Part shown: positions 1 to 44,291 of the stretch, one piece after another
How positions within the stretch are numbered: the first letter of the stretch is position 1
How the letters are laid out: the number at the start of each line of letters is the position of its first letter
Origin: a virus
Reading direction: 5' to 3' (one strand)
DNA length: 44,291 bases
Virus record (IMG/VR): IMGVR_UViG_3300028558_000043
Span: 1-44,291 of that record
Notes under the pieces: generated by a model
The model's database searches: none
Seen by the model: only the letters and a program-made list of their open reading frames with translations
Told to the model about the DNA's origin: nothing
Translations under genes and position numbers: made by a program

Positions 1-1
1 A

Positions 2-70
2 GGGTTTTGTTACGATGAAGTTGATGCGTATGTCGTCGCGATGGCAGGGTTGAAAGAATATTGTTGTTAA
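2..70 (+). CDS. 3' end of an unidentified gene
   Basis: The frame starting at base 2 is open from the window edge to a TAA at 68-70 and encodes 22 C-terminal residues ending in KEYCC. The next plus-strand gene begins 49 bases later. Too little is visible to assign a family. The frame is probably real because it is open up to a plausible intergenic region, but this is inference. Confidence 0.45.
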   Translation, partial: GFCYDEVDAYVVAMAGLKEYCC

Positions 71-90
71 AAATTGTATACAACTAATTC

Positions 91-112
91 TCTCCTATTT
101 ATCAATAGGAGA
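91..112 (+). promoter_or_regulatory. Hairpin enclosing the Shine-Dalgarno of the next gene
   Basis: Bases 91-99 and 104-112 are perfect 9-bp inverted repeats with a TATC loop. The downstream arm contains the AGGAG ribosome binding site of the gene that starts at 120. Folded RNA would hide that site. In T4, similar hairpins block translation of late genes from early read-through transcripts; whether that happens here is inference. Confidence 0.65.
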
Positions 113-119
113 ACTTTTC

Positions 120-437
120 ATGGAAAATATCGAACTCCAAAGCTTTTATTACACTGATGTTACAATCATAAATGTTGTCTGGCGAGTTCAAAAACAATGT
201 TCTGCATGTGTTGTCAACGTTGCAGTTGGTGAAAAGAAAAAAACTATTGTTGACTTGCGAAAAGATGAAACAAAGTTTGTCACGCTAATTCACAACGAAT
301 TTGGGACAAACTGCTACTATATCGACGAAGTAAAACAACGTGAAGACGAAAAATATGTTCCTGTCGTAGAGAAAGTCGACGACATAGAAATGACAGCAAG
401 AAACATCGTGAAGTTTTTAGATTGTTTTCAATTCTGA
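120..437 (+). CDS. Hypothetical small phage protein (105 aa)
   Basis: An acidic 105-residue protein with no signal peptide or membrane segment and no family I recognise. It has a CxxC pair (QCSAC, about residues 27-30). The start is supported by AGGAG 8 bases before the ATG, inside the hairpin at 91-112. The gene is convergent with the minus-strand nuclease gene and the two reading frames overlap by 21 bases at their 3' ends, so no terminator separates them. Because the binding site is hidden in a stem, expression is probably controlled at translation. Confidence 0.75.
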   Translation: MENIELQSFYYTDVTIINVVWRVQKQCSACVVNVAVGEKKKTIVDLRKDETKFVTLIHNEFGTNCYYIDEVKQREDEKYVPVVEKVDDIEMTARNIVKFLDCFQF

Positions 438-836
438 CGCTTCTTTTTGTGACAGTTCATAATCCTTTAGCTCTATTTCAGTAATGATCCTGAGTGTCAC
501 GTCATTACACGAACACCAACCTTTAGCGGCAGCGAGCTTTTTTTGCACCGTCTTTTGAACCAATTTTCGTCGTGGTTTTATTTCAACGAGAACACGTGAA
601 CCATCGACATACGTAATGAAAAAGTCGGGAAAGTATCGTCGTACCTTTTTCGTAGTCTTGTTCGACACGTAAGGAATGACGATACTTTCGTAGCTGTACG
701 ATTTTACGGTGGGATCATTATCGAGCAAACACGCGTATGTTTTTTCCCATCCCGAGCGGTAGACACACTTGCTCGTCAGTTTATCGCTTAAATGAATTCC
801 GGTGTGATATCGCTTCTTACGACGTCTGCGAGACAC
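417..836 (-). CDS. Head-completion nuclease, T4 gp4-like (TnsA-type endonuclease fold)
   Basis: The 139-aa protein has a basic N-terminus, then YRSGWE (E31), RYFPDF (D71) and VEIKP (E85, K87). This is the E/D/ExK layout of a PD-(D/E)XK nuclease of the TnsA type. The 'YRS.WE..' and 'RYFPDF' blocks match, as I recall them, the gp4 head-completion proteins of T4-like and cyanophage myoviruses, and the length (T4 gp4 is about 150 aa) agrees. Family role: a late assembly step that makes filled heads competent for tail joining. The start is GTG, directly after the TGA of the upstream lipoprotein gene, so translation is probably coupled. It is the last minus-strand gene before a convergent plus gene. 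Confidence 0.75.
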   Translation of the reverse strand: MSRRRRKKRYHTGIHLSDKLTSKCVYRSGWEKTYACLLDNDPTVKSYSYESIVIPYVSNKTTKKVRRYFPDFFITYVDGSRVLVEIKPRRKLVQKTVQKKLAAAKGWCSCNDVTLRIITEIELKDYELSQKEASELKTI

Positions 837-1325
837 TCACTTCACCATTGAACGAAGCTGATCTGACCCTGTGAGGGCATTGTCATAGCCAGGCACCCCA
901 AGATTTTGTGCATGACTATTTTGCGTAGCTTTTGCTTTTCCTGACGCAGCTTTTGCTTCAGCAATTATATTCATTACTTCAACGATTGCAAGCGACTCCG
1001 CTTTCAACGCAGTGTTCAAGTCGATAGTTACAGTAACACCGCTCGCAAGAGAAGCCTTTACTTTGTCAAGAGCGTCAAGAGCGTCAGACGCCTTTTGCAC
1101 CGCAGCATAGTATTTTGTAGTCAAATCTTGAACTTTGTCAGGATGTGAAACAGTCAACACCGGGACAACAAAAAGCCACGCCGTGGCAGCATTTTGTAAT
1201 GTTGTTCGAGCGATTGTTTCGGCATTTGTTACAACTGATACAGGTGATTGTGGTTGAAATAACCCACATGACGTAATTGACGACATTGCAAGAATCATTG
1301 TTAATAACATTGACGTGATTTTCAT
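837..1325 (-). CDS. Putative phage lipoprotein (162 aa)
   Basis: A basic N-terminus (MKI), a hydrophobic stretch and a lipobox ITSC (Cys20) followed by Gly form a class II lipoprotein signal. The mature part is Ala/Lys rich, predicted mostly helical, with no recognised domain. The start is well supported by TTTAGGAG 7 bases before the ATG. It ends immediately before the gp4-like gene. Being membrane-anchored it could act in lysis (a spanin-like outer-membrane part) or superinfection exclusion, but no partner gene is visible, so this is only a possibility. Confidence 0.75.
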   Translation of the reverse strand: MKITSMLLTMILAMSSITSCGLFQPQSPVSVVTNAETIARTTLQNAATAWLFVVPVLTVSHPDKVQDLTTKYYAAVQKASDALDALDKVKASLASGVTVTIDLNTALKAESLAIVEVMNIIAEAKAASGKAKATQNSHAQNLGVPGYDNALTGSDQLRSMVK

Positions 1326-1346
1326 TTTATATCTCCTAAAGAATAT

Positions 1347-2060
1347 CTATTCATCAACATATTTCCAATAATATCCACATGCATATTTTCTTCTTCCTGT
1401 ACATACATCGACTATGTGTCCGTTACCTACTTTTAATATTGCTTCAGCAATTGTTTCATATCGTGCAATGAATACATTGTCTTTCGTATATTGCTCAACT
1501 GCATGTGCCCTACCATTGTTTTTACCCGAACGTTTTAATTTTACTTCGGGTGTGTTAAAAGATTTACGTAAATTTTCTCGATGTTCTATTGTTTTCTTTT
1601 TTCCAATTAATGCATCACTATCTTTTTTACGATGTTCTGCACTCTTTTTTCCAGTATTCATTTTTGCCGCAGCACTCATTCGAGCTTTACCTTCGGGTGT
1701 ATTACATTTTTCACGTAATTCGCGACGTTGTTCTTCATTCCATTTATAACCTGATATTCCTTCACCACCTAACGTCTGATTACATGCATAATGAGTTTTT
1801 TCAGGATCATGAATAAATGTATGAAGTTCTCGTATCAAAGTCTTTTCAACTTCAAAAGCTTCGCTTTCGTCGTCAGTCTCAAATCCAACAACACGTTTCC
1901 ATTCGTATTTCTTTGCGTAACTTTGATGTTGTTTATTACGCTCTTTTCCGTTAACGCGTGTTTGATTTCCTTTTCCAACGTATCCACGAATGAATTCACC
2001 GTCTTTTTCAATGAAGTCAACGTAGACGCAAAATTTTTTCATAAGTTTTATATTAATCAT
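1347..2060 (-). CDS. GIY-YIG homing endonuclease with NUMOD motifs
   Basis: The N-terminal ~110 residues carry a GIY-YIG-type core: a VYVDF strand, then RGYVGKG with the downstream Arg, and a conserved Glu in the EVEKTLIRELH helix. Two short NUMOD3-like helical repeats follow (NTPEGKARMSAA and NTPEVKLKRSG contexts). A C-terminal NUMOD1/IENR1-like DNA-binding helix follows (about residues 188-234, ending GYYWKY). The start overlaps the stop of the upstream gene by 4 bases; Met7 is an alternative start. It is free-standing between two intact late genes, with no sign of an intron. Expected role: cuts homologous phage genomes lacking the gene so it is copied in. Confidence 0.88.
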   Translation of the reverse strand: MINIKLMKKFCVYVDFIEKDGEFIRGYVGKGNQTRVNGKERNKQHQSYAKKYEWKRVVGFETDDESEAFEVEKTLIRELHTFIHDPEKTHYACNQTLGGEGISGYKWNEEQRRELREKCNTPEGKARMSAAAKMNTGKKSAEHRKKDSDALIGKKKTIEHRENLRKSFNTPEVKLKRSGKNNGRAHAVEQYTKDNVFIARYETIAEAILKVGNGHIVDVCTGRRKYACGYYWKYVDE

Positions 2061-2527
2061 GACATCTCAAACTTATGAACTTTAAATTCAATGGTTGTCA
2101 CAAAGTTATCACGTTTTTCATAGTCTAAATCTGTGAACGATATCTTTATTGGTTCAGCAACTAATATCCATGAAGAACAAATATTTCCACATGCATCTAA
2201 AAACTGCAATTCAACATCGATATTTTCACCAATCATTGACAAAAACTTTTTATTGTGTTCATAACCGTTCAATGAATTGTGAAATTCAATAAACATATGA
2301 GAAAATCCAGTTGATATTACCGTTGGTAATACAACTTTTTTCGCCATGAACGCATCAACGTATTTTGTCAATAACACCCATCTATGAGTTGTACGTGACT
2401 CAATTATTTTTGATTTCAATTTATTACGCACATGTTCAGAAACTGTCACATGCATTAGTTCAGCAGCTCTTTTCACATCATCATATAATTCATCAGGAAC
2501 TTTTAGTGTCAATGTCTTCATAGACAT
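2057..2527 (-). CDS. Ribbon-helix-helix domain joined to a tail-tube-like domain
   Basis: Residues 3-42 (TLTLKVPDELYDDVKRAAEL onward) look like a ribbon-helix-helix DNA-binding domain. The C-terminal part (about 95-156) has 'VELQFLDACGN...SWIL...ISFTDLDY...TIEFKV', the pattern I associate with the T4 gp19/gp54 tail-tube and tube-initiator family. Each half alone would be unsurprising; together they are unusual. The gene lies inside the late virion block, directly upstream of a homing endonuclease whose start overlaps its stop. The 28 bases before the start form an inverted repeat (2529-2556). No clear Shine-Dalgarno. The tail-tube assignment is by pattern memory only and is the less certain half. 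Confidence 0.6.
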   Translation of the reverse strand: MSMKTLTLKVPDELYDDVKRAAELMHVTVSEHVRNKLKSKIIESRTTHRWVLLTKYVDAFMAKKVVLPTVISTGFSHMFIEFHNSLNGYEHNKKFLSMIGENIDVELQFLDACGNICSSWILVAEPIKISFTDLDYEKRDNFVTTIEFKVHKFEMS

Positions 2528-2528
2528 A

Positions 2529-2556
2529 AGTATTACAAAAACAAAAACGTAATACT
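2529..2556. repeat. Inverted repeat just before the gene starting at 2527
   Basis: AGTATTAC (2529-2536) and GTAATACT (2549-2556) are perfect 8-bp arms around an A/C-only 12-base loop. On the minus-strand transcript the hairpin sits between the stop of the 834-aa virion gene and the start at 2527. There is no T-tract after it, so a processing or translation-control element is more likely than a terminator. Confidence 0.45.
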
Positions 2557-5059
2557 AAAAATCAATCTTGGTGCGAACGCAGAGACGGTCTGACGCACGC
2601 TTGATTATTGGCTGAGCAAACGCAGTCTTTGCGACGACGTTCATGTTGTCATCGTGAAAATTAATTCCCGATAGTTGCACGAACGTGTCGTCCCACTCAT
2701 TTGCCATTAGACTTGGTGGGATGTTTAAATAAGTCGGATTGCTCGACGAATTTATCTGACCTGCCTGTGCAAACACGTCAATCTTCATGACGTGCACATT
2801 GTGCATTCCTCGTAAATCAATCGTGTACTTTTCTTTTCCAAAGAAGTTTAATGAAGGATTTTTGATCACTGCCAATCCCTCGTTATAGTACAAGTTTCCA
2901 CATGAGTTCCATGTGGCCTGCTTCGTCAAACAGTCTGCACGGTACAAGTTTCCGTACCCGTCGTCGCGAAGGATTATTGAGATTGCACCTGCAGAACCTG
3001 AAAGATTATCGTCTTTTACATAAAAACTTTGCGGCTTGATCGAGTCACCGTAAAATATGTTGCTTATGCTAAAAAACGTAACTTGATTTGAAGATGGATC
3101 GCGGGTGCGTTGATATATTGTCAGAGGCGCGCCACCCTGAATGCCCGGTTCAAACTCGTTGTTTGCAATCGCAGCATTGACGCTTCTCGCATAGTTCGTG
3201 TATGCTGGACCCATTGCACCTGCAGGTTTTTCAGGCGAAAACCCAATCGCATCGTTAGAAAATGCATACGCAGTCGTGTCTTCAATGTTTCCTTGATCGA
3301 AGTCACTGCCAAACAACAATGACGCAGTCGTGACAAGGTTGTCTAAGTTCACCATCGTGAAGTCAGTCTGTCCCAAGTCATCGACAAACTTGTTATACGT
3401 CTTGCTCTCGCTCATCAACAGCTCAAACCCTGGAACAAAGTTTCCATCATCACATGGCATTATGAACGTGTTCCTGCGTACAACAAAGGGTTGAGCATAT
3501 AAGAAATCATTTGCAAACAATGCGTCAGTCGTCGTAGCTATTGCTGTGCCTGTCATGTGATGAAGCAAGGGATCTAAATCGCTTGCAAAATCATGAACGT
3601 AATTTTCAATGTTCATGTAGTGCCCATCCACGCCAAATGACATTGCAACGTTGAAAGGATCAATAGTCGTGCCGTCGACTTCAAAGAACGGTGTCTGTAA
3701 TATTCCACCATGATCACCCACGAACACACGCATTGGCGACGTTGGCCTGAAAAACGGTGGAACGTACAACATGAACGACTTGTCGAGCGACGTGGGTGGC
3801 TTTGACGCAGAAAATGCGATGTCAGTGTCAGACATGTACCGCCTGCGCATTGACAAATCGTGAAGTTCCGCATTCAACGGGTGATTAAAAGTGTAATCTA
3901 CAGGCGCTTCGTGTTCGCCACCGTCGTTGACTAAAATTTGTAACCCGTCACGAGTGGCAGGATTAGTCGCAAAGAATAAACTTGCTGCCGCATCACCAAA
4001 ACCAACACCTTCAAAGTAATTTCCAATGCACAACACATCAGGTTCTGGGATCATTAGTTTTGGCGTTATAGTCCCACTTGGAACACAAAAAGTTCCTCTA
4101 TCAACCGCGTCTATGTTGAATGATCCTGTGCCACCATAAAAGTTATTTGTTCCCCACCTAACAACGACATGGTGCCAGTTGTTATACAACAGGCTGTTAT
4201 CGTCAGACAAAAACACCAAGTCTTGTGGATAATTTCCAGGCTTTGCCAACGATGGCGGCACGTCTGCACTGTGACTTAGTTGTAACTGAAGCCTAAACGC
4301 TGCGGCTTTCCCATTTTCGTCTCGTAACGAACCTGAAATCAAAGACAACGCGTACGTAGACGAAAGGTGAAGTATTGTGCCTGCATGAAAATCAACGTCA
4401 GCAACTGATTGTTTGTAACGTGGATTGACATAAAAATCAAAACTGAACGACCCTGACGGCGTGTACGTGCCGCTGACGTATCCCTCGTGAAACTCTGAGT
4501 GTTCAGTGTCAACGTTCGGGTAAATTAACACGCTCGACGTTGGAACTGTCGAGGCGGTGAAAAAATTCAACGTGTTGTAATTTGTAAAGCCCCAGTGCGC
4601 AGTCGGGTACGTCGTGTTGTAGTAATTGTTTAGTAAGTTCTTGACAATTAGCTTGCTAACGCTGTCTTGCGAGTACACAACTCCCGGCGTGAACCTGACA
4701 ACGTCAAGCACCTTACTGTTTCTCGCAGAAGTTATCTGTGCGGTCACTGCATTCAAGTACTGATCAAGCGTCTGCGTGAACAACTTTGCAATGTCATGTG
4801 CGAGGTAACTTCCAGAATTTAAAACAGCACCTTGTCCTATATGAACTGTTGAGTTGTACAGTGACGTCAAGTCTGCATCGTCATGCGTCAAGTCAACGTA
4901 TGCGCTCGACGGAGCAAAATCTTTTAACATGTGCGTCTGTCGTGGAAACAGCTGCACAAATCCAGAAGTTCCAATTGAACTCGAGACGTAGTGCCTGATC
5001 GGGTTTGTCTGAACAGATACTACCTCGATGTCCTGTGGCGAGATGCGTTGAAGCGACAT
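2555..5059 (-). CDS. Large virion structural protein with concanavalin A/LamG-like domain
   Basis: An 834-residue protein. Residues ~200-390 look like a concanavalin A-like (LamG/laminin-G) lectin fold: FSFDFYVNP near 205, a sequence of beta strands, and the hallmark NNWHHVVVRWG at 293-303. The rest is rich in Asn, Thr and aromatic residues, typical of baseplate or fibre-associated proteins. No signal peptide. It is the first gene after a promoter-like element (5065-5085) whose TATAAT box is only 5 bases from the ATG, and there is no Shine-Dalgarno, so the mRNA may be leaderless. The lectin domain suggests contact with host glycans, but that is inference from the fold. Confidence 0.75.
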   Translation of the reverse strand: MSLQRISPQDIEVVSVQTNPIRHYVSSSIGTSGFVQLFPRQTHMLKDFAPSSAYVDLTHDDADLTSLYNSTVHIGQGAVLNSGSYLAHDIAKLFTQTLDQYLNAVTAQITSARNSKVLDVVRFTPGVVYSQDSVSKLIVKNLLNNYYNTTYPTAHWGFTNYNTLNFFTASTVPTSSVLIYPNVDTEHSEFHEGYVSGTYTPSGSFSFDFYVNPRYKQSVADVDFHAGTILHLSSTYALSLISGSLRDENGKAAAFRLQLQLSHSADVPPSLAKPGNYPQDLVFLSDDNSLLYNNWHHVVVRWGTNNFYGGTGSFNIDAVDRGTFCVPSGTITPKLMIPEPDVLCIGNYFEGVGFGDAAASLFFATNPATRDGLQILVNDGGEHEAPVDYTFNHPLNAELHDLSMRRRYMSDTDIAFSASKPPTSLDKSFMLYVPPFFRPTSPMRVFVGDHGGILQTPFFEVDGTTIDPFNVAMSFGVDGHYMNIENYVHDFASDLDPLLHHMTGTAIATTTDALFANDFLYAQPFVVRRNTFIMPCDDGNFVPGFELLMSESKTYNKFVDDLGQTDFTMVNLDNLVTTASLLFGSDFDQGNIEDTTAYAFSNDAIGFSPEKPAGAMGPAYTNYARSVNAAIANNEFEPGIQGGAPLTIYQRTRDPSSNQVTFFSISNIFYGDSIKPQSFYVKDDNLSGSAGAISIILRDDGYGNLYRADCLTKQATWNSCGNLYYNEGLAVIKNPSLNFFGKEKYTIDLRGMHNVHVMKIDVFAQAGQINSSSNPTYLNIPPSLMANEWDDTFVQLSGINFHDDNMNVVAKTAFAQPIIKRASDRLCVRTKIDF

Positions 5060-5064
5060 TAGTG

Positions 5065-5085
5065 ATTATAAGTAAGTCGTGACGT
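5065..5085 (-). promoter_or_regulatory. Putative late promoter for the 834-aa virion gene
   Basis: On the minus strand the sequence reads ACGTCAC, 5 bases, then ACTTATAAT, with the box ending 5 bases before the ATG. The blocks ACGTCAC and TACTTATAA recur before the gene starting at 20893, and TACTTATAA recurs before the one at 34023. TATAA-type boxes resemble T4 late promoters (TATAAATA). Promoter function is inferred from the recurrence. Confidence 0.5.
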
Positions 5086-5246
5086 CAAAATTTATCTATG
5101 GGTATTGTCACAACATCATGTCTTATATGATGTATTCCACTAACAAAAAGTCCATACTTTGTACGTAAAAAACAAACTGGACGCATATGTGTTAGTATTT
5201 CAGCGTCTTTACACACTAAAAGTGCTGTTGATTTGCTAATTCTCAT
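5085..5246 (-). CDS. Small hypothetical protein (53 aa)
   Basis: An ATG at 5244-5246 opens a 53-codon frame ending in TGA at 5085-5087. The product begins MRISKSTALLV, ends TIPIDKF, and has no recognised motif. Its ATG overlaps by one base the stop of the interrupted zinc-finger gene, which supports it as the next gene of an operon. It lies downstream of the TnpB insertion and may have lost its transcription by read-through from the upstream gene. Confidence 0.55.
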   Translation of the reverse strand: MRISKSTALLVCKDAEILTHMRPVCFLRTKYGLFVSGIHHIRHDVVTIPIDKF

Positions 5247-5335
5247 CACATGACCTCAACATTGAATTTTACGTTAAACGTGTTCTCAATGAGTGGCTTG
5301 ATTTTATCATTGAAACATTTTATGTTCGAATTGAC
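5246..5335 (-). pseudogene. 3' fragment of a zinc-finger gene split by the TnpB element
   Basis: Reading from GTC at 5333-5335 to TGA at 5246-5248 gives 29 residues, containing CFNDKIKPLIE, a sequence typical of the end of small phage zinc-ribbon proteins ('..C..CF..K..P.LE'). Joining base 6617 directly to base 5335 (minus strand) continues the frame of the fragment at 6608-6835 with no shift, giving a 102-aa protein. The fragment now has no start of its own other than one supplied by the element's end. Confidence 0.7.
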
Positions 5336-5342
5336 AAGAATA

Positions 5343-5363
5343 GTCATCCCCTCGTGGGATGAC
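5343..5363 (+). repeat. Left-end hairpin of the TnpB element
   Basis: A perfect 8-bp stem GTCATCCC/GGGATGAC with the 5-base loop CTCGT, 7 bases inside the left boundary. The right end has the same structure. This is the usual subterminal recognition structure of single-strand transposing IS200/IS605 elements. Confidence 0.85.
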
Positions 5364-5430
5364 ATGAATTGTTTTTTTAAAACTAACTATTTTCAAACAT
5401 TTGTTCACTCCTGTTTTAAATTAAGTTCAA

Positions 5431-6495
5431 GTGAAGCGAACTATCAAATTCAAGCTTAAACTCTCAGAGAAAGACAGAAATTCTATCTTTGAGACAATGA
5501 GTGCTTCTGCAGAGGTGTTCAACGACCACGTTGAACACTGTTTCAAGGTTCGCTCTTGGTCAAAGCCGAAGGCTCATGAGGCTCTGTACGGCTACGAGCG
5601 AGCTCTTCACCCAAAATTTCCGTCAGCTTTGCTTCAAGCAACGCGTGACAACGCGTTGGAGAGCGTCAAGGCTTTGAAGTTCAAGTTCAAGCCTCACAAG
5701 ACGTCTTCGACGTCAACGCTAAGATACGACAAGCGAACTTTCACGATGACAAAGAATTCACTGTCACTCGCGACCGTCAACGGTCGCGTCAAATGCGAGC
5801 TAAAGTTTGCAGACTGGTGTTCTGAAGTCATGAGCAAGGGTGTTGCAAAGCTCGTTCAGCTAAAGTTCGAAAAACAAAACAATGAACTTTATGCGAACGT
5901 CGTGTTCGACGTTCCATTTAATGTTACACTGAAACAAGACGGATTAATAGTTGGCATTGACAGAGGACTGACGAACGTAGCTGTCACTTCTGAGGGAATA
6001 TTTTACAGCTCAAAGAAAGTGAGAAAGAACCAAAGAAAACACCTGTTCTTAAGAAGAACGCTCTCTGCAAAAGGCACTCGTTCCACAAGGAGATTGTTGA
6101 GAGCAATCTCAGGAAGAGAAAGGCGGTTCAGCAGAGATTTTAATCACTGTTTAAGCAAAGAATTGGCTACTGATCCAAGTGTCAAAGTCTACGTCTTGGA
6201 AGACTTGACGAACATTCGAAGAGGAAAAAAGAAGGGCAAAAAGTTCAACAAAGCCTTAAGCTCTTGGAGCTTTTGCGAGCTTGAAAACTTCTTGAAATAC
6301 AAGTGCGAAGCACTTGGCGTGCAAGTCGTCAAGGTCGACCCGAGATACACGTCGCAGACGTGCAGTGCCTGTGGGCACTGTCAGAAAGAAAACAGGAGCG
6401 GATCAAACTTCTTTTGCTTGAGCTGTGGTCACAAAGAACATGCAGACTTCAACGCTGCAAAAAACATCCGAGACAAACACGTTGTCGTTTGTTGA
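5431..6495 (+). CDS. tnpB: TnpB RNA-guided endonuclease (IS200/IS605 OrfB)
   Basis: A 354-residue TnpB with an intact split RuvC site: GIDRG (D177), VLEDL (E257) and HADFNAAKNI (D339). A zinc finger lies between the last two motifs (C311, C314, C329, C332). The N-terminus (MKRTIKFKL) is typical of the family, and the protein is slightly shorter than the common ~400 aa. It starts at GTG; an in-frame TAA lies two codons upstream, so no earlier start is possible, and there is no Shine-Dalgarno. The known activity of the family is DNA cleavage guided by an RNA made from the element's right end, at targets next to a short TAM. Here the TAM predicted from the left flank is TTGAC. All catalytic residues are present, so activity is plausible. 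Confidence 0.93.
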   Translation: MKRTIKFKLKLSEKDRNSIFETMSASAEVFNDHVEHCFKVRSWSKPKAHEALYGYERALHPKFPSALLQATRDNALESVKALKFKFKPHKTSSTSTLRYDKRTFTMTKNSLSLATVNGRVKCELKFADWCSEVMSKGVAKLVQLKFEKQNNELYANVVFDVPFNVTLKQDGLIVGIDRGLTNVAVTSEGIFYSSKKVRKNQRKHLFLRRTLSAKGTRSTRRLLRAISGRERRFSRDFNHCLSKELATDPSVKVYVLEDLTNIRRGKKKGKKFNKALSSWSFCELENFLKYKCEALGVQVVKVDPRYTSQTCSACGHCQKENRSGSNFFCLSCGHKEHADFNAAKNIRDKHVVVC

Positions 6496-6636
6496 GGCAG
6501 GGCACAGTCAATTGCCCAAACGTCACGCGATCAAACGCGTGTCGACGGTCGAAGCGTGGGTGATGCCACCCACGGGTTCGTGCCAAGGTTATCCCCTCGT
6601 GGGATGACTATTTGACGCAACAGTTCAATCCAGTGA
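6496..6636 (+). ncRNA. Predicted omegaRNA (reRNA) scaffold and guide of TnpB
   Basis: Downstream of tnpB lie a hairpin GTGGGT/ACCCAC (6556-6561/6568-6573) and the right-end hairpin (6588-6608), ending at TTGAC (6612-6616). In characterised TnpB systems the guide RNA overlaps the 3' end of tnpB and runs through the right end, and the first 16-20 flank bases act as guide. That would be GCAACAGTTCAATCCAGTGA (6617-6636). The 5' boundary is unknown and may lie within tnpB. The guide matches the uninterrupted target gene by construction. Confidence 0.6.
6588..6608 (+). repeat. Right-end hairpin of the TnpB element
   Basis: The stem GTTATCCC/GGGATGAC with loop CTCGT differs from the left-end hairpin at one base, which leaves a G:U pair in RNA. 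It lies 8 bases inside the right boundary. No T-tract follows, which argues against a terminator. Confidence 0.85.
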
Positions 6637-6835
6637 CGTACATGCTACCTTCATCATATTCGTCACAATCTGGATATGTCCAGCTTTCAATGCGAACGTC
6701 TTCTTCACGCGCAACCTTATTCCACTCTCTTGTTCTTGTAGAGTGTTGATCGTGCATTTCTACGCCGCACAAGTCACATGTGTACGAGTGAAATTCTTTG
6801 TCGACTTCAACTTTTTCAATTCGAGTAGTTTTCAT
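6608..6835 (-). pseudogene. 5' part of a zinc-finger gene truncated by the TnpB element
   Basis: Encodes 75 residues with a CDLCG zinc knuckle (C20, C23) and a Tyr/Asp/Glu-rich segment, ending GLNCCVK at a TAG made partly by the element's last bases. Codon 73 (TGC, 6617-6619) joins in frame to the fragment at 5246-5335 to give a 102-aa protein with a second Cys cluster. The truncated product may still be made. A TAAATT box lies 6 bases before the ATG. Small zinc-ribbon proteins of this type are common in phages and of unknown role. Confidence 0.72.
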
Positions 6836-6839
6836 AAAA

Positions 6840-7253
6840 TTAATTTATGCTCCCGACAATATTATGTTCACTTTTCACAACAACCCAACTCAAACGCGCT
6901 GGTGCAAAGAACGGCTGCGTGGCACCGCAGTAAGACGCACGCAACACTTTGTCGTCTGACAACTTGACGTCACAAAACCCTCTCGAATTCATCACTGCTT
7001 CAACGAGCCATTTCGTGCACCACCAAGGTGTATCATACAATCCTGAACCAGTGTCACCACGATGCAACGTGATTGAACCATGAGACTGTTCAGTACGTGA
7101 GCAAGCGCGCATTTCACTATCTGGAATTGTGACATTGTCGCGGTGATACACAACACAACGTGCACGTTGTCGTTCATGAACAGGCTGTGTAATGCGAACG
7201 TATGCTGGCGCGCATGAAAATAGGAGAAAAAGAAACGCACACTTTTTCAACAT
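6840..7253 (-). CDS. Secreted or lipoprotein-like Cys-rich protein (137 aa)
   Basis: The N-terminus MLKKCAFLFLLFSCAP is a signal sequence; LFSC (Cys14) could serve as a lipobox. The mature part has six further Cys residues and a 'GSGLYDTPWWCTKW' segment, suggesting a disulfide-bonded domain outside the cytoplasm. I recognise no family. A TAGAAT box lies exactly 6 bases upstream of the ATG with no Shine-Dalgarno, fitting the leaderless pattern seen elsewhere here. It lies between a virion gene and the interrupted zinc-finger gene. Confidence 0.7.
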   Translation of the reverse strand: MLKKCAFLFLLFSCAPAYVRITQPVHERQRARCVVYHRDNVTIPDSEMRACSRTEQSHGSITLHRGDTGSGLYDTPWWCTKWLVEAVMNSRGFCDVKLSDDKVLRASYCGATQPFFAPARLSWVVVKSEHNIVGSIN

Positions 7254-7312
7254 ACGCGCATTCTACCACATTGCACACAAATTTACTTCGCTTCAATAAT
7301 TATACTCTGATT

Positions 7313-8503
7313 TCAATAATCGATGCGAAGTCTAAGCGTTAAATCGCGCTCGCTAGATTTTTCTATGGGCCTCGATACCTTGCCAATAGCGAGCAAATTA
7401 TCATTGCTGTCCAGCAGTCCCACACTTGTGATGAACGTGAACGAGCTTTCAACGTCTTCCTGGCCCGGAGTAATCACGACTATCCTCGACGTGTCGTCAG
7501 TGAAAGTCACGTTTGAGCTATAGTTGAATTCGTCAGCAGCCGCCCTGCAAAATATCAACGATGAATTAATGTTAGTCACGTTTTGGAACGTGATTTCAGT
7601 GTTGCTTCCACTGCCCATTCTGCAACCTGCGACGTGATCTATGATGTTGTCTATGCTTGCAGACACAACAAAGTCTGGAATGAACTTTGACTTGCCCGCA
7701 GTTTCAGTTCCTGCTGAACCCAGCACCATTTGCCCAGTGGGCGTGACTGCGTCTATTGTGCCGTTTACATACTGACTTGCGCTAGTTATTTTTGCCAAGT
7801 CAAGCACAAGTATGCCTCTGTCGTAGAACATCAAGCCAACGCCCTTCGACGTGTTTGCACTGTCAATCACGTTTCCAACTTCGCCACCAAAAGCAGTGAG
7901 CTTATTAGTTGCCGCACCCATGTCGGTGTATATTGCTGATCCTGAAAATGAATTCGTTTGTAGGTTTGGAATTGCGACTGACGCAGTTTGATAAAACCTC
8001 ATTGCAAGAGTTTCACGCTTTATCTTGTCTCGCGCAAAGAGGCGTTTGAAGGCAATGAACACCGCACAGTCAATTTGATCTCCCGCCGAAGTGCTGTCGA
8101 ACGGAGACGAAAATGCCTGCGTTGCGTCGCCAAGCAAAGACTGCGCGAACTGCCTGTACACGTCCATCTTTTCACGCATCATCAACGAAGACGATGGAAA
8201 CAATTCTTTACCCGCACTGTCGACCGCGGTTTGACTTGTTAAGACGGTTGAACCACCCGGCAACAAACCAAACGTCATGTCCATGATTGCATTAGAAGTC
8301 TGAAGCGTGAAGTCACTGTCGTAGACTGTTTGAAAGAGGCTGGAGGTTACACCAATTGAGCTGACGGTACCTGTCACAAAAGACTGAAATTTTCTCCGAG
8401 AAACTGACTGACTTACGTCTTCTTGCAAGACGTCAACAAGCTGTGACAAGAAAGATCTTGAAGATTTGATATCTGCGCTGGTTAATTCTTTAAAAATTGC
8501 CGT
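7313..8503 (-). CDS. Virion structural protein, probable ACG start (396 aa)
   Basis: The product (FKELTSADIK near the N-terminus; FTFITSVGLLDSND and IGKVSRPIEK near the C-terminus) resembles a conserved structural protein of marine T4-like phages. The frame is open upstream of the first conventional start (TTG, 8447-8449), which has no ribosome binding site. A strong GGAGG (8512-8516) lies 8 bases before an in-frame ACG (8501-8503), and starting there gives the typical N-terminus M-AIFKELTSADI. The GGAGG is inside the last codons of the upstream endonuclease gene, whose TAA is at 8508-8510, so coupling may help. No other in-frame ATG or GTG lies between the upstream stop and 8449. Confidence 0.75.
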   Translation of the reverse strand, partial: TAIFKELTSADIKSSRSFLSQLVDVLQEDVSQSVSRRKFQSFVTGTVSSIGVTSSLFQTVYDSDFTLQTSNAIMDMTFGLLPGGSTVLTSQTAVDSAGKELFPSSSLMMREKMDVYRQFAQSLLGDATQAFSSPFDSTSAGDQIDCAVFIAFKRLFARDKIKRETLAMRFYQTASVAIPNLQTNSFSGSAIYTDMGAATNKLTAFGGEVGNVIDSANTSKGVGLMFYDRGILVLDLAKITSASQYVNGTIDAVTPTGQMVLGSAGTETAGKSKFIPDFVVSASIDNIIDHVAGCRMGSGSNTEITFQNVTNINSSLIFCRAAADEFNYSSNVTFTDDTSRIVVITPGQEDVESSFTFITSVGLLDSNDNLLAIGKVSRPIEKSSERDLTLRLRIDY

Positions 8504-8507
8504 TGGT

Positions 8508-9398
8508 TTATCCTCCGAGCGTTGCAGTTACGCAAGCCCAATTTCCTGTTTTTGAACACTCATTTATTTGTAAATCCGTAAATCTAATTAGTCTTAAACC
8601 CGCGTTTTTAAACCATTCGTCTTTTTTTCTATCGCGATCATATTGCAACCGTTTATTAGGATGTAATTCGTCATATGTTTTGTTTAACCCATGCCAAAAT
8701 ACACCATCAAGTTCAACATAAGTATCAATACTTGTCACATATGCGTCTATTAACCACGGCTTTTTTGAATTATCATGGAAAATTTCTATTTGTTTTTTAA
8801 CTTGTCCATAATTCTCTTCAAGAAAGCCTAATAATAATTTTTCTGGTTTTGATAAACTATTTCCTTGTGAAATTTGCACAAGTGAACGATATCCTTTTGC
8901 ACCAAAAATACTATAATCTTCGTTTGAAGATCTAAATGGCGAATCACCTACAAACGTATTTGGAATTCCATATCTTTCAAGATACGTTTGTTTCTTTTTC
9001 TCTTTAACGTCTTCTGCCCTTGAAGGGTGTTCTGCACCGTGATTTTCCAACATTGTTTTACGAAACTTTGCAGATATTTCTTCGTTAAAATGAATTGGTG
9101 TTGATGTACCAAAACGTTCAATTCGAGTTGCAATCATTTTTTCAGCCGCACCAATAACTTGACCACCAAATTCAACACCATGACGTTCTAAATTTACTTG
9201 TTTTACTTTTTGTAAAAGTTTTCCATGAGAACGTGAAGCTTTTCTACATTCTTTTGAACAAAAATTTAACATGCCTCGTTGTGTTCCATGTTTAAATTCT
9301 TTATTACATTCATCACATTGAAACACATCAACGTTACGAGTTTGTTCATGTCCCCATCGTTTATTAATAAAAATTTCTTCTTCAACTCGCAAAAACAT
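8508..9398 (-). CDS. Vsr-like (EDxHD-type) homing endonuclease with zinc ribbon
   Basis: Domains in order: an N-terminal zinc ribbon (C28, C31, C47, C51); helical repeats with the recurring 'ERxG...' signature (ERHGVEF, ERFGTST, ENHGAEH, ERYGIPN) that look like DNA-contact modules; and a C-terminal nuclease (E186, D218, YVELDGVFWHG with D231 and H236, then YDRDRKKD). The DGxFWHG motif is that of very-short-patch-repair nucleases and of the related EDxHD homing endonucleases (I-Bth0305I type). It sits between two intact late genes. Its last codons contain the ribosome binding site of the downstream virion gene, so insertion may have changed that gene's start context. Confidence 0.85.
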   Translation of the reverse strand: MFLRVEEEIFINKRWGHEQTRNVDVFQCDECNKEFKHGTQRGMLNFCSKECRKASRSHGKLLQKVKQVNLERHGVEFGGQVIGAAEKMIATRIERFGTSTPIHFNEEISAKFRKTMLENHGAEHPSRAEDVKEKKKQTYLERYGIPNTFVGDSPFRSSNEDYSIFGAKGYRSLVQISQGNSLSKPEKLLLGFLEENYGQVKKQIEIFHDNSKKPWLIDAYVTSIDTYVELDGVFWHGLNKTYDELHPNKRLQYDRDRKKDEWFKNAGLRLIRFTDLQINECSKTGNWACVTATLGG

Positions 9399-9435
9399 CT
9401 CTAATAAATTTTAACTCACCACACAATTCTCGTCA

Positions 9436-9466
9436 CTTAAAAACCCAACGTGCCTGAGCACGTTGG
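9436..9466 (-). terminator. Rho-independent terminator after the second Vsr-like gene
   Basis: CCAACGTGC (9445-9453) and GCACGTTGG (9458-9466) form a perfect 9-bp stem with a CTGA loop. On the minus strand it is followed at once by GTTTTTAAG. It lies 16 bases after the stop of the endonuclease gene at 9482, inside the late operon, so it would end that gene's transcript and may insulate the genes downstream. Confidence 0.8.
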
Positions 9467-9481
9467 AACGATGACATATAG

Positions 9482-10369
9482 TCAAAGTGATGATCTGTAA
9501 GTCAAGATAATTTTATAAATATCTTCCACACTGTTTCCACGCACAAGTCGCTTGTTATTTTCCTTGAACCACATGACCTGTTCTATGTCTCGCATGTATG
9601 TTGTGTAAATGACACTGTCGCGCTTGTGTTCAAATTTTTTAATATCTTCAATTGGTCTGTCTAATCCATGCCAATATACACCATCAAGTTGTATGTATAA
9701 GTCAATTGTTTTGATATAAAAATCTATCGCCCAGCCATTCACTTTTGTTTGTCGCTCAACATTATCGTTACCAAATTTTTCACACAATAATTCATATAAC
9801 TTGTTTTCTGGACCTGACTTCTTAAACGTGCCATTTCTTTTCATTGTATCATGCGATTTCTGAGCTATTTCATGATAATCAATTTTTGATTTTACTTCTT
9901 CTGCTTGCATTGCTACAGGAACGCCATATTTTTCTAAACACGTGTTTACGCGCTTTTGATTAATTTCATTACCATTTTCTCTACAAACGGTTCGATGTGC
10001 TTCAATCGTTGATTGAAGTTTCAATACATTTGATACACCATAATTTTTTAGCGTTGTTACAACAATTTTTTGTTTTATGTCATCAAGTGTTGCGAGTTTA
10101 CCAAAAGGCACTCCATATCGTTCAATGTACGTTTGTTCAGCTTTTTCACGTGTTTCAGGTGTAAATAAGTGATGTGGATATATTATCCCACCGCGCTTTG
10201 TTGCATCATATTTGCATTGTTTTGAACAAAATGATATTTGTACACCTACATGACATTTTGAATATTTTCGTTTGTATTCGATACCACATTGATCACACAC
10301 AAATACACTTACCCGTTTTCCAACAACGGGACGATAAACAGATGGCACAACTTCTGTACGAACGTACAT
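9482..10369 (-). CDS. Second Vsr-like homing endonuclease with zinc ribbon
   Basis: A 295-aa homologue of the neighbouring 8508-9398 protein: N-terminal zinc ribbon (C25, C28, C48, C52), repeated 'ERYGVPF', 'KNYGVSN', 'EKYGVPV' modules, a conserved Glu in GPENKL, and the nuclease core IDLYIQLDGVYWHGL. The two are clearly diverged in sequence, so they are not a recent tandem copy. No Shine-Dalgarno is visible. It is followed by a strong terminator (9436-9466). As a free-standing endonuclease it would promote its own spread into related phages lacking it. Two related enzymes side by side suggest this junction is a preferred insertion site. Confidence 0.85.
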   Translation of the reverse strand: MYVRTEVVPSVYRPVVGKRVSVFVCDQCGIEYKRKYSKCHVGVQISFCSKQCKYDATKRGGIIYPHHLFTPETREKAEQTYIERYGVPFGKLATLDDIKQKIVVTTLKNYGVSNVLKLQSTIEAHRTVCRENGNEINQKRVNTCLEKYGVPVAMQAEEVKSKIDYHEIAQKSHDTMKRNGTFKKSGPENKLYELLCEKFGNDNVERQTKVNGWAIDFYIKTIDLYIQLDGVYWHGLDRPIEDIKKFEHKRDSVIYTTYMRDIEQVMWFKENNKRLVRGNSVEDIYKIILTYRSSL

Positions 10370-10384
10370 TCAAAGTTTAATATA

Positions 10385-11101
10385 TCACAAAACTTTATTT
10401 ATGTACACTGCAATGTCTTTAACTGCGCCTGACTGAAGTCCAGTAACACGCACATAAGATTTGATAATCTGTTTATTTGTCGTGCTACCATACACCGCGA
10501 ACAAACTATCGTTAATTGACTTTGTGTTCAGCGTAAACTGACAGCTTGACCCACCGAACGCGTTCTGGGTGGGCGTCCTCGATAACAAATACTGTGCTCG
10601 TTGCTGCCCGTCTATGTTTTCAGGCGTGGTGCTGACTAATTGCAAGAACAAGTTTGGCAAGTCAACGATGAACGTCTGGTCTCGTAGTTCAACGTCAATC
10701 GTGGTTTCATTTTGAATTGTCTGTTGTAGAATTACCGTTGCTGACTTCTGAGAGTTTCTACCCAACGTGACTGTGCCGCCCGCTCCATCAACGTTCGAGT
10801 CACCTGATAGCGCGAGTGTTGGCAGACGAAGTAGGTTAGGATTTGATATGCTAATGAGCTTGTACTTCAACGCATGAGCAGGATTTGTCAATGCCTCAAA
10901 CACAGGCGTGTTCTTGGTTATTTTTTCTATCCCGACAGCGCGCCCGTACTTTTGAATGATGCCATAGTCAACTTCGTCGTCACCTAGGGCGAATTTTACG
11001 ATTGAAAAAGAACCATCGTTACGTGCTAAGTAACTTCGGCCCAAATCGGTTAAAACGGCATCTAAAAGCAAATTTGCGGTATTATTATTTAATAGCCCCA
11101 T
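10385..11101 (-). CDS. Virion structural protein (238 aa), paralogue of the 19919-20893 product
   Basis: The N-terminus (MGLLNNNTANLLLDAVLTDLG then RSYLARNDGSFSIVKFALGDDE) has the 'LLD..LT..GR..L......I..FalgDde' pattern that also opens the protein at 19919-20893 and is common in tail or baseplate proteins of T4-like phages. The remainder is beta-rich with many Thr/Asn. AAGGAT upstream of the ATG serves as ribosome binding site. It lies between homing endonuclease genes on both sides but is itself intact. The exact virion location is unknown. Confidence 0.7.
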   Translation of the reverse strand: MGLLNNNTANLLLDAVLTDLGRSYLARNDGSFSIVKFALGDDEVDYGIIQKYGRAVGIEKITKNTPVFEALTNPAHALKYKLISISNPNLLRLPTLALSGDSNVDGAGGTVTLGRNSQKSATVILQQTIQNETTIDVELRDQTFIVDLPNLFLQLVSTTPENIDGQQRAQYLLSRTPTQNAFGGSSCQFTLNTKSINDSLFAVYGSTTNKQIIKSYVRVTGLQSGAVKDIAVYINKVL

Positions 11102-11124
11102 GATTTAATCCTTATTATCACGTT

Positions 11125-11979
11125 TTAGCTCGACAAACGTTTTTGCACTTCTGAAATAAGTAATCCCATCAAAAAAATTTGTTTCTTTTTGACATTCGCT
11201 ATATTTCCACGTGTCAAACTTGTAGCAATCACGGCGTCATTGATTGAAAAATACATTACACAACACTCACCCTCAACATCAAAACCAAACACAGGCTTCT
11301 TTCGTAATAATCTGTTATGCCAATCGTTCAAATGTTGTTGCTCAGTCCACGATTTTCCAAGATTTGGTCCAGGATGTTCATCATAATATTTTCTAACACC
11401 GACTCCAATATTTTCTTTATGTTCTTCTGATAAGAACGTTCCAGAACGTGCAATTGAAATATTTCGCTTTGTCTCCTCACTTAACGGACCCGTTCGTCCA
11501 AAAGCCTTCCCGTAGAAAAAGTGATCCTTTCCACACTTTCTTCGAGACCTCATGTACTCACCATGACCATTATCATAATGTATCTTTGCGGCATGCGATA
11601 TCAATGCAATCGTTGATGGCTTCATATTTTCACGCTTGTGAAACTCACTCATTAATTGTCGCGTTGTATCAGATACATTGTGACCAGGCGTTCCTTCACC
11701 TCCAGACGTCAAATTGTATCCAATTGTGTGATCCATCGTATTGAACTTTGCTATCCAAAACTTCTCCGCCTCAACCATTTCTTCAAACGTTGCACACTCC
11801 TGCAACACGCTCGGAACAAACGCTTCCCTTCCATACTTTGCGATTGCACGCAAAATGTACATACAACTGTCATGACTTGCATTGCCAAAATGTCCTGTAA
11901 CACGATATTCAAGCGTCTTTGTCGTCATTCCGACGTATTTTTTCCCATTGACGGTGTTCGTCAGACAGTAAATTATCAT
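11125..11979 (-). CDS. GIY-YIG homing endonuclease (284 aa)
   Basis: A canonical GIY-YIG module: IYCLTN, KKYVGMT, an Arg and His further on (YRVTGHFG), and the conserved Glu in EAEKFWIAKF, followed by YNLTSGGEG. A NUMOD3-type segment follows (LSEETKRNISIARSG, LSEEHKENI) and a C-terminal NUMOD1-like DNA-binding helix-turn-helix (VFGFDVEGE...FSINDAV). I take the ATG at 11977-11979 rather than the TTG one codon before. Free-standing between two virion genes (23 and 40 base gaps). Confidence 0.9.
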   Translation of the reverse strand: MIIYCLTNTVNGKKYVGMTTKTLEYRVTGHFGNASHDSCMYILRAIAKYGREAFVPSVLQECATFEEMVEAEKFWIAKFNTMDHTIGYNLTSGGEGTPGHNVSDTTRQLMSEFHKRENMKPSTIALISHAAKIHYDNGHGEYMRSRRKCGKDHFFYGKAFGRTGPLSEETKRNISIARSGTFLSEEHKENIGVGVRKYYDEHPGPNLGKSWTEQQHLNDWHNRLLRKKPVFGFDVEGECCVMYFSINDAVIATSLTRGNIANVKKKQIFLMGLLISEVQKRLSS

Positions 11980-12019
11980 CAAATTATTATTAATCCACTC
12001 TCAGTTCTGTGTACAACTC

Positions 12020-13819
12020 TCACGCCTGAGCTATTGGTCTTGGCCCAAGCACTATTGGCTTTTGCTTATCGTCTATCGTTATTGTCATCATGTCGCTCTT
12101 TTGACTGTCGAGATTTATGATGTTCACCTTGTACGAACCGTGTTCCTGCAACGTTGAGATAACATGATCCTTTGCGCCGTTTGCGTCAATGATGTAGTAG
12201 TACTGTGGGTTGAAATACAGTTTCATGTGCGTCGTCCTTGGGCCGTGGACGCGTATCGTGTCAATGAACGCGTCCGCCATCAAGTACATGTTTGGGTAAG
12301 GTTTTGGCGCGCCAGAATGACTAATTAACTTTTTTTGAACCTTGTTTTTGAAGCTGTCAAACCACACTGCGAATTGCATTGAGTAGTTTGACGTGTATCC
12401 ATGTGCGTCAACGCTTGCCAACGCGTAGATCAACGCTGAATTTTCATTGTGGTGTTGCACCTTATCAAAATCTTCGTCAAAGTAAATGTTATACGGTGAC
12501 GTAAGTTTTTGCACGAGCGATTTGTTGATGTTATTTTCAAGATCATTGACGACTGTTTGTGCGTCATTGAAATCATACATTTTTATTAGCTCGTATGAAT
12601 TGTTCAATGAAGCACGTCGGAACACTTGAAACTTTTTAATGTCACGTTGAGAATTGACAGGAAACGACCAACTTATGACAAGCCTATCATTGTCGTAGTC
12701 CCACCTGAAGTCTACGTCTGCAGGTGGCGGAGGAGCTTGAGTGTCTATTGCTTGTGAGTACACGTTGCTTGACGACTTACCTGTGACTAACGTCCTCAAC
12801 AACGCGATGTCATTCGTTATTACGTCTATTGCGGACAACGTGTAGGCAGCAATCGCACGTATTGTGTAAGAATATGTTGAACCATACTTCACCTTAAAAT
12901 CAACATATTTATTTGCTTTTGCGTTCTCAAGAATTATTTGGGGATGTTGTATGACTGACCCATCGCCAGTAATTTCCGTCTTATCAACAACGTACCCAAC
13001 AACTTCAGGTTGTGTGGTGTGTATCATGCTTTCGTCAATGATGTTTATGTTAAAGTATGGAACGTACGTCTTATAATCATCGTCAGTTATGTCAGAAAAT
13101 TGAGAAAATTCCAATTGTGATGTAAACTTATATACGTTGACTAAATCAACGCTGTACGGTGACGTTGGATCAAGCATTTGACGCTCAAGAACAGGTTTTA
13201 AAAATTTTCCATTAAACGTTGCATTAACGATTGGCTGTTCTTCACCTGGCGTTGTTGCCGTAAAATACGCTCCTGCTGACTTTGCTAAGTTTGTCATTGA
13301 TGACAACAAAAAGTCTTGCGTTACAGTAGATGGTGTTATTACGTTCGCTGCGGCGGCAATTTTTTCAGGAGACGTATTTGTCGGCACGTTACTTGAAAAT
13401 GTGCGCGATGAATATGAACCAGAAACGAGCGTAAACCTTTTGTCCTGTGTTTCACCATCAAAATAAGAAATTGATAAAAATTTTGATTTTGACAGTGCGT
13501 CTTCAGAAATTATGCTAGAATAATTCTGACCAATTAAACTTCCATTTTGGAACTGAATACTGTCAATTGCGCCAGAATACCTAACAGGTGACCACGATAA
13601 AACAATCATTCTTGGCATTTTTGTAACAGCATACTGAAAAAATGCGGCGTCGGGTGAGTCTGAAGAATTTAACAGTAATTCATTTGAATTAATTGTTCCC
13701 AAGTCATTTGTATATTCGTCGACTGAAAAAAAGTTATAAAAAAATTCCGACGTTAAATCGTCGACAACGGGAACAGTCACGTTATAAACTTCAGTCGTCG
13801 GCAAAGACGTTATTGTCAT
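12020..13819 (-). CDS. Virion structural protein with fibronectin III-like domain (599 aa)
   Basis: A beta-rich 599-aa protein. Around residues 355-420 a Pro-rich linker (APPPPADV) leads into a segment with 'RLVISWSFP....IKKFQVFRR', the pattern of a fibronectin type III domain. FN3 domains are common on tail and baseplate proteins and are thought to bind cell surface sugars. No signal peptide. It is the last of four consecutive large genes (20893 to 12020) that are tightly packed; an endonuclease gene follows. Exact role (baseplate wedge, tail accessory) not recognised. Confidence 0.65.
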   Translation of the reverse strand: MTITSLPTTEVYNVTVPVVDDLTSEFFYNFFSVDEYTNDLGTINSNELLLNSSDSPDAAFFQYAVTKMPRMIVLSWSPVRYSGAIDSIQFQNGSLIGQNYSSIISEDALSKSKFLSISYFDGETQDKRFTLVSGSYSSRTFSSNVPTNTSPEKIAAAANVITPSTVTQDFLLSSMTNLAKSAGAYFTATTPGEEQPIVNATFNGKFLKPVLERQMLDPTSPYSVDLVNVYKFTSQLEFSQFSDITDDDYKTYVPYFNINIIDESMIHTTQPEVVGYVVDKTEITGDGSVIQHPQIILENAKANKYVDFKVKYGSTYSYTIRAIAAYTLSAIDVITNDIALLRTLVTGKSSSNVYSQAIDTQAPPPPADVDFRWDYDNDRLVISWSFPVNSQRDIKKFQVFRRASLNNSYELIKMYDFNDAQTVVNDLENNINKSLVQKLTSPYNIYFDEDFDKVQHHNENSALIYALASVDAHGYTSNYSMQFAVWFDSFKNKVQKKLISHSGAPKPYPNMYLMADAFIDTIRVHGPRTTHMKLYFNPQYYYIIDANGAKDHVISTLQEHGSYKVNIINLDSQKSDMMTITIDDKQKPIVLGPRPIAQA

Positions 13820-13836
13820 ATTTTTAATTAGGTTGC

Positions 13837-16800
13837 TTATGCCGGAGCAGGTAACGGGTTGTTCGATAGCGTCGGAACTAGTTGTATTGACGACGCAGTG
13901 TTATCACCAAACATTTCAATTGTAACAAAATATTTTTCAAAAGTTGGATCTCCTGCGTTTTTATCTTTACTAGTAAACGTATATTTGTTCGTTGCAGTTC
14001 CTTCAGCAAGAGATTTTACATTATTCACCGCCAATTGTGTCGGCACTTTTGTCGCAGTGTTTGGTAACGTTGCAACTATGTCACCCGTAGAAATTAGTTG
14101 TAATAACGTTTGTGTTCCTGCGTGAGATTTATTTGTTTCTTGCACGTCTATTTCGAAATCATCCGGATCAACAGCTACGTTAAAAATTCTATCAAACATC
14201 TTTGGCATTAACAATTTTTTTGAACATTTGATTTTATCAGACAATGATGTTAACGAATAAGACATACTGCCAATTGTCCTTATTCCGTGAACTACTGCAT
14301 CAAAAATATTTTGAGAAACGTGTGTTAAGCTTGAGTTAGCAGATAATAGCGCTTGCTGCATCGCAAGAGATGTTTGATTTTGCGCTGAATTACTTTGAAC
14401 GTTGTTGCTTTGAATTACGTTTGAAAAAAACACGCCACCCGAAGCTTCGTTCGTTGTTATCGTTGTCGACGTTGACAACATCACGTATGCGTCAATTAGC
14501 TGTCTGACTAACGTCGTATCAATCAGTTTTTCAACGTCACCCATTGTAAAACTATCTTCCGAAACTGATACACCGGTTAAAAATCTAACATAGTGATCAA
14601 TCATTAGACTTAGCACATGATTTTTTGCGATTTGATACTTTTGTTCACTATTCAAAAAATCATACGTTGCATCAAATGCAGCAGTAAGTGATGTGTTTGA
14701 AGGAGAATAATATTGCACGTTTGAACTATCATTAACAATTGATGCGTCACGAGTTGGAATTGATTTTACGACGTCTAATAACGTTTTATTCGAATTTTGC
14801 AAATATAATGTATCGTTACGAGGAGTAAATCTTGATAAATCAAACAAAAACTTTTGTGGTTTATACACTATGTCATCATATGTAATGTCTATTTTATAGA
14901 CACACAAATTGATCAAATCAATCTGCTTATCTTTATATGACGTCAAATTTTGTACATTTGTTTGTTGTCTTAGACTATCTGATAATCCAGCCGGAACGCC
15001 GACTGTAAAAAGTTTTTTATTTGAACCTTTTTTAGAAGTAAAAGTAGGATCTGAAAATACGTTATAAAAAGACGCTCGAAACATAGATGACACTAAAAAG
15101 TCATCGAGCGATTTTACATTTGTTGTGTTTATTGTAAACTTTTCAAAAATATCTAACAACGAATTATTTAACAAATAAATTTGTTGCGTGCTCATTAAAT
15201 ATTTTTGTTTATCACCACCAATTAAATCTGCAATGTCTTGCACCGTATTTGCAATGTTACCTACGTTTACATTGTTAATATAATTTTTTACAGAAGATTG
15301 TAAATTTGTTATTATTGCATATACTGAATAAAACATTAATTGTGAAGTCGCAATTTCTTCATTTAGTTTTCCAATAATTGACACTACAAAATTTTCATCA
15401 AAAACATTTGTCGGTGATAACACGTACGTTAGTGCTGATTGTTGCACAAGTGAACTAATAAACGTCTTTCCAATAATTGCGTTTGTTGCCAACCCATCAC
15501 AAAGTGTAACAACAATGTCAAAAATAACCATATAAATCGTCAAATTAGATAATCCACCATAACTTGTATGTAGATCACTCATGACAGCATCATATGCTGC
15601 CATAACTCCACTAAATATTTCTCTTAATAACGAAATGACGTTTGTTCCATCAAACAACATTCCTTCAATCGCATCATTAGTTATCAACAAGTTACTATCT
15701 GGAACAGTTTTTAACGTTTTTGATATATCAGTGGTCGTATTTTGTATAATACGCGTGATTTCATCAAATAATTCTTTTGTAACATTTATATTGTTGATAA
15801 CATACATTGTGTACAAAAATAACGCAGATTTAAGTTGTGCATTTTTATTTGCAAGCGCAAACACTGGACACAGCGGATCGTTTGCAATTGTAAACGTTTG
15901 AAATCTTAAAAAAATCAACGAAAATAAATTTGCGGGATTATTTAATGCGAAAGCATAATCAGTTGTATTGGCATAATTTGAATACACAAAATCAAGTGCT
16001 ACCGCCGTCTTACAAAATGTCTGTAAAGTATTGTCAAGCAATGTTGAAAAATTCAATATTTTAGTCGTATCAAGAACATCTGCATTATTAATGTAATATT
16101 CACCTCCCGCAAGAAATGAATTATTTCCTGTGTTCAATTGTTGTGTTTCAAACGTTAGTACGTTTTTGTTCGTTGAAGACGTTTGTGATAACGCAGATAT
16201 TGAATTAGTGTTTGTTGGCAACGCCGTTATGTTCTTTTGCGTTCCAAATATTTGATCAAAAACAGCTATATTTTCAGGTAATTTAGACGTAAAATCAGAT
16301 TTTTTCACCGTGTAATTATATGAATTTAATAACAGATCTGCATTTTCACTAATTCCAAAAGAAAGTCTGTACTCTTTTGAAAGAAAAAACAATAACGCTG
16401 ATATTTTTATGATATTCGTTTTAAATGTAGTAGAATACAATGAATTATACGTTGACAATATGTCAGCTACGTTAGTGGTCAAATCAGACGACGTTTTTGT
16501 TACAATAAAATCATTTGCGGTTGCAATGTTATTGTTTATGACATAAAACAAAGTATTTGTAGTCGACGTTATCGTCGTTGCACTAACGTCGTTTTTTTGT
16601 GTTGTATGATCAAGTTCTAACAAATCTAAAGAATGATATGATAGTATCGTTTTATACTCTGATAATAACTGTAACCACATTTTAGTTGAAGAAAAATTCG
16701 TTTTAACAACTTGTTCAACATATCCCAACTTGACAAAAACATCTATCAAACTTTTTATTCTAAATCCATAATTTATATTCAACGTCTTTAGCTGATCTAC

Positions 16801-17592
16801 CGATGTTTTATCAGTTGCATAATTTGTAACAAATGTGTCAATTATGTTTGACGCGTTAAGAACGTATGAACTGTCATGAAGATTAAAATGTTGTTTTGTG
16901 TCATTTATTGTTACCAATAATTGATTTAAAGTCTGCAATTTTAAGCGCAATGACAACAAATTTTTATAAAAATCATTGCTTGTTTTATCACATACTTGTG
17001 ACAAATTTGCATTAATTTCTTTTAAACTTTCTACCATTGATGAGATGTTATCAAATAACAAATTTCTAACTTGCATTTGTGTGTTTACAAATTTGCCAGC
17101 AGACGTCATAAACAACGTTACATCATTGTCTGAAGAACTATGTTGTTGATACGCATCATTGTTGAATATTGGCAAAAAATCTATTACAGATAATATCTCA
17201 GGACGTTCTTGTGAAACATTTGTCAAACTTTCATATTCAGATTTTATTTTTTCTGAAAAGATTTTTTGATTTGTTGTTTTTATCGTCGGAAAAGTCAACG
17301 ATATCGTATTATACTTGTTCTCAAGTGGAGATAATGTATAAACGTCATCAGACAAAATAAAATCAATTATTTGTTTTAAATTAACATTTTTTATTAAATC
17401 GATTGATTGATCATTGAAGTGTAACAATGACGGAGAAATTGGAACTTCATGAGCAGAAACTCCACCAAGCGAATTTAGGCTTGGCGTTGCATTTGATAAC
17501 ACAATGCCACTCACATCATTCACAGGTTGTATTTGAATGTTGCCTAACGACGTTGCCGACCCGTTCGTAGATAACGTTTGTTGAAGTGTCAT
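13837..17592 (-). CDS. Very large virion protein (1251 aa), unknown fold
   Basis: A 1251-residue protein very rich in Asn, Ser, Thr, Leu and Ile, with almost no Trp; long stretches look helical (for example LLSLRLKLQTLNQLLVTIND). No motif I can name. Its start overlaps the stop of the 777-aa gene by 4 bases (ATGA) and it ends 17 bases before the next virion gene, so it belongs to the same operon. The size and position suggest a baseplate or tail component; a tape-measure role is possible because of the helical character but is not supported by a specific motif. Confidence 0.6.
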   Translation of the reverse strand: MTLQQTLSTNGSATSLGNIQIQPVNDVSGIVLSNATPSLNSLGGVSAHEVPISPSLLHFNDQSIDLIKNVNLKQIIDFILSDDVYTLSPLENKYNTISLTFPTIKTTNQKIFSEKIKSEYESLTNVSQERPEILSVIDFLPIFNNDAYQQHSSSDNDVTLFMTSAGKFVNTQMQVRNLLFDNISSMVESLKEINANLSQVCDKTSNDFYKNLLSLRLKLQTLNQLLVTINDTKQHFNLHDSSYVLNASNIIDTFVTNYATDKTSVDQLKTLNINYGFRIKSLIDVFVKLGYVEQVVKTNFSSTKMWLQLLSEYKTILSYHSLDLLELDHTTQKNDVSATTITSTTNTLFYVINNNIATANDFIVTKTSSDLTTNVADILSTYNSLYSTTFKTNIIKISALLFFLSKEYRLSFGISENADLLLNSYNYTVKKSDFTSKLPENIAVFDQIFGTQKNITALPTNTNSISALSQTSSTNKNVLTFETQQLNTGNNSFLAGGEYYINNADVLDTTKILNFSTLLDNTLQTFCKTAVALDFVYSNYANTTDYAFALNNPANLFSLIFLRFQTFTIANDPLCPVFALANKNAQLKSALFLYTMYVINNINVTKELFDEITRIIQNTTTDISKTLKTVPDSNLLITNDAIEGMLFDGTNVISLLREIFSGVMAAYDAVMSDLHTSYGGLSNLTIYMVIFDIVVTLCDGLATNAIIGKTFISSLVQQSALTYVLSPTNVFDENFVVSIIGKLNEEIATSQLMFYSVYAIITNLQSSVKNYINNVNVGNIANTVQDIADLIGGDKQKYLMSTQQIYLLNNSLLDIFEKFTINTTNVKSLDDFLVSSMFRASFYNVFSDPTFTSKKGSNKKLFTVGVPAGLSDSLRQQTNVQNLTSYKDKQIDLINLCVYKIDITYDDIVYKPQKFLFDLSRFTPRNDTLYLQNSNKTLLDVVKSIPTRDASIVNDSSNVQYYSPSNTSLTAAFDATYDFLNSEQKYQIAKNHVLSLMIDHYVRFLTGVSVSEDSFTMGDVEKLIDTTLVRQLIDAYVMLSTSTTITTNEASGGVFFSNVIQSNNVQSNSAQNQTSLAMQQALLSANSSLTHVSQNIFDAVVHGIRTIGSMSYSLTSLSDKIKCSKKLLMPKMFDRIFNVAVDPDDFEIDVQETNKSHAGTQTLLQLISTGDIVATLPNTATKVPTQLAVNNVKSLAEGTATNKYTFTSKDKNAGDPTFEKYFVTIEMFGDNTASSIQLVPTLSNNPLPAPA

Positions 17593-19922
17593 AGGCTCTC
17601 CACAATGATTGAATTTGTGTACACAACAGTTCCAATTGTATAATCATTGTATACCGGAACAATTCCATATCGTAATTCACCAATATTATTTCTTGTCAAC
17701 GAATGAATAAATTGACAATTTTCAGATTGTGAATGTACTCTTCCAACGATCGTTTTTACATTAACGTTGTTTAATGTCACTATGAAATGATCAATTGATG
17801 CTATGTCTGTCGCTCTCCACGAGATCAAAATCGTACGACTATCAACGCGTTCTAACAATAACGACGCCCTAGTTGACGCTTCGGTATTAAACGAGGCGTT
17901 CATTGTGACTATGTTTCCCACTGCACCATATGACATTTGATCTTTTGCATTTAAACGCTTTATTCCTTCTTTGGAATACAGTGTGCCATTGTCTAACGAC
18001 AATGGATTTAAATACTTTGCAGGACTGTAACTGAACGACTTTTGCGTCTCTTTGTCAGTCGCAGTTTCTGTTAAATCATAAAATAAAGTGTCAGACGCAC
18101 GCAGCAAAGGCATAACTTCATATCGATACGTGTGTGTTGGCAGAAGTGCTTTTACAGAATTATTTTTCGAAAAAGCTTTATCAGAAAATTTATTTGTAGT
18201 GATAATTCCAAAATCAGATCGTTCCCCCGTTGTGAGATCAACACGTTGTATGTTGTGTGCGATCAAAACGTTTAGCGCAGATCTTGTTGCTATCAACAAA
18301 TCATCGTATTGAGTTATTCCTGCGGCCTCTAATAACGCTTTTGTGTTTGAATTATCAGTATCAGACACATTTGTTGAGACGTCAAACGAAACATCAACCA
18401 ATCCCGAATTTACTTGAACGTTTTGTATTGTTGTAAAAACTTTGTCAACCTCTGATTTTATGTACTCAATTATACACGAACCAACAACTTCTTTTTCTCC
18501 TGTAGCGTATGTTAATCTTGCAGCATATTCATACACGTTACCTTTACTAACATTATTGTCAACAACTATAACATTATGTAAAATACTAAATTCATTTTTA
18601 ATAAAATGCACGTTTTGATCTACACTTTTATAATCACTTTCGTTATAAGTCAAATTTTTGACTACGATTTCAACGCTTACAACACTTACAGGAATGTGAT
18701 TTGCTTGTATTTTTATTCCATTCTCAATTTGCAACGCATTTAAAACTATCGTTTTTTCATTAATGTGAAATCGAGGTGTAACAACAACATTTGTAAATGT
18801 GTCACTAATAATCTGATTATTTGCTGAAATAATTCTGTAAATTATGAATGAATTTGTACACTCATCAACAGGAATTCGAATTTTTTCAGATTTATTCAAA
18901 TTATACGTTCCAAGCAAAAAATACCCGTTTGTATCATTTACTATTACAGTTGAAACATTTTTTCTGTAAACTATTATTGAATTTGCTTTTTTATCATTTT
19001 GTATAATTTCAATGAATGATGTATTTTGTGATGAACGCTTGAAAAACACACTAGGTTCGATCGTCGGCGTAGAAAATAGTTGTATATATTTTCTTGTATC
19101 TAAATCTTTTGTGATTGTGTCAATAACCATCGATGACGTATTGGTCAAATCAAATTTGATGTAAAGTTTTGATGTCAACAATTGTTTTCTTTGAACTACT
19201 ATTTTTGTAAAAATAACAATTGTGTCATCTGGTTCGTTGACGAGCGAATACCCAATTGTTGATATTTGTTCAGGAAAAATGTAATAATCCTGTAATTTTT
19301 TTATTGATGACAAATTATCAATTTTGACATTGCTGGAAATTCCTGACACGCTTTCATTTGCTGAAATTGCAGTATTTGGCAAATTGACTACATTCGATGG
19401 ATCAACACCGTCATGTAATAAATTGTTGATAAAAGTTTCTGCACTTGAAATTGAATACTTTGTTACTCCTTGAGGAAACGTTAACGTTGGAACTTGTGCA
19501 GCGTTCTGAACAAGACTTAATTTTGTTTTTTGAAGCAAAAATATGTCATTCTTTGAATATCCAGAGTTAACATCTGATAATATCGCATTATTAACGTATG
19601 CTGACACATCAGAAGTTTTAGACGCTAAAATATATTGTTTCTGATCACTGATTGACTTTTTTACATTAGTCACGTATGTTAACAACGAAGGAACTACGTT
19701 TTGTGCGTTTTGTGCATTTGTAACAGATGGAATTGTTACAGCGTCAATTGCGCGAGAATAAACGTTAATATGTACTTTCAACGCATTTTTGTGAATGACA
19801 TTAACTTGTGAAACACTATACGCGAACTCAAATGTTAACGTATCTGTATCAAGTGCAATAAGACGTGCAAACGTATTATCAACATTTAACAACTTTGTCT
19901 TTGCAAATGTATAATACGTCAT
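17589..19922 (-). CDS. Virion structural protein with FN3-like C-terminus (777 aa)
   Basis: A beta-rich protein in tight overlap (ATGA) with both neighbours. The last ~100 residues (SRTILISWRATDIASIDHFI onward, ending in VVYTNSIIVESL) look like a fibronectin III-type domain, as in the 599-aa protein of the same operon. Earlier segments (KNLTYNES, YEYAARLTYA) may be further such domains. No signal peptide or catalytic motif. Probably part of the tail or baseplate. Confidence 0.62.
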   Translation of the reverse strand: MTYYTFAKTKLLNVDNTFARLIALDTDTLTFEFAYSVSQVNVIHKNALKVHINVYSRAIDAVTIPSVTNAQNAQNVVPSLLTYVTNVKKSISDQKQYILASKTSDVSAYVNNAILSDVNSGYSKNDIFLLQKTKLSLVQNAAQVPTLTFPQGVTKYSISSAETFINNLLHDGVDPSNVVNLPNTAISANESVSGISSNVKIDNLSSIKKLQDYYIFPEQISTIGYSLVNEPDDTIVIFTKIVVQRKQLLTSKLYIKFDLTNTSSMVIDTITKDLDTRKYIQLFSTPTIEPSVFFKRSSQNTSFIEIIQNDKKANSIIVYRKNVSTVIVNDTNGYFLLGTYNLNKSEKIRIPVDECTNSFIIYRIISANNQIISDTFTNVVVTPRFHINEKTIVLNALQIENGIKIQANHIPVSVVSVEIVVKNLTYNESDYKSVDQNVHFIKNEFSILHNVIVVDNNVSKGNVYEYAARLTYATGEKEVVGSCIIEYIKSEVDKVFTTIQNVQVNSGLVDVSFDVSTNVSDTDNSNTKALLEAAGITQYDDLLIATRSALNVLIAHNIQRVDLTTGERSDFGIITTNKFSDKAFSKNNSVKALLPTHTYRYEVMPLLRASDTLFYDLTETATDKETQKSFSYSPAKYLNPLSLDNGTLYSKEGIKRLNAKDQMSYGAVGNIVTMNASFNTEASTRASLLLERVDSRTILISWRATDIASIDHFIVTLNNVNVKTIVGRVHSQSENCQFIHSLTRNNIGELRYGIVPVYNDYTIGTVVYTNSIIVESL

Positions 19923-20893
19923 GAAAACACCATTGTGAACAAGTGAACGAACGTGTTGACGTTATTTCTATCAGTAAAGACTTTTCCAATAAAGAAATAC
20001 TTTTTGTTCCCAATTACACCAAAATCGACTGCGTCGAGCTTTTTCATTGTGTCATTTGTAACCTCAAAAAATTGTATCATTAGTCTATTATTTTTTGATG
20101 TTGGTTCAAAATATACTTCTTTTGAAAGACCACGATGATCATAGTACAATAACTCGTTGTCAATTTGATCAGACGTAACAGAATTATTCTGAATTCTGCC
20201 TAATGGTTTGTAATGACCTAACCACGTGTTTTTTGTTTTGTTTATGTCAGACGTGTCAATTGCATTGTTTTGAGCCTTGTTGATTGGTGGCAAAAACTTA
20301 AAATTATCTAAGTTGCTAAACCTCACGTCGTTAAAAATGCTATCAAGTGACGTCAAATTTGTTGTTTCTGTTCCGAAGGGAACAGGGTTATTATTACTAA
20401 TCGTGAACGTAATTTCTTTGTTACTGACACCAAACCCATCTTCATCAAAAACCTTATCAAACGTTCCCACAAGCTGTAACTTCGAAAAGTTATCAACAGA
20501 CGACGCAAGTAAATCGTCTGCCAACGACGCAAATTCATCGCCTGTATAATACACCGGAGAATAATCTCCTGCAAGAAAACTGCTCGTTACAGGCAAAAAG
20601 CTGTATGCCTGTCCGGCTTTTACATGCACGTTTGACGAATTTCCAAACGGCATTATTTTTCCGCTATCATCTGCCTCTAACGTGATCTGATCTTGTGGCA
20701 GACAAGAACTCTCAAGATAAATTCTTGAAGTTGCATCCTGCGTTCCACTTACAATGTCTGCTTTGTAAAAAGTGTGACAATCAGTGAACGACACGTATCG
20801 TATCTTTAACTTTCCTTCAGAAAGTTGTTCACGTCCTTGCTGCGTGATGATGGTATCTAGGATGCGCGTCTTGTTGTCTAAAATACCCGACAC
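19919..20893 (-). CDS. First virion protein of the 20893-12020 operon (324 aa)
   Basis: The N-terminus (MSGILDNKTRILDTIITQQG then REQLSEGKLKIRYVSFTD) aligns by eye with the 238-aa protein at 10385-11101 and with a family of tail/baseplate proteins in T4-like phages. It starts at GTG; alignment with the paralogue supports this start. There is no Shine-Dalgarno: a TATAAA box ends 2 bases before the GTG, within a promoter-like block shared with the 5059 gene. The stop overlaps the next start (ATGA). Confidence 0.68.
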   Translation of the reverse strand: MSGILDNKTRILDTIITQQGREQLSEGKLKIRYVSFTDCHTFYKADIVSGTQDATSRIYLESSCLPQDQITLEADDSGKIMPFGNSSNVHVKAGQAYSFLPVTSSFLAGDYSPVYYTGDEFASLADDLLASSVDNFSKLQLVGTFDKVFDEDGFGVSNKEITFTISNNNPVPFGTETTNLTSLDSIFNDVRFSNLDNFKFLPPINKAQNNAIDTSDINKTKNTWLGHYKPLGRIQNNSVTSDQIDNELLYYDHRGLSKEVYFEPTSKNNRLMIQFFEVTNDTMKKLDAVDFGVIGNKKYFFIGKVFTDRNNVNTFVHLFTMVFS

Positions 20894-20895
20894 AA

Positions 20896-20916
20896 TTTAT
20901 AAGTATGAAGTGACGT
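20896..20916 (-). promoter_or_regulatory. Putative late promoter of the main virion operon
   Basis: Minus-strand ACGTCAC, 4 bases, then ATACTTATAAATT immediately before the GTG start at 20893. It shares the ACGTCAC and TACTTATAA blocks with the element at 5065-5085. The box is so close to the start that any transcript must have almost no leader. Confidence 0.5.
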
Positions 20917-20919
20917 TAA

Positions 20920-21261
20920 CTACGTTACACTCGCAAAAAACTTGATAATCTCATCAGATACATCACTTATAGAAGGATTTTCAAGATACGTACAAATATC
21001 TTCATCAGTGTTTGTATTAAGTGCGAAAAACATTGTCAATTCGTCATTAAAGTCTACAGATATTTCCCAATCGCCAATTGTCCATTCTATTGAAACACCG
21101 CAATTTAGCATTGGAAAAATTGATGGTACATCTATGTTTTTTGACATTACGTCAATCAACACACTTTTGACAAAATCAATTGTTTTCTCGCTTATTTTTC
21201 CAATTGCATCATGATGCCAATCAGCAAAAAGTGCACGAATTTCTTCTAAACGATTTATCAT
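20920..21261 (-). CDS. Hypothetical acidic protein (113 aa)
   Basis: An acidic 113-residue protein with no signal sequence and no motif I recognise; 'VSIEWTIGDWEISVDF' suggests a small alpha/beta fold. The start overlaps the stop of the PhoH gene (ATGA), so the two are co-translated and probably co-transcribed, and it ends 27 bases before the late-operon start codon. Confidence 0.7.
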   Translation of the reverse strand: MINRLEEIRALFADWHHDAIGKISEKTIDFVKSVLIDVMSKNIDVPSIFPMLNCGVSIEWTIGDWEISVDFNDELTMFFALNTNTDEDICTYLENPSISDVSDEIIKFFASVT

Positions 21262-22583
21262 AAAATGTCCGCAGCAAGAGTCGCAAGTTTTCCACGTTCG
21301 CCTTTTAAGAGTGTAATATGTGCAGCAAGTGGTTGATCTTTAAATTTTTCTGCAACATGTGTAAGTCCGTTTGAGAACATGTCAACATTAACATTATCGA
21401 TTTGTGAACTATCTCCTGTGCACACGACCTTTGATCCTTCACCAACACGTGTTAAAATCGTCTTTAACTCATGTAACGTTATGTTCTGACACTCGTCTAC
21501 GATAATGTATGCGTTTGGAATTGATCTACCACGAATGTACGTGATTGCTTCAATCTCAATTTCACCCTTTTTCATCATCGTGTCAAGCATCATATTGTGC
21601 TTTGAATTTTTTGCGCTCATCAAAAATCCAATGTTGTCACGGATAGGAGCAATCCATGGCTCCATTTTTTCTTCCATTGTACCGGGTAAAAATCCGATAT
21701 CTTTTCCAAGTGGTTGAATTGGACGAGTGACAATGATTTTTGAATATTTCTTTTCTCCTAACAATTTTAATCCTGCCGCAAGAGCAAGTAATGTTTTTCC
21801 ACAACCCGCTTTGCCTGTTAATGTCACAAGCTTCACATCATTATCTAACAACATGTCCAACGCTAACGCTTGTTCCTTATTCCTTGATCGTAAGCCATAC
21901 ACATCACCAATTTTTGCAATTGGCACTATCACGTCTTTTGACGACGCAATTGGCTTACACTTTGCAAGAACAGACCTGATAGTCTTGCCATGTTCATCTT
22001 CACTTTTTAGCACAACTGCCTGATTTGGATACAACGAACAATATTCGCTCAAATCCAAGAAATTATCATCATAAAACGCCTGAACGATGTCATCAGAAAC
22101 AACCTGTACTTTTACACCCGTATATAATTTATCTTCAGTGTCTGTCACACGTAAGTGTTTGTAATCTTCACACTTAATTCCCAAGACATCACACTTGATG
22201 CGCATGTTGATGTCTTTTGATATCAAAACTGGTGATAAACTGTGCAATCCCAACGTCAAAGCAATTATTACATTATCTGCTTTTTTCTCATGTTGCATTT
22301 CAATGGGCAAATTTTGCCACATTTCGTTGTTTGTGAGTACAATTCGAAGTGTTCCACCACAACGTAACTTCACTCCGTCAACAAGTGAACCTTCTTCTCT
22401 AAGCTCGTCCAATAGTCTATTTGCAAGCCTCGCATTTTTACCGACATCATCTTGACGCGTCTTGAACTTATCTAACTCTTCCAACACTATCATTGGAATG
22501 ATCACGTTGTTGTCTTCAAACGCAAACAACGCATTTGCATCGCTCAGTAAGACGTTAGTGTCCAAAACATACGTTTTCTCCAC
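21258..22583 (-). CDS. phoH: PIN-PhoH protein (PhoH2-type ATPase/RNase)
   Basis: A two-domain protein. Residues 1-~140 form a PIN ribonuclease domain with the expected acidic residues (VLDTN D8, EELD E35/E36, KKADN D103, SKD D124). Residues ~235-441 form a PhoH ATPase: Walker A GKAGCGKT (257-264), TRPIQPLGKDIGFLPG, Walker B IIVDECQN (D363, E364), and TGDSSQID. This fused form is known as PhoH2 and has been linked to RNA unwinding and cleavage; in phages its role is unsettled. It starts at GTG with a weak AGG upstream. The 59-base gap before it is shared with a divergent plus-strand gene. Confidence 0.93.
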   Translation of the reverse strand: MEKTYVLDTNVLLSDANALFAFEDNNVIIPMIVLEELDKFKTRQDDVGKNARLANRLLDELREEGSLVDGVKLRCGGTLRIVLTNNEMWQNLPIEMQHEKKADNVIIALTLGLHSLSPVLISKDINMRIKCDVLGIKCEDYKHLRVTDTEDKLYTGVKVQVVSDDIVQAFYDDNFLDLSEYCSLYPNQAVVLKSEDEHGKTIRSVLAKCKPIASSKDVIVPIAKIGDVYGLRSRNKEQALALDMLLDNDVKLVTLTGKAGCGKTLLALAAGLKLLGEKKYSKIIVTRPIQPLGKDIGFLPGTMEEKMEPWIAPIRDNIGFLMSAKNSKHNMMLDTMMKKGEIEIEAITYIRGRSIPNAYIIVDECQNITLHELKTILTRVGEGSKVVCTGDSSQIDNVNVDMFSNGLTHVAEKFKDQPLAAHITLLKGERGKLATLAADIL

Positions 22584-22642
22584 GTGAGCCTGCTTTCTTT
22601 GTTGTACCAGTGCACAACTTGTCTTAGTATTAAATATACCCT

Positions 22643-22870
22643 ATGACAACGTGTTATTCACACTGTTCGACAAATAATGTCTCCTGTAAAAATACATCAT
22701 GCAAACAATGGTGCAATTTCTCTGAAAATTACAATTGCATGATAATTGCAATCAATAATGGTCCACACACTCTTCACGACATTGGAAAAGCAATTGGAAA
22801 TAATCGCATAAGCACAGGTCAGCAAGAAAAAGAAATCATCAATAAAATCTGTAAATTCATTACTTCGTAG
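22643..22870 (+). CDS. Small Cys-rich protein with sigma-4/HTH-like segment (75 aa)
   Basis: The N-terminal half has six Cys residues (CSTNNVSCKNTSC, WC, NC), probably binding metal. The C-terminal half (GPHTLHDIGKAIGNNRISTG) resembles the helix-turn-helix of sigma region 4-like proteins ('TL.EIG...G.s...') found in marine T4-like phages. A regulator is plausible. No Shine-Dalgarno: a TAAATA box ends 6 bases before the ATG. It is divergent from phoH and overlaps the end of the next minus-strand gene by 11 bases. Confidence 0.72.
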   Translation: MTTCYSHCSTNNVSCKNTSCKQWCNFSENYNCMIIAINNGPHTLHDIGKAIGNNRISTGQQEKEIINKICKFITS

Positions 22871-23252
22871 TTTTCTTATTTCTGCGACGGCCTACGTTGA
22901 CGACACCCGCTTCGTCAGCAATTGGAGTTTCGACTGTTTCGTCAACTGTTTGACTTTCATCTGCTTCCACAGTCTGATCAACAACTTCGTCTGCAACTAC
23001 AATGGGTGTAACCACTAGTTCATCACACCAAACAGTTTGTGATGTTTCGTCATGCGACATTTTTAATCGTCCATTGTTACCAATTGTATGCGACTTTGTC
23101 GGATCTAAGTGTAGATCTGCTATGTCAGCCAACACAGATCGACGAGCCTTTAACCTACCGTCTTTACCTGTGACAGTGTGAGGTTTTGAAGGATCTAAGC
23201 GTAGATCAATTATATCAGCCAACACTGCGCGATGGGTGCGTAAATTTGCCAT
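22860..23252 (-). CDS. Hypothetical protein with two 28-residue repeats
   Basis: The first half is two copies of the motif 'R.VLADI.DL.LDP.K.HT....GRLK' (residues ~5-33 and ~34-61 from the chosen start). The second half is a low-complexity acidic tail (EADESQTVDETVETP) ending in a basic patch (GRRRNKKTTK). I chose the start MANLRTHR at 23250-23252, which follows the upstream stop with GAGA in front; an ATG 18 bases earlier is possible but lies inside the upstream gene. The repeat is not one I recognise. Confidence 0.7.
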   Translation of the reverse strand: MANLRTHRAVLADIIDLRLDPSKPHTVTGKDGRLKARRSVLADIADLHLDPTKSHTIGNNGRLKMSHDETSQTVWCDELVVTPIVVADEVVDQTVEADESQTVDETVETPIADEAGVVNVGRRRNKKTTK

Positions 23253-23256
23253 GTTT

Positions 23257-23604
23257 TTAATTATTCTCATTATTAATTTTTGGTTTCTTAATGTACTTCA
23301 CCCTATTTACAGTTTTAATTCCGTTCTCTTCACGATACTTACGGCGTCGATTGATAGACTGTTTGTTGCGTTTTGTCGTCTCGCGTATCAACACCATCAC
23401 AACGTTTTTTATGTTACGTAACCCAACTCGTGAACGTCTACCGGCAACTATACTGCCATTCGCACACTTTGCAACGTCTAGGCGAATTGCTGCGACGGTA
23501 TCTTCAATGACGCGCCACATTGACATGATGCTCACCTGATCATCATTGTCAGGATCATTTTCAACCAAATCGTACTTTAGAACTTTGTGTTTTAGTCTTG
23601 GCAT
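23257..23604 (-). CDS. Small basic protein, possibly nucleic-acid binding (115 aa)
   Basis: A 115-aa protein with an acidic first third and a strongly basic remainder (AGRRSRVGLRNIKN, ETTKRNKQSINRRRKYREEN). The 'aGRRsRvgLr.i' stretch resembles small DNA-binding or histone-like proteins of T4-like phages, without firm assignment. GGAG precedes the ATG by 8 bases. It lies 3 bases after the helicase gene ends and the repeat-protein gene follows directly, so the three genes form one transcription unit. Confidence 0.65.
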   Translation of the reverse strand: MPRLKHKVLKYDLVENDPDNDDQVSIMSMWRVIEDTVAAIRLDVAKCANGSIVAGRRSRVGLRNIKNVVMVLIRETTKRNKQSINRRRKYREENGIKTVNRVKYIKKPKINNENN

Positions 23605-23607
23605 AGT

Positions 23608-25269
23608 TTACTCCACAACGAGAAGCTGAACGAAATCAGCAGGAAACATGTGTTTATTTTGAGCGTAAAAACGCTTCCAATCACTATCTAAAATATAACT
23701 CACCGCAAAATCTTTTTCATTCCTAACTGATCTTCCAAGCGATTGAACAATCGTCTTTGCAGTTTGGTATGCATACCATTCTTTATCTTTTTCCATACGT
23801 TTTAGTGTGACCTTATCTTTTAAATAAGGAAACGGAATTTTACAAAGAATTTGAAATCTACTATTATCGTCAAATAAATCTATTCCCTCTGTCATTGAGG
23901 GTGATGTCAAAACTGTTGGTTTATTTGATTTTATGTGTTGCTTCAACACAGCGTCTCTATTCTCAGAATTATGCAACAATATTCTATCAGAATTCAAATT
24001 GTCTCTCAAAAATGTTGCAATTTTATAATTCTGACAGTGGCAAATGCCCTTGACGTCTTTGTGACGTTCTAATAACATTTTGACTGCCTCTGCGAGAACA
24101 GGTAACGTGTTGTCAATACATTTAAACGACATGCTACCAACAGGAATTACGTGAATTTGTCTGTTCTCTATAGGAAAAGGTGATGGTGCGGTGTAAAATT
24201 CAGCATCTTTTGGATTAATACCAACAGATCGACAGTACGCATCTTTGTTCATTATCGTCGCTGACATCAATAACACGTGATCAGTGCCATACTTGTACAA
24301 ATAATCTTCACAAAAAGGCGACACGTCGACCGGTTTGAACTCATAACGACGTAATTTTTTGTCTCCCACCTGCACGTCGACAACGTTCATCACCCAATTA
24401 TCAGGTTCATATGCTTCAATGAAACGATTGATTTTACATATGTGCTTGTCAAGCATCTCAAACTGCTTGCTATTTGCTGTCTCAACTGTCAAGTCTTCTG
24501 ACGCAGCAATTTCAATCTCAATCTGCTTTTCGAGAGCTTTTATTTTTCTGCTCAATGATGGCTTGTAATTTTTCTTCACCCAATCAAAAACTTCTTCCTG
24601 CGTTGCAGCGCGCTTTGAAAATTTACAATTCAACACGTCCTTAGCGAACTTTTCAGAAAACGTAATTTCAACAAATGACGATAACGTGTTCTCGAGGGCG
24701 TGAGCTTCGTCTACTACGACTAACGATCTTGGTTCAAGTTGATGTGCATACTTTGTTTCTGCAAGAAAATACGAAAAATTCGTCACACCAATGTCTGCAT
24801 TCAAAAAATCTTGTTTCGCTAACGTATATGGACATCGATTTTTACACGTGTTGTAAAATTCAGTTCCTTGTAACTTTTCTTTCAAAGCTTTTAAAATACG
24901 TTTACTTTCACTACACTTTTGTGTTGGGTTGTAAGCACACGTGTAATTACTTGCAGACGATATTTCTCTGATGAGATTTCTATTCTTTGGGCCAAAGTCT
25001 CGAGTGTACTGTGATACCAAGACTTTTTGCGTGCTCAAAACGTATGAACCGAGCGCGTAATTAACTTTCAAATGTGTACTTGCACGTAAAAATCTCGCAA
25101 CAGTTATTCCAATTGCAGACTTTCCGACACCAACTGCACACTCAAGCACACAAAACTTCTTTTTCTTGTTCAAGAACGCATCAAGAACAAAATTTATCGC
25201 ATCCTTCTGTTGAGGACGAATATTATCATATGGAAAATACTGTTTCCAGTCGTCAACTATTATATTCAC
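23608..25269 (-). CDS. DinG/XPD-like superfamily 2 helicase with Fe-S cysteines
   Basis: Walker A AVGVGKS (45-51), DEAH box VVVDEAH (187-190), SATIMNK (motif III region), and the C-terminal helicase motifs TSPSMTEGIDLFDD and QSLGRSVRNEKD (motif VI). Between Walker A and DEAH are four cysteines in the C-x7-C...C-x3-C arrangement (C111, C119, C142, C146) expected for the 4Fe-4S cluster of XPD/DinG/Rad3 helicases. These enzymes unwind DNA 5' to 3' and act in repair and in resolving secondary structure. At 553 aa it is shorter than E. coli DinG (716) but has all core motifs. It starts at GTG with a TAATAT box exactly 6 bases upstream and no Shine-Dalgarno. Confidence 0.9.
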   Translation of the reverse strand: MNIIVDDWKQYFPYDNIRPQQKDAINFVLDAFLNKKKKFCVLECAVGVGKSAIGITVARFLRASTHLKVNYALGSYVLSTQKVLVSQYTRDFGPKNRNLIREISSASNYTCAYNPTQKCSESKRILKALKEKLQGTEFYNTCKNRCPYTLAKQDFLNADIGVTNFSYFLAETKYAHQLEPRSLVVVDEAHALENTLSSFVEITFSEKFAKDVLNCKFSKRAATQEEVFDWVKKNYKPSLSRKIKALEKQIEIEIAASEDLTVETANSKQFEMLDKHICKINRFIEAYEPDNWVMNVVDVQVGDKKLRRYEFKPVDVSPFCEDYLYKYGTDHVLLMSATIMNKDAYCRSVGINPKDAEFYTAPSPFPIENRQIHVIPVGSMSFKCIDNTLPVLAEAVKMLLERHKDVKGICHCQNYKIATFLRDNLNSDRILLHNSENRDAVLKQHIKSNKPTVLTSPSMTEGIDLFDDNSRFQILCKIPFPYLKDKVTLKRMEKDKEWYAYQTAKTIVQSLGRSVRNEKDFAVSYILDSDWKRFYAQNKHMFPADFVQLLVVE

Positions 25270-25286
25270 AAAATTATATTACCATA

Positions 25287-25904
25287 TTATCCAATGATTT
25301 TATCGGCAATTCCAAGTTCAATTGCTTTTTCTGCATCAATGTACTTGTCAAGCTTTTTGCTAAACATTTCTTCAATGTACGACTTTGTCATCTTTGTGTT
25401 TTCAACTAACAATTCAACCATCAAATCGTTAATTCTCTTTGCTTCGGTCACTTCATTGACCATTTCGAACACATTTCCTACGGTTCCACCACTCGCAACA
25501 TGCATCATCACGGTTGTCGTGCGTCCAATCAAGCGCTTTCCTTTTGCACCACAAGCTAAAATTAACACACCGGCGCTCATGATCTTTCCAATTCCAACTG
25601 TACAAACTTGAGTTCCATGAGATTTCAACAACATACATGTGTCATATAATGCCATCATGTCATGTATGACGCCACCATAAGTTGACGTTATGAGGTGTAT
25701 GTCTTTATGGCTTTGACTATCAAGCCATATTAATTTTTCAATTGTAGTAGAAATAGACTGTTCATTAACATCACCGTACAATGTTATTATGCGCATGTCT
25801 GGTGATTGAGACTGCGTAAGCATGCTCTCAAGGGCAGAACTGTTAGTCGTTGCATTCTTTGTACACTCAAGTGCTTGACGTCCCATTTTCTTTCTCGCTT
25901 TCAT
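25287..25904 (-). CDS. clpP: ClpP-family serine protease
   Basis: A ClpP-like protein of 205 aa with a complete catalytic triad: S110 in GKIMSAG, H135 in VMMHVASGG, D186 in KLDKYIDAEKAIELG. The serine-to-His spacing (25) matches E. coli ClpP. Residues 1-35 form an N-terminal extension that could be removed on maturation. Hosts use ClpP with Clp ATPases; no Clp ATPase gene is visible here, so it might act with a host ATPase, alone on small peptides, or as a capsid-maturation protease. The start overlaps the upstream gene's end by 38 bases; Met7 is an alternative start. Confidence 0.92.
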   Translation of the reverse strand: MKARKKMGRQALECTKNATTNSSALESMLTQSQSPDMRIITLYGDVNEQSISTTIEKLIWLDSQSHKDIHLITSTYGGVIHDMMALYDTCMLLKSHGTQVCTVGIGKIMSAGVLILACGAKGKRLIGRTTTVMMHVASGGTVGNVFEMVNEVTEAKRINDLMVELLVENTKMTKSYIEEMFSKKLDKYIDAEKAIELGIADKIIG

Positions 25905-26121
25905 AGTGCTCAGTCAGAAAAATTTCGCTAGCATAAAATTCTTTCATGAAAGATGCGATATTCTGCATCTTTTCTACGTCTTCGAGTTCAAGAGACAACA
26001 AATAAATTATGAAAAGTTTTTGTCTGTCAGACACGCCAAAATTGACAATTTCACCAAGAATTGCCCTACATTGTTCGTTTTCTTCTGAAAACTTTTCAGA
26101 ACTTAATTTACCATACATCAT
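25867..26121 (-). CDS. Hypothetical protein (84 aa)
   Basis: A helical, acidic 84-aa protein with no recognised motif (LLSLELEDVEKMQNIASF in the middle). Its start overlaps the stop of the upstream gene (ATGA) and its 3' end overlaps the clpP start by 38 bases, so it is part of the same operon and may affect clpP translation by coupling. Confidence 0.65.
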   Translation of the reverse strand: MMYGKLSSEKFSEENEQCRAILGEIVNFGVSDRQKLFIIYLLSLELEDVEKMQNIASFMKEFYASEIFLTEHYESEKENGTSST

Positions 26122-26585
26122 TGTGCAACCTCTTTACGAGTGAAGTTTTCAACGCGAAACGCTGTCTCGCTTAACAGGACAATAAATTTTCCTGTTCTCT
26201 CATCATCTATTGTTTCCCCCGTCAAAACGACCATGTTGCCCCATTGTTTGTTATCAAACGTGAATTTAACTGCTTCCCACGTTGGAACGTCAACGTTATT
26301 TGCCTCAAGAACTGAAACAAGCTTTTCAGGTAACCCACACGCAATTTCTTCTGCAGTAACAAGTGTTGTGATATTTTCTTTCCCGTTGACAATGACTGAC
26401 TTTGTGATGTCAATCACTTTGTGAACTACGCCACAATTGTTACAAACAACAATTTTTGGAACTACATTATCACTATCATCTATTACAGAAAACACGATAA
26501 ATTGGTGATTTGGAGGTGAAAATGCCTTTTTGAATTGAGGCAAAATACACCGACACTTCACCAAATGTTTCATTCCAGTTGGCAT
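26118..26585 (-). CDS. Conserved phage protein with zinc-binding cysteines (155 aa)
   Basis: KCRCILPQFKK near the N-terminus and VVCNNCGVVHKV at about residues 47-58 give four cysteines suited to one zinc site (CxC and CxxC). From memory, proteins with 'HLVKCRC.LPQ' and 'CNNCG.iHKV' recur in marine T4-like phages without known function. The C-terminal half looks like an alpha/beta domain. ATGA overlap with the next gene; it begins 3 bases after the upstream stop. Confidence 0.7.
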   Translation of the reverse strand: MPTGMKHLVKCRCILPQFKKAFSPPNHQFIVFSVIDDSDNVVPKIVVCNNCGVVHKVIDITKSVIVNGKENITTLVTAEEIACGLPEKLVSVLEANNVDVPTWEAVKFTFDNKQWGNMVVLTGETIDDERTGKFIVLLSETAFRVENFTRKEVAQ

Positions 26586-26588
26586 AAC

Positions 26589-26858
26589 TTACTTTCGTTT
26601 CTTTGTTTCACAACGACCGCCATTACATACGTGAACAATGACGGCTTCATTCAACATTCTGTTTACAGGCATTTGACACGCATCAACAACGTTTTGCAGC
26701 GTAGCAAATAACACAGGTAATTGTTTTTGATCGATCAAAAGCTGATTTTCGCCCACTGCGTTGGCAATTTTTTCCTCGAGTGAATTCTTTATGAAAGTTA
26801 AAATTTGAAATGTAATTTTTTCGTCCACTTTTAAAACTCCTGTATTTTGATTGTACAT
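26589..26858 (-). CDS. Hypothetical protein (89 aa)
   Basis: Starting at ATG 26856-26858 gives MYNQNTGVLKVDEK..., a helical protein ending in a Cys/Lys-rich tail (VCNGGRCETKKRK). The frame is open for 27 more codons to 26939, but that stretch lies over the start of the divergent plus-strand gene and its codons do not look coding, so I use the shorter form. No family recognised. It lies 3 bases upstream of the zinc-binding protein gene. Confidence 0.6.
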   Translation of the reverse strand: MYNQNTGVLKVDEKITFQILTFIKNSLEEKIANAVGENQLLIDQKQLPVLFATLQNVVDACQMPVNRMLNEAVIVHVCNGGRCETKKRK

Positions 26859-26883
26859 CACACCATACTTATGAGATAGGAAA

Positions 26884-27843
26884 ATGTTGAACAAACTTCT
26901 CATAAGTGAATTAAAAACACGTATTAGCGTCATTGACAAGAAATTAATTCTTCAAGAGAAGATACGAAATGCAAACACAACACTTTTGCTACGAGAGGTG
27001 TTCGATCAAACAACTGCAAACGAAGCGATTGCGCTAATCAAGAGATTAAACGCAATAAAGTGGCCAACGCATTCACCGACGGGCATAACTGATCCTTTTA
27101 TTTTGTTTAGAACTGCTACAAAATCAGCAATTGCTGAGCTTCAGCAAGTGTTTAGCGGTCAAAATAGATCTAAAAATTTATTTGATAAAGTTATTGGACT
27201 TTTTAAAAAAGAAAAAGACAATCCGTTAGTCGACGTAATTGCCTTTGCAAACATGTTATTTTCATTTTTTACATTGATGTACAAATTTCTTTCAGCAATG
27301 GGTGGAGACGATGATCAGACTGTTGAAGAAATTGTGGGAATAAATGGAAAAAGTACATTGACTGCAATTGTACAAAAAGGAATTAAACCACAAGGTGGAA
27401 TTATTCAAAAACTTGGAACAAATTGGACGAAAAAGTACTTGCAAGGATTTAATGTCAATGATTTTGTTACAGGCGTATCAAAGATGTCAAAGGGAGACGT
27501 TTGGAACGTGTGTCAACAAGTGATGCAGCAACTAAGTAACGTTGCAGACATATCTTCAAAAGTTGCCGCGGCTGAAGATGCTGTTGAACATGGAAGAAGT
27601 ATTTCTAACTCTCCTGAAGCATCTCAATCTAAACAAGGGTCAAAGGAAGACGTTGAAACGCAAAGTGTTGGTGGAAAACCAACACAACAACCACAAATTA
27701 AACCCGGACGTCAAGTTGATCAAACACAGCGTGCCGTGTTAAATAAAGTAAAACCGGCGTTAGAAGACATGGGCGTAAAAGATCCCGCAAAATTAATTGC
27801 GGCTTTGGCTGACATGGATGTTTTAAAAGAACCTAACGAATGA
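26884..27843 (+). CDS. Hypothetical protein (319 aa), possibly structural
   Basis: The N-terminal two thirds are helical (LKTRISVIDKKLILQEK, then a hydrophobic segment MLFSFFTLMYKFLSAM at about 123-138 that could be a membrane or buried helix). After residue ~235 comes a low-complexity Gln/Ser/Lys-rich linker and a short C-terminal helical domain (KVKPALEDMGVKDPAKLIAALADM). I recognise no family. AGGA lies just before the ATG, and a CATACTTATGA element lies 10-20 bases upstream. It is a lone plus-strand gene between minus-strand genes, convergent with the chaperonin-like gene with an 11-base overlap. Confidence 0.68.
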   Translation: MLNKLLISELKTRISVIDKKLILQEKIRNANTTLLLREVFDQTTANEAIALIKRLNAIKWPTHSPTGITDPFILFRTATKSAIAELQQVFSGQNRSKNLFDKVIGLFKKEKDNPLVDVIAFANMLFSFFTLMYKFLSAMGGDDDQTVEEIVGINGKSTLTAIVQKGIKPQGGIIQKLGTNWTKKYLQGFNVNDFVTGVSKMSKGDVWNVCQQVMQQLSNVADISSKVAAAEDAVEHGRSISNSPEASQSKQGSKEDVETQSVGGKPTQQPQIKPGRQVDQTQRAVLNKVKPALEDMGVKDPAKLIAALADMDVLKEPNE

Positions 27844-29029
27844 CACAACTTAGGTCTTGCAAATAAGCACAACATTCGTTTGCACATTTTTGTGCTGCAA
27901 TCTCAGTCGCAGTCAACATAATATTGTTGTCGATAGCTATTATACCGTGTTCAATCATTGATTTTATTGAACGAAGAATGTAATCAATTTTTTGTGAATT
28001 TATCACAAAATCAATGTCATCGATGATCCTAATGACGACATGATTAGGCGACAAACTTTTGATGCGTTTGTTCAATAATTCAACAACATCATCTACTTTG
28101 TCTTTCTTTTTTTCATTGAGCTCTTTTACCAAAAATTGAACGTTAGCATTTGAACGTGCATTCTTTATGACTATTTTATTCGAATATAACGTTATTTCAT
28201 CAACGATTGGTAGCATTGCGAGCGATATCGTGCTAATTAACTCTCCTTTGAACGATGACACGACGTCACCACAACACACAGTCGCTATGTCTTTGAGCGT
28301 GTTCAACCCACTTAAGTCTGTTTCTGTCACGTACGAATACACGTTCAATGTACCACGATCATTGTTTACTTTTAACGTGTGTTTAACGTCTTCTGATATT
28401 CCACGTGTAAACAGTAAAACGGTTTCTTTATTTTCTGAAGCACTTTCTAATAACGCGTTAATTTCAGAAATAGTCTCAACAAAACCGTCTATGCATATTA
28501 CTCTAGGTGATACTAAACGCAGCAACTTCATATTCCATGATGAAATTACACTAAAAGTGTAACCACGAACTAATTCTACTGACATCACGTCTGATTGAGT
28601 TTTTTCAACCAACACTTTTCCATAGTGACCCGCAAGTTCAATTGCACGTAGTGCTAAATCTGTGATAAAAGTTGAATTTGAAACACGTTTCACAATATCA
28701 ATAATGTCTGATTTTTTAGCTTTATTTGATAATGTCGTTTTTGTTTCAATTTGTTGATCATTAATCATTTTTGATAAACGTTCAATTGTTCGAACAAAAC
28801 CCATGGGTGCAAATTGTTCTGCTTTAGACGCATATGCAATAATTGTTTGAAAAATTACACGATCAAGTTCAGACTTGAACTTGAAATTAAAAATATGTTG
28901 TAAATTTGTTTGTTTTAGCAAACGATCGTTTTGTTCAAGCAAGATAAAATTGTCAAATTTTAACGATTGTGAAATTTCATTACAAATTTTATAAATCGAT
29001 TTTTGGATGTCGACGTCAAATTTAATCAT
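27833..29029 (-). CDS. Shortened GroEL-like chaperonin, ATP-binding motifs missing
   Basis: A 398-aa protein aligning by eye along GroEL from the first equatorial domain through intermediate and apical domains and back. FAPMGFVRTIERL (73-85) matches the 'NPMdLkrGId' helix. ALRAIELAGHYGKVLVEK (126-143) matches 'iaeAmdkVGkeGvItVe'. SPRVICIDGFVETISEINAL (174-193), VLLFTRGISEDVKHTLKVNN (204-223) and RGTLNV...DIATVCCGDVVS match the apical domain. VKELNEKKKDKVDDVVELLNKRI (301-323) and SIKSMIEHGIIA match the return. GroEL is ~548 aa. The GDGTTT loop expected just before residue 58 is absent (FKSELDR instead) and the GGG nucleotide-binding loop after EEG reads IDNNIM. So the fold is recognisable but ATP binding is doubtful. 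No groES gene is visible. Confidence 0.8.
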   Translation of the reverse strand: MIKFDVDIQKSIYKICNEISQSLKFDNFILLEQNDRLLKQTNLQHIFNFKFKSELDRVIFQTIIAYASKAEQFAPMGFVRTIERLSKMINDQQIETKTTLSNKAKKSDIIDIVKRVSNSTFITDLALRAIELAGHYGKVLVEKTQSDVMSVELVRGYTFSVISSWNMKLLRLVSPRVICIDGFVETISEINALLESASENKETVLLFTRGISEDVKHTLKVNNDRGTLNVYSYVTETDLSGLNTLKDIATVCCGDVVSSFKGELISTISLAMLPIVDEITLYSNKIVIKNARSNANVQFLVKELNEKKKDKVDDVVELLNKRIKSLSPNHVVIRIIDDIDFVINSQKIDYILRSIKSMIEHGIIAIDNNIMLTATEIAAQKCANECCAYLQDLSCVIR

Positions 29030-29049
29030 GTTAAATCGTGTTTAATCAA

Positions 29050-29229
29050 TATAATAGTTAATGTACAAGTAGCTCTATTAATCAGTAGCTCTTGTTAAAT
29101 CTATTAATCAGTAGCTCTTGTTAAATCTATTAATCAGTAGCTCTTGTTAAATCTATTAATCAGTAGCTCTTGTTAAATCTATTAATCAGTAGCTCTTGCT
29201 AGCTCCTGTTTTAGCTATTAACTATTATA
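29050..29229. repeat. 13-bp inverted repeat framing the tandem array
   Basis: TATAATAGTTAAT (29050-29062) and its exact complement ATTAACTATTATA (29217-29229) flank the 26-bp repeat array, about 12 and 18 bases from it. Each arm contains TATAAT reading inward, so each could be a -10 box firing into the array. This region separates the divergent chaperonin-like and glycosyltransferase genes and holds no protein gene. Confidence 0.7.
29075..29198. repeat. Five tandem 26-bp repeats (iteron-like)
   Basis: The unit CTATTAATCAGTAGCTCTTG followed by TTAAAT is repeated exactly at 29075, 29101, 29127 and 29153. A fifth copy from 29179 matches for 20 bases and then diverges. There are no spacers between units. 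26 bp is about 2.5 helical turns. Partial units (AGCTC) extend on both sides. Directly repeated, AT-rich units between divergent genes are typical of replication origins (iterons), partition sites or clustered regulator sites. Which applies is unknown. Confidence 0.9.
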
Positions 29230-29262
29230 ATAGCTTGTGTGAAACGTGTACAGAAAAAGTGA

Positions 29263-29291
29263 TTGTGAACGTCTCTTTTTTCTTGTAATAT
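29263..29291 (+). promoter_or_regulatory. Sigma70-like promoter for the glycosyltransferase gene
   Basis: TTGTGA (29263-29268) and TAATAT (29286-29291) are separated by exactly 17 bases. An overlapping TATATT (29289-29294) lies exactly 6 bases before the ATG at 29301. Transcription would start at or next to the initiation codon. Confidence 0.55.
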
Positions 29292-29300
29292 ATTTTTTCT

Positions 29301-31217
29301 ATGAACTTCATTGACTTGTCAAAATCGACACCCCAAATTCCTCCAGAAACACGTGTCGTGTTTGTTTCTGATTTGTTTGAGCATGAATATTTTGGCGGTG
29401 CCGAGGCGACATTAGCTGCAATCATATCTTCATGCCCTTATGTTAATCATCACAAAATACATGCTCGTGATTTAACTGAACAAATTATAAAAGACAACGT
29501 AAACAAAATATTTGTGTTTGGAAATTTCTCAACAATTAATCCACAACTTTTACCAGTGATTTCAAGATTTTTGAAGTACGTTGTTTGTGAATTTGATTTT
29601 AAATTTTGTCAGTATCGTTTGCCACAGCTTCACGTAGAAAAAACAGGAAAGTGTGACTGTGCAACTCAAGACATTGGGAGACTAATTTCAAATTTCTTTT
29701 CAAATGCAAAGCAACTTTGGTTCATGTCAGAAAAACAGAGACAAGTGTATCTTGATAACTTTCCCCAGTTGTCTCGAAACAGTGATGTGTTGTCGTCAGT
29801 TTTTGATCAGAAAACTCTTAATAAGATAGAAATTTTGAGAAATAACGAAAAAAACGACACATGGATTGTGTTAGGTTCGCAAAGCTGGGTAAAAGGATTT
29901 GAGAATGCAAAGCAATATTGCGAAAAAAATGATTTGAAATATGAAGTCGTTTGGAATTTACCATACGATCAATTATTAGAAAAATTGTCAAAATCAAAAG
30001 GTTTGTGTTATTTGCCAAACGGACCCGATACATGTCCTCGTTTAGTAATTGAAGGAAAATTATTGGGTTGTGAATTAATTTTGAACGATTTTGTTCAACA
30101 TAAAGACGAAGAATGGTTTAATCGATCGATTGATGACGTTAATGCATATCTACGCGGAAATCCGTTTGCATTTTGGTTACCAATGGATTATTACGTATAT
30201 TACAATAACATAAAAATTTCAGGTTACTGTACAACATACAATTGTATTTCTCAAGAATATCCATTTGAAGAATGCATTCGTTCAATGATGCAATTTTGTG
30301 ACGAAGTGTGTATTGTTGATGGCGGTTCAACAGATGGAACAATTGATAAATTGAGACAAATTCAAAATGATTTCGCCGATCCTGAAAAAGGGTATGATCC
30401 GATTGTGATATCAATAATTGAACGTGATTGGAACTCAAAGCAGTCTGCTCTGTTTGACGGAATGCAGAAAGCAGAAGCTCGTGACATGTGCACAGGTGAT
30501 TACTGTTGGCAAATGGATGTCGACGAAGTCGTGTCAGAAGATGATGCAAAGAAAATTCTTCCACTATGTGAGTACATGAAAAATAATGGAATTGACGGAA
30601 TTTCTTTACCCGTTATAGAACCGTGGGGCCCGGTGAAAAATGGAAAAATTAGGGTAGATGTAAATCCCGAAAAATGGCGCTTGTCAAGGAACGATCAATG
30701 CCACACAGTGACACATGGCATCCCACTCGAATTACGCGCGACAGACGATGAAGGAAACATTTACTGTGTGGGTGGTAGCGACGGGTGTGACATGGTGTTC
30801 AGAGAGACAGGTTTACGAGTTCCATTTGCGACTGCTGTGCCAAACGATGCACGACATGCACAAGCAAAGGCATTACAAGGTGACAAAAATGCCTTGGCAA
30901 CATATGAACGTTGGTTCAACGAATATATAAACGCATTGCCTGGCGTGTTTCACTATTCGTGGGTTGACATTGAACGAAAAATTCGTTTATATAAACATTT
31001 CTGGAGCAGACATTGGAATGTTCTTAACAATAAAGATTATGTTGATGATGCAGAACACAACATGTTTTTTGATGCACCTTGGTCACAAGTCACAGATGAA
31101 ATGATAAAACAACGCGCTTTAGAACTTGAACAAATTGGTGGATGGGTGTTTCATCGAAAGTGGAATGGAGAAAAAACGCCCTGGATCAGCTGTAACAAAC
31201 GGGTGCCGATAATTTAA
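29301..31217 (+). CDS. Bifunctional glycosyltransferase (GT-B-like plus GT2)
   Basis: Two transferase units in one 638-aa chain. Residues ~15-290 resemble a GT4/GT-B enzyme: VVFVSDLFEHEYFGGAE near the N-terminus, SEKQRQVY, TWIVLGSQSWVKG at 187-199, and CPRLVIEGKLLGCELI at 245-260, where GT4 proteins keep a conserved Glu. Residues ~305-500 are a GT2 domain: CIVDGGSTDGT (337-347) and the metal-binding DVD (QMDVDEV, 404-410). The Cys-rich segment (FCQYR...GKCDCA) may bind a metal. It probably adds two sugars in succession to one acceptor. The promoter and start show no ribosome binding site. The acceptor is unknown. Confidence 0.85.
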   Translation: MNFIDLSKSTPQIPPETRVVFVSDLFEHEYFGGAEATLAAIISSCPYVNHHKIHARDLTEQIIKDNVNKIFVFGNFSTINPQLLPVISRFLKYVVCEFDFKFCQYRLPQLHVEKTGKCDCATQDIGRLISNFFSNAKQLWFMSEKQRQVYLDNFPQLSRNSDVLSSVFDQKTLNKIEILRNNEKNDTWIVLGSQSWVKGFENAKQYCEKNDLKYEVVWNLPYDQLLEKLSKSKGLCYLPNGPDTCPRLVIEGKLLGCELILNDFVQHKDEEWFNRSIDDVNAYLRGNPFAFWLPMDYYVYYNNIKISGYCTTYNCISQEYPFEECIRSMMQFCDEVCIVDGGSTDGTIDKLRQIQNDFADPEKGYDPIVISIIERDWNSKQSALFDGMQKAEARDMCTGDYCWQMDVDEVVSEDDAKKILPLCEYMKNNGIDGISLPVIEPWGPVKNGKIRVDVNPEKWRLSRNDQCHTVTHGIPLELRATDDEGNIYCVGGSDGCDMVFRETGLRVPFATAVPNDARHAQAKALQGDKNALATYERWFNEYINALPGVFHYSWVDIERKIRLYKHFWSRHWNVLNNKDYVDDAEHNMFFDAPWSQVTDEMIKQRALELEQIGGWVFHRKWNGEKTPWISCNKRVPII

Positions 31218-31223
31218 TCTCAG

Positions 31224-31268
31224 CGCCAACAAACAAATAAAGGTGTGATTTTATTTGGATACTTGGCG
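31224..31268. repeat. Two-step inverted repeat between convergent genes
   Basis: CGCCAA (31224-31229) pairs with TTGGCG (31263-31268), and inside it CAAATAAA (31234-31241) pairs with TTTATTTG (31250-31257). It lies between the convergent glycosyltransferase and metalloprotease genes, where a bidirectional terminator is expected. No T-tract follows on either strand, so termination is uncertain. Confidence 0.45.
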
Positions 31269-31296
31269 AATCACCAAAATATCGACATTCAAAAAT

Positions 31297-31908
31297 TTAA
31301 TCATCCGCCAAATCTTCCAATGTAGGCACAGATGGTACATTTCTACAACCAACTTGCATCACGTTTCCATCACCAATGTGATGTTTTCCTAACGTGTGTC
31401 CAATTTCGTGTACTACGACTGAATACAACACGCTCTCCCACCCTTCTTGCTGATATCCCGTGTTAATGCACACTTTTTGCAAACTTTCACCGTATATGTC
31501 ATTTACGTCAGGAGACCTTGCGTTAAGAATTTGAATGTTATACAACTCTGCATCGTCTGTGTTACCAACATCACCGCTAACGCGCACGCCTTCAAAGTCA
31601 CGCTTGTACTGCGTGAGACCCGCATATTCCATTGCTGCCTTTTCATCGTTCTTTACTGTCACGCCCAACACCTCTGTTTTGTCAACGATTTTATCGACTA
31701 AAACAATTGTTGAACAAACATCGTCCGGACAACTGTTGGCTTCAACGAACAACGTTTGTTTTGGCCATTGATTTGCTGCTTTTTGCATGATAGCAACTTC
31801 GTCTTTTGTGAAGCCGACCGTCCTGAACGCACGTGGTATTGTTGAGCTCGCACATGCAACTGAGTTTGATGCAAAAAGAACTAAGATCATGAATTTCGTT
31901 GTATTCAT
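31297..31908 (-). CDS. Metzincin-type zinc metalloprotease lipoprotein
   Basis: The N-terminus is a lipoprotein signal with lipobox SVAC (C19). The zinc motif HEIGHTLGKHH (167-177) fits HExxHxxGxxH exactly, and NVM (M184) is a candidate Met-turn, so this is a metzincin-clan protease. Two Cys pairs may form disulfides. The enzyme would be anchored on the cell side facing the periplasm or exterior. A role in exclusion of other phages, degrading a surface protein, or lysis are possibilities; none is shown by sequence. The ATG lies within a 15-bp hairpin (31880-31917) and has a TATACT box exactly 6 bases upstream with no Shine-Dalgarno. Confidence 0.88.
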   Translation of the reverse strand: MNTTKFMILVLFASNSVACASSTIPRAFRTVGFTKDEVAIMQKAANQWPKQTLFVEANSCPDDVCSTIVLVDKIVDKTEVLGVTVKNDEKAAMEYAGLTQYKRDFEGVRVSGDVGNTDDAELYNIQILNARSPDVNDIYGESLQKVCINTGYQQEGWESVLYSVVVHEIGHTLGKHHIGDGNVMQVGCRNVPSVPTLEDLADD

Positions 31909-31917
31909 GATCTTAGT
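31880..31917 (-). promoter_or_regulatory. 15-bp hairpin over the metalloprotease start codon
   Basis: Bases 31880-31894 and 31903-31917 are perfect complements with an 8-base loop. The upstream arm in the mRNA contains the ATG (31906-31908) and overlaps the TATACT box; the downstream arm is inside the first codons and is followed by TTCTTTTT. Read-through RNA would hide the start or terminate; RNA starting at the ATG would lose part of the upstream arm. Confidence 0.65.
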
Positions 31918-31947
31918 ATATCACATTCTCAAAAAATATACACTTTA

Positions 31948-32310
31948 TCACTCATGCGAACGTTTGCGGTACTTACGCTTTTCCTTTATAACCTCTTCTT
32001 TTGTCGCAGCAGACAATTCTTCTTTTGACAAGAACCGCAAAGCGTTTACAGGTTGTATAATTGCGTCGATAGGTAAAGAATTTTCTTGCACGTCTTGCTT
32101 GGGTTGTTCAACAACATTGCTAGTTTCATTTTTTTGTGTCAACTCATACGCGATGTTCATCATTACGTTCGTGCACGGGTTGGGATTTGGATTTACGACA
32201 ACGCGTTTTTGATACCTGCGTCCCGTTTTCAGCGCGACTATTTCACGTCGAGCTTCAAGTAATTCATTGTATGTTTTACTAGGTTCAAGCTTCTTTTGTT
32301 TATTTTTCAT
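31948..32310 (-). CDS. Hypothetical basic protein (120 aa)
   Basis: Starts at MKNKQKKLEPSK with GGTGA 6 bases upstream; a longer form reaching 32397 would overlap the upstream membrane protein gene and is unlikely. The protein has helical, Lys/Arg-rich ends and a Pro/Asn-rich centre (VVVNPNPNPCTN). No domain recognised. It follows the membrane protein gene by 10 bases and precedes the metalloprotease gene. Confidence 0.62.
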   Translation of the reverse strand: MKNKQKKLEPSKTYNELLEARREIVALKTGRRYQKRVVVNPNPNPCTNVMMNIAYELTQKNETSNVVEQPKQDVQENSLPIDAIIQPVNALRFLSKEELSAATKEEVIKEKRKYRKRSHE

Positions 32311-32320
32311 AAATTCACCG

Positions 32321-32608
32321 TCATAGGTCGTTTGAACCCAATTTAGTAAGAACAACGTACGACATCCAACATGCTGCGCTCGAAGCCCAACCATCAACTA
32401 ATGAGCGGAACAAAATTGTGTGAACAACGTTTAGACTTACGCCGACAAACGATAAAACGAATCCTGTCCAAAAACCAACGCAAAGTGGACATCCCAAAAA
32501 TTTTGATCCTGTCACTCGAGTGAATACCCGCCGGATGGGTGCAAAGAGCCTGGACTGCGTGATTATCGTCGTCAAACCAATCACCGTCAATGCCCACTGC
32601 AATGTCAT
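32321..32608 (-). CDS. DUF1360-like small membrane protein (95 aa)
   Basis: Contains FLGCPLCVGFWTGFVLSFVG (38-57), the 'C..C.sfW.g' signature I associate with DUF1360 proteins of phages and bacteria, embedded in three hydrophobic segments (about 3-20, 45-66, 74-92). An inner-membrane location is expected. Function is unknown; holin-like or exclusion roles have been guessed for such proteins without proof. Its ATG overlaps the stop of an upstream 28-codon frame (ATGA), and GGTGAG lies just before it. Confidence 0.72.
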   Translation of the reverse strand: MTLQWALTVIGLTTIITQSRLFAPIRRVFTRVTGSKFLGCPLCVGFWTGFVLSFVGVSLNVVHTILFRSLVDGWASSAACWMSYVVLTKLGSNDL

Positions 32609-32691
32609 GCCTCACCATCCGACGGGCATCGTCTACACCCCGAACTGCATCGACGCATCAACGCAACGCGCCAATTTTTTAATTTTTCCAT
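32605..32691 (-). CDS. 28-residue Cys/Arg-rich peptide with strong RBS
   Basis: GGAGG (32696-32700) lies 4 bases before the ATG at 32689-32691, and the frame runs 28 codons to a TGA that overlaps the ATG of the membrane protein gene. The peptide (MEKLKNWRVALMRRCSSGCR then RCPSDGEA) has three Cys and many Arg. The strong ribosome binding site and overlapping stop/start argue that it is translated, either as a real small protein or as a leader for coupled translation. Confidence 0.6.
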   Translation of the reverse strand: MEKLKNWRVALMRRCSSGCRRCPSDGEA

Positions 32692-32744
32692 GTTTCCTCC
32701 ACGAACGACTGCGTTCTTTAACTATATAAATTGTCAAAACTGGT

Positions 32745-32771
32745 TTACTTTGAATACTTTGATTACTTTGT
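32745..32771. repeat. Three 9-bp direct repeats in an intergenic region
   Basis: TTACTTTGA, ATACTTTGA and TTACTTTGT follow each other without spacing. They lie in the 189-base stretch (32692-32880) between the 28-codon gene and the HNH gene. This stretch holds the ribosome binding site of the small gene, an AT-rich TATATAGT, and part of an open frame continuing the HNH protein (see findings); otherwise I see nothing. The repeats could be an operator. Confidence 0.4.
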
Positions 32772-32880
32772 GTTACACGTGACCTTGAAATCTTTGATGC
32801 AAATTATCTTTGCAAATCGCTTTCCGAGGCGTATGAGAGCGTTCGAAAGCAGCGTCGCCCTACCTTTCTTTGCGCGTTCT

Positions 32881-33198
32881 TCAGTCGACTGCTTGTGACC
32901 ACAAGGGGATATCTATTCTTGCGAAAGAGAGAACATAAAACATCATTTGTAACGCATAACACATGCTATAATGTTGACGTCCCGTTTCGTAAACGTCACA
33001 CAATAAAATATGTGCAACGACATGTTCCCTAATCGTGAGATACACGAGATTTTCTGGATCTTTCAAAGATCCGCCAATTGATTTACACTTTGGAATTATA
33101 TGATGGCATTCATATCCACGTGTACGTTTTTTGGGATTAAGTTTTTTCGCATTTTCTATTAATGCATTGTATTGTGTAATTGCGTCTTCGTGTAACAT
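32881..33198 (-). CDS. HNH homing endonuclease, possibly truncated (105 aa)
   Basis: The HNH core is clear: ECHHIIPKC (H32-H33), GGSLKDPENLVYLT (N50) and REHVVAHILL (H59, H63). Such free-standing phage HNH enzymes (MobA-like and others) usually run longer and end in DNA-binding repeats. Here the frame stops soon after the core at WSQAVD. The +1 frame from 32888 to 32763 continues open for 41 codons, starting STEERAKKGRATLL, which looks like a natural continuation, so the C-terminus may have been lost by a frameshift. No ribosome binding site is visible before the ATG. Confidence 0.78.
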   Translation of the reverse strand: MLHEDAITQYNALIENAKKLNPKKRTRGYECHHIIPKCKSIGGSLKDPENLVYLTIREHVVAHILLCDVYETGRQHYSMCYALQMMFYVLSFARIDIPLWSQAVD

Positions 33199-33237
33199 AA
33201 TATGTTTATGTTTATATCATCTTTTGTGTTTAAAAAC

Positions 33238-33267
33238 ACAAAGCTCCTACTTTCGTAAGAGCTTTGT
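33238..33267 (-). terminator. Rho-independent terminator of the coiled-coil protein gene
   Basis: ACAAAGCTC (33238-33246) and GAGCTTTGT (33259-33267) make a perfect 9-bp stem. On the minus strand the stem is followed by GTTTTTAAA. It lies 46 bases past the stop at 33313. A second 7-bp hairpin, GTGATGG/CCATCAC (33280-33286/33296-33302), sits between it and the gene end. Confidence 0.78.
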
Positions 33268-33312
33268 CACTTTTAATTAGTGATGGGTTCCCCCACCATC
33301 ACACGGGTCAGT

Positions 33313-34023
33313 TCAAACTACTGTTCCTGAAGGCAGTTTTGTCTTCAAAAGTGTGATTTCGTTCTTGGCATCGACGAGATCCACGGCGTTACGTAGGTCA
33401 TTGATGTCATTGATTCTCTCTTCGAGGTCGTCAATGGCACCACGCGTCTTGTCACCGTCGTCTCTGACGGTTTCTTTGAGCGCACAGCAACATTGCGCAA
33501 CCTGAGCAGCAATCGCTGCAGCATTTTGCGCCGCAAACAAAGTCGCAGCGTCAGCCTTGGTCTGCACCAAAACATTAGTCGCTGAATTCAACGTCAGGCT
33601 ATTGACAAGTGATGCAGCAGCAAGCTTTTCGGCTTGAACTTCGAAAGCACCAGCGTGTTTTTCAGCTTGAACGGTGATTGCAGCAGCGTTTTTCTCTGCC
33701 TGTACATCTAAGGCAGCCGTGTTCCTTGCGCTCTCTAGGATCTGTGCAGCAGCGTTCTTCGCACCTTCTAGGCTCGCCGCGGCGGCGTTTTTTGCGGCTT
33801 CGACAAGAGACCGACCTTCGATTGCAAACTGATTAGTTTGAACGGTTGTATTGTCTGATGCGATCGCCTTACGGTTATCGAGAACTTGCTGGTCGATCCA
33901 GTGTTCTCGCTTGTCAAAGCGCTCTTCGTGTCGTTCGCTACGATGCTCATCACGCCGACGGCCATTTTCGTCGTCCGTTGAAACAACTGATTGTCCGGGC
34001 ATGGGTGTTAGTACTGTTGCCAT
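33313..34023 (-). CDS. Ala-rich coiled-coil protein with CCC motif (236 aa)
   Basis: After a charged N-terminus (RRRDEHRSERHEERF) comes a long Ala-rich coil with 11-residue repeats (NAAAITVQAEK, HAGAFEVQAEK and similar, about residues 90-140). This is followed by AQCCCALKETVRDD (three adjacent Cys) and a final coil (DAKNEITLLK). I recall proteins with 'CCC.lK..v' and 'DAKNEI.lLk' ends in phages and in large eukaryotic viruses; they are thought to be virion or fibre-like but are uncharacterised. The start is ATG 34021-34023, one base after the stop of an 11-codon upstream frame. A promoter-like TACTTATAA lies upstream and a terminator downstream, so it is a single-gene unit, probably highly expressed. 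Confidence 0.75.
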   Translation of the reverse strand: MATVLTPMPGQSVVSTDDENGRRRDEHRSERHEERFDKREHWIDQQVLDNRKAIASDNTTVQTNQFAIEGRSLVEAAKNAAAASLEGAKNAAAQILESARNTAALDVQAEKNAAAITVQAEKHAGAFEVQAEKLAAASLVNSLTLNSATNVLVQTKADAATLFAAQNAAAIAAQVAQCCCALKETVRDDGDKTRGAIDDLEERINDINDLRNAVDLVDAKNEITLLKTKLPSGTVV

Positions 34024-34024
34024 A

Positions 34025-34060
34025 TTATCTTTTTTCTTTCTTTCTTGCCATTTCTGGCAT
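34025..34060 (-). CDS. 11-codon upstream open frame before the coiled-coil gene
   Basis: ATG at 34058-34060 opens MPEMARKKEKR and stops at TAA 34025-34027, one base before the ATG of the main gene. The TATAAA box ends 3 bases before this ATG, so the transcript would begin near it. It may be a leaderless leader peptide whose termination feeds reinitiation at the main gene. A short frame like this could also be chance. Confidence 0.35.
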   Translation of the reverse strand: MPEMARKKEKR

Positions 34061-34063
34061 CTT

Positions 34064-34085
34064 TTTATAAGTATGAGGGACAAAT
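34064..34085 (-). promoter_or_regulatory. Putative promoter of the coiled-coil protein gene
   Basis: Minus-strand GTCCCTCATACTTATAAAA shares GTC-C and CATACTTATAA with the element before 20893. It lies about 40 bases upstream of the main ATG. Assignment rests on recurrence of the block before presumed late genes. Confidence 0.45.
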
Positions 34086-34194
34086 CTCAAAAGTCCTGTA
34101 TATTTAGTATCTTTTATTTTTTTTGTAAACAGTGAATAGTTTCGTTGAAGATTGTTATTATTCACATGTTCCAGAGGGAAAGAAGGATGCTACT

Positions 34195-34377
34195 ATGAAC
34201 TATGAAAGTTCAGCTACATTACGTTTATCAGATGAACACTACGAGCAACTCGCTATGATTGCAAAGAAAAAAGACACGTCAATAAGCAAGTTGTTGAGAA
34301 AAATCACCATCGACTTTCTGTCACAAAGCTGTGATCATGATGGGTTGATAGCTGTGTGTGAAAACTGTGGACTGTGA
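34195..34377 (+). CDS. Ribbon-helix-helix protein (60 aa)
   Basis: Starts MNYESSATLRLSDEHYEQLA with AAGGA 8 bases upstream; the first 45 residues fit a ribbon-helix-helix fold (beta strand 'SATLRLS', helix 'DEHYEQLAMIAKKKD', turn, helix 'SISKLLRKITIDFL'). The C-terminus has CDHDG...CENCG, possibly binding metal. A frame extension to 34132 (GTG) exists but lacks a ribosome binding site. A DNA-binding regulator is likely. It opens the plus-strand gene cluster. Confidence 0.72.
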   Translation: MNYESSATLRLSDEHYEQLAMIAKKKDTSISKLLRKITIDFLSQSCDHDGLIAVCENCGL

Positions 34378-34457
34378 TGATTTATGTTGTGCCGTTAATT
34401 TTTAGCGTGATTTACGAGTTTATTGTCTCTGCAAAACGTGATAAATTAAAAGTATGA
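34377..34457 (+). CDS. 26-residue hydrophobic peptide
   Basis: The frame MIYVVPLIFSVIYEFIVSAK then RDKLKV begins in a TGATG overlap with the RHH gene's stop and ends in an ATGA overlap with the next gene's start. A single membrane helix (residues 2-18) is followed by basic residues. The double overlap suggests a translated gene. However, its 3' part also contains the TAAATT box of the downstream gene, so coding could be coincidental. Confidence 0.5.
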   Translation: MIYVVPLIFSVIYEFIVSAKRDKLKV

Positions 34458-34960
34458 ACATATTTGCGACGTCACAAGATCCTTATGAAGCCGCACAAAT
34501 GCTGTGCAATCGCCACGTTGTGAAAATGACGTGTGAAAGTGCACAGATTTTGTCAACTGCAATTTTTCTTCGAGATCCAACGTTATACGGTGAATATGCG
34601 TGTTGCCTGTACAAGCCGACACACAAGCAACACCCATGCGTCAGGTGGACAATGGCAACGTCAGACAACTTCGACTGGCTTGTGAAGCACTCGCTTGAAA
34701 TGTGTGATGAGTACACACGACGTTACAATCGTGTTCATGCGTCCCGACGTGTGATAGAAAACGCGTCTGAGTTCGCGGGTGGACAATTTTATAGTTGTGG
34801 AAATTTCAAAAATCACTCGTCATTCGTCCAGGCGATGCCAGAAAAATATCGATGCACCGATGCAGTGCAAGCATATAGAAACTACTATGTGGGTGAAAAG
34901 GCAAAATTTGCTGCATGGGAGCCGAGAGCAAAAGTTCCGGAGTGGTGGCCAATTAAGTGA
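34454..34960 (+). CDS. Conserved phage protein, 'pyrimidine-dimer glycosylase-like' family (168 aa)
   Basis: Begins MNIFATSQDPYEAAQMLCNR and contains HVVKMTCESAQILSTA, THKQHPCVRW, CDEYTRRYNRVH and AYRNYYVGEK. These blocks match, as I recall, a protein very common in marine T4-like phages that is often labelled as a pyrimidine-dimer DNA glycosylase or endonuclease V-like protein on weak similarity. The true activity is unproven. A TAAATT box lies exactly 6 bases before the ATG, with no Shine-Dalgarno. Confidence 0.72.
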   Translation: MNIFATSQDPYEAAQMLCNRHVVKMTCESAQILSTAIFLRDPTLYGEYACCLYKPTHKQHPCVRWTMATSDNFDWLVKHSLEMCDEYTRRYNRVHASRRVIENASEFAGGQFYSCGNFKNHSSFVQAMPEKYRCTDAVQAYRNYYVGEKAKFAAWEPRAKVPEWWPIK

Positions 34961-34993
34961 ACACGTGCTCTTGTGTAGCATAAATTTTACTAC

Positions 34994-35950
34994 ATGACAA
35001 AGACAAGTGTAGCGGTTGTCGGTTCAGGATTCGTTGGTGGCTCACTTTCGCAAGTTTTAGCTGAACGTGGGTTTGATGTCATCAATTATGATAAAGCGGG
35101 TAAGTGTGCACCCGGTTGTATAAAACCAACCTATCAAACTAAAATCGGCGTACAACAACCTTCAACATGTATCGCATCCGTAATTAGATTTTGTAATTTA
35201 CAATCAAATTTTTCAAATATAGTGTTTGTATGTTTACCCACACCAATGGAAAGTGATGGAAAAGCAGATCTTTCAATTGTTGAAGGTGTATTAAGTGAAC
35301 TTGCAAAAACAAAATGCGATTTAATCGCAGTAGTAAAAAGTACTGTACCACCTGGTTCAATCGAACGTTGGAACAAACAATATGAAAATACGTCGTTGCG
35401 TATAACATTTAACCCCGAATTTCTTCGAGAAGCAACTGCGCTTGAAGACATGCGAAATCAAGATCGTATAATTTTGGGTGGGCCAAAAGATAGCGTGAAT
35501 AAAGTAAAACAACTTTTTCAACAAGCTTTCCCAGACGTAAAGATCGTAAAAACAAGCAGTACAAACGCTGAACTTACAAAGTACATGACAAATTGTTTTC
35601 TTGCTACGAAACTTTCACTTGCAAACGAATTTTATCAAATATGTGAAAAACTTGCCGAGAGCGGGTTGGACGTCGATTATGATCGAACAGTAGAATGTGC
35701 AAAATTAGACAAGCGACTTGGCAACAGTCATCTATCTGTTCCATCATTTGAAAAAGACGAAAATGGTGTACAATTACGCGGCTGGGGGCTCTCGTGTTTT
35801 GCGAAGGACATTAATGCACTTTCATACGTTGCAAGAGAACTTGGTATTGATCCAAAGGTGATGACAGCCGCTTTTTTGAAAAATGTCGAAGTTCGTCCAG
35901 GACGAGATTGGGAAAAACTTGTTGGAAGAGCCGTTAGTGAGAAAAAATGA
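34994..35950 (+). CDS. UDP-glucose/GDP-mannose dehydrogenase, short form
   Basis: A 318-aa enzyme with the NAD-binding GSGFVG (10-15), VCLPTP (79-84), KSTVPPGS (115-122), FNPEFLREATALEDM (139-153), the central-domain helix TKYMTNCFLATKL (195-207) and the catalytic Cys in GWGLSCFAKDINA (C268, K271, D272). These enzymes oxidise UDP-glucose or a similar sugar nucleotide to the uronic acid in two NAD steps. The usual C-terminal sugar-nucleotide-binding domain (~100 aa) is missing. It would feed nearby glycosyltransferases. A TAAATT box lies 7 bases before the ATG. Confidence 0.88.
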   Translation: MTKTSVAVVGSGFVGGSLSQVLAERGFDVINYDKAGKCAPGCIKPTYQTKIGVQQPSTCIASVIRFCNLQSNFSNIVFVCLPTPMESDGKADLSIVEGVLSELAKTKCDLIAVVKSTVPPGSIERWNKQYENTSLRITFNPEFLREATALEDMRNQDRIILGGPKDSVNKVKQLFQQAFPDVKIVKTSSTNAELTKYMTNCFLATKLSLANEFYQICEKLAESGLDVDYDRTVECAKLDKRLGNSHLSVPSFEKDENGVQLRGWGLSCFAKDINALSYVARELGIDPKVMTAAFLKNVEVRPGRDWEKLVGRAVSEKK

Positions 35951-36732
35951 CAACGTGTCTTGAATGTGAAAATCAAGTCCTTCCGGGACGCAAATGTTGT
36001 TCAACACGTTGTGCTCATTTATACGCTTCTCACAAAGCCGCCGAAATCGCACATCGAAAAAAACTTGAAAGAGACGCATTTAACGCAGCTCAACCTGATG
36101 TTGTCAAAATATGTCATGGATGTGGAAATACATTTACGACAAAATTTACAGATTGGCATTGTACGTGTTCTGAAGAATGTTCACATTTAGCACAAGCAAA
36201 AGCAGTTCGTCAAAAAATGTTAAATGACAACCCAATGAAACGTCCCGAAATTCGTGCAAAAGTTTCAAAAACTCGAAAAGAAAAATTTGCAAATGATCCT
36301 GAATTCAAAGAAATGATTGCAGAATGCACACGTCAGGCATGGGCAGACGGCAAATACGATGATGTTCCAGTTGGCAAGTGCAAGTGGTACGATCATGTCA
36401 AACCATCCGGTGAAATTGTAAAACTACAAGGCACATGGGAAGTCGCAGTCGCTCGTTACTTTGACGCAAATGAAATCGACTACGTTGCACATCGTGGAAG
36501 GTTTTCATATGTCACTCCCGATGGTGCAAAGCGTTCGTACTTACCCGATTTCTTTCTCCCGTTGACTAACGAGCACGTCGACGTCAAGGGTGCGTTTTGG
36601 AGCTTTGAGCAACGCGATAAGCTCGATCACATCAGGAATTCAAATCCCTCGATGAAACTTGTGATCTACGACAAGAAAAAGCTTGAAGACTTGAACATTG
36701 ATTACGTGAGCGTTCAAAAGGAGTTATTATGA
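35947..36732 (+). CDS. PD-(D/E)XK homing endonuclease with zinc fingers
   Basis: Two N-terminal zinc ribbons (CLECEN...CCSTRC; CHGCGN...CTCSEEC), a helical segment with 'NPMKRPEIRAKVSKTRKE' repeats resembling NUMOD3, then a C-terminal nuclease core: GTWEVAVARYF (Glu in the first helix), SYLPDFFLP and EHVDVKGAFW (PD...DxK). The layout is that of free-standing phage homing endonucleases. Its ATG overlaps the stop of the sugar dehydrogenase gene (ATGA) and its stop overlaps the next ATG. Such neat overlaps suggest it is well settled in this operon. Confidence 0.8.
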   Translation: MTTCLECENQVLPGRKCCSTRCAHLYASHKAAEIAHRKKLERDAFNAAQPDVVKICHGCGNTFTTKFTDWHCTCSEECSHLAQAKAVRQKMLNDNPMKRPEIRAKVSKTRKEKFANDPEFKEMIAECTRQAWADGKYDDVPVGKCKWYDHVKPSGEIVKLQGTWEVAVARYFDANEIDYVAHRGRFSYVTPDGAKRSYLPDFFLPLTNEHVDVKGAFWSFEQRDKLDHIRNSNPSMKLVIYDKKKLEDLNIDYVSVQKELL

Positions 36733-37136
36733 GCAGCGCAAAAGCATCAAACTTTAGAATTTTTCTACAAAGGTTCATGCCATTCTTGTTCAAAGAAGGC
36801 CCACACTGTCACAATAAACACTGGACTTGGGATCGCCGCTGTTTTTGTTGCAGACATGAATATTTCTGTGATTGGTACGGAGGCGTGTACGATTTCAAGA
36901 CGAAGCAAGAATATTCTGTAGACAAAGAATGGTATGTCGACGGTTATTCATACGTTAATTCAAAACGCAAAAATGCAGACAAACAATTTCCTGTGTATAG
37001 TATTGGTCCTGTCACGATAGACGAGGCGACAAAGTGTGTCTCACGTTTGAAAATAGGCGGTCATTGTGGAATTGACGAAATAAGAATTACAAATAAGTTT
37101 GCACTTGCACTTTCTGCGCTTGAGGGATTATTATGA
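36729..37136 (+). CDS. Hypothetical Cys/aromatic-rich protein (135 aa)
   Basis: Contains HCHNKHWTWDRRCFCCRHEYFCDWYGG (about residues 27-53), with four Cys and several His suited to zinc binding. The rest is unremarkable. ATGA overlaps at both ends place it firmly in the operon. No family recognised. Confidence 0.68.
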   Translation: MSSAKASNFRIFLQRFMPFLFKEGPHCHNKHWTWDRRCFCCRHEYFCDWYGGVYDFKTKQEYSVDKEWYVDGYSYVNSKRKNADKQFPVYSIGPVTIDEATKCVSRLKIGGHCGIDEIRITNKFALALSALEGLL

Positions 37137-37357
37137 AATTAACATATGAACAATTAAACGTATTGGGTTCTATTCTTTCAAACGTAGAACCTCGTGTTGG
37201 TAGCCTATCAGAAGCACAAGATGCATCTACACCTGAATTAAAACGCGTTCCCAATAAACAATACGTTATAGAGATTTCACCACCAATGTATGATATCAAT
37301 GACTTTCGATTTTTTAAAACAATCACCATCAATGATGAGAAAGTCGAAATGTCATGA
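37133..37357 (+). CDS. Hypothetical protein (74 aa)
   Basis: A 74-aa acidic protein with no motif I recognise. The start overlaps the previous stop (TTATGA) and its stop overlaps the next ATG, so it is translated as part of the chain of small genes 35947-37476. Confidence 0.65.
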   Translation: MKLTYEQLNVLGSILSNVEPRVGSLSEAQDASTPELKRVPNKQYVIEISPPMYDINDFRFFKTITINDEKVEMS

Positions 37358-37476
37358 GTTTTTCATTTGAAACACCGTCGTTGTCAGACATTTTTCGCAG
37401 GTGGCCAGTAATTGGCGTGCTCGTGGGAGGTTTTTTGGGTTTCTTGATGGGCGTTCTTTTTCACGCAATTCAGTAG
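37354..37476 (+). CDS. Small single-span membrane protein (40 aa)
   Basis: ATG at 37354 overlaps the previous stop (ATGA). The product has a soluble N-terminus (MSFSFETPSLSDIFRRW), then a Gly-rich membrane helix (VIGVLVGGFLGFLMGVLF, residues 19-36). Gly-rich helices favour packing or oligomerisation. Role unknown. Confidence 0.65.
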   Translation: MSFSFETPSLSDIFRRWPVIGVLVGGFLGFLMGVLFHAIQ

Positions 37477-37515
37477 ATTGTGTAATATTGTAACGAGTGT
37501 GTTATAGTGTTGTAC

Positions 37516-38043
37516 ATGAACAAATTCACAACGTTATTTTCAATACTCGCCCTAACGTCTGTCGCTAATGCAACTGAGAACACGTGGTTCGATGATGCAC
37601 AGCAGCTAACGCCTCAAACTGTCGAAAAGACACCTGATCATGTTGCTGAACAAAAGCACGAAGTTGTTACGTCATCTTCCAATCTCATTGACGCCTGCAA
37701 ACATCACACAGTCACGCAGCGAATTCCAGACACAAATGACACGACAGCAGATGGATTTTCTGTAAATGTTTCGTACAGTTGCTTTGACGGTAACTGTTAC
37801 GTCAAGAAAACGCATCACGGAAATGACAACGTTGAAGTAAACTTTTTTCGAACTGACAAGACTTTTTATGGTGCCCAGGCATCACGTTGGTTTGAACTTT
37901 CACAAGACATTGTAGGAGTTCAAATGGTGTCAAATGAAAACATTGCTAATACGTATGCGCGCCAATGTTGTGCTCAGGTAGTTGCAAGCGTTACGTGCGG
38001 AAAAGCAGCAAATCAGTGCATTGTCACTGTTACGGTGAAGTAA
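37516..38043 (+). CDS. Secreted protein with disulfide-rich domain (175 aa)
   Basis: The start MNKFTTLFSILALTSVANA is a type I signal peptide with an AxA-like cleavage site (ANA|TEN). The mature protein has seven Cys residues and should be periplasmic or secreted. A TATAGT box lies 7 bases before this ATG. A GTG nine bases earlier is in frame but would spoil the signal peptide's start. No family recognised. The 39 bases before it contain the promoter-like sequence and nothing else. Confidence 0.7.
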   Translation: MNKFTTLFSILALTSVANATENTWFDDAQQLTPQTVEKTPDHVAEQKHEVVTSSSNLIDACKHHTVTQRIPDTNDTTADGFSVNVSYSCFDGNCYVKKTHHGNDNVEVNFFRTDKTFYGAQASRWFELSQDIVGVQMVSNENIANTYARQCCAQVVASVTCGKAANQCIVTVTVK

Positions 38044-38044
38044 C

Positions 38045-38344
38045 ATGATCATTTGGAAATCAAAAGAAGTCCCTGAAACTCGCACAGGCATTCCTGATCC
38101 ATGTCAGGCGTTTATGTGGACGTTTCAACTTGGTAAATTTTACGCAGGTCTCATTCATCAATACAAGTGGCACGATGAATGGCACGACAGCGGTGTTCAA
38201 CATTGGTTGATCAGCATCACGAAACATTTTCACTTGGGATCTTATCACCTGTACTACGATGGGTGTCACTGCACGTTTTCGTTGGGATTTATGCACTTCT
38301 TGTGGTCGAATGACAATTGTAAAAAGTGTAGGGAGTTAATTTAA
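38045..38344 (+). CDS. Hypothetical His/Trp-rich protein (99 aa)
   Basis: A 99-aa protein unusually rich in His, Trp, Tyr and Phe (HQYKWHDEWHDSGVQHWLIS; FHLGSYHLYYDGCHCTF) with a terminal CKKC. Similar short His/Trp-rich proteins occur in other phages but I cannot name a function. It starts 1 base after the preceding stop. Confidence 0.62.
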   Translation: MIIWKSKEVPETRTGIPDPCQAFMWTFQLGKFYAGLIHQYKWHDEWHDSGVQHWLISITKHFHLGSYHLYYDGCHCTFSLGFMHFLWSNDNCKKCRELI

Positions 38345-38345
38345 T

Positions 38346-38450
38346 ATGTTCCTGTCGAAAAAAGATGATAAACAATTTTTAATTGGTGCGATAGTGGTTT
38401 TGTGCATTTGGTGCGCAATGGGATTTATCATGTATACGGTAGCGTTTTGA
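38346..38450 (+). CDS. Small single-span membrane protein (34 aa)
   Basis: ATG 38346-38348 follows the previous TAA by one base. The product is MFLSKKDDKQ followed by a membrane helix (FLIGAIVVLCIWCAMGFIMY, residues 11-30). Basic residues on the N-side suggest the N-terminus is inside. Role unknown. Confidence 0.58.
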   Translation: MFLSKKDDKQFLIGAIVVLCIWCAMGFIMYTVAF

Positions 38451-38459
38451 CACGTATTC

Positions 38460-38489
38460 TTGTACCCGTTGTCGTTGACAAGTTAATAT
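38460..38489 (+). promoter_or_regulatory. Sigma70-like promoter of the methyltransferase gene
   Basis: TTGTAC (38460-38465) and TAATAT (38484-38489) are 18 bases apart. The -10 box ends exactly 6 bases before the ATG at 38496, so transcription would start at the initiation codon. Confidence 0.5.
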
Positions 38490-38495
38490 CATTGT

Positions 38496-39251
38496 ATGAA
38501 AATAGTTCATATTAAAGATAAACTTGCTGAACTCGGTGTGTCAATTGAAGACATTTGTCTTGGTGACTTCGATCAAATTGCAGAGCTTACTGCCAAGAGA
38601 ACTCGCTCACCTAATGATCCTCTCTATAAAACTGTTGGGTGTTATTATAGGAGCAATTACGAACGTGGGTGTCTTGTGTATTACCTCGTGAAGCAGTACG
38701 GTTTCAAGTCATTTCTCGAAGTCGGCACCGGTCGCGGCTACGTCACGTTCTGCGTCGCAAAGGCGTTCTACGACATGGGTGTCAAAGGAAAAATCTTGAC
38801 AATGGACATTGCTGCAGACGAGAACTTTTTCAAGCAGCTTCAGAACGTGTTTCCTCGAGAGTGGTTTGATAACATCACTTTTGTCAAGGGCCCGTCGCAA
38901 GCAGTCTTGGCACAGCTCAATGAGAAGGACGAGAAGTTCGACTTTGCGTACATCGACGCTGACCACTCGTTCGAGGGCACGAAGGCAGACTGGGAGGGAA
39001 CGAAGGGGCTTGTTGACAAGTGTGTCTTGATGGATGATTTTCATCTCCCGTCGAAAGACGATCCAGGTATCAAGTGTGCTGATTTTATTAACACGATTAA
39101 TGAAGATGTCGAAGGTTACAACGAGAAGGAACTAATAATTTTAGATCGTAGAATTTTTCAAGATTGCCGTGGAATAAAGGACGAAGATATGAACTACGGG
39201 CAGATTTTGCTTACAAAAAAATCTCTCGTCAGAGACACTTGTGATTGGTGA
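38496..39251 (+). CDS. SAM-dependent methyltransferase (MT24-like, 251 aa)
   Basis: A class I methyltransferase: FLEVGTGRGYVTF (motif I, 73-85), LTMDIAAD (motif II), FDFAYIDADHSFEGTKADW (motif IV region) and VLMDDFHLP. The 'YIDADHS.EG...DW' pattern is that of the methyltransferase 24 family, often linked to glycan or antibiotic tailoring. It sits among glycosyltransferase genes and may methylate the same sugar product. The start lacks a ribosome binding site and follows the TAATAT box by 6 bases. Confidence 0.85.
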   Translation: MKIVHIKDKLAELGVSIEDICLGDFDQIAELTAKRTRSPNDPLYKTVGCYYRSNYERGCLVYYLVKQYGFKSFLEVGTGRGYVTFCVAKAFYDMGVKGKILTMDIAADENFFKQLQNVFPREWFDNITFVKGPSQAVLAQLNEKDEKFDFAYIDADHSFEGTKADWEGTKGLVDKCVLMDDFHLPSKDDPGIKCADFINTINEDVEGYNEKELIILDRRIFQDCRGIKDEDMNYGQILLTKKSLVRDTCDW

Positions 39252-39255
39252 AAAC

Positions 39256-39528
39256 ATGCACCCTCCAGAAAAAATTCTATCTGCGTCAGAAGTTTGTGAC
39301 AATGACTTTAACGAATTCGTTCGCGGTCCTTTTCACGAAAATCGCAAGTACAGACGTGCTCACGGGAGCAAAAAGAAATGTGTAAAGCAATGTCAACCAC
39401 TTGAAATTTCAAACAACATTGACGCTTTGAATTCAATCGTAATGACGTCAGAAATTACTTCTGAAATTGATAAACAAATTTTGTGTGATTGGCTTGAAAC
39501 TGTCAAAGAAAGACTGTCACATGCTTGA
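39256..39528 (+). CDS. Hypothetical protein (90 aa)
   Basis: ATG at 39256 (MHPPEKILSASEV) with GGTGA upstream; a GTG 15 bases earlier overlaps the previous gene. The protein has a basic middle with CVKQC and a helical C-terminus. No family recognised. It overlaps the next gene by 8 bases. Confidence 0.6.
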   Translation: MHPPEKILSASEVCDNDFNEFVRGPFHENRKYRRAHGSKKKCVKQCQPLEISNNIDALNSIVMTSEITSEIDKQILCDWLETVKERLSHA

Positions 39529-39817
39529 CATCAAATGGTATAAACAGTATCACGCAAATTTGGTGAACGATTTACTGCAGTTCTTCACGTTGAAGTGCAC
39601 AAGTGAAAAGTGTTCGTCAAAGTTGTATCAATCTCACGCATATTATGTTTTACGTGGACGTGGCCATCAACGTCCAAATGAATACTTGTGTAAAGAGTGT
39701 GCCACGCAACGACGTATTGAAGAAATCGGTATAGTTTACGATTTAGAATTACTACCACAAGTGAAGATTATTGATGTGTGCGAAGAGTACACGCACAGCC
39801 AAGAAATGTTGACATGA
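39521..39817 (+). CDS. Zinc-ribbon-like hypothetical protein (98 aa)
   Basis: Starts MLDIKWYKQY at 39521, overlapping the previous stop; an earlier in-frame ATG at 39467 lies deep in the upstream gene. It contains CTSEKC (about 25-30) and CKEC (about 59-62), two CxnC pairs suited to a zinc ribbon. Its stop overlaps the glycosyltransferase start (ATGA). Function unknown. Confidence 0.62.
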   Translation: MLDIKWYKQYHANLVNDLLQFFTLKCTSEKCSSKLYQSHAYYVLRGRGHQRPNEYLCKECATQRRIEEIGIVYDLELLPQVKIIDVCEEYTHSQEMLT

Positions 39818-40593
39818 ATAATTTTACGTTTATCTGTCCAATTTTCAATGCTTCAAAGACGCTCGCTCGTTGTCTTCACTCGATAGCGTGTCAGTCGTAC
39901 ACGAACTGGAAAGTCGTGTTAATAGACGACTGTTCGAGCAAAGAAGAGGTAGGTAGAGAAGACGACATCATTAAGGCGTTTTCATGGTTATTGTACCAAC
40001 AAGGTTTCGATGAAGACAAGATAATCACCGTCTGGAATGACGACATTGATCGTGGCAAGTGCTACGAGACTTCAAACGTGTTATATGGTATAAAGAATTT
40101 TTGTTCCGACGAAGATATTGTCGCAAGAATTGACGGTGACGATGCACTTTGTGATAGTGATGCGTTACATGTGCTAAACGTAACGTATGATTTATATAAA
40201 CATGACGCTATTTGGACTGCGCATCGTTGGACAGGTTCTGGTAGAAACATTAGTGGCCCAATGAATGGAAATCCTTATGACGTTCCGTGGACTATGAGTC
40301 ATCTTAAAACGTTTCGCAAAAAGCTCATCAACGATGTGCCTTATGAAAACTTCACGAACATGAACGGTGAACTTGTCAAGCGGTCAGGCGATCGTGCGAT
40401 TTATCTACCAGTCTTACACAAAGCAAAGCGTTCGGGGTACTTGCCGATGGTGACGTATTCATACACAATAGACGAACAGGGTGGCGAAGTTTATCGCACA
40501 GAAGACGCACGTTTTCAGAAGGAAGAAGCCGATTTTATCTCCCGACGTGGTTTCGTGAGTGAGGGTGTGCGTTGGGAAAACATGATAAAGTAA
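39814..40593 (+). CDS. GT2-family glycosyltransferase (259 aa)
   Basis: Starts MNNFTFICPIFNASKTLARC, overlapping the previous stop (ATGA). GT-A fold motifs are clear: WKVVLIDDCS (nucleotide-sugar binding) and VARIDGDDAL (metal-binding DxDD, about residue 110). The C-terminal half contains conserved-looking SGDRAIYLPVL. It transfers a sugar from a nucleotide donor; donor and acceptor cannot be told. Part of the glycan module with the sugar dehydrogenase and methyltransferases. Confidence 0.85.
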   Translation: MNNFTFICPIFNASKTLARCLHSIACQSYTNWKVVLIDDCSSKEEVGREDDIIKAFSWLLYQQGFDEDKIITVWNDDIDRGKCYETSNVLYGIKNFCSDEDIVARIDGDDALCDSDALHVLNVTYDLYKHDAIWTAHRWTGSGRNISGPMNGNPYDVPWTMSHLKTFRKKLINDVPYENFTNMNGELVKRSGDRAIYLPVLHKAKRSGYLPMVTYSYTIDEQGGEVYRTEDARFQKEEADFISRRGFVSEGVRWENMIK

Positions 40594-40613
40594 AACGTTG
40601 TTTACACAAAGTG

Positions 40614-40629
40614 AAGATTTGTAAATCTT
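40614..40629. terminator. Small hairpin between convergent genes
   Basis: AAGATT (40614-40619) and AATCTT (40624-40629) form a 6-bp A/T-rich stem between the convergent glycosyltransferase and ligase-fold genes, followed by GATTTACTTT. A weak bidirectional terminator is possible; the stem is short. Confidence 0.3.
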
Positions 40630-40637
40630 GATTTACT

Positions 40638-41246
40638 TTAAAACGAATAATTGCGTGTGCTCTTGCGCGTCTTGCACTGCCATCCACAGTTTGACGATGA
40701 ATTGAAGCAAGGTTCAAGTCGTCCTGTCGATTTCTTCAAGACAATTCCTTCGTCTTCGTCGCTCAACGAATTCCACACATCAGCAAATCTTTTGTTAAAG
40801 TTGTTTGCAACTGACACAAATTCGTTCACCCGTGTTTGATCACCCTCGTCTTTTCCACTAAACATCGAATGTAGCATCGCCTGTCGCTCTGCAAACGTAG
40901 TCCCAACGAGTTGTGTACCATCTAATACGATGGCATCAAAAATATAAATTTGATTTTTGGTGTTTTTTGTCTTGTTGTGCACAAGTTCTGCAGCAAATAC
41001 GTTATACTTCAAATTTGAAGATTGAAATGGTCTCAAGTGATTTGACTGCGGTGTCCACTGCTTGTGATAATCATTGTGCCTTGTCATGAAAGTGACGTCA
41101 AGGCCACGCGCGAATATTACGGTGCAAGTACCATTCTTCTTCACCTGCGCGAGATAGCCTTGTTTTTCATAGAAGCCCAACAAGTTTTTAGGAACTTGTG
41201 CAGTTGGGCGGGGAGGATAAACATAAGTGAATTTATCATAAATCAT
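40638..41246 (-). CDS. Nucleotidyltransferase/ligase-fold protein (202 aa)
   Basis: Motifs of the DNA/RNA ligase superfamily in order: motif I QVKKNGT (about 34-40, K-x-N-G instead of K-x-D-G), TFMTRHND, motif III-like YNVFAAELV and YIFDAIVLDG, motif IV DEGIVLKKS (about 165-173), and motif V CKTRKS near the C-terminus. Phage proteins with 'KKNG' and 'TRHND' are, from memory, annotated as putative DNA or RNA ligases. At 202 aa it lacks an OB domain, so it may seal RNA ends or act in nick repair with partners. Its ATG overlaps the upstream stop by one base. Confidence 0.72.
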   Translation of the reverse strand: MIYDKFTYVYPPRPTAQVPKNLLGFYEKQGYLAQVKKNGTCTVIFARGLDVTFMTRHNDYHKQWTPQSNHLRPFQSSNLKYNVFAAELVHNKTKNTKNQIYIFDAIVLDGTQLVGTTFAERQAMLHSMFSGKDEGDQTRVNEFVSVANNFNKRFADVWNSLSDEDEGIVLKKSTGRLEPCFNSSSNCGWQCKTRKSTRNYSF

Positions 41247-41935
41247 TACGCAACCTTCACAGTCTCTTCTGTTTCAGAATTTTCTTCAACACTCTCACAA
41301 GATGCCAACACTGATTTTAGTGTAGTGACTATGTCAAAACTGTCACACTTGGGTTTCACAGCCATGACTGTTATCATCCGAATTACTTGTTCATCAATTT
41401 CACCCGCAAACGCCTTTGCGATCGTCTCGTCACTAACAACTGTTTTGCTTCGCTCGTCTTGAACTACGAAGAATTCTGAAGTGTCAACGATGTCTTTGAG
41501 TGCTTTTTCCATCGCTGCTTCAACCTTTTCCATCAAAACTTCATCGCTCGCATATTTTGGGTTAATTGCAAATAATTTTTGGGTTTCAACAAGAGTTTCA
41601 ACGGGAACGTTTTTTGAAGTGAGATAAGCAACTTCTTCTGCACTCAACTTTGAGGCAGTGCTTCGCTTTCGCATTTCCATCGAGGCGCTCGTGTCACCAT
41701 CGATACCACGAAAGCTGTCAACCTTTTTGTGAGTCACTTTTGCATCGTCAATGAACTTTGTGAACGCCGCTTCTTTTACGCTCATCTCGACGTTTGCTTT
41801 CATCGCGGTCAAAGTCTTGATGAGCGCGTCGAGCTTTGCAAGCTCGCTCAGCTGCGCAATCTCAACTTCTTCTTTCTTAGAAGCTTTCTTTGAGGGTTTT
41901 TCTTCGAGAGACTTTGCATTTTTGATCATTGCCAT
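41246..41935 (-). CDS. Hypothetical helical protein (229 aa)
   Basis: Starts MAMIKNAKSLEEKPSKKA; a TATATT box lies exactly 6 bases before this ATG and there is no Shine-Dalgarno. A GTG 24 bases upstream is possible but lies across that box. The protein is highly charged and mainly helical, Lys-rich first and acidic at the C-terminus (ENSETEETVKVA). Its stop overlaps the ligase-fold gene start, so the two are one transcription unit. No family recognised. Confidence 0.66.
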   Translation of the reverse strand: MAMIKNAKSLEEKPSKKASKKEEVEIAQLSELAKLDALIKTLTAMKANVEMSVKEAAFTKFIDDAKVTHKKVDSFRGIDGDTSASMEMRKRSTASKLSAEEVAYLTSKNVPVETLVETQKLFAINPKYASDEVLMEKVEAAMEKALKDIVDTSEFFVVQDERSKTVVSDETIAKAFAGEIDEQVIRMITVMAVKPKCDSFDIVTTLKSVLASCESVEENSETEETVKVA

Positions 41936-42027
41936 AACATCAATATACAACAATTTCACGTTATTTACACTTTTTCAAAAAATTTATTAAATGTGTAAGT
42001 TTTCACAATTTGTGGTAAATTTAAACT

Positions 42028-42165
42028 ATGGAAAGTGAACAAATTCCGAGTTGGCTCGATGACATGTTCTTTGATGCAAAATATGAGCATCCCGTCGAAG
42101 AGCATGAACAATTCACAGCGCACAATGTAACGCATTACGCCGATAGATTTATCTATCGAATATGA
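42028..42165 (+). CDS. Small acidic protein (45 aa)
   Basis: ATG 42028 with a TAAATT box exactly 6 bases upstream; 45 codons, ending in an ATGA overlap with the methyltransferase start. The product begins MESEQIPSWLDDMFFDAKYE and is acidic and aromatic. The overlap and the promoter position support it as a real first gene of this operon. Confidence 0.6.
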   Translation: MESEQIPSWLDDMFFDAKYEHPVEEHEQFTAHNVTHYADRFIYRI

Positions 42166-43085
42166 ACTTATCAGACAAGCACAACAGTACTGAAATATTT
42201 CTGGAATACGCTCCCGTTTTTGCAGAAGTCTTAGAGAAGCCACTGTCGTGGGTCTACGAGTGGACGTCGTTCGACGGGAATAAAATAACGAACGATTGGA
42301 AGTGTGGAAATTTTCTCCTTGAACGTTGGAATTCATCGTCAAAGGACGAAAAAGCAGAAGCAGAGCTATATTCTGATCCACTGTTCACGCTCGGTTGTTT
42401 CAACACTTATATTTACTGGTCGCGTGCATACGTGCAACGCTTCGAGAATTTGTTCGAGACTGCACAAAAACTGTCTAACAACGTGTTCAATGACGTCGAG
42501 ACAGTCGTCGATTTCGGTGCTGGCATCGGCTTGTCGACTTTGCACATCGCTCACTTGTTCAAGAAGCTTGGGCTAAAAGCAAAGGTAGTCTACCAAAACT
42601 GTGTGTCTGCCACCCTACAAGCGAAGCTTGCTTCTCATTTCTTTGAAAGTGAAGACATTGAAGTGTGCTCACGTGACGAAATTCCTCCTGCTGACGTGTA
42701 CTTCATCAGCGAGGTCATGGAGCACATGCGAAAGCCAGTACAGTTCGTCCAGGAACTACTGTCGAAGAACGATCCCAAGGTCGTCATGCACGCGTCTTCG
42801 TTCACGCAACCCAACTTTTGCGGACACTTTACAGAGTACAACGTGGCTCGACTTGGTGAGCAGGATAATATCGTCAAGGGCACGCAAGTTCAGCGGCGCG
42901 TCAATAGGTGCTTCTACGAAAACAAAAACTACATCAACGTTGAGCACAAGGCATTGTGGAACCACAGGCCACTGACGTTGTTTAAGCGTGACTTGTTAGA
43001 GGTGCCTCAGGAACACAGACTGAACACTGTGAGCTGGGATGCTCGTTGGTGTCCTGAGTGGGTGAAAGAAAAACTCTTTGCATGA
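42162..43085 (+). CDS. SAM-dependent methyltransferase (307 aa)
   Basis: Residues 115-125 (VVDFGAGIGLS) form the class I SAM-binding motif; DVYFISEVMEHM and VVMHASSF follow as motifs IV and V. The 'EVMEHM..P..F' pattern is typical of small-molecule or sugar methyltransferases. The N-terminal ~110 residues (WVYEWTSFDG, TYIYWSRAY) are a cap specific to this protein. Its start overlaps the small acidic gene. It precedes a glycosyltransferase gene, supporting a role in glycan decoration. Confidence 0.8.
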   Translation: MNLSDKHNSTEIFLEYAPVFAEVLEKPLSWVYEWTSFDGNKITNDWKCGNFLLERWNSSSKDEKAEAELYSDPLFTLGCFNTYIYWSRAYVQRFENLFETAQKLSNNVFNDVETVVDFGAGIGLSTLHIAHLFKKLGLKAKVVYQNCVSATLQAKLASHFFESEDIEVCSRDEIPPADVYFISEVMEHMRKPVQFVQELLSKNDPKVVMHASSFTQPNFCGHFTEYNVARLGEQDNIVKGTQVQRRVNRCFYENKNYINVEHKALWNHRPLTLFKRDLLEVPQEHRLNTVSWDARWCPEWVKEKLFA

Positions 43086-43103
43086 GTGTATTATATTAGT
43101 CTC

Positions 43104-44015
43104 ATGAAATTATATGTAAATCGTCGGCCCTATCATGGACCCTACGGTGGTGGCGCGAAGTATGTAAATGCGCTTTACGAACGTCTTGGTGATAAGATCG
43201 TTGATTGCATTGACGACGCAGACACCGTGCTGATCGCAGGCATGGGTAGTGACAGCGGCTTGCCATCAGCAACACAAATTATAAACTACGCGAACTCGCC
43301 TCATGGTCGTCTCAAGAAGTTAAAAATAATCACCCGTGTCAATGACTGTGACGCGCGTAAGAACACGAACAACGTCGACGGTGAGATAGCTTTTGTTGTG
43401 CAGAACAGTGCCCACGTCGTGTACGTCTCTGAATGGATGTGCAGCTACTTTGCCAATCACAAGTTTGTTCACCTGAGACACCCGAGTACACACGTGATAA
43501 TCAATGGGTGTGACAAAGGGATTTTCAAGGATCACAACAACAAATTGTCTCGAGTGTCAGACAAGACTTATATCGTCGCGCACTCGTGGTCAGACAACCC
43601 GTTGAAAGGCGAGGACGTGTTTGTGTGGCTCGACGAGTTTGTCGGGAAGCATGATGACTTTGAGTTCACGTTCGTCGGTAGGACAAAAGCAGAGTTAAAA
43701 AATAGCGTTCACGTCGAGCCTTTGTGTGGTGAGCCGCTTGGACGTGAATTATCAAAACACGATGTCTATGTTTTTGCAAGCCGTCGAGACCCGGGACCTA
43801 ACACACTTCTGGAAAGCATCAGTTGTGGGTTACCATCGTACACATTGTCAGACGGTGGTGGTGCAGTTGAGTTCGCGGGAGACGAAAAACACCTGTACGA
43901 CAATGTGAAGCAGCTCGAGAAAATTTTGTTGAGAAAAAAGTACGCGCAGAACGATTATCAAATACAAGATTGGGACGAATGTATAAATTCTTATATAGAA
44001 GTGCTAACATTATGA
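43104..44015 (+). CDS. GT4-like glycosyltransferase (303 aa)
   Basis: Starts MKLYVNRRPYHGPYGGGAKY, which matches the Gly-rich N-terminal loop of GT-B enzymes ('GG...'). Later motifs: VVYVSEWMCSYF, VIINGCDKGIF (the 'vi.NGvd...F' of GT4), YIVAHSWSDNPLKG (about 154-167), FTFVGRT, and RDPGPNTLLESISCGLPSY, where GT4 enzymes have the catalytic E-x7-E region. ATG 43104 has a TATATT box exactly 6 bases upstream; an in-frame GTG at 43086 overlies that box. The stop overlaps the next start (ATGA). Confidence 0.82.
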   Translation: MKLYVNRRPYHGPYGGGAKYVNALYERLGDKIVDCIDDADTVLIAGMGSDSGLPSATQIINYANSPHGRLKKLKIITRVNDCDARKNTNNVDGEIAFVVQNSAHVVYVSEWMCSYFANHKFVHLRHPSTHVIINGCDKGIFKDHNNKLSRVSDKTYIVAHSWSDNPLKGEDVFVWLDEFVGKHDDFEFTFVGRTKAELKNSVHVEPLCGEPLGRELSKHDVYVFASRRDPGPNTLLESISCGLPSYTLSDGGGAVEFAGDEKHLYDNVKQLEKILLRKKYAQNDYQIQDWDECINSYIEVLTL

Positions 44016-44291
44016 CTTTTGTAAAAATATTTGAAAACGTTCTCTCGGTGAAATTGTCGGAGCTTTATAACAAAAATGTCGACGTTGAGTACCTGCACGA
44101 AGTTAGAGACGTAATAGCAAACGTGTTTATGGAGTGTTTGCGTGACAGCGTGTACGCAACATCGATTTCTGTAGCAGGCGCGCAGTGGGTCGTGAACGAG
44201 GTATTCAAGAACGTTCAGCTGACGCCGGACACCAAGATCGTTGACTTGATCGTGACAAACGACGTTGAGCTCGATCAGATTAGCGTAAGCG
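44012..44291 (+). CDS. 5' part of an unidentified gene (93 codons, runs off the window)
   Basis: ATG 44012 overlaps the glycosyltransferase stop (ATGA), and the frame is open to the window edge. The visible product starts MTFVKIFENVLSVKLSELYN and continues as an alpha/beta sequence (TKIVDLIVTNDVELDQI). No motif is recognised in the visible part. Confidence 0.7.
   Translation, partial: MTFVKIFENVLSVKLSELYNKNVDVEYLHEVRDVIANVFMECLRDSVYATSISVAGAQWVVNEVFKNVQLTPDTKIVDLIVTNDVELDQISVS

What the first reader, a model, noticed from the sequence alone, without database searches (positions are those of the whole stretch)
5246..6835. TnpB element precisely interrupts a zinc-finger gene and defines its own TAM and guide
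Seen: TTGAC occurs at both boundaries (5331-5335 and 6612-6616), with matching hairpins just inside. Deleting 5336-6616 joins codon 73 of the minus-strand gene at 6617-6835 to GTC at 5333-5335 with no frame change, giving a continuous 102-aa zinc-finger protein. That agreement is unlikely by chance and fixes the element ends to the base. Known for the family: TnpB uses the left-flank motif as TAM and the right flank as guide. Inference: TnpB here, with TAM TTGAC and guide from 6617, would cut related phages carrying the intact gene, so the element behaves as an RNA-guided homing element within a virion operon.
Basis: partly seen in the sequence, partly recalled or inferred. Interest (0 to 1): 0.85.

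Follow-up and report, generated by a model that had tools for sequence, protein, structure and literature searches.

The report
Phage TnpB transposon, ends and TAM corrected
An ordinary kind of jumping gene carrying an RNA-guided DNA-cutting enzyme (TnpB) has landed inside a small zinc-finger gene of an uncultured phage; comparison with relatives shows that its left end and targeting motif are not the ones first proposed, and that it belongs to a small family so far seen only in phages.

Summary
A relative with the site empty (L003) and other copies of the element place its ends at 5324-6616 (1,293 nt), 12 nt further left than proposed. The left flank, hence the predicted TAM, is TTTAT (5319-5323), not TTGAC. 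TTGAC at 5331-5335 is an internal, conserved part of the left end; TTGAC at 6612-6616 is the right cleavage site. Nearly all ends obey the IS608 guide/cleavage pairing rule, and a sister subfamily covaries (TTTAC with AAAG). The element is a TnpA-less IS200/IS605 (IS1341-type) element. A Y1 TnpA with matching ends occurs in a related phage contig, and a complete tnpA+tnpB relative in a 298-kb phage. TnpB's catalytic residues are intact and an omega-RNA-like right end has covariation support. Cutting of related phages is not supported: the only intact allele found has an altered TAM and 4 guide mismatches. New member of a known kind.

The parts
5319..5323 (+). TTTAT target motif / predicted TAM; left cleavage site CL = TTAT (5320-5323)
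   Evidence: Conserved left flank of the copies; present in two window empty sites of other copies
5324..6616 (+). the element, 1,293 nt, IS200/IS605 superfamily, TnpA-less (IS1341-type)
   Evidence: Empty-site comparison with L003 and alignment with other copies
5331..5335 (+).
   Evidence: Conserved internally in TTTAT-type left ends
5339..5342 (+). left guide sequence GL = AATA at the foot of the LE hairpin
   Evidence: IS608 pairing rule with CL TTAT met 3/3; with TGAC only 1/3 (rule from PMC5934647)
5343..5363 (+). left-end subterminal hairpin GTCATCCC-CTCGT-GGGATGAC
5431..6495 (+). tnpB, 354 aa, GTG start; RuvC D177/E257/D339 and zinc cysteines C311/C314/C329/C332 present
   Evidence: NCBIfam NF040570 guided_TnpB 186 bits against cut-off 100; Pfam TNB domain 1.8e-23; alignment A4
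6497..6616 (+). predicted omega-RNA scaffold (5' limit unknown)
   Evidence: Fold z = -3.47; helix 3 has 5 pairs changed on both sides across copies; no Rfam match
6584..6587 (+). right guide sequence GR = CAAG at the foot of the RE hairpin
   Evidence: Rule with CR TGAC met 3/3
6588..6608 (+). right-end subterminal hairpin
6612..6616 (+). TTGAC: right-end terminus, right cleavage site CR
   Evidence: Right ends of this type end in TATTTGAC and then diverge; same terminus in a 298-kb phage relative
6617..6636 (+). flank read as predicted guide GCAACAGTTCAATCCAGTGA
   Evidence: Starts at the element's right boundary; guide use inferred from the known family (PMC8612924)
6608..6835 (-). interrupted zinc-ribbon gene, 5' part (host codons 6617-6835; now a 75-aa ORF ending CCVK*)
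   Evidence: intact 100-aa homologue in L003 1964-2266
5246..5323 (-). 3' part of the interrupted gene (IKCFNDKIKPLIENTFNVKFNVEVM*)
32899..32934 (-). left-end remnant of the TnpA-type element (TTTAT|GTTCTCTCTTTCGCAAGAATAGATATCCCC) inside an HNH-like ORF
   Evidence: Matches the LE of the L013 TnpA-bearing element

Best explanation
The feature is a non-autonomous (TnpA-less, IS1341-type) IS200/IS605-superfamily element of 1,293 nt (5324-6616), inserted 3' of TTTAT without target duplication into a dispensable zinc-ribbon gene of an uncultured phage. Shown by sequence: its ends, its target motif, its relation to other copies, intact TnpB catalytic residues, and a right-end RNA fold with covariation support. 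Inferred: (1) it was inserted as single-stranded DNA by a Y1 TnpA acting in trans, such as the one found inside an element with matching ends in a related phage contig (L013); (2) the hairpins, GL AATA and GR CAAG position the cleavage sites TTAT| and TGAC| as in IS608; (3) TnpB with an omega-RNA ending in GCAACAGTTCAATCC... cuts any copy where excision has restored TTTTAT|GCAACAG..., so repair copies the element back. Its main role would be retention. Spread into intact alleles of relatives would need the same TAM and guide match, which the one relative found lacks. The confidence given is for the anatomy and classification; I put the inferred working mechanism (steps 1-3 together) at about 0.7.
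For: Empty site: window homology to L003 meets at one base, and the corrected join restores the CxxC zinc pair. Left flanks: the left ends found by hairpin search alone, with no flank requirement, are all preceded by TTTAT or TTTAC; TTTAY has a background frequency of 0.0042 per position. Two miniature copies in L010 have empty counterparts in the window itself: GAGTTTAT|TGTCTCTGCA and ATTTAT|CATGTATACGG. Guide rule: 10 of 11 left ends and all 9 right ends other than single-hairpin scars satisfy the three IS608 pairs, and a TTTAC subfamily covaries (GL AAAG; CR TCAG with GR GATC) (rule in PMC5934647). Transposase: Y1_Tnp 1.4e-34 in the L013 contig, inside an element with the same target and right end. 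A complete divergent tnpA/tnpB relative lies in a 298-kb phage; its TnpB is 52% identical, with TTTAT and TATTTGAC termini. TnpB membership. Omega-RNA. Mobility: five distinct right flanks in sample 3300049719 (L010, L011, L012, L013, L015), with contigs ending inside the element. Function of TnpB in the family: PMC8612924.
Against: No TnpA lies in the window record, which may be a fragment, so mobilisation in trans is inferred. The L003 homologue is only 63-66% identical at protein level and its site reads TCTAT rather than TTTAT. No RNA or nuclease data exist. The omega-RNA covariation rests largely on one divergent row (L013 TnpA element), and helix 1 is not supported (33% of cells paired). 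PMC5934647 as read here states the A16/T-3 and A17/T-4 pairs; the fourth-position pair is from my own knowledge.
Confidence: 0.9

Rival explanations
1. One reading: element 5336-6616, TAM TTGAC, 102-aa protein when joined.
For: TTGAC at both boundaries and an in-frame join.
Against: Empty-site relative lacks the 12 nt; the join breaks CxxC; GTTCGA..TTGAC is conserved inside other left ends while the flanks outside TTTAT differ; GL AATA fits TTAT 3/3 but TGAC only 1/3.
Confidence: 0.03
2. A phage-domesticated, immobile RNA-guided homing nuclease: TnpB spreads the element between co-infecting phages by cutting intact alleles, with no TnpA transposition in recent time.
For: Many phages carry homing nucleases, and this window has several homing-type ORFs; no TnpA in the window record; homing model in PMC8612924.
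Against: The same ends sit at many unrelated sites, which homing alone cannot produce; a Y1 TnpA with matching ends exists; the only intact allele found is a poor target.
Confidence: 0.1
3. A dead relic: TnpB or its RNA no longer works and the insertion is neutral debris.
For: Scar-like single-hairpin copies and truncated relatives are common; no expression data.
Against: Full-length TnpB frame with all invariant catalytic and zinc residues; near-identical LE/RE on many copies.
Confidence: 0.12
4. A TldR-type nuclease-dead TnpB used as a repressor.
For: TnpB-like repressors are known in phages (own knowledge).
Against: D177, E257 and D339 are present and invariant; the element retains both transposon ends.
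Confidence: 0.02

Closest known systems
IS608 / IS605 (Helicobacter pylori) and ISDra2 (Deinococcus), IS200/IS605 family
   Same: Subterminal hairpins with guide tetranucleotides at their 5' foot; insertion 3' of a short T-rich target without duplication; TnpB next to a structured right end; same GL/CL and GR/CR pairing pattern (PMC5934647, PMC8612924).
   Different: No tnpA in this copy; target TTTAT instead of TTAC or TTGAT; a 19-22 nt linker outside the left hairpin; found only in phage contigs in the searches made here.
IS1341-type solo-tnpB elements, e.g. Haloquadratum ISHwa23 and PATEs (PMC3119063); Sulfolobus solo-tnpB elements with TTTAT (PMC10640517)
   Same: TnpB only, ends like autonomous relatives; about 50-nt single-palindrome derivatives by deletion between the two hairpins; TTTAT motif in the Sulfolobus solo-tnpB set.
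   Different: Hosts are archaea there, a phage here; relatedness of the sequences themselves was not tested.
tnpA/tnpB element in phage contig IMGVR_3300009181_000033 (L074)
   Same: TnpB 52% identical; RE CAAG-hairpin-TATTTGAC; left flank TTTAT.
   Different: Carries its own TnpA, divergently transcribed; the hairpin stems have different sequences.

Membership tests
IS200/IS605 superfamily | Subterminal hairpins at both ends | tested here: met
IS200/IS605 superfamily | Insertion 3' of a fixed short target with no target duplication | tested here: met
IS200/IS605 superfamily | Guide sequences matching left and right cleavage sites | tested here: met
   rule from PMC5934647
IS200/IS605 superfamily | Y1 TnpA encoded in the element (autonomous members) | tested here: not met
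   None in the window record; present in relatives with matching ends. So it is a non-autonomous IS1341-type member, not an autonomous one.
TnpB (RNA-guided endonuclease) | Family profile score, RuvC D/E/D and zinc ribbon | tested here: met
TnpB (RNA-guided endonuclease) | Omega-RNA from the right end with guide from the flank | tested here: inconclusive
   Fold and covariation support a structured RNA; no RNA data
TnpB (RNA-guided endonuclease) | TAM-dependent RNA-guided cleavage | not testable with these tools
   Needs biochemistry
RNA-guided homing element cutting related phages | Intact allele in relatives with TAM plus guide match | tested here: not met
   The only intact allele found, L003, has TCTAT and 4 mismatches in the first 13 positions; unsampled relatives remain open
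TldR (nuclease-dead TnpB repressor) | Degenerate RuvC triad | tested here: not met
IStron (intron plus TnpB) | Group I/II intron inside the element | tested here: not met
   No Rfam match in 5200-6900 at E up to 1

The most novel reading that the evidence does not exclude
A phage-restricted, multi-copy transposon network in which genes are split between copies: TnpB-only elements (window), a TnpA element with only a TnpB remnant (L013), and a 103-nt TnpB-less miniature that keeps the conserved omega-RNA stem (L010:10158-10056) and could supply new guides in trans to a shared TnpB, so that TnpB protects or drives many insertions, including its own miniatures, across co-infecting phages.
Probability: 0.12. 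Interest if true: 0.6.

Novelty: new member of a known kind. Interest (0 to 1): 0.33.

Why it matters
It corrects the predicted TAM (TTTAT, not TTGAC) on which any cleavage or TAM test would depend. It also gives a natural covariation series (TTTAT with AATA, TTTAC with AAAG, TGAC with CAAG, TCAG with GATC) supporting the IS608 guide-pairing rule in phage-borne elements, and documents a small TnpB transposon family whose end hairpin was found in phage contigs but not among 84,980 bacterial and archaeal species genomes. Methodologically, it shows that an in-frame join is weak evidence for element ends when alternative solutions differ by a multiple of three.

Tried and rejected
Searched deposited phages for the joined zinc-finger protein and for the neighbouring 834-aa protein: no match. 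Searched GTDB genomes for the element hairpin: none; a hairpin-specific pattern cannot exclude distant cellular relatives. Rfam: none. A first hairpin listing over L073-L076 with a loose stem test produced only noise; ends were then read by eye. L029 was fetched as a possible further empty site but lacks the zinc-finger gene. Considered and rejected: TTGAC as a 5-nt target duplication (the left copy is inside the element); IStron; TldR. Structure prediction was not run, because profile scores and residue conservation already settle TnpB membership.

Full report
What was checked. The window is a 44,291-base virus record. The finding's pieces are in the sequence: TTGAC at 5331-5335 and 6612-6616, near-identical hairpins at 5343-5363 and 6588-6608, a 354-aa TnpB ORF at 5431-6495, and an open 102-aa frame if 5336-6616 is removed. 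TnpB identity is firm: NCBIfam guided_TnpB 186 bits against a cut-off of 100, and a Pfam TNB domain at 1.8e-23.

The empty site. A search of viral contigs for the zinc-finger protein gave two loci. L002 is a nearly identical carrier (99.9%). L003 has the same gene order and an uninterrupted 100-aa homologue. blastn of the window against L003 matches 5253-5324 and 6617-8545, and the two blocks meet at L003:2188. The insert is therefore 5324-6616 (or 5325-6617, one shared G). L003 reads TGTTGC-ATAGAT-TGTTTT (CCIDCF).

Other copies. A scan for the hairpin found ten stretches in viral contigs, and two further scans for LE- and RE-specific strings added L030 and L031. Left ends found by hairpin alone are all preceded by TTTAT or TTTAC. 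Aligned copies of the window's type read TTTAT|GTTCGA(GATC)TTGACAAGAATA-hairpin-ATGAATTG on the left and GTGCCAAG-hairpin-TATTTGAC|variable flank on the right. So TTGAC at 5331-5335 lies inside the left end, and TTGAC at 6612-6616 is the right terminus. Two L010 miniatures have empty counterparts in the window: GAGTTTAT|TGTCTCTGCA near 34.4 kb and ATTTAT|CATGTATACGG at 38429. A further homologous pair, L013 against L006, has ATTAT at the empty site.

Guide rule. In IS608 the cleavage sites TTAC (left) and TCAA (right) pair with guide tetranucleotides AAAG and GAAT at the 5' foot of the hairpins (PMC5934647; the fourth-position pair is from my own knowledge). Here CL TTAT pairs with GL AATA, and CR TGAC with GR CAAG, three of three in each case. 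Ten of eleven left ends and nine right ends follow it; the exceptions are the left end of one degenerate miniature and the right side of the two single-hairpin scars. A sister subfamily (L006, L009) has TTTAC with AAAG, and TCAG with GATC. This covariation independently marks TTTAT as the target and rejects TTGAC, which fits GL AATA in only one of three positions.

Source of movement. No Y1 transposase lies in the window record, but one (1.4e-34) lies in the L013 contig, inside an element with the same target, GL, GR, CR and right hairpin, next to a TnpB C-terminal remnant. The window itself holds a left-end remnant of that TnpA type at 32934. A complete tnpA/tnpB element in a 298-kb phage has TnpB 52% identical to the window's and TnpA 68% identical to L013's, with TTTAT and TATTTGAC termini. 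Mobilisation in trans is an inference from these facts.

TnpB and its RNA. D177, E257, D339 and the four zinc cysteines are invariant across four relatives. The right end folds better than shuffles (z -3.47). Helix 3 shows five pairs with changes on both sides; the whole structure exceeds all shuffles in the number of such pairs and the slid controls, but much of this comes from one divergent row. By established knowledge of the family (PMC8612924) the TAM equals the TnpA target, so the predicted TAM is TTTAT and the guide begins at 6617. TTTAT has been described for solo-tnpB elements in Sulfolobus (PMC10640517).

Homing claim. The predicted target of the present guide is the donor joint TTTTAT|GCAACAGTTCAATCC. 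The only intact allele found, L003, has TCTAT and differs at positions 7, 10, 12 and 13. L029, a close relative, lacks the gene. Cutting of related phages is thus unproven and, for the one allele known, unlikely. Retention after excision is the better-supported role.

Multiplicity and scars. Five different right flanks occur in sample 3300049719 and several contigs end inside the element, as expected for a repeated sequence, though these contigs may come from more than one phage. Single-hairpin copies of 48 and 51 nt (L009, L010) match what deletion between the two hairpins would leave, as reported for Haloquadratum PATEs and ISHwa23 (PMC3119063).

Verdict. A non-autonomous IS200/IS605 (IS1341-type) TnpB element with corrected ends and TAM. 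It is a new member of a known kind; its value lies in the correction, the covariation series, and the phage-only distribution in the searches made here.

Noticed in passing
window 32899-32934 (-): Left-end remnant of the TnpA-type element within an HNH-like ORF (32881-33198), preceded by TTTAT.
   Followed up: partly
L010:10158-10056 (-): 103-nt TnpB-less miniature that keeps the conserved omega-RNA helix 3 and the terminal TTTGAC; could be a guide-only element.
   Followed up: partly
L006:11070-12134 (-) and L009:1652 (-): Sister TnpB subfamily with target TTTAC, GL AAAG, CR TCAG; the L009 copy has lost the C-terminal part of TnpB.
   Followed up: partly
L009:5067-5114: Single-hairpin scar whose loop is inverted (ACGAG instead of CTCGT).
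   Followed up: no
window 1347-2060, 8508-9398, 9482-10369, 11125-11982 (-): Several homing-type ORFs: one scores as GIY-YIG, two as DUF7487; 1347-2060 looks GIY-YIG-like by eye but had no Pfam match.
   Followed up: no
L021 (G001:9880-10104): TnpB-like fragment read with two in-frame TGA stops; decayed copy or other cause.
   Followed up: no
L029:6794-6871: Close relative lacks the zinc-ribbon gene between the 155-aa and 834-aa genes, so the gene is dispensable.
   Followed up: yes
L005:3999-4184: Contig end carrying a mid-TnpB fragment (84% identical) fused to unrelated upstream sequence; truncated copy or chimera.
   Followed up: no
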